A stretch of 20,933 bases of DNA from a virus. Positions 1 to 20,933 of the stretch are shown piece after piece. Location of the stretch: positions 1 to 20,933 of IMG/VR virus record IMGVR_UViG_3300031974_001731; one strand, written 5' to 3'. The notes beneath the pieces are model-generated. The model was not told the DNA's origin. It did not search any database and was given only the letters and a program-made list of their open reading frames with translations. A program made the position numbers and the translations under genes. How positions within the stretch are numbered: the stretch's first letter is position 1; every line of letters starts with the position of its first letter.

Positions 1-80
1 ACTCTAAAATGATAGCTACAGGATGGTACAGTATGATTCCCGTGCAGATCCTGGAGCAAATGCAACAACAGCAGGCTTGA
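1..80 (+). CDS. 3' end of an unidentified CDS (partial)
   Basis: Reading from base 3, the frame is open for 25 codons and ends in TGA at 78-80. The visible C-terminus includes a WYSMIP segment and finishes in a run of glutamines (MQQQQA). The codons look like those of real genes here, and the stop sits directly on the promoter of the next gene. In T4 the genes just before gene 32 are 33 and 59, so a replication or late-transcription factor is possible, but the fragment is too short to identify. Confidence 0.5.
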   Translation, partial: SKMIATGWYSMIPVQILEQMQQQQA

Positions 81-105
81 CATCCTTTCATACCTCTGGT
101 ATGAT
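77..105 (+). promoter_or_regulatory. sigma70-type promoter of gp32
   Basis: The -35 box is TTGACA (77-82), a perfect consensus. A 17-nt spacer follows, then the -10 box TATGAT (100-105), which has an extended-10 TG at 97-98. The -35 overlaps the TGA stop of the preceding gene. Transcription should start near 112, giving a leader of about 33 nt. This is the host-RNA-polymerase promoter type expected for early or middle genes such as gp32, unlike the TAAATA-type late elements elsewhere in the window. Confidence 0.8.
88..104 (+). repeat. Perfect inverted repeat overlapping the gp32 -10 box
   Basis: TCATACC (88-94) and GGTATGA (98-104) are exact reverse complements separated by TCT. The right arm covers most of the -10 hexamer. 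No T-run follows, so it is a poor intrinsic terminator. It could be an operator, or an RNA hairpin at the 3' end of the upstream message. Confidence 0.6.
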
Positions 106-144
106 AAAGAGGTCTTCAACCAACCCAATTCATCCAACTATCCA

Positions 145-1056
145 ATGTCTTTTGCTAATCTAAAGAAACAATCCAAACTCGGTTCGCTGACTCAGAAACT
201 GGTCACGCAAGTCGAGAAGATGAATAAGTCTGCTGGTTCTGGCGACGAACGCCTTTGGAAACCTGAAGTAGACAAAGCCGGCAACGGTTATGCTGTCATT
301 CGATTCCTTCCTCCTCCTGATGGCGAAGATATGCCTTTCGCCAAAGTCTACTCCCATGCCTTTCAAGGTCCTGGTGGATGGTACATCGAGAACTCTCTGA
401 CCACTCTGGGTCAGAAAGATCCTGTCTCTGAGCACAACTCTATGCTCTGGAACAATGGCACCGATGCTGGTAAGGAGCAGGCGCGTAAGCAGAAGCGCAA
501 ACTGTCTTACGTTTCCAACATCTATGTTGTGAAAGATCCTGCTAACCCGCAGAACGAGGGTAAGGTCTTCCTCTACAAGTATGGTAAGAAGATCTTTGAT
601 AAAGTCATGGCTGCAATGCAACCTGAATTTGAAGACGAGACTCCCATCAACCCCTTTGATTTCTGGCAAGGCGCTAACTTCAAACTGAAGATCAAGCGAG
701 TTGCTGGTTATTGGAATTATGACTCCAGTGAGTTTGCTATTCAGGGTCCTCTTCTTGATGAAGATGATGAGATGGAAGCGATTTGGAAAAAGCAATACTC
801 TCTCGCAGAGTTCCTTGCACCCTCTCAGTTCAAGTCCTACGATGAACTCAAGACCCGTCTTGAGGCAGTCCTGGGCAAGAGCAACTCCCGACCTGCACCT
901 GTCGCTGAAGAAGTTGAAGATGAAGATGATTATCGCGGTCCGGCTCGCGACCTAGATGATGATCTCCGCTCTGAACTGAACTCCCTGTCTTCCTCCTCGC
1001 GAGACGAAGAAGAAGACGATACGCTGTCATACTTCCAGCGTTTGGCCGAAGAATAG
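145..1056 (+). CDS. 32: Single-stranded DNA-binding protein gp32
   Basis: The 303-aa protein is a T4 gp32 homologue, which coats ssDNA at the replication fork and during recombination and recruits other replisome proteins through its acidic tail. The best match is the core around residues 117-160: KRKLSY, then VVKDP, then NEGKVF, followed by a YGKKI segment, which aligns with T4 gp32. The WQGANFKLKIK stretch matches a T4 core strand as well. The C-terminal 50 residues are Asp/Glu-rich with a serine run, as in T4. The T4 zinc motif CPVC is replaced by DPVS, and the protein contains no cysteine at all. No Shine-Dalgarno is visible; the leader is CA-rich, which may matter for autogenous control as known in T4. 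All 12 arginines use CGN codons, unlike the structural genes downstream. It converges on the minus-strand operon. Confidence 0.95.
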   Translation: MSFANLKKQSKLGSLTQKLVTQVEKMNKSAGSGDERLWKPEVDKAGNGYAVIRFLPPPDGEDMPFAKVYSHAFQGPGGWYIENSLTTLGQKDPVSEHNSMLWNNGTDAGKEQARKQKRKLSYVSNIYVVKDPANPQNEGKVFLYKYGKKIFDKVMAAMQPEFEDETPINPFDFWQGANFKLKIKRVAGYWNYDSSEFAIQGPLLDEDDEMEAIWKKQYSLAEFLAPSQFKSYDELKTRLEAVLGKSNSRPAPVAEEVEDEDDYRGPARDLDDDLRSELNSLSSSSRDEEEDDTLSYFQRLAEE

Positions 1057-1060
1057 ACCG

Positions 1061-1115
1061 CCGAGTGGTAAAAAAATAGGGTGATAGTCTTACTACCACC
1101 CTACCATGTACTCGG
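1061..1115 (-). terminator. Intrinsic terminator of the minus-strand late operon, between convergent genes
   Basis: A hairpin at 1077-1103 has a 7-bp stem (TAGGGTG with CACCCTA), one A/C mismatch, 4 more pairs (TAGT with ACTA) and a CTT loop. On the minus strand it is followed directly by seven Ts (complement of the A-run 1070-1076), a standard rho-independent layout ending the operon that runs from gp4 to the 73-aa gene. An outer pair, CCGAGT (1061-1066) with ACTCGG (1110-1115), could enclose it. On the + strand no T-run follows, so any stop for gp32 would rely on the hairpin alone. Confidence 0.8.
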
Positions 1116-1126
1116 AAAATGATAAC

Positions 1127-1348
1127 TTAATCCCACTTACTATTCCAGATCGAGGTTTTCTTGAGATGTCCTAAGGCAGACTCAAGAGCCTCGATTCTTT
1201 TTAGCAATTCAGCATTACCGCCACCACCGCCACCACAGGGAGTGTGTGCCTTTTCTTCTAATGCTTTAAGTCTAACTTCAACCTCTTGGTCGTACTGAGA
1301 CATGTAAGCACCACTTTCAGAAGTTGCTTCTTTTCTGGTTCTAGCCAT
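1127..1348 (-). CDS. Small coiled-coil protein with a polyglycine linker
   Basis: The 73-aa product is not recognised. It has a basic N-terminus, a charged helical segment (residues 19-34, rich in Glu/Lys/Leu), a CGGGGGG linker and a second heptad-like helix (LLKRIEALESALGHL), ending in aromatic WNSKWD. This suggests a short oligomerising protein. It is the last gene of the minus-strand operon, with a late promoter element 25 nt upstream and a terminator downstream. An internal Met at residue 16 (codon starting at 1303) is an alternative start; neither start has a clear Shine-Dalgarno. Its place after baseplate genes hints at a virion role, which is inference only. Confidence 0.65.
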   Translation of the reverse strand: MARTRKEATSESGAYMSQYDQEVEVRLKALEEKAHTPCGGGGGGNAELLKRIEALESALGHLKKTSIWNSKWD

Positions 1349-1372
1349 AATTGAAAATAACGTGACTGGTTT

Positions 1373-1379
1373 TATTTAG
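1373..1379 (-). promoter_or_regulatory. Late promoter element CTAAATA
   Basis: CTAAATA on the minus strand lies 25 nt upstream of the 73-aa gene start and one base beyond the gp53 stop. It resembles the T4 late consensus TATAAATA and the shortened form seen in marine cyanophages. The same element recurs ahead of other gene starts in the window. Confidence 0.6.
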
Positions 1380-1380
1380 A

Positions 1381-2031
1381 TCAGGGAGATGATGTACGAA
1401 TATTATCGCCTCTCTTCACATTATTATTTACATACTGACTAGATCTCTTGTAGAACATTTCTTGTTTAGTGTCCTCTAAGAATTGAGATAGATACTCTCT
1501 TCGTAGGACAAAGATTGCTCTCTTGTCGTTATTTTTATTGGTTTCGTATTCGAGATTTGTGATCCCAACAACAGGATTCAGAGTTTGTGTCTTTTGATCT
1601 GGATCGGGAATTGTAAAGTCTGCATCAACGGTTAGACCAGCAGGAAGAATCAATCTTCCACTGGAATCCTTAACTTCTGTGGTTTCGTAATATCTAATTG
1701 CAAGAAGGTTTGAACCATACTTGTCATCGCAGAATGTTCTCAGATCTTTATCTGAGAGTGGCCATTCATTTCTGATGTTGATGATGTTATTTGTGATTAG
1801 AATAACCCAATCTAAACTATCATCATCATAAACCTTTTGGGCAACGATGTCTGGACGATCATCTCCTTCAATCTCATACTTATTGTAGAGAGTAAAGATA
1901 CCTTTGATGTCATCTCTGATCTTAACTCTACGGAAGAGATTTTTTGATTCGACGTAAGTATCTGAGGAAGGTCTATCTCTGAATGGAGAGATGTAGTCGA
2001 GATTAGGAACCTCTCTAAAATAAAATCCCAT
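1381..2031 (-). CDS. 53: Baseplate wedge protein gp53
   Basis: The 216-aa product matches T4 gp53 (196 aa), which clamps neighbouring wedges together in the baseplate inner ring. The diagnostic N-terminal part reads LFRRVKIRDDI, then YNKYEI, RPDIVAQKVY, LDWVILITNNIIN and WPLSD, the usual gp53 signature, over residues 30-95. The C-terminal third is less conserved. Its ATG shares one base with the gp48 stop (TAATG at 2031), which implies translational coupling. The next gene down is the 73-aa ORF after a late promoter. Confidence 0.92.
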   Translation of the reverse strand: MGFYFREVPNLDYISPFRDRPSSDTYVESKNLFRRVKIRDDIKGIFTLYNKYEIEGDDRPDIVAQKVYDDDSLDWVILITNNIINIRNEWPLSDKDLRTFCDDKYGSNLLAIRYYETTEVKDSSGRLILPAGLTVDADFTIPDPDQKTQTLNPVVGITNLEYETNKNNDKRAIFVLRREYLSQFLEDTKQEMFYKRSSQYVNNNVKRGDNIRTSSP

Positions 2032-2975
2032 TAGTATCCTACTCCCCCTACATCGTTGTAATCTTCAGCATAGATTGGATTGAGTTCCTTGAATGCTAAT
2101 TGCATCTGCATGTGAACTGGTGTTCCATCATCGTAGGTCGAATACTGACCAGATGCAGTGTAGTTCACAGACATATTTTCCAATGCCATGATCTTGAACT
2201 TGTTCAAGAAAGGATGTTCTTTTGCACCAGATCTATAAGACAGTCTGAATACATTTGGTGCTTTAATGAATAATCCCTGCCCAGCTGCAGACCTTCTGGC
2301 AGACATTGCGATCTTGAATGTTCTGATGATTTCTTTTACTCGATCACCTTCTTCTTTGCTTCTAGGTACAAAGTTAAAGTCAAAGGTAAACTGTCTCAGA
2401 GCAACACCAGAGAAAAGCAACTCCAGATTGGGATTAATGATTTGACCAGTAGATCTAGAGAGAAGACTTTCAAAAGATGTATTAGCACCGAAGACGTTTG
2501 CTGCCATCGATCCAAAGAACAATGCAGAGGGATCTTTCATTCCTCCATCACTAGCAAGGCCCATTGCTACCCCACCGACATCATTAATGATTCCTCCAAG
2601 ACCTGCTAGAAGATTGTCGTTCTGAACACCTTTAGCAACTGAACTAACTGCAGCCGCTGCAAGAGAATTGAGATTATCCTCTCCGTATGTGACTGCCTGA
2701 CTATCTGAGATATTACCTGGAATTGGAAGAATTATTGTATTCTCCACCTTTGCGTCAGCGTATCCTCTGCTTGCTTCTTTGATTGTTAATCCAGCAAACG
2801 TTTTTGCAAGGTCTTTTTCTGCTTCGCCAGTGCTAGGACCCCCAACCAATCCACCAAGACCTTTGTCAAAGGTCTTTTTATATTGTAATTCTTCAAACAG
2901 CAAAAAATCCGTGTAGTTATCAATACTACCAATCGGATATCTTAGCGGTTTCTTCTTGGGATTGGCTGCAGCCAT
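2031..2975 (-). CDS. 48: Baseplate tail-tube cap protein gp48
   Basis: The 314-aa product fits gp48, which sits on the baseplate hub and starts the tail tube (T4 version 364 aa). An N-terminal segment (residues 10-35, RYPIGSIDNYTDFLLFEELQ) precedes a Gly/Ala-rich middle. The C-terminal half carries the tube-fold region: NPNLELLFSGVALRQFTFDFNF, then RSKEEGDRVKEIIRTFK, and closing strands near SVNYTASGQYSTYDDGTPV. The QFTFDF motif and the late YDDG..V strand are typical of gp48/gp54/gp19-like folds. A late promoter element lies 18 nt upstream. It is coupled to gp53 through a TAATG overlap. Confidence 0.88.
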   Translation of the reverse strand: MAAANPKKKPLRYPIGSIDNYTDFLLFEELQYKKTFDKGLGGLVGGPSTGEAEKDLAKTFAGLTIKEASRGYADAKVENTIILPIPGNISDSQAVTYGEDNLNSLAAAAVSSVAKGVQNDNLLAGLGGIINDVGGVAMGLASDGGMKDPSALFFGSMAANVFGANTSFESLLSRSTGQIINPNLELLFSGVALRQFTFDFNFVPRSKEEGDRVKEIIRTFKIAMSARRSAAGQGLFIKAPNVFRLSYRSGAKEHPFLNKFKIMALENMSVNYTASGQYSTYDDGTPVHMQMQLAFKELNPIYAEDYNDVGGVGY

Positions 2976-2987
2976 TTTACGCCTTTT

Positions 2988-3338
2988 TTAGATATTTAGT
3001 TTAAATTTTTGGTACGGTATAGTTCTCAGAGTTTCTTTTTCTTCTTGAGTAATCTCGTAGAGGTTACCTGCTACCTCATCAAACGTGTACCGTCTTGGCG
3101 CTCTCCAGTGATAACTGATAGCATCAAATCCCCAGTTGTAGGTTGTAGTGCAAGCAACTAGAGGGTGCTCGTCATACTGAATGTTTGGTGTTTTGGGTAA
3201 GTAAATGAAAGTGTAGAAGTTCCCTGGAACAGCAACTTGATCTACTGTGTCCTGCAATGCCTCCATAATTGAAAGCATCAGATCATCGGGATCCTCTACA
3301 CCAATTAGATCGTCTAGAATTTCTTGAATTCTGTTCAT
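2988..3338 (-). CDS. Conserved-looking hypothetical protein between gp48 and the 54-aa gene
   Basis: The 116-aa product is not identified with certainty. An acidic helix (residues 1-35) leads into a compact beta-rich domain with ordered aromatic motifs: NFYTFIYLPKTP, YDEHPLV, YNWGFDAISYHWRAPRRYTFDEV and IPYQKF. The YDxHPLV...GF...HWR..R arrangement recalls small phage structural proteins, but this is an impression. It begins on a TAATG overlap with the upstream gene, and its last codons contain the late promoter element of gp48. A minor baseplate or neck component is the most likely role from context. Confidence 0.7.
   Translation of the reverse strand: MNRIQEILDDLIGVEDPDDLMLSIMEALQDTVDQVAVPGNFYTFIYLPKTPNIQYDEHPLVACTTTYNWGFDAISYHWRAPRRYTFDEVAGNLYEITQEEKETLRTIPYQKFKLNI
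2993..2999 (-). promoter_or_regulatory. Late promoter element CTAAATA ahead of gp48
   Basis: CTAAATA on the minus strand is embedded in the final codons (K-L-N-I) of the 116-aa gene, 18 nt upstream of the gp48 ATG. Spacing and sequence match the other late elements in the window. Confidence 0.6.
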
Positions 3339-3502
3339 TAGTCTGTGTAACCATCGTCGTCTTGTAAGTCATTATAACTAAGACCCCTCGTATTATCACT
3401 CTCATCAAGACCAAATTCAGAACGTAAGTGTTCAGCCTTTAGTTTCTTAACAAGATCCTCCAGTTCATCGATAATGATTTTGATTCTCTGGTCGTTGCCC
3501 AT
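3338..3502 (-). CDS. 54-aa acidic helical protein of unknown function
   Basis: The start at 3502 is preferred because its ATG overlaps the gp4 TAA by one base (TAATG), the junction type used repeatedly in this operon. A longer frame to 3547 would run 46 bases into gp4. The product has an amphipathic helix (residues 5-25, IKIIIDELEDLVKKLKAEH) followed by an acidic tail ending DDDGYTD. No family is recognised. It ends on another TAATG overlap with the 116-aa gene. A small adaptor or late-transcription factor is possible, without direct support. Confidence 0.65.
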   Translation of the reverse strand: MGNDQRIKIIIDELEDLVKKLKAEHLRSEFGLDESDNTRGLSYNDLQDDDGYTD

Positions 3503-3939
3503 TATTTTATCCCCAACTCTTTTTCTGTAAAAACTTTGAATTCCCACAGACGGTCTTTGCAGAATTCATCTGCAGCGGCCCATTTTGCTTGGTTCGTAAC
3601 ATATTGAGTTACTTCATAAACGTAACTCTTCGTCTTCTTTTCCTGCAGTGGTGGTTGTTGAGTTTGTTTGAATGGTTTGATTTCGATAATAGATCTTTTG
3701 ATCTTTCCTTTAGAGTCCCTATACTTAATGTAAAAGTCAGGAAAATAACGATGCCACTTATTATCTATGGGTGATTTGTATGGAATCGCGATTTCTTCGC
3801 TGCCCCATTCAAGGATATTTTCGTTCCTGTCACAATAGACCATGAACTTTCTTTCCCACAAAGACCTATAAATAATATTTGTGGGATTCCCTCTATACTT
3901 TGTTGTGTTACTGGGACGAAACTTTCCTTGATATGACAT
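3502..3939 (-). CDS. 4: Head completion protein gp4 (nuclease-like fold)
   Basis: The 145-aa protein matches T4 gp4 (150 aa, also called gp50/65), needed to complete DNA-filled heads before tail joining. It starts with a Gly-Lys motif (YQGKF) and continues with KYRGNPTNIIYRSLWERKFM, WGSEEIAIPY, HRYFPDF and IEIKPFKQTQQP, in the same order as in T4. The E-(x)n-PDF-(x)n-EIKP pattern is the endonuclease-type active site of this group (PD-(D/E)xK-like; TnsA-like fold). It is first in the minus operon, 22 nt downstream of a late promoter element. An opposite-strand late promoter lies inside its coding region. Confidence 0.93.
   Translation of the reverse strand: MSYQGKFRPSNTTKYRGNPTNIIYRSLWERKFMVYCDRNENILEWGSEEIAIPYKSPIDNKWHRYFPDFYIKYRDSKGKIKRSIIEIKPFKQTQQPPLQEKKTKSYVYEVTQYVTNQAKWAAADEFCKDRLWEFKVFTEKELGIK
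3867..3874 (+). promoter_or_regulatory. Perfect T4-type late promoter TATAAATA, antisense inside gp4
   Basis: The exact consensus octamer TATAAATA is on the + strand about 95 nt upstream of gp54 and inside the coding region of gp4. The gap between the two divergent genes is only 29 bases and holds no convincing + strand promoter, so this element is the best candidate to drive the gp54-to-collar operon. The initial transcript would be antisense to the 5' part of gp4. Confidence 0.6.
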
Positions 3940-3961
3940 AGAATAATCACAGTATTAGAGA

Positions 3962-3968
3962 TATTTAG
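3962..3968 (-). promoter_or_regulatory. Late promoter element CTAAATA ahead of gp4
   Basis: CTAAATA on the minus strand lies 22 nt upstream of the gp4 ATG and directly abuts the ATG of divergent gp54 at 3969. Sequence and spacing match the elements ahead of gp48 and of the 73-aa gene. Confidence 0.65.
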
Positions 3969-4769
3969 ATGTCGATAAGCGCCAAAGTCACAGAAGTAGC
4001 ACCATTACTAACGAGACTTTCTCTTAGTTCTCACTACTTCCTGAGAATGAACGGGTTTCCTGGACCACTAAGTTCGTTCTTGGGTTCTAAAGGAGTTACA
4101 GCAAATTTTATTAGTGGTGACGCTGGATTGTTGTGCTACGAAGCAACTCTTCCTGGATCATCTTTGGCCACTGCAGATATCTACGGTGACTTCATGGGGG
4201 TCACTCAGAAGTATGCACACAGTAGAATGTATGACCAACTGACGCTTGGTTTCTACTGCGATCTAGAGTACAATGTGCTGAAGTTATTTGAACACTGGAT
4301 TGAGTATATTTCTTCTGGATCCAATCAGTCAAAGGCAAGTCCTGGTTACTTTGTAAGGATGAGGTATCCAGATACTTATAAGTGTAAGTCTGGATTCTCC
4401 ATAACCAAATTTGAAAAAGATAAGAAGATTAAACCATTAGAGTACAACTTCTTCAATGTCTTTCCCACTGGATTAAGTGCAACTCCAGTTTCTTATGATG
4501 GTTCTCAAGTCATGAGAGTGAACGTTACATTATCTTATGATACCTATCAGTGTGGTAAGGCCTCTAGTGCTGCTATTGCCAGAGGAGAAGATGCTAACAA
4601 GAGTCCAGCGCAGTTAAATAATGCCCTTGGTGCTAACTCTGCTCCAGATCAAGCATCGGGAGCAGCTGCTGCAAACGGTAGAGCAACGACTGGATTCGTA
4701 AGACCACTCGGACAAGATATTGGTATTCAACAAAGAGGAACCGTTGTAAGAAGGGTTCCAGAAACCTGA
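3969..4769 (+). CDS. 54: Baseplate tail-tube initiator gp54-like protein
   Basis: The 266-aa protein fits gp54, which joins gp48 on top of the hub and nucleates tube polymerisation (T4 version 320 aa). Features include an N-terminal region with EATLPGSSLATADIYG, a central MYDQLTLGFYCD strand and helix with an adjacent WIEYISSG, and a C-terminal YNFFNVFPTGLSATPVSYDG followed by a VNVTLSYDTY strand. The last block mirrors the PISVSAPELSYDG...FDVTFAY block of T4 gp54 and related tube proteins. The final 60 residues are Ala/Ser/Gly-rich and look disordered. There is no clear Shine-Dalgarno before the ATG. All 12 arginines use AGA/AGG. A related tube-like protein cannot be excluded. Confidence 0.75.
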   Translation: MSISAKVTEVAPLLTRLSLSSHYFLRMNGFPGPLSSFLGSKGVTANFISGDAGLLCYEATLPGSSLATADIYGDFMGVTQKYAHSRMYDQLTLGFYCDLEYNVLKLFEHWIEYISSGSNQSKASPGYFVRMRYPDTYKCKSGFSITKFEKDKKIKPLEYNFFNVFPTGLSATPVSYDGSQVMRVNVTLSYDTYQCGKASSAAIARGEDANKSPAQLNNALGANSAPDQASGAAAANGRATTGFVRPLGQDIGIQQRGTVVRRVPET

Positions 4770-4800
4770 TATATAACTATATGAAATTGAACAGGATATT

Positions 4801-5508
4801 ATGCCCTTACCAGTAATTTCGACACCCACCTACGAACTTGAGATTCCTTCTACTGGGAAGACGATCGAGTACAGACCATTCCTTGTTAAAGAAGAGAAGA
4901 TTCTCATTCTCGCTATGGAGAGTGAGGATAGCAAACAGATTGCAAAGGCTGTAAAGCAAGTTCTCTCGAACTGCATTATAACCAAGGATGTTGATGTCTC
5001 TCAACTCGCTACGTTTGACATTGAACTTCTGTTCCTGAACATTCGCGGCAAATCTGTTGGTGAAAAGATTCCCATTGTTGTCACTTGTGATGATGATGGA
5101 GTCACTGAAGTTGACGTAGAAGTCGATGTGGATGATGTCAAAGTAATTACTGACAAAAACCATAAGGACACGATTGATGTTGGTAACGGATACTTTGTTA
5201 AGATGAGGTATCCCAGATTTGATCAATTCATTGAAAGTAACTTTACTGGTGGTAGCGAAGAATCCTTTAGACTGATCGCAAGATGTGTTGATACTATCTA
5301 CAACGATGAAGAATCTTGGGACTCTGCAGACTTCACTGAGAAAGAGATGGTTGAGTTTTTGGAACAGTTTCCAACTTCTCAATTTAAGACCATCGAGCAA
5401 TTCTTCGAGACCATGCCTAGACTTGAGCATGTAATTAACGTTACCAATCCAAAGACTAAGAAGAAGAATAAGGTTGTTCTTGAGGGACTGGCAAGTTTTT
5501 TCAGCTAG
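4801..5508 (+). CDS. 26: Baseplate hub / tail assembly protein gp26
   Basis: The 235-aa product fits the T4 gp26 baseplate-protein family (T4 version 208 aa). It begins PLPVISTPTYELEIPSTGKTIEYRPFLVKEEKILILAMES, the family signature, followed by DVSQLATFDIELLFLNIRGKSVGE and an acidic beta-rich region. The C-terminal half is helical (EEMVEFLEQFP, IEQFFETMPRLEHVINV). An AGGA ribosome site lies about 5 nt before the ATG. The last codons, S-F-F-S-stop, lie on a slippery T TTT TTC heptamer with a downstream hairpin, so part of the product is probably extended in the -1 frame. By position and frameshift it resembles tail-assembly chaperones of the lambda G type. Confidence 0.85.
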   Translation: MPLPVISTPTYELEIPSTGKTIEYRPFLVKEEKILILAMESEDSKQIAKAVKQVLSNCIITKDVDVSQLATFDIELLFLNIRGKSVGEKIPIVVTCDDDGVTEVDVEVDVDDVKVITDKNHKDTIDVGNGYFVKMRYPRFDQFIESNFTGGSEESFRLIARCVDTIYNDEESWDSADFTEKEMVEFLEQFPTSQFKTIEQFFETMPRLEHVINVTNPKTKKKNKVVLEGLASFFS

Positions 5509-5534
5509 CACTCTCGCACGAAACTGTCGAGAGT
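5496..5534 (+). promoter_or_regulatory. Candidate programmed -1 ribosomal frameshift element
   Basis: The slippery heptamer T TTT TTC lies at 5496-5502 in the correct zero-frame phase (codons TTT 5497, TTC 5500). It is followed by a 7-nt spacer (5503-5509), then a hairpin with a 7-bp perfect stem, ACTCTCG (5510-5516) with CGAGAGT (5528-5534), and an 11-nt loop. The zero frame stops at TAG 5506-5508 inside the spacer. The -1 frame is open from 5484 to the TAA at 5691. All three parts (heptamer, spacer length, stimulatory structure) match classical -1 frameshift sites such as those in phage tail-assembly genes. Confidence 0.82.
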
Positions 5535-5693
5535 TACTACAAGACAAATTTTGCCTTGATGCAGCACCATAAATATAGCTTGACAGAGCTAGAAAACATG
5601 ATCCCTTGGGAACGTGAAATATACGTTACTCTTCTGTCACAATATCTTGAAGACGAGAAACTAAAGGATCAACAGCAGAATGGCATCAGGTAA
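5502..5693 (+). CDS. 51: gp51-like C-terminal extension read by -1 frameshift from gp26
   Basis: After slippage the -1 frame gives 63 residues beginning QLALSHETVESYYK, with ALMQHHKYSLTELENMIPWE further on, ending at TAA 5691-5693. The gp26-gp51 fusion would be 297 aa. The HHxYSLxELxxMPxxE pattern is the one seen in frameshift extensions of tail-assembly chaperones, and the segment corresponds to the short gp51 annotated in cyanophages. A separate start is possible at ATG 5559 (44 aa), but it has no Shine-Dalgarno, and the protein-like sequence extends upstream of it past any start codon. The end overlaps the tape-measure-like gene by 14 bases. Far shorter than T4 gp51 (249 aa). Confidence 0.75.
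   Translation, partial: QLALSHETVESYYKTNFALMQHHKYSLTELENMIPWEREIYVTLLSQYLEDEKLKDQQQNGIR
5569..5575 (+). promoter_or_regulatory. Possible late promoter ATAAATA inside the gp51-like frame
   Basis: ATAAATA, preceded by C, encodes part of the H-H-K-Y segment and lies about 105 nt upstream of the tape-measure-like gene. It has the core of the late element but a longer spacing than the others, so it may be a chance match. Confidence 0.3.
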
Positions 5694-7440
5694 GACTGAC
5701 AATTTAATGACCGCCATTCTGGCACACGGTAAAGATCCCACTACGGGAGAGTATCTTACTGCTGCTCAGAGAAAAGCATTATTTAAAAAATCGCAAATCT
5801 CCGGATCTAAAGTATTTGGAGGTGGTGCTGGTGGTGGTGTTAGAGGTGGTGGAGGAAGAGGAACTGCTATTGCTGGTGGAGCACTAGCATTAAGACAATC
5901 ACCTGGAGAAATAACCAACACTGAGATCAGTCAAAAACTTGATCGTATTCTCTTTCTGATCAAGAAAGATGCTGACACAGAGAAAAAATATAGAGAGGCT
6001 CTTCTAGAGAAGCAGCAAAGAGCAAAAGAAAAAATGCTCAGAGGTTCTGCTGAGCGTGGACTAGAGGGAGCGAATAAAGAGAAAGAAAAGAAGGTTGACA
6101 AGGCTAAGTCTGGGATGAAGGCCCAGATTCCATTCCTTGAAAAACTTGGCAAGTTCTTGTTAATCTATCTTGGTGGATGGGTCACTGATAAACTGATTAA
6201 GATGTTCTCTGCCAAAGCGCAGGGGAACATCACCGCATTCCTTGAATATCGAGATGTACTTATCAATCAACTTGGTAAGTTCTTTGCACCAGTTGCTAAC
6301 ATTGCGAATGGATTTATAAAATGGATTGCCAAAACTACCGCTAGAATTACTGGTTGGGCTGGTAGAATTGGTAAGAAAGTCTTCTCCAAACTCTTTGGGA
6401 TGGTGAGGAATATTGCTATTGGAATGCTCAATAAGATTAAGGACATTGTAAAAAACCCACTAAGGTTTGTCAAAGATCAAGCAGCAAACGCTGCCAAAGC
6501 AGTCCGCAATCAAGCTGGAAAAGTTATTACTGGAACAAAAGCTGCCCTTAGTAAGTTAGTTGCATCGAATCCAGTTCTTGCTAAGGCAGTAGGGGGTGCT
6601 AAAGGATTTTTAACTGGTGCTGGAAAGAAGATACTGGGAGCAGCGGGAACATTAAACAAAGCGGGAACGATGCTTGCCAATCCCGCTAAAGCAATGAAGG
6701 TTCTTATTCCTAAGATCTTTGGAGGAATTGCTGGGAAACTTGGAGGTGCCTTACTTAAGTTAGTTAAGGGTAATATCGGTGCTATTGCTATTGGTTCTAT
6801 CATTGATGTTAGATCAAGATTAGCAGCTGGTAGTTCTCCAACTGAGGCAATCACTATTGGACTACTGAAAGGACTGGCATCTGGTGTTGTTGCTGGAACA
6901 GTTGCAGCTGCATTGAGTGGACCTACATTTGGTCTCGGCGCTTTACCTGGACTACTTCTTGGTGGATTCCTTGGCGATGCTGCAGGAAATCTTCTTGTTG
7001 GCCCACTTGAGGATTGGTTCTCTAAACAACCAAAGAAACAGAATGAATTTGATAAATGGTTCTTGGAAACAATGTCCAAGAGCCCTGGCATTATGCAGAG
7101 TGCTTTTGGTCTTGATACTAGATTCTCGAAAGACTATGCAGCGAAGAATGCTAATGGTGGTCAAAGCATAAAAACACCAACCGAAGGTGGTGCTGGAACT
7201 GGTGATAAAACTAGAGTTGCTCCTGGTGGAGCACTGAAGAACAGTTCTGCTTTAGGTCCAGTAGCTACAACTGCTGCTCCTGCTGTAAATGTTGTTGTTC
7301 CTCCTTCTACTGGAAAACCAGCAGCACCGACTCAGATTCCTCAGAAATCACTGGGAACTGATATTCCTATAATTGAATCAACCAATTACGATAATCCGTA
7401 TTTGGCATTCTCTTATTCCATCTATAACGTCCTAGCATAA
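5680..7440 (+). CDS. Tail tape-measure / baseplate hub protein, gp29-like
   Basis: The 586-aa size is almost that of T4 gp29 (590 aa), the tape measure inside the tail tube. A Gly-rich stretch (residues 45-70) leads to a charged coiled-coil (85-150). A hydrophobic FLLIYLGGWVTDKL segment follows near residue 157, then Ala/Lys-rich helices. Residues 390-450 are strongly hydrophobic and Gly/Ala-rich (VVAGTVAAALSG, GLLLGGFLGDAAGNLL), a membrane-active type seen in tape measures. The C-terminus is Pro/Ala-rich. Position directly after gp26/gp51 with its frameshift matches the chaperone-then-tape-measure order of lambda and P2. Sequence similarity to T4 gp29 could not be confirmed by eye. It ends in a TAATG overlap with the next gene. 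Confidence 0.65.
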   Translation: MASGKTDNLMTAILAHGKDPTTGEYLTAAQRKALFKKSQISGSKVFGGGAGGGVRGGGGRGTAIAGGALALRQSPGEITNTEISQKLDRILFLIKKDADTEKKYREALLEKQQRAKEKMLRGSAERGLEGANKEKEKKVDKAKSGMKAQIPFLEKLGKFLLIYLGGWVTDKLIKMFSAKAQGNITAFLEYRDVLINQLGKFFAPVANIANGFIKWIAKTTARITGWAGRIGKKVFSKLFGMVRNIAIGMLNKIKDIVKNPLRFVKDQAANAAKAVRNQAGKVITGTKAALSKLVASNPVLAKAVGGAKGFLTGAGKKILGAAGTLNKAGTMLANPAKAMKVLIPKIFGGIAGKLGGALLKLVKGNIGAIAIGSIIDVRSRLAAGSSPTEAITIGLLKGLASGVVAGTVAAALSGPTFGLGALPGLLLGGFLGDAAGNLLVGPLEDWFSKQPKKQNEFDKWFLETMSKSPGIMQSAFGLDTRFSKDYAAKNANGGQSIKTPTEGGAGTGDKTRVAPGGALKNSSALGPVATTAAPAVNVVVPPSTGKPAAPTQIPQKSLGTDIPIIESTNYDNPYLAFSYSIYNVLA

Positions 7441-9143
7441 TGGCAGCAATCGTACCATATCGCCCTATTACTAAAACAGGTGGCGGTGGTGCTTTAGTCA
7501 CCGCGAAAAAGGGTGGTGCTCAGGTTTCAAAGACTCTTATTAATATTGAGAAGGTTCTCCAGAACAAGATAAAAGATAAGAGAAAATTCTATGAAAAGCA
7601 GACTAGGATTACTAGACTTGAGAGTGAAACAAAAACGAGAACAGCATCTGAAGCAACATTAGAAAAGGCATCTAAGTTTAGAATGAACCTGTTAGACAAG
7701 GTTCCAAACTTTGCTGTCGATGCGTTTGCCAAGATCATGAACTTCCTTGGCATTTATCTTATTGGGTGGATTACTGATAAGTTACCCAAGATTATAAATG
7801 CAATTAAAGATGTCAACCAAAGAATTCAAAAAATGGGTGACATTGCAAGAAGTCTTGTAACAAGAGGTATTAATATTATTACGGCAATGGGTGGATTGAT
7901 TGCCGCCAAGACAAAACAAATTCTTACTCTTGATTTTGGTGATAAGAGTGGAGATGTAAAGAAAGCCCAAGATACGCTCGATAAAGCATTTGATGATTTG
8001 GAGAGTGATTGGGATGATGGTGTTAAACTTCTAACTGCTCCTCTTGGATCTTTCCCCGTATCTGACGGTAACGATAGTGATCCTACAGGACCTACTGGAC
8101 CTACAACTCCTGTCACTGGAACTGATGCAGAGAAGTATAAAAAGTTTTATGAGATGGCAAAGAAAGCAGGTGCAAAATATCCTGAGTTAGTTGCTGCACA
8201 ATTTGCATTAGAATCTGGATATGGTTCAGCAGTATCTGGTGCTAATAATTATTTTGGATTAAAGGCAACCACATCTGAGTCAGGTGCTTCAATGGGTACT
8301 ACAGAATATTATGATGGTGTGAAGACTCAAACAAGTGCTAAGTTCATGAACTTTGCTAGCGCACAAGATGCAGTCAATACTCTTGTTAATAGATGGTATA
8401 AAGATTATAAGGGATACAAAGGAGTAAATAATCAGAGTAGTGCAGGAGCAGCGGCTGAGCAGTTACAGAGAGAAAGCTATGCTACTGATCCTCGTTATGC
8501 TCAGAAATTGAAAGATATTATGGCAGCCAACAAAGATATTGTTGGTGCTGGTGATGGTTCTGCTAGAAGACAAAAAAATCAAACTCCTGCATATCAACAG
8601 GCAGTAAAAGTAGGTCGTTCATTAGAATCTCAAGGTTATAGAGCATGGCAACACCCTGACTTCAGTGTATACAAAGGATATACTGGATCTGGTATGGAAA
8701 GAGTGATGAGGAGAAGTTACAACTCCTATCACAACTATGGTGAAGCATTGGACTTCCCACTGTCACACAACACTGAAGCACAGTTGAACAAACTTGCTAA
8801 GTATTTCAGTGACAATCGTTCTAAACTGGGTGTTGCTGAACTGAAGTGGAAAGATGATGCTAACCACTTCGATCACCTGCACGTCTCGTTTAAGGGTGGT
8901 GGAAGCGGAATGCTAATGGCCACTGGACCTGATCCCGCAACTGGTCTTGCCCCTGCTGCTCCTAGATCTAATTTTGATATGGCAAAGTTCCGCAGATACC
9001 TGAAAGAAGAGATGGCAAAGGCGGGACAACCAGTTGCTCAACCAAAACAGCAATCTCAACAAAGTTCTGGATCATCTGCTCCGCACATGAATCCAACATC
9101 GAACTTAAATAGTATGTTATTCACTGCATTATCCTTCGTATGA
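7440..9143 (+). CDS. Tape-measure-like protein with glucosaminidase and M15 peptidase domains (tail lysin)
   Basis: The 567-aa protein has three parts. Residues 30-130: a basic coiled-coil and a FLGIYLIGWITDKL segment (near residue 101) shared with the preceding protein. Residues about 230-375: a FlgJ/LytG-like glucosaminidase domain, with catalytic Glu258 in the ALESGYGSA motif and NNYFGLKA following, preceded by a PTGPTGPTTP linker. Residues about 385-485: an M15-like peptidase, with SYHNYGEALD supplying zinc ligands His431 and Asp438, and FDHLHV supplying His479/His481. The C-terminus is Gln/Ser-rich. It should cut both glycan and peptide bonds of host peptidoglycan during tail penetration, a role held in T4 by the gp5 lysozyme domain. 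It overlaps gp27 by ATGA. Confidence 0.85.
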   Translation: MAAIVPYRPITKTGGGGALVTAKKGGAQVSKTLINIEKVLQNKIKDKRKFYEKQTRITRLESETKTRTASEATLEKASKFRMNLLDKVPNFAVDAFAKIMNFLGIYLIGWITDKLPKIINAIKDVNQRIQKMGDIARSLVTRGINIITAMGGLIAAKTKQILTLDFGDKSGDVKKAQDTLDKAFDDLESDWDDGVKLLTAPLGSFPVSDGNDSDPTGPTGPTTPVTGTDAEKYKKFYEMAKKAGAKYPELVAAQFALESGYGSAVSGANNYFGLKATTSESGASMGTTEYYDGVKTQTSAKFMNFASAQDAVNTLVNRWYKDYKGYKGVNNQSSAGAAAEQLQRESYATDPRYAQKLKDIMAANKDIVGAGDGSARRQKNQTPAYQQAVKVGRSLESQGYRAWQHPDFSVYKGYTGSGMERVMRRSYNSYHNYGEALDFPLSHNTEAQLNKLAKYFSDNRSKLGVAELKWKDDANHFDHLHVSFKGGGSGMLMATGPDPATGLAPAAPRSNFDMAKFRRYLKEEMAKAGQPVAQPKQQSQQSSGSSAPHMNPTSNLNSMLFTALSFV

Positions 9144-10462
9144 CTGCAGCACAACAATCCGCAACTTACAAAACAATAAACATCGAGTCGAATGACAAGA
9201 AGAATGTCATCGATATTCGTAATGGTGTTATTGCGTTTGCATATTACGAGGATATCTTTTCTCCCACTGTTACCGCTAAGATGATCATTACAACATCTGG
9301 AGATGTTGTTAATGGGACTGGATTGTACAATGGACTTCCTGTCAGGGGAGGAGAAAGAGTACAGATAGCCATTGACACTAGAAAGGGATCTGGGTTAAGA
9401 TGGGATGATAGTAGTGAATATCTTCACGTCGGAAAGATCAGTGACGTATCTGCTACTAACCAAAAGGAAACGATGACTCTTCATCTTGTTTCCAAAGAAG
9501 CAATCAAGAATGAGACGAGTAGAGTTTATAGAAAGTATGAGGGATCAGCCAGAATCTCAGAGAACGTCAAAAAGATTATGTCTGAGGTTATACAAACGAA
9601 CGTTCCTTTTGACGTTGATGATACACAAAACAAGTATGGGTTTATAGGAAACAGCAGGAAACCTTTTACTGTTCTTCAATCACTTGCTGCTAAGTCTGTA
9701 TCAGGAAAGACTGAGAAAGACGCATCGGCTGGATATGTGTTCTATCAAACAAAGAGTGGATTCAAGTTTAAGTCGATCGACGGACTCATCGCTGAAGATT
9801 CTGTAGCATCATTTGTATACACTGATGCAAACACTAGTTCTACTAGTGAGGATACAAGTAATAGAATCCTGAAGTATAAGACAACAACCAATACAAATCT
9901 TCTTGCGAAGTTGAGAACTGGTCAGTTTGCATCGTATCGAGTCTACTGGAATCCTTTGACATTCCAGTTTACAAGTCCCGACATTGGTATCTTTACTAGA
10001 GAGGATTACCTGACTGGAGTTAGAAACTTAGGTCAAGAGATGGTTTTGCCTGAAGTAGAAGATGCTTACGGACAAAAGATTAGTCTCGGTGAGATTCCTT
10101 CCAGAATCATTACTGGAGTTCAAGACATTGGAACTCTAGGAGAAAAGAATGATAAGAGTGCTAACGCTGATCCTGGTAAGTATCACTCTCAATCGTTGAT
10201 GAGATATAATTCTCTGTTCACTCAACAGGTCAAGATGGTTATTCCATGTAACACAAATCTTGAGGCTGGGAACGTAATTAAGTGTTCATTCCCGTCAGTA
10301 ACTACTAACTCAAAGAAGCAGAATGAACCAGACCCTGTTCAAAGTGGACTATATATGATTAAGGATTTGTGTCATTATTTCCAAGGACAACAATCGTACA
10401 CCTATCTGACACTAGTCCGTGATACAATAGGATTGTATACTCCAAACAATACAGAAAACTAA
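9140..10462 (+). CDS. 27: Baseplate central hub protein gp27-like
   Basis: The 440-aa protein is read as gp27, the trimeric hub ring that holds gp5 and links it to the tail tube (T4 version 391 aa). Evidence includes an N-terminal beta domain (YEDIFSPTVTAKMIITTSGDVV, LPVRGGERVQIAIDT), a second strand set (LHLVSKEAIKNETSRVYRKYEG), a helical SENVKKIMSEVIQ and a hub-type FTVLQSLAAKSV...GYVFYQTKSGFKF block. This order (YEDIFSP, LPVRGGE, VSKE, S..V..I, PF..L..LA, Y.F.....GFKF) is the gp27/P2-gpD/VgrG hub pattern. It overlaps the lysin gene by 4 bases and is followed at once (TAA-ATG) by cp12, with gp5 next. Confidence 0.8.
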   Translation: MTAAQQSATYKTINIESNDKKNVIDIRNGVIAFAYYEDIFSPTVTAKMIITTSGDVVNGTGLYNGLPVRGGERVQIAIDTRKGSGLRWDDSSEYLHVGKISDVSATNQKETMTLHLVSKEAIKNETSRVYRKYEGSARISENVKKIMSEVIQTNVPFDVDDTQNKYGFIGNSRKPFTVLQSLAAKSVSGKTEKDASAGYVFYQTKSGFKFKSIDGLIAEDSVASFVYTDANTSSTSEDTSNRILKYKTTTNTNLLAKLRTGQFASYRVYWNPLTFQFTSPDIGIFTREDYLTGVRNLGQEMVLPEVEDAYGQKISLGEIPSRIITGVQDIGTLGEKNDKSANADPGKYHSQSLMRYNSLFTQQVKMVIPCNTNLEAGNVIKCSFPSVTTNSKKQNEPDPVQSGLYMIKDLCHYFQGQQSYTYLTLVRDTIGLYTPNNTEN

Positions 10463-10675
10463 ATGGAAAACATCGAAGCACACATTGAGAAGGATAAGAA
10501 AATTCTCGATGATCCTACTATTTCCCCTCAGATGCGCCGTCATACTGAAGGAGAACTAAAAGAATTGGAAGCATACGCTGAGCGTCATCCAGAAGATCAT
10601 CACGATCCCTCCTCCCTGGAACTGTATTGTGATGCTAACCCTGAAGCACCTGAGTGTTTAGTTTACGACGACTGA
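10463..10675 (+). CDS. cp12: CP12-like Calvin-cycle inhibitor
   Basis: The 70-aa product has the CP12 C-terminal signature: SLELYCDANPEAPECLVYDD, with Cys56 and Cys65 separated by eight residues as in cyanobacterial CP12, and the final YDD that enters the GAPDH active site. The N-terminal cysteine pair of host CP12 is absent. The N-terminal helix (IEAHIEKDKKIL...RRHTEGELKELEAYAERH) differs from the host AWDAVEE core and looks phage-type. CP12 bridges GAPDH and phosphoribulokinase and shuts the Calvin cycle; phage copies are thought to favour the pentose phosphate pathway and NADPH for nucleotide synthesis. It sits with no gap after gp27 and 5 bases before gp5, inside the hub operon. Its three arginines all use CGN. 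Confidence 0.87.
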   Translation: MENIEAHIEKDKKILDDPTISPQMRRHTEGELKELEAYAERHPEDHHDPSSLELYCDANPEAPECLVYDD

Positions 10676-10680
10676 TATAA

Positions 10681-12825
10681 ATGTCACTAGAGGAATTTGG
10701 TAGTTTACAAAGTAACTTCGTAGGAAGAGACGGATTCCGTTGGTGGATCGGTCAAGTAGCCCCTGGTGAGATAAGAGACACCTGGGGTAATAGAGTCCGT
10801 GTGCGTATCATGGGCTACCATCCTTTCAGCGAGAAAGAACTACCAAATGATAAACTTCCTTATGCAAACATTCTCCTAAGCACTACTGGTGGTAGTGGTG
10901 GCGCTGGAAACTATTCCAGTCATATGCTTAGACCTGGAGATGTTGTATTTGGATTCTTCCTTGATGGTGATAATGCACAACTCCCTTGTATCAATGGAGT
11001 TTTTGGTAAAACTGATGAGGTAACTAAACTAGCATCTGCAAATTATAAGTCACCTTTCGCACCTTACAGTGGAAAGACTGACAAGATGAAGCCTGCTCAC
11101 AACAGGATTGCTGATAAGGCAACAGAAGTTAAGAGTGGTGCTGATCCTAAAACTGCATCTGATCCTTCAGAGACTGGAGAACAGGGAACTGCTGCACCTA
11201 AGACGCCATCTAATACAAAGAAAGGTTCTGACGGCGTAGAGGCTGATAACAGAGCGAACGGAACTTGTGTCAAACTTGCTGACGCATGTAAGGACAATCC
11301 ATTATCCGAACTGATGGATGTTCTGGACAATCTTATGACTAAACTGGATAAGATTGGCGCAGCAGCTGCTAATATTCAGAAAGAAATCAACAAGGTTCTA
11401 AACTTAATCCAAGACATTGGTGGAAACTTTGTACAGAGTGCTATTGGTGCATTGTTTGGTGAACTGGAAGGAGTTTTGGCAACTGGTCTAGACGCACTGT
11501 TTAACTCAGTATTTGCCACTACTATGGCAGCGACTGCTGGTAACTTCCCTGTATCTTATGCTGCTGGAGTTGCAGCACAGGCGGCGCAGATCCCCCTCAT
11601 TGAGAGTTTCCAAGACGCATTACAATGTGTTGGAAATAAGATCGTAACGGGTCTTAAAGAGGCAGCAAGAGGACTCTTAGAGTCTTTTATTGATAACATT
11701 CTAGACGTAACTCAGTGTGCTGTTGAAGCATACGCTGGAAGTTTCCTCGCTGACATTGTTAAGCAACTCTCTGATGGTTTGGCTAAACCACTTGAGGCAC
11801 TGAACAAGATTCTTGGACCTGTCTTTACTGTAATTGGTTTCCTTCAGAGTGCTGGCGGTGCATTCAAATCTATTCTTGCCTTCCTTGATTGTGGTCAGGG
11901 TGAAGCATGTGCAGAGATCAAGAAGTGGTGCATTGGATCTGGCCCAGAGAAATCAAAAGATGATGACGAGAAGGAAAAGAAACAGGAAGGTGAGAGAGAA
12001 GATAACGGAGAACCTGCATCTGGGGATAAAGAAGAACCCAGCATGTTTGACAGGGTAGCAGATAAACTGGGATCATTTAATCTCGGCACAGATAATATAT
12101 CTTCTGAAGGACTTCTCAAAGGTATTACTGGAAATCCAAATCTTCAAGTTAGACAATCTCAAGGATGTTATGCGGGTGATGCATCTGCCCTCCCCTGCGG
12201 TAGACCACAGGTAGAGTTTCTTGGTGGTGGTGGATTCGGTGCTGTTGCTAAAGCATTTGTTGGCAACTTCATTCAAGAAACTGATGGTTTGGGCGCAGCC
12301 GTGTCTGATACTGTCGGTGCTGCTAATCAGTTAGGTGGAATTATTGGATTCCAGATTGAAGATCCTGGACAAGGTTATGCATATCCTCCCCTCGTTAAGA
12401 TTAAAGATCAATGTAAGCGAGGATTTGGTGCGGTATGTAAAGCAACGCTGAATGATAATGGAGGAATCGCATCAATTTACGTTGTTTCTTCTGGTGATGG
12501 TTACACTCTTGATCCATCCCAAGGTACTCTTGGTGTTGTAGACGTTGAAATTGTTAATGGTGGAATTGGATATGGTGATGAGACTGTAGTTACTGATGAT
12601 CTTGGAAACAGATATGATGTAACTATTGTAGATGGACAAATTCGTAGAGTTAAACCAATAAGTGTTAATTCTGTAGTAGTCAATCCAACTCTGAACGTTG
12701 AAGGTGATGGTAGTGGTGCTAACTTGGCACCAGTTGTAAGTGATATAATTATAGATGGTACGGGTGAAGTCCTGTATGTCAAGGATTGTGTGGGATCACC
12801 TTTTGAGGTACTGAGGATTCAATAA
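10681..12825 (+). CDS. 5: gp5-like baseplate hub protein with OB-fold, no lysozyme domain
   Basis: The 714-aa protein begins with the gp5 OB-fold: residues 15-115 read RWWIGQVAPGEIRDTWGNRV, then VRIMGYHPF, LPYANILLS, LRPGDVVFGFFLDGDNAQLPCINGVFG. The T4 lysozyme domain that follows in gp5 is absent; instead there is a polar linker (140-195) and a long Ala/Leu-rich helical region (205-415). An acidic Lys/Glu stretch (about 420-460) precedes a C-terminal beta domain with repeated GxGY turns (PGQGY near 562, GDGY near 604, GIGY near 628). The C-terminal beta-helix of T4 gp5 is also missing and appears to be the next gene. TAATG overlap with that gene. Confidence 0.85.
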   Translation: MSLEEFGSLQSNFVGRDGFRWWIGQVAPGEIRDTWGNRVRVRIMGYHPFSEKELPNDKLPYANILLSTTGGSGGAGNYSSHMLRPGDVVFGFFLDGDNAQLPCINGVFGKTDEVTKLASANYKSPFAPYSGKTDKMKPAHNRIADKATEVKSGADPKTASDPSETGEQGTAAPKTPSNTKKGSDGVEADNRANGTCVKLADACKDNPLSELMDVLDNLMTKLDKIGAAAANIQKEINKVLNLIQDIGGNFVQSAIGALFGELEGVLATGLDALFNSVFATTMAATAGNFPVSYAAGVAAQAAQIPLIESFQDALQCVGNKIVTGLKEAARGLLESFIDNILDVTQCAVEAYAGSFLADIVKQLSDGLAKPLEALNKILGPVFTVIGFLQSAGGAFKSILAFLDCGQGEACAEIKKWCIGSGPEKSKDDDEKEKKQEGEREDNGEPASGDKEEPSMFDRVADKLGSFNLGTDNISSEGLLKGITGNPNLQVRQSQGCYAGDASALPCGRPQVEFLGGGGFGAVAKAFVGNFIQETDGLGAAVSDTVGAANQLGGIIGFQIEDPGQGYAYPPLVKIKDQCKRGFGAVCKATLNDNGGIASIYVVSSGDGYTLDPSQGTLGVVDVEIVNGGIGYGDETVVTDDLGNRYDVTIVDGQIRRVKPISVNSVVVNPTLNVEGDGSGANLAPVVSDIIIDGTGEVLYVKDCVGSPFEVLRIQ

Positions 12826-13358
12826 TGGCAGAGTCAAAAGAAAGAAGAATCATTGCCAATAAAGGCCCGAACTATAAGGTAGACATCAATAATCCCCAGT
12901 CTGGTGGATTTGGACCTGAAGTTGCGAAGGTGATGGCTATCACCGATGAGGGTGAAGTCTTTATTCATTCATTATCTCAAGACGGAACAGTAAGAATCGT
13001 CGTTGACAAGACGATGGAAGTTACTGCTGGCGAAGATAATGATGAAGGACAGATTGATATGGTTATCAACTGCATGAATGGTGATATTTGTATCAACGCT
13101 ATCTCTGGTCAGGTAAGAATCAAAGGTAGAGATATTGTTCTAGAGGCTGGTAGAGATCTAACTCTCAAAGCAGGAAGAAACCTGAACCTAAAAGGAAAAG
13201 CAAAAGTAGATATTGATGGCAACAAAGTTCAGGCAACTGGTAAAGCAGGAAACCTGATACAGGCAATGAAAGAGACATTTGTACAGAAAGTTGCTGCTAC
13301 AACTAAACTTGGTCCTGGCATTCTGCTTGAGATCGGCAAAACACTCATCAATAGATAG
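12825..13358 (+). CDS. Beta-helix needle protein (gp5 C-terminal domain / VgrG tip-like)
   Basis: The 177-aa protein carries short repeats that suggest a triple-stranded beta-helix: GDICINAISGQVRIKG, then RDIVLEAGRDLTLKAGRNLNLKG, then KAKVDIDG, with valine/isoleucine/leucine alternating at about 8-residue spacing between residues 80 and 135. This is the architecture of the T4 gp5 C-terminal spike and VgrG needles. It is coupled to the OB-fold hub gene by TAATG, which supports the idea that gp5 is divided into two polypeptides here. The C-terminal 40 residues are helical and Gly-containing. Confidence 0.75.
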   Translation: MAESKERRIIANKGPNYKVDINNPQSGGFGPEVAKVMAITDEGEVFIHSLSQDGTVRIVVDKTMEVTAGEDNDEGQIDMVINCMNGDICINAISGQVRIKGRDIVLEAGRDLTLKAGRNLNLKGKAKVDIDGNKVQATGKAGNLIQAMKETFVQKVAATTKLGPGILLEIGKTLINR

Positions 13359-13360
13359 TC

Positions 13361-13960
13361 ATGCCACAGTTTGAAACACGATACCCAAACATTGAGAATC
13401 CTGATGGACTTTTGGGACCGGAGGTTATTGTCAAGAAGACAACATTTATTCAACCTGTTACTGGCGTTGATCCTCAGGGACCTGATGATTATATAACTAA
13501 AAAATACTATGAAAACAATACTCCTGAGCAGGCTGTTCAGATGCCTCTTGGTGGTATTATCATGTGGTCTGGGGCTATTGCTGATATTCCAGATAAATGG
13601 CATTTATGTGATGGCACAATTGTAAATGACATACAAACACCAGACTTAAGAGGTAGATTTCTTGTTGGTGCTGGTTCTGACGCTGGTACTGGCGTAACAT
13701 TTGATGCTGTAACTGGTGCTGTAAGTGGTCAATATGCTCCTGGTGATACTGGTGGTGAAGTTGCTCACCTGTTGACCGTTGCTGAAATGCCCTCTCACGC
13801 TCACTCTTATCAGGCTCCTGTTGCTGGTCGAGTCACCACAGGTTCTAACGTGGACATTCGGGCCCAGACGCCTTCTACGACGGGTAGTGCTGGTGGCGAC
13901 AACTACCACGAGAACAGACCTCCATACTATGCTGTCGCCTGGATCATGAAAGTGGCTTGA
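13361..13960 (+). CDS. Phage tail collar domain fibre protein
   Basis: The 199-aa protein has a clear tail collar domain (the short tail fibre/Mdp family, Pfam PF07484): PLGGIIMWSG near residue 63, then IPDKWHLCDG, TPDLRGRFLVGAGSDAG, GDTGGEVAHLLTVAEMPSHAHSY, and the closing HENRPPYYAVAWIMKV. Residues 1-60 form an attachment region without clear similarity. Such proteins make short fibres that contact the host surface. The region after PSHAHSY is richer in G/C and uses CGA/CGG arginine codons, which may reflect exchange of a receptor-binding tip. It closes the gp54-to-collar operon; its stop overlaps the next promoter. Confidence 0.9.
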   Translation: MPQFETRYPNIENPDGLLGPEVIVKKTTFIQPVTGVDPQGPDDYITKKYYENNTPEQAVQMPLGGIIMWSGAIADIPDKWHLCDGTIVNDIQTPDLRGRFLVGAGSDAGTGVTFDAVTGAVSGQYAPGDTGGEVAHLLTVAEMPSHAHSYQAPVAGRVTTGSNVDIRAQTPSTTGSAGGDNYHENRPPYYAVAWIMKVA

Positions 13961-13985
13961 CGAGACCCTCTGCTCGTGCTATAAT
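13957..13985 (+). promoter_or_regulatory. Strong sigma70 promoter of the accessory islet
   Basis: TTGACG (13957-13962), a 17-nt spacer, and TATAAT (13980-13985) with extended-10 TG at 13977-13978. The -35 overlaps the TGA of the collar gene. This should drive the 64-aa gene, the Phd-like gene, tRNA-Leu and pebS early in infection by host RNA polymerase, with transcription starting near 13992. Confidence 0.85.
13960..13977 (+). repeat. Inverted repeat within the promoter spacer
   Basis: ACGAG (13960-13964) and CTCGT (13973-13977) are reverse complements separated by 8 bases, filling the space between -35 and -10. No T-run follows, so it is not a good terminator. It could be an operator for a repressor. 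Confidence 0.45.
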
Positions 13986-14011
13986 ACATAGGTAATCAAG
14001 CAAAGCGCACC

Positions 14012-14206
14012 ATGCCTGAGCAACTCCTTGAATCCGTCGCCATCGACGTTTGCACCCGCTCTATTCTGCTGACTGCTGATGACGGTAGCGAGAAGATGGT
14101 TGAATGTGACACTGTTGACGAGTTCATGAACGTTCTTGATTTCATTCGCGCTATTGTTCCCGATGACCGTATTGTTTATGCCGAGGTGGCAACTACCCTG
14201 CGATGA
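14012..14206 (+). CDS. 64-aa hypothetical protein
   Basis: No function is recognised. The protein is acidic, with strand-like segments (SVAIDVCTRSILLTADDGSEKMVEC) followed by a helix (VDEFMNVLDFIRAIV) and a DDRIVYAEV strand, giving a small alpha/beta fold. I believe similar short proteins are common in marine T4-like phages, but this was not checked. It is first in the islet behind the sigma70 promoter, with a leader of about 20 nt. Its stop overlaps the next ATG (ATGA). Arginines use CGN only (4 of 4), as in gp32 and cp12. Confidence 0.75.
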   Translation: MPEQLLESVAIDVCTRSILLTADDGSEKMVECDTVDEFMNVLDFIRAIVPDDRIVYAEVATTLR

Positions 14207-14388
14207 TTACAATTAGTATCCAAGAGTTTGAAGAAAAGTTTGAAGAGTATGTAGACAGGGCTGGTGAGGGAGAATCTTTCCTCATCCAGAATCCTGGGGG
14301 TAACTTAATCTTAGTACCACATGATGATTACTGTGATGCAGAGTTAAAGAACCTTTATTGTACAGGCACTAATTGTGCTGATGGATAA
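14203..14388 (+). CDS. Phd/YefM-like antitoxin-fold protein (orphan)
   Basis: The 61-aa product resembles the N-terminal domain of Phd/YefM antitoxins: MITISIQEFEEKFEEYVDRAGEGESFLIQ is followed by a strand, NLILVPHDDY, matching the family pattern (sVsefr..l..ll..v..gE...I...g....vlvp..dy). Antitoxins of this type repress their own promoter and neutralise a partner toxin. No toxin gene is adjacent, and the usual toxin-binding tail is short, with Cys residues near the end (LYCTGTNCADG). It overlaps the 64-aa gene by ATGA, and its TAA is followed immediately by tRNA-Leu. A DNA-binding regulatory role, or neutralisation of a host toxin, is inference. Confidence 0.6.
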   Translation: MITISIQEFEEKFEEYVDRAGEGESFLIQNPGGNLILVPHDDYCDAELKNLYCTGTNCADG

Positions 14389-14472
14389 GGGAGCGTGGCG
14401 GAATCGGTAGACGCACCAGACTTAAAATCTGTTGGGCATTTGCCCGTGAGAGTTCAAGTCTCTCCGTTCCTA
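14389..14472 (+). tRNA. tRNA-Leu (anticodon UAA)
   Basis: The 84-nt cloverleaf is class II. The acceptor pairs GGGAGCG with CGTTCCT, with two G-U pairs, one of them at the terminal position. The D-stem is GCG/CGC. The anticodon TAA (14423-14425) sits in a 7-nt loop. The variable arm has a GGGC/GCCC stem with loop ATTT, the T-stem is GAGAG/CTCTC with loop TTCAAGT, and the discriminator is A. The long variable arm and discriminator A support leucine. The anticodon stem has a C-U mismatch at its outer pair (14416/14432). CCA is not encoded. It starts on the base after the stop codon of the preceding gene. Confidence 0.93.
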
Positions 14473-14485
14473 TTAGGAGAAAACA

Positions 14486-15127
14486 ATGTGGAGTGATTAT
14501 TCCGAATATCTTTTAGACACACTTAATTTAGATGTCGTCGATGTAGGACATACCATAGGAAAAAATGATGCAGTCTTAGGATCTGGACTGTATTCTGGAA
14601 ATCACATCTTAAAATCTAGAGCAACTGTCATTAATTCTGGCCCAACAGAGATATACAATAATATTGTGTATCCAAAGACAGGTCAGAATTTGCCATGCTT
14701 GGGTATGGATCTGATGTGTTTCTTTCCTATGAAAGTTATCATCGTATTTGATTTTCAGCACCCAACACCTCACTTTGATTGGTATAATCCTTTTATGACA
14801 TGTCACCTAGGTGAGATGTTAGATAACAGTCCAAAAGACATTAGATTCTTTGAGCCTGGAAATCATTTCTCAAGGTATATCTACGTCCGTAAGTGTACCG
14901 TTGATGAGATACCCGATCATTTGATATACTTCAAGAAGTATGTTGATGTCTACAAGAAACTGTTAGATGCGACAAAGCCAACTGGAGAAGATGAGTCTGT
15001 TTATACAGATTTTGATAACTATATGCTGAGTTTAGATCCAGTTGCGGGATACCTTGGTAGTAAATTTGGGAAAGAGTTCTCTGACAAATATGTAAGGGAG
15101 TTTTTATTCTCTTATGCATCCGTCTAA
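14486..15127 (+). CDS. pebS: Ferredoxin-dependent bilin reductase, PebS-type
   Basis: The 213-aa protein belongs to the ferredoxin-dependent bilin reductases. Its core, YNNIVYPKTGQNLPC then GMDLM then KVIIVFDFQHP, closely matches cyanophage PebS, which reduces biliverdin to phycoerythrobilin in one enzyme. FFEPGNHFSRYIYVRK and VYTDFDNYMLSLDPVAGY follow in the same order. The two catalytic aspartates of PebS correspond to Asp75 (GMDLM) and Asp184 (LDPVAGY), both present. It is slightly shorter than P-SSM2 PebS (233 aa). AGGAG at 14475-14479 fixes the start. The gene is the last of the sigma70 islet, right after tRNA-Leu. PcyX, a related phage enzyme, is the main alternative assignment. Confidence 0.88.
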   Translation: MWSDYSEYLLDTLNLDVVDVGHTIGKNDAVLGSGLYSGNHILKSRATVINSGPTEIYNNIVYPKTGQNLPCLGMDLMCFFPMKVIIVFDFQHPTPHFDWYNPFMTCHLGEMLDNSPKDIRFFEPGNHFSRYIYVRKCTVDEIPDHLIYFKKYVDVYKKLLDATKPTGEDESVYTDFDNYMLSLDPVAGYLGSKFGKEFSDKYVREFLFSYASV

Positions 15128-15130
15128 ATA
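15124..15130 (+). promoter_or_regulatory. Late promoter element CTAAATA
   Basis: CTAAATA on the + strand overlaps the TAA stop of pebS and lies 30 nt upstream of the 1721-aa structural gene. Same motif as the minus-strand late elements. It marks the return from the accessory islet to late genes. Confidence 0.65.
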
Positions 15131-15160
15131 CTGTAGGATGATTTTGAGCAGACTAGCGCA

Positions 15161-18100
15161 ATGCCTCTCAGTAAGTTAGAGAATCTTATTAAGAATACAG
15201 AAGGACGTATTCTATATGTTAACCCCAATGATATTGATGCTACTGATGGCATTGAGAATCAGGGCAACTCATTAGCGAGACCCTTCAAAACTATTCAACG
15301 TGCGTTAATTGAAGCGGCTCGATTCTCTTATGTGAAGGGAAATGAGAATGATCTTATTAATAGAACAACTATTCTGTGCTTCCCTGGTGAGCACATTATT
15401 GATAACAGACCTGGATTCTACATTAAAGATGATAGTGGAACTGCAAGATCTGTATCTCCTGGTGGCACTGTAGCTCTTGCCGCAGATACTTTCTCGCTTT
15501 CTCTGCAATCTGTATTTGATCTTGGTGTAGAAGATAACATCCTCTATAAGTTTAATAGTGTCAAGGGTGGTATTATTATCCCTCGTGGTACTTCTATCGT
15601 TGGTTTGGACCTTCGTAAGACCAAGATTCGTCCTAAGTATGTACCCAACCCAACCGATACTAATGTATCTGGTACTGCAATCTTCCGTGTAACTGGTGGT
15701 TGTTACTTTAACTCATTCACCTTCTTTGATGGTAATGAGAACAGCACAGTTTACACTGATCCTACAGACTTTGGATCTGGAAATAGATCCAGACCTTTAT
15801 TCTCACACCATAAAGTTAACTGCTTTGAGTTTGCTGATGGTGTAAACATTGTCGATGGTTATACTCTTACTGACCTTGACATGTATTATGCCAAGTTGAG
15901 CAATGCGTTCAACACGGCATCTGGTAGAGACGTTGATCAGAAGTATCCTGCTATTCCTGAAGGATTCACAAGTCAGAGAGCTGAGTATGAGATTGTTGGT
16001 GCATTTGCTGCCGACGCAATTAGTCTCAGCAGCCTAACATCTGGTGATGGTGTTACTGCTGGAGCAGTTGTTACCGTCACTACTGCATCTGAGCATGGTC
16101 TGACTGTAGGGACACCTATTAAGATTAGAGGTGTTATTCCTCTGGAGTATAATATCTCCACCACAGTAACATCTGTAATTAACTCTACATCATTCACATA
16201 TACACTTCCTAAAGTTCCTGCTCTCCTTGGTGGAACTGGTTCTGTTGCTGGTGCTACAGTTACTGTTGAGACTGATACTGTATCTGGTGCATCTCCTTAC
16301 GTCTTTAACGTATCTCTCCGTTCTGTCTATGGCATGAACGGTATTTTCGGTGATGGTTCTACTGCAACTGGATTTAAATCCATCGTTCTTGCACAGTTCA
16401 CCGCTATCTCTCTGCAAAAGGATGACCGTGCATTCGTTAAGTATAACGAAGTCTCCAGACTGTATGAGGGTATTAACCTCACAAGAGTAACAGGATCCGA
16501 TCTTCCTGAAGGATCAAGTTCTACATCTTCTGGATCTGTCTATCACTTAGATTCTAGAGCAGTCTATAGAGAAGGATGGGAAACGGCCCACATCTTGATG
16601 ACAAACGATTCGATCTTCCAGATCGTTTCTGTGTTTGCTATTGGATTTAACAGACACTTTGCTGCTGAGTCTGGTGCTGACGCATCTATTACTAACTCCA
16701 ACTCTAACTTCGGTCAGATTGCACTTACCTCTGACGGATTTAAGGCAGATGCATTCACGAAGGATGATCAAGGTTACATTACTTCGATCATTACTCCTAA
16801 GGCAGTTCTTCCTACAGAAACAGACATTGAGTATCTGACACTTGACGTTGGTCTAACCACGGCTGTTGGTGTTACAAGTCACCTGTATCTGTTTGGATAT
16901 AATGAGAAGGACGTTTTACCTCTTAACTTAACTCAGGGTTACAGAGTTGGTTCTCGCTTTGAAGACAAAATTTATCTTAAGACTGTTAACAGTGACGTAG
17001 CATCTGCTCGTGTTGAAATGGTCAATACCGACATGTCTGTCGGTTCTGGTAACACTGTAGCATTTGGTGATGCTTCTTCTGAGAAGTCCTATTCTGTCAA
17101 TAGTGTTATTGCTAGCGAACTGTCGATTGCTGGTTCTTCGGTAGACATTCAAACTGGTGAGAAGATTAGACTTATCAGTGATGATGGTGATCTTCCTGAG
17201 AACATTGAAGAGAATACGATCTACTTTGCGATCAAGACTGGAGCCACAACATACAAAGTTGCATCTACACTGTCCGACGCTCTCAAGAATGAGAGTCTCG
17301 CAATTTATGGTGGAACAAACCTAACATTTGTTTCTAGAGTATCTGATAAAGTTGCTGGTGATCTGGGACATCCTCTCCAGTTTGACGAATCAAATAGTAA
17401 CTGGTACATTCACACTGAAACAAATAGTGGAATTTATACGAGTTTCCTTGAGCAAGGTGTAGCAGGTCTTGGTGGTGCTCAATCTAATGTATCTTACATT
17501 AAGAGAATTGTTGATAACAGAGGTCTAGACGATAAGGTATATAAAGTAAGATACTTTATTCCTAAAGAGGCTCCTGATGCTCGTGATCCTAGAGAAGGAT
17601 TTGTTCTACAACAAACAGCAAATACTGGAGTAAGAACTGACACTGACTTTACAGTTACTGGCATCACTACAACTGACTATGCCTTTAATCGCAATCCTTC
17701 GTTTATCTCTTCCTGTACTGCATCTGGCAGTCAAGTAACTGTCATCACAAATCAAGATCACAAGTTATTCACTGGTGATACTGTTGTTATCAAGAATGCC
17801 ACATCCACAACTAATACTGTTGGGGCTGCAAACAGTGGATTTAATGGTAGATTCCTTGTTTCTGGTGTAACTGATAGTAAGACCTTTACTTATTCCGTAA
17901 CCGATACAAAGGGAATTGTTCATCTTCCTGGCGATTTAACTAACGATATTAACACAAGATCTGGTAGTCTGCCTAGATTTGAAAGAGGAGATCTTCAGTC
18001 TAACCTGTATGTCTTCCGTAGTGAAGTTATTCAGAGATATGTACCTGGATCAAGAGATGGTATCTATCACCTGTATCTCCTGAAGGCTGACAATGCCATT

Positions 18101-20326
18101 GATAATGAATTTACAACCAAGAAGTTTAGTTCTGCTGTTGAGAACTTCTATCCTCAACTTGACAAGGATAATCTAAACACCAATCCAAGATCTGCTAAGT
18201 CTTTTGCTAAGCGTACTCCCATTGGTGACGTTGCAACTGATGATCTCAGAAAGAGTATTACTAGAGAAACAGTAGATACTTTCGTAAACAAACTTGGTCT
18301 TGGTAATACTATTACTTCGATCAACAGAAGCACTTCTTCGGGTATTACAACTGTAACTCTTGAAAGAGAGCACGGTTTCAATGGTATTGTAACTTACTCC
18401 ACACTTACTGGAGGAAGTGGATTTACTGCTGGAACATATGAGCAGGTCAAACTACTGAATGAGTCCTCTGCATGGTATGGTGCTAAGGCCAGAGTTACTG
18501 TAAATGCTCCTGGTAATGTTGTTAACGTAATTGTTACTGCTCCTGGTGCTGGTTATACCGCTGGTCAACAACTCAACATCGATGGATTCTCTGGTGCTAG
18601 TGTAACGTTAGCAGCATCTGGTATCAAGACGGCAGGAGACTTCTCCATTCAACTTGCTGGTGTAGGTAACACTGCATCTGCAACATACAAGATCTTTGAT
18701 GTACCAACTTCTACCCAAGTTGCATTCGCATTTACATCTGGAGATCCTGAACCAGTTCTAAATCAGTACGTCTTCAATTGTGGCCCCACCGCTGCAATCG
18801 GCACCGTATCTTATGACTCGAACGCTGGTATTGCAACATTCACTTGCAACAATGCACACGGTCTGCTTGCTGGTAACTCGTTCAGATTGATCGACAGCAA
18901 TAACAATAACATTGGAGATTACTTTGTTAATGACGTTATTGGTATTAAGACATTCTCTTCCAGAGTGGTTAATGCTGATGTAATTACCAATATTGGTAGA
19001 GTTCTTCCTGTTGCATTTGGTGCAAGAGGTCAAGACATTAGTGCTGAGTCTGAGGCCTTTGGTGGTAGACAGTTCACATTCTTTGCGAATGAAACTGCTA
19101 CTTTGGTCGCTGATATTACAGACGCTGATACTGCAAATACTATCAGACTTTCTGCTACTGGCATTAGCACCGCTGCAAGATTCCCCCTGGGATCTTATGT
19201 ACTAATCGATGATGAGGTAATGAGAATTACCACATCTGCTCTGTCTGGTGCAAGTAATGATAGTTTGAATGTTATTCGTGGTTACTTCGGTACGCCCAAG
19301 TCTTCCCACAAAACTGGATCTCAAATCAGAAGAGTTCAACCTCTGCCTGTAGAATTGAGAAGAAACTCTATTCTCCGTGCTTCTGGTCACACATTTGAAT
19401 ATCTTGGTTACGGTCCTGGTAACTACTCCACTGGTCTTCCCCAAGTTCAAACAATTACTCTTACTGAAAGAGAGACATTCCTTGCACAGTCACAAGAAAG
19501 ATCTGCTGGTGTAGTTGTCTACACTGGTATGAACAATGATGGTGACTTCTACATTGGTAACAAGAAGATTAACTCTGCCAATGGTACAGAGGAAGTCTTT
19601 GACGTTCCTGTTCCCACTACAACTGGTGCTGCTAGTGCAAGACTGGCCGTTATCTTTGACGAAGTAACTGTTAAGGATTCTCTGATTGTTGAGGGTGGCT
19701 CCAATAACACATTGGTATCACAGTTTGATGGTCCTGTTACCTTTAACCAAATTGTTCGTGCAAACAATGAGTTTAAACTCTCAACATTGAATGTAAGTGG
19801 AAACACTACACTTCAGGGTAACGTAACCGTTGTTGGTTGGGGATTGTTTGGTAATGTACAACTGGGTCTCTCCAGTGCAACCACAATTGATACATCCACG
19901 GGTGATCTGATTCTTGATGCTCCCACTGGATATAAAGTCGCTATTGATACAACATCTCAGTTTAATGCTGATGTTCTTATCAATGGAGATCTGAATGTTA
20001 CTGGTGACATTACAGCATTCTACAGTTCTGACGAAAGACTGAAGAATGATATTCATCCTATCAAGGATCCCCTTGAGAAGGTAATGTCTCTCAGTGGTAA
20101 CACCTTCACCTGGAATGAAAAGTCTAAGTATAATGGTACGGAAGATGTGGGTCTGATCGCTCAAGAAGTTGAAGCAGTCCTGCCTGAAGCCGTAACTGAG
20201 AAAGATAACGGATACCTGGGTGTTCGTTATGAACGTGTCATTCCTCTCTTGGTTGAAGCCGTGAAGGAACTCTCTGGTAGAGTTAATGAGATTGAAGATG
20301 CAATCTCACTTGATGATGAAGAATAA
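15161..20326 (+). CDS. Giant tail-fibre-like virion protein with C-terminal S74 self-cleaving chaperone
   Basis: The 1721-aa protein starts with a beta-helix-type motif common to cyanophage structural proteins (ATDGIENQGNSLARPFKTIQ, then RALIEAARFSY), followed by right-handed beta-helix sequence to about residue 270. The middle repeats a small beta module whose cores read HGLTVGTPIKI (near 310), HKLFTGDTVVI (near 866) and HGLLAGNSFRL (near 1233), each usually followed by a TFxY strand. The end is a peptidase S74 intramolecular chaperone: SSDERLKNDI with Ser1623 and Lys1628 as the catalytic dyad (same spacing as in endosialidases), then LIAQEVEAVLPEAV. Cleavage would leave about 1622 residues in the virion. 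Likely a trimeric fibre or adsorption protein. Confidence 0.85.
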   Translation: MPLSKLENLIKNTEGRILYVNPNDIDATDGIENQGNSLARPFKTIQRALIEAARFSYVKGNENDLINRTTILCFPGEHIIDNRPGFYIKDDSGTARSVSPGGTVALAADTFSLSLQSVFDLGVEDNILYKFNSVKGGIIIPRGTSIVGLDLRKTKIRPKYVPNPTDTNVSGTAIFRVTGGCYFNSFTFFDGNENSTVYTDPTDFGSGNRSRPLFSHHKVNCFEFADGVNIVDGYTLTDLDMYYAKLSNAFNTASGRDVDQKYPAIPEGFTSQRAEYEIVGAFAADAISLSSLTSGDGVTAGAVVTVTTASEHGLTVGTPIKIRGVIPLEYNISTTVTSVINSTSFTYTLPKVPALLGGTGSVAGATVTVETDTVSGASPYVFNVSLRSVYGMNGIFGDGSTATGFKSIVLAQFTAISLQKDDRAFVKYNEVSRLYEGINLTRVTGSDLPEGSSSTSSGSVYHLDSRAVYREGWETAHILMTNDSIFQIVSVFAIGFNRHFAAESGADASITNSNSNFGQIALTSDGFKADAFTKDDQGYITSIITPKAVLPTETDIEYLTLDVGLTTAVGVTSHLYLFGYNEKDVLPLNLTQGYRVGSRFEDKIYLKTVNSDVASARVEMVNTDMSVGSGNTVAFGDASSEKSYSVNSVIASELSIAGSSVDIQTGEKIRLISDDGDLPENIEENTIYFAIKTGATTYKVASTLSDALKNESLAIYGGTNLTFVSRVSDKVAGDLGHPLQFDESNSNWYIHTETNSGIYTSFLEQGVAGLGGAQSNVSYIKRIVDNRGLDDKVYKVRYFIPKEAPDARDPREGFVLQQTANTGVRTDTDFTVTGITTTDYAFNRNPSFISSCTASGSQVTVITNQDHKLFTGDTVVIKNATSTTNTVGAANSGFNGRFLVSGVTDSKTFTYSVTDTKGIVHLPGDLTNDINTRSGSLPRFERGDLQSNLYVFRSEVIQRYVPGSRDGIYHLYLLKADNAIDNEFTTKKFSSAVENFYPQLDKDNLNTNPRSAKSFAKRTPIGDVATDDLRKSITRETVDTFVNKLGLGNTITSINRSTSSGITTVTLEREHGFNGIVTYSTLTGGSGFTAGTYEQVKLLNESSAWYGAKARVTVNAPGNVVNVIVTAPGAGYTAGQQLNIDGFSGASVTLAASGIKTAGDFSIQLAGVGNTASATYKIFDVPTSTQVAFAFTSGDPEPVLNQYVFNCGPTAAIGTVSYDSNAGIATFTCNNAHGLLAGNSFRLIDSNNNNIGDYFVNDVIGIKTFSSRVVNADVITNIGRVLPVAFGARGQDISAESEAFGGRQFTFFANETATLVADITDADTANTIRLSATGISTAARFPLGSYVLIDDEVMRITTSALSGASNDSLNVIRGYFGTPKSSHKTGSQIRRVQPLPVELRRNSILRASGHTFEYLGYGPGNYSTGLPQVQTITLTERETFLAQSQERSAGVVVYTGMNNDGDFYIGNKKINSANGTEEVFDVPVPTTTGAASARLAVIFDEVTVKDSLIVEGGSNNTLVSQFDGPVTFNQIVRANNEFKLSTLNVSGNTTLQGNVTVVGWGLFGNVQLGLSSATTIDTSTGDLILDAPTGYKVAIDTTSQFNADVLINGDLNVTGDITAFYSSDERLKNDIHPIKDPLEKVMSLSGNTFTWNEKSKYNGTEDVGLIAQEVEAVLPEAVTEKDNGYLGVRYERVIPLLVEAVKELSGRVNEIEDAISLDDEE

Positions 20327-20329
20327 ATA
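20323..20329 (+). promoter_or_regulatory. Late promoter element ATAAATA
   Basis: ATAAATA, preceded by A, overlaps the TAA stop of the 1721-aa gene and lies 21 nt ahead of the next ATG. It is seven of eight bases of the T4 late consensus. Confidence 0.6.
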
Positions 20330-20349
20330 ACTCTAAAACCGGCAGTGTA

Positions 20350-20933
20350 ATGGCATCGAACTTCCGTAAATCATTTAATTTTCGTGATGGAATGCAGGTT
20401 GCGACCGATGATTTGGTCGTTTCCTCTAATAAGGTTGGCGTAGGTACAACGGCTCCAGCAAGAAACCTATCAGTGCATGGTTCTTCTGAGTTTGTTGGTA
20501 TTGCAACATTTACTGACGCTTTCCATGTAGGTGCTGCTGCTACATTCGTTGGACCAGTAACTCTGGGATCGAATGTTACTGTTAGTACTGCTGGTTCTGT
20601 AACCGCCGTTAACTTCTACGGTGACGGTGCTACACTATCTAACTTGCCGACATCTCAGTGGGTTGATACTGATGTAGGTCTCGGATTTACTAGTATCTAC
20701 GCATCAGGAAATGTTGGCGTGGGTACAACCGATCCAAGGCATACTTTCCAGATTGCTGGTGATCCAATCACAGGCGGCAGTGGTTATACTTTAGGTGTTG
20801 CATTCGATGACTTCGGCAACCAGTACGCTGCTGGTATCATTACTGCAAATAGATTCAGTGGTAGTTTAGAAGCAACATTCCTCACCGGTACAATCTCTTC
20901 CGCAAGATTCCCTGAAGGATATGCTATCACTGG
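20350..20933 (+). CDS. Fibre-like virion protein, 3' end missing (partial)
   Basis: An open frame of 194 codons runs from ATG 20350 off the window. The N-terminus is MASNFRKSFNFRDGMQVATDDLVVSS. It is followed by repeated units of the type VGVGTTAPARNLSVHG and VGVGTTDPRHTFQIAG, with beta strands such as FVGPVTLGSNVTVS between them, and NFYGDGATLSNLP. The VGVGTTxPxxxxxxxG unit is characteristic of fibre proteins that end in an S74 chaperone, so the complete protein may carry one. A late element lies upstream; no strong Shine-Dalgarno is seen. Function in host recognition is inferred. Confidence 0.8.
   Translation, partial: MASNFRKSFNFRDGMQVATDDLVVSSNKVGVGTTAPARNLSVHGSSEFVGIATFTDAFHVGAAATFVGPVTLGSNVTVSTAGSVTAVNFYGDGATLSNLPTSQWVDTDVGLGFTSIYASGNVGVGTTDPRHTFQIAGDPITGGSGYTLGVAFDDFGNQYAAGIITANRFSGSLEATFLTGTISSARFPEGYAIT

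Follow-up and report, generated by a model that had tools for sequence, protein, structure and literature searches.

A conserved predicted −1 frameshift signal joins gp26 to a gp51-like tail in T4-like phages

The gp26–gp51 junction

The window analysed here (IMG/VR record IMGVR_UViG_3300031974_001731, positions 1–20,933; 20,933 nt) is a partial T4-like cyanophage contig carrying tail genes. Its gp26 ORF (4801–5508; 235 aa) ends in GCA AGT TTT TTC AGC TAG and is followed by a gp51-like reading frame in the −1 phase. The pair is placed between a tail tube gene (phrog_45) and a 586-aa gene that is weakly tape-measure-like in relatives:

3969–4769, + strand: upstream tail tube gene (phrog_45 tail tube, E 4.2e-39)
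4801–5508, + strand: gp26, putative short tail-assembly chaperone (TAC-N), 235 aa (PF12322, E 5.9e-72; phrog_150, E 6.2e-78)
4801–5693, + strand: predicted frameshift product gp26–gp51 (TAC-NC), 297 aa, colinear with T4 gp51
5496–5502, + strand: slippery heptamer T TTT TTC, zero-frame codons AGT TTT TTC, identified from the sequence and from relatives
5502–5693, + strand: C-terminal gp51-like tail (TAC-C), encoded in the −1 frame by 63 codons plus a stop (phrog_634, E 5.8e-29)
5503–5509, + strand: 7-nt spacer holding the zero-frame stop TAG (5506–5508)
5510–5534, + strand: probable stimulatory stem-loop with a 7-bp stem, ACTCTCG/CGAGAGT (5510–5516 with 5528–5534), and an 11-nt loop (5517–5527)
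5680–7440, + strand: downstream gene, 586 aa, probable tape-measure or hub protein, from its position and weak tape-measure PHROG matches in relatives

A first-pass annotation of this DNA had proposed a −1 frameshift signal here, and the heptamer, spacer, stem, loop, stop and 63-codon extension all proved correctly placed when the sequence was re-checked. After a TGA at 5481, no stop interrupts the −1 frame between 5484 and 5690; it ends at 5691–5693, 63 codons beyond the slip. The 38-nt junction folds at −10.8 kcal/mol (z −2.7). The earliest start-type codons of this frame in the window are TTG 5556 and ATG 5559, neither of which is preceded by a Shine-Dalgarno sequence; ATG 5559 lies 19 codons inside the conserved gp51 tail. 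The predicted fusion matches phrog_150 over residues 1–281 and phrog_634 over residues 195–294. The string TTTTTTC is not rare by itself, with four occurrences in the window versus 6.1 expected, and the window genes contain 16 in-phase slippery heptamers; of these, only the one at 5496–5502 is both close to the end of its gene and followed by a long −1 frame. A chance origin of this heptamer is ruled out because it is conserved in relatives.

The downstream gene had been called tape-measure-like. Its position and the weak PHROG matches in relatives agree with that description, but profile comparison detected no homology between the 586-aa protein and T4 gp29. For gp26 itself, a sequence search against the PDB gave no genuine match; the likeliest PDB match of its AlphaFold model (pLDDT 82.6) is the HK97 tail-assembly chaperone gp13 (2ob9), at a non-significant E of 1.2 (prob 0.75, TM 0.43 on target).

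Conservation of the heptamer and the −1 phase

Two scans of IMG/VR together with named phages yielded 132 distinct junctions; the gp51 tail matched 547 phage records and gp26 matched 673. In named phage records such as those of ACG-2014e, S-PRM1 and S-H9-1 the gp51 tail was matched where no gp51 gene is listed and only gp26 is annotated. Loss of the heptamer or of the −1 phase in close relatives, named in the first-pass annotation as contrary evidence, is not seen generally: gp51 lies in the −1 frame at 131 of the 132 distinct junctions, the remaining one being fused in frame, and the exact TTTTTTC occupies the same place in 127 of the 131 −1 junctions, although these loci share descent and the counts are not independent events.

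Codon choice at the site is also constrained. Among 68 dereplicated loci, the codon before the heptamer at the canonical site is TCT, AGT, GCT, AAT, GGT or GAT, such that the encoded amino acid varies (Ser, Ala, Asn, Gly, Asp) and the third base is always T. The Phe pair is TTT-TTC in 65/65 loci with the canonical site, and Phe codons elsewhere in the same genes are 69% TTT and 31% TTC. The C at heptamer position 7 is invariant in the aligned Kyanoviridae loci, and excess synonymous identity reaches its maximum over the 9 codons centred on codon 235.

The layout recurs in very distant groups, among them Emmerichvirinae, Schizotequatrovirus, Menderavirus, Pootjesviridae, Emdodecavirus and SAR11 phages. 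T_TTT_TTC is found in Aeromonas phages 65 and ZPAH1, in KVP40-type Vibrio phages (phi-Grn1, K575) and in Stenotrophomonas phages Mendera and DLP6; T_TTT_TTT in HTVC008M, Melnitz, C48C1, phiM19 and VmeM-32; and T_TTT_TTG in Rhizobium phages P10VF and Y68.

The departures at L084–L086 and L126 were considered as an argument against conservation and rejected as such. Loci L084–L086 keep T TTT TTT within about one codon of the usual place. Locus L126 is missing the last ~30 codons of gp26 together with the heptamer, a stop then preceding the −1 gp51 tail; this is a probable deletion or assembly error. Two other loci also differ. Vibrio phage K369 (L087) carries a homologous −1 tail after gp26 (after 3223) with A CTT TTC in place of a canonical heptamer and an overlapping TAATG, and may rely on reinitiation or a one-tRNA slip. 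In the in-frame exception (L004; IMGVR_UViG_3300049043_000112), gp26 and gp51 are joined through TCT TTT TGG TTA GGA ATG, equivalent to a deletion of about 2 nt relative to the usual junction, and the heptamer is lost. This is either a natural fusion or an assembly error; its 236-kb contig contains no second PF12322 copy.

The downstream stem-loop

In the majority of relatives the heptamer is followed by a 10-bp stem, GTATGGCTCA/TGAGTCATAC, which begins 6 nt past the heptamer and is shifted by 2 nt in register versus the window stem. RNAalifold returned no pairs for the whole 63-sequence alignment, probably because a minority clade has a weak stem or one in another register, and the stem was instead assessed by explicit pair counts and synonymous shuffles. 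By this count 84.8% of cells are paired versus 26–39% in slid controls, and 25 cells are changed on both sides versus 6.7 in shuffles. The clearest covariation is a single pair that passes from UA to GC to AU, in which a gp51 Ala codon changes synonymously together with a Glu/Ala/Val replacement. Compared with 200 shuffles that preserve the amino acids, the stem scores a mean z of −3.1 over 125 loci, 80% of which fall below −2; for a downstream control stretch the mean z is −0.3. The window stem, taken in its own register, has a z of −2.9 (1/200 shuffles). The stem is weak or different in about 20% of loci, and the heptamer is thus the more conserved element. The first-pass annotation had suggested looking for a conserved T-rich heptamer, a hairpin and synonymous constraint at gp26–gp51 junctions; all three are seen, the hairpin less uniformly than the heptamer.

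T4 gp26 and gp51 as short and long forms

T4 genes 26 and 51 are separate and divergent. The first-pass annotation treated their products as separate proteins, which is correct as to the genes; T4 gp51, however, carries a gp26-like domain of its own. Whereas T4 gp26 (208 aa) consists of PF12322 alone, T4 gp51 (249 aa) combines a PF12322 domain with a tail homologous to that of the cyanophage protein. The small cyanophage ‘gp51’ therefore corresponds to the C-terminal part of a long form, and T4 genes 26 and 51 encode paralogous short and long forms.

The copy number of PF12322 in 20 named genomes follows the same division. The domain is single in the 17 genomes with the split layout, 16 of which have T_TTT_TTN, and double in T4, Acj9 and IME13, where the short and long forms lie on separate genes. 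No second gp26-like gene was found in the complete genomes with the split layout among these 20; the window contig is partial. This pattern indicates that the one-gene and two-gene layouts are alternative routes to a short and a long form.

A predicted frameshifted chaperone pair and its alternatives

From the junction sequences and their comparison, we consider it very probable that gp26 and gp26–gp51 are the short and long tail-assembly chaperones produced by a −1 frameshift. As predicted, gp26 would be the short form (TAC-N). A minority of ribosomes would slip one base back on T_TTT_TTC, aided by the stem-loop 7 nt downstream; reading past the 5506 stop, they would extend gp26 by the 63 residues of the gp51 tail and so give the long form (TAC-NC). 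By analogy with lambda gpG/gpGT, the two forms may associate with the tape-measure protein in a fixed ratio and bring in subunits of the tail tube. We infer the occurrence of the frameshift, its efficiency and the chaperone function from these comparisons. Weighing against this reading are the ATG that many relatives keep near the gp26 stop, the weak stem in about a fifth of loci, the empty RNAalifold result, the absence of homology between the downstream gene and T4 gp29, and the in-frame fusion L004 with its lost heptamer.

The main competing account would have gp51 made as a separate small protein by termination-reinitiation at an ATG beside the gp26 stop, with the T-run merely encoding two conserved Phe residues. 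Databases do list gp51 as its own gene starting near the gp26 stop, and 109 of the 127 junctions have an ATG in the gp51 frame a few bases past it. The first-pass annotation had held that an efficient separate start for gp51 would count against frameshifting, and this ATG is in fact common; yet it is missing from the usual place in 18/127 junctions, 11 of which have CTC, CTA or ATT, the window (CTC) being among the 18. The window's own first ATG, deep in the conserved tail and without a Shine-Dalgarno sequence, offers no substitute. Reinitiation also leaves the fixed TTT-TTC codons and the T before them unexplained, as it does the gp26-like domain of T4 gp51. We regard it as very unlikely. The 18 junctions lacking the ATG imply that reinitiation cannot be the general mechanism, although a free tail may be added in some phages; judged by these sequences, the usual gp51 ATG is dispensable.

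A combined scheme, in which frameshifting gives the long form and reinitiation gives a free tail wherever the ATG exists, would suit an ATG that is frequent without being universal and that the stem covers in relatives. The ATG may, however, be retained because it takes part in the stem (GTATG with CATAC), or because Met/Leu is ordinary at that residue, and we think such a combination rather unlikely. We can speculate further, at quite low confidence, that the stem-loop is dual, both stimulating the slip and covering the tail ATG; most lineages would then make short form, long form and free tail in a tuned ratio, and the window lineage would have lost the ATG and come to depend on frameshifting alone. 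Bacterial RNA polymerase slippage usually requires longer runs than the one found here. A homopolymer run does lie at the junction, but it consists of only six T followed by the invariant C, and the conserved stem at frameshift spacing suits a ribosome, making transcriptional slippage on T6 an extremely improbable source of the fusion. Ribosomal −1 frameshifting, the preferred reading, is strongly supported by the comparative evidence.

Relation to known systems

The lambda gpG/gpGT and P2 E/E′ pairs resemble the arrangement predicted here in that the ribosome slips by −1 late in the first gene and extends the product in the −1 frame; they lie between tail tube and tape measure, as this pair would if the next gene is a tape measure. 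The searches run here gave no family match to the lambda or P2 chaperones. The lambda heptamer is a different one, and the efficiency of its slip has been measured. The 2022 study by Vladimirov et al. reportedly describes frameshifting as conserved in several T4-like groups, with T4 using genes 26 and 51. The present finding is thus already known in kind and, by that account, in gene family.

The first-pass annotation knew of no description of such a frameshift in T4-like phages, and its claim of novelty does not stand: Vladimirov, Gautam and Davidson (Virology 2022, PMID 34826709) and papers citing them came before. Their paper identifies gp26/gp51 as T4-like tail-assembly-chaperone genes. 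PMC10885494 cites it for T4-like phages in which the long fusion has a gene of its own beside the short one, and PMC12846349 for T4-like TAC-N genes with poly-T frameshift signals. Going by these citing papers, the published system resembles the present one in phage group, in its short TAC-N and long TAC-NC, in its poly-T signals and in its separate-gene versions. The tail-assembly chaperones of Vandenendeviridae and Andersonviridae (PMC12846349) likewise have a −1 frameshift near the TAC-N end, but belong to other phage families and use another motif, GTTTTT. With the T4 baseplate hub assembly proteins gp26 and gp51 this locus shares PF12322 and the homologous gp51 tail, whereas T4's two-gene encoding was absent from the complete genomes with the split layout. 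Our analysis adds quantified conservation, the covarying hairpin and the dispensability of the usual gp51 ATG; we found no prior description of the hairpin or of the start-codon loss in the papers searched, though Vladimirov et al. 2022 may contain them.

For annotation, the small ‘gp51’ that hundreds of marine phage genomes either list or overlook would be the C-terminal part of a predicted frameshift product. The comparison also supports a tail-assembly-chaperone role for proteins long named baseplate hub subunit and hub assembly catalyst.

Other genes in the window

The probable tape-measure gene is followed by a 567-aa tail or hub protein (7440–9143) with a FlgJ-type glucosaminidase domain (235–365). 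Further downstream, a 61-aa Phd/YefM-like antitoxin candidate (14203–14388; E 8e-6, just under the Pfam cut-off) sits among structural genes, where an obvious toxin partner is absent. An auxiliary metabolic gene for a ferredoxin-dependent bilin reductase (14486–15127) lies between tail genes and supports a cyanophage origin of the window.

Follow-up and report, generated by a model that had tools for sequence, protein, structure and literature searches.

Why a gene for CP12, a metabolic regulator, should lie among the baseplate hub genes of a virus of ocean cyanobacteria, and when in infection its product would be made, are the questions raised by the 20,933-nucleotide stretch of DNA analysed here (the window; IMG/VR record IMGVR_UViG_3300031974_001731). 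The gene, cp12, is an open reading frame at positions 10463–10675 of the plus strand, and its 70-residue translation ends in LELYCDANPEAPECLVYDD. It stands directly between a T4-GC 15 type gene for a baseplate/tail protein at the gp27 position (9140–10462, 440 aa; phrog_350, 346.6 bits) and gp5, which encodes the baseplate hub subunit and tail lysozyme (10681–12825, 714 aa; phrog_1922, 372.9 bits), both on the same strand as cp12. The TAA of the upstream gene abuts the ATG of cp12 directly and five bases (TATAA) separate cp12 from gp5; these coordinates and family matches uphold the hub-operon placement given in a preliminary description of the locus. The name gp27 follows from position and from T4-GC 15 synteny with S-SSM7, Syn19 and P-HM2, and a Pfam search of this protein matched no model.

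The same packed plus-strand run includes, upstream, a muramidase/endolysin-type reading frame (7440–9143; Pfam glucosaminidase, 64.6 bits, and phrog endolysin families), and continues beyond gp5 with a 177 aa reading frame that overlaps gp5 by one base (12825–13358; phrog_3363) and, as its final gene, a tail collar-type reading frame (13361–13960; Pfam Collar, 24.7 bits). The C-terminal stretch of the muramidase product resembles D-Ala-D-Ala carboxypeptidase, a resemblance that Pfam did not confirm. Elsewhere in the window, a 44 aa reading frame at 5559–5692 matches the baseplate hub assembly catalyst gp51 (phrog_634). Just after the hub run, at 13957–13985, lies a sigma70-like promoter that surpasses all others in the region (TTGACG-17-TATAAT, with an extended -10) and that precedes a group comprising DUF7294, a Phd antitoxin, tRNA-Leu and a ferredoxin oxidoreductase; the antitoxin frame (14203–14388) is of the Phd/YefM type, and no toxin partner was seen adjoining it.

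That the gene encodes CP12, as had been proposed, is borne out by its matches to Pfam CP12 (PF02672; 52.3 bits against a cut-off of 22.7, 1e-13, residues 2–69), to phrog_627 (2.6e-35) and, in a phmmer search of the PDB, to the CP12 polypeptide of the 6gfo/6gve group (7.7e-6). Its only two cysteines, C56 and C65, form the C-x8-C signature, and the YDD end is present as Y68, D69 and D70. The N-terminal Cys pair is absent from the translation, as is the AWD_VEE core, in whose place stands EGELKELEAYAERHP. A member of the CP12 family need not have the N-terminal pair, and certain accepted variants have no such core either; forms with a single Cys pair have been described from phages and cyanobacteria (PMC3906501). 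Since this protein occurs in 362 annotated cyanophage records, and dN/dS against the nearest relatives is 0.03–0.10, the finding is not one of chance, and purifying selection acts on the gene. No second copy per genome was found in the 19 records searched, and the 362 records represent 362 places.

The preliminary description had singled out the missing Cys pair; the absence itself stands, but it does not set the phage protein apart. The 80 genome-contig CP12 loci fetched with the phage alignment (71 of the 72 aa cellular type and nine of a 75 aa phage-like type) all have exactly two cysteines, both belonging to the C-terminal pair, and host CP12 is likewise without the AWD_VEE core. A loss by the phage was rejected, because picocyanobacterial hosts also have no such pair, and its absence is, judging by these sequences, a trait of picocyanobacterial CP12. 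Some of the 75 aa phage-like proteins come from genome records titled Nonlabens, Euryarchaeota, Rhodopirellula and Anaerolineales, and one of the cellular type from a record titled Bifidobacterium breve (all among L189–L194, L196, L200 and L220); the contigs under these non-cyanobacterial titles are probably misbinned or contaminating. To judge from its family, the phage protein would use the disulfide loop and YDD tail at its C terminus to bind host GAPDH, thereby helping to close down the Calvin cycle in infection; it probably inhibits host GAPDH/PRK, switching off carbon fixation.

The location of the gene had been presented as an oddity, a view that comparison of the junction across cyanophages overturns. 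In a survey of 174 cp12 loci including the window, a non-random sample made up of isolates together with the 80 top-ranking relatives each of the window's protein and of the P-HM2 protein, 98 have the direct order gp27-cp12-gp5 and a further 43 have it with an insert before gp5; the rest comprise 16 loci outside the hub, 11 unresolved and six partial ones that are cut. The hub junction is thus the commonest home of cp12 in cyanomyoviruses. Among isolates, the direct junction is found in S-RSM4, S-WAM2, S-H9-1, S-T4, S-CAM9 and S-SSM7, while cpeT, tRNA or other genes separate cp12 from gp5 in Syn9, Syn19, S-RIM8, S-B64 and S-H25; isolates of at least six genera carry cp12 between gp27 and gp5. 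In S-SM1 and S-SSM5 the gene is found near 14 kb. Sullivan et al. (2010) had already put cp12 "near gp5" (PMC3037559), and the window adds one more unremarkable case to an arrangement already on record.

Although the placement was already known, the pattern of promoter motifs in front of cp12 in these relatives is new here. The published late motif of cyanophages is NATAAATA (PMC2984593); we used the slightly wider form [ACT]TAAATA, 18–48 nt before the start codon, with expectations taken from first-order shuffles and shared descent handled through clustering only. When calibrated on P-HM2, this motif preceded 11/45 structural genes and 2/25 replication genes, and was met at 1.4% of random positions. 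At the hub-direct loci it stands before cp12 in 38/76 cases (expected 1.7), before gp5 in 8/75 and before gp27 in 18/71; at the loci with an insert it precedes cp12 in 26/29 (expected 0.45), cpeT in 1/27 and gp5 in 26/28. Outside the hub the count is 8/10 for cp12, 0/4 for talC, 0/5 for phoH and 0/9 for thyX. The cp12 motif forms a sharp peak at -40 to -21 and is sparse in the remainder of the 660 nt upstream; its enrichment persists after clustering at 90% identity (26/57 hub-direct, 15/17 hub-insert and 6/8 outside-hub clusters) and also at 80%. Relatives usually carry what looks like a T4-type late promoter 20–48 bases before cp12, be it in the hub or in the psbA/talC module; in Syn9, for one, CTAAATA precedes the gene. 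Among 72 hub-direct loci, the motif preceded cp12 alone in 36, gp27 alone in 13, both in four and neither in 19, and this mutual avoidance has a Fisher P of 0.004, uncorrected for relatedness.

The window belongs with the loci that have the motif before gp27. A motif scan found no late-promoter motif before its cp12, and the clade to which it belongs is likewise without one there, having instead a conserved TTAAATA before gp27. This motif (9105–9111, plus strand) lies 35 nt before gp27 and within the 3' end of the muramidase gene, and despite that position the surrounding TAAATAGTATG is identical in all six clade members; no other candidate late promoter lies closer to cp12 on its upstream side. 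Several late genes of the window (gp48, gp4, a 1721 aa tail gene and others) have CTAAATA or a similar sequence 24–37 nt before them, and a search for terminator-like sites on the plus strand between 9105 and 12940 found none. The sequence TATAAATG over the start of gp5 (10676–10683) was considered as a promoter for gp5 and rejected, because its first base is five nt before the start codon, and late motifs elsewhere lie 24–37 nt before theirs; five members of the six-member clade keep it, and the sixth (L032) has TATAGATG.

We propose that late transcription would start at the T4-type promoter at 9105–9111 and run through gp27, cp12 and gp5, with the translation of cp12 coupled to the termination of gp27 through the TAA-ATG junction. 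The window's cp12 would then probably be read as the second gene of the late gp27 transcript. The whole explanation, in which a picocyanobacterial-type, GAPDH-binding CP12 is made from a late transcript on which cp12 comes second, after gp27 and before gp5, is in our judgement rather more probable than the alternatives taken together. The preliminary description had stated that cp12 has no promoter of its own, which is true of the clade around the window and of roughly half the hub-direct loci and fails for the gene in general, where a late motif is usual. It had also offered a choice between late synthesis and an unrecognised internal start. The clade carries its conserved motif before gp27 and relatives usually carry a late motif before cp12 itself; therefore late synthesis is the better-supported of the two, by motif evidence only. 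The sigma70-like site inside the end of gp27 is weak.

That internal start is nonetheless the most durable competitor. It would make cp12 a middle gene, transcribed from a sigma70-type promoter in the last codons of gp27 besides any late read-through, and we regard it as possible but unlikely. The candidate, CTGACA-16-TAGGAT (10406–10433, plus strand), scores just 9/12, although the nearest relative, L007, has TTGACA in the -35 position (10/12); L008 and L032 have not kept this -35. Sites scoring at least 10/12 in the 150 nt before cp12 do exceed expectation at 13/79 hub-direct loci (expected 4.1), 11/35 hub-insert loci (expected 1.4) and 6/12 loci outside the hub (expected 0.6), yet in the window's own region the 28 sigma70-like sites found are near the shuffle expectation (mean 20.5, sd 4.2). 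In its favour, synonymous identity is raised in the 3' end of gp27, and within the clade no synonymous site of GTCCGTGATACAATAGGA varies. Against this, the invariant six-codon run has a P of 0.01 within the last 40 codons and of 0.13 anywhere in gp27, codons 140–160 are more conserved than this end region, and the block coincides with the conserved R-D-[ST] end of the protein. Host-like promoters were reportedly found for middle genes in a study of Syn9.

Also on the side of the internal promoter, and against the late reading, is expression of the gene in P-HM2, whose metabolic genes, cp12 among them, all fell into the middle cluster by RNA-seq (PMC5082946). The premise of the preliminary description that metabolic genes of cyanophages act early is to that extent backed, for this one phage and for the middle cluster only, and P-HM2 keeps its cp12 outside the hub. 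The P-HM2 gene is middle-expressed in spite of an ATAAATA at -31, a late motif that overlaps a sigma70-like -35 (TTGACATAAATA); an overlap of this kind has been proposed for middle expression (PMC2984593). The 19 of 72 hub-direct loci with a motif before neither gp27 nor cp12 also count against the late reading. S-RSM4, for its part, is reported to halt host CO2 fixation at ~2 h, as compared with ~4 h for S-PM2, which is without cp12 (PMC10452541). Such an early stop need not wait for late genes, and it is no argument that settles late synthesis either way. What the present analysis adds is evidence on timing from the motifs, which favours the late reading of the window's cp12 and is not proof of it.

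A second alternative holds that the placement has no regulatory meaning, the neighbourhood of gp5 being an insertion hot spot where cp12 is found because cassettes land there. "Near gp5 with tRNAs" was called a hot spot by Sullivan et al. (PMC3037559); cpeT, 2OG, tRNA and other genes are inserted between cp12 and gp5 in the 43 loci noted above, and the gp27-gp5 junction of P-HM2 is closed cleanly without cp12. The gene is also mobile. Fifteen of the 16 outside-hub loci are near psbA, psbD, talC, thyX or phoH (the other is before baseplate wedge genes), and in a tree of cp12 DNA the hub and outside-hub copies interleave, with eight changes between the two by parsimony and at least five forced by well-supported branches, root and direction not being fixed. 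cp12 has moved several times between the hub operon and photosynthesis/carbon modules. The closest case is that of L005 and L006, whose cp12, with DNA 88% identical to the window's, sits in a run of psbA-psbD-cp12-2OG oxygenase-phoH; since a hairpin and then a T run (985–1030 in L006, and the same stretch in L005) come directly before CTAAATA and cp12, the gene looks insulated there from upstream transcription. However, unlike cpeT or talC, cp12 is preceded by a late-type motif both in and out of the hub, and the direct junction is maintained even across gp27 proteins that are only ~30% alike, so that we consider the hot-spot account improbable. A third alternative, very improbable, is that the protein has given up metabolic regulation and now serves as a component of the virion or in hub assembly; the neighbourhood and late-type motifs that speak for it are outweighed by the invariance of the GAPDH-binding loop residues (C56, E64, C65, Y68, D70) across placements, by the 96% identical sequences encoded in the psbA/psbD module of L005 and L006, and by the interleaving of hub and outside-hub copies.

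The current view of CP12 in cyanophages is that it diverts the carbon flux of the host to nucleotide synthesis, which is a need of the middle stage of infection. It is about an even bet that most cyanomyoviruses supply cp12, wherever the gene lies, with its own T4-type late promoter (in many cases with a sigma70-type site farther upstream), the virus thus being built to keep making, or to boost, an inhibitor of the Calvin cycle during virion assembly, and that the window's clade has the promoter before gp27 and reads cp12 within the hub transcript. If late promoters do drive most copies of cp12, the inhibitor would act, or still act, when energy feeds virion proteins, and the modelled time at which carbon fixation ceases in infected cells would change. 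As the hub and the psbA/talC module are two natural arrangements within one gene family, the timing is directly testable.

Among named systems, S-RSM4 (FM207411), S-WAM2, S-H9-1, S-T4, S-CAM9 and S-SSM7 share the window's gene order, orientation and short gaps, and both junctions of S-T4 are about equal in tightness to those of the window. S-RSM4, S-WAM2, S-H9-1 and S-CAM9 differ in that their cp12 is preceded at -26 to -29 by a late-type motif, and the first three of these also have GGAGG before its start codon; the window has neither. The CP12 of P-HM2 (T4-GC 337) is of the same family and 66% identical to the window's, whereas its gene lies before talC in the psbA/psbD region, outside the hub, and the gp27-gp5 junction of that phage is empty, with no gap. 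The CP12 proteins of Prochlorococcus and Synechococcus/Cyanobium resemble the phage's in having C-x8-C and YDD and no N-terminal Cys pair, and are ~51–60% identical to it over the whole length, being products of a cellular gene of 72 aa as against 70 aa in the window. The two-Cys-pair CP12 proteins of Thermosynechococcus and plants (PDB 6gfo/6gve, 6kez) possess the N-terminal pair and the AWD_VEE core that the phage protein is missing, both being features of the classical GAPDH/CP12/PRK complex (PMC3906501), and yet their C-terminal GAPDH-binding part aligns with that of the phage.
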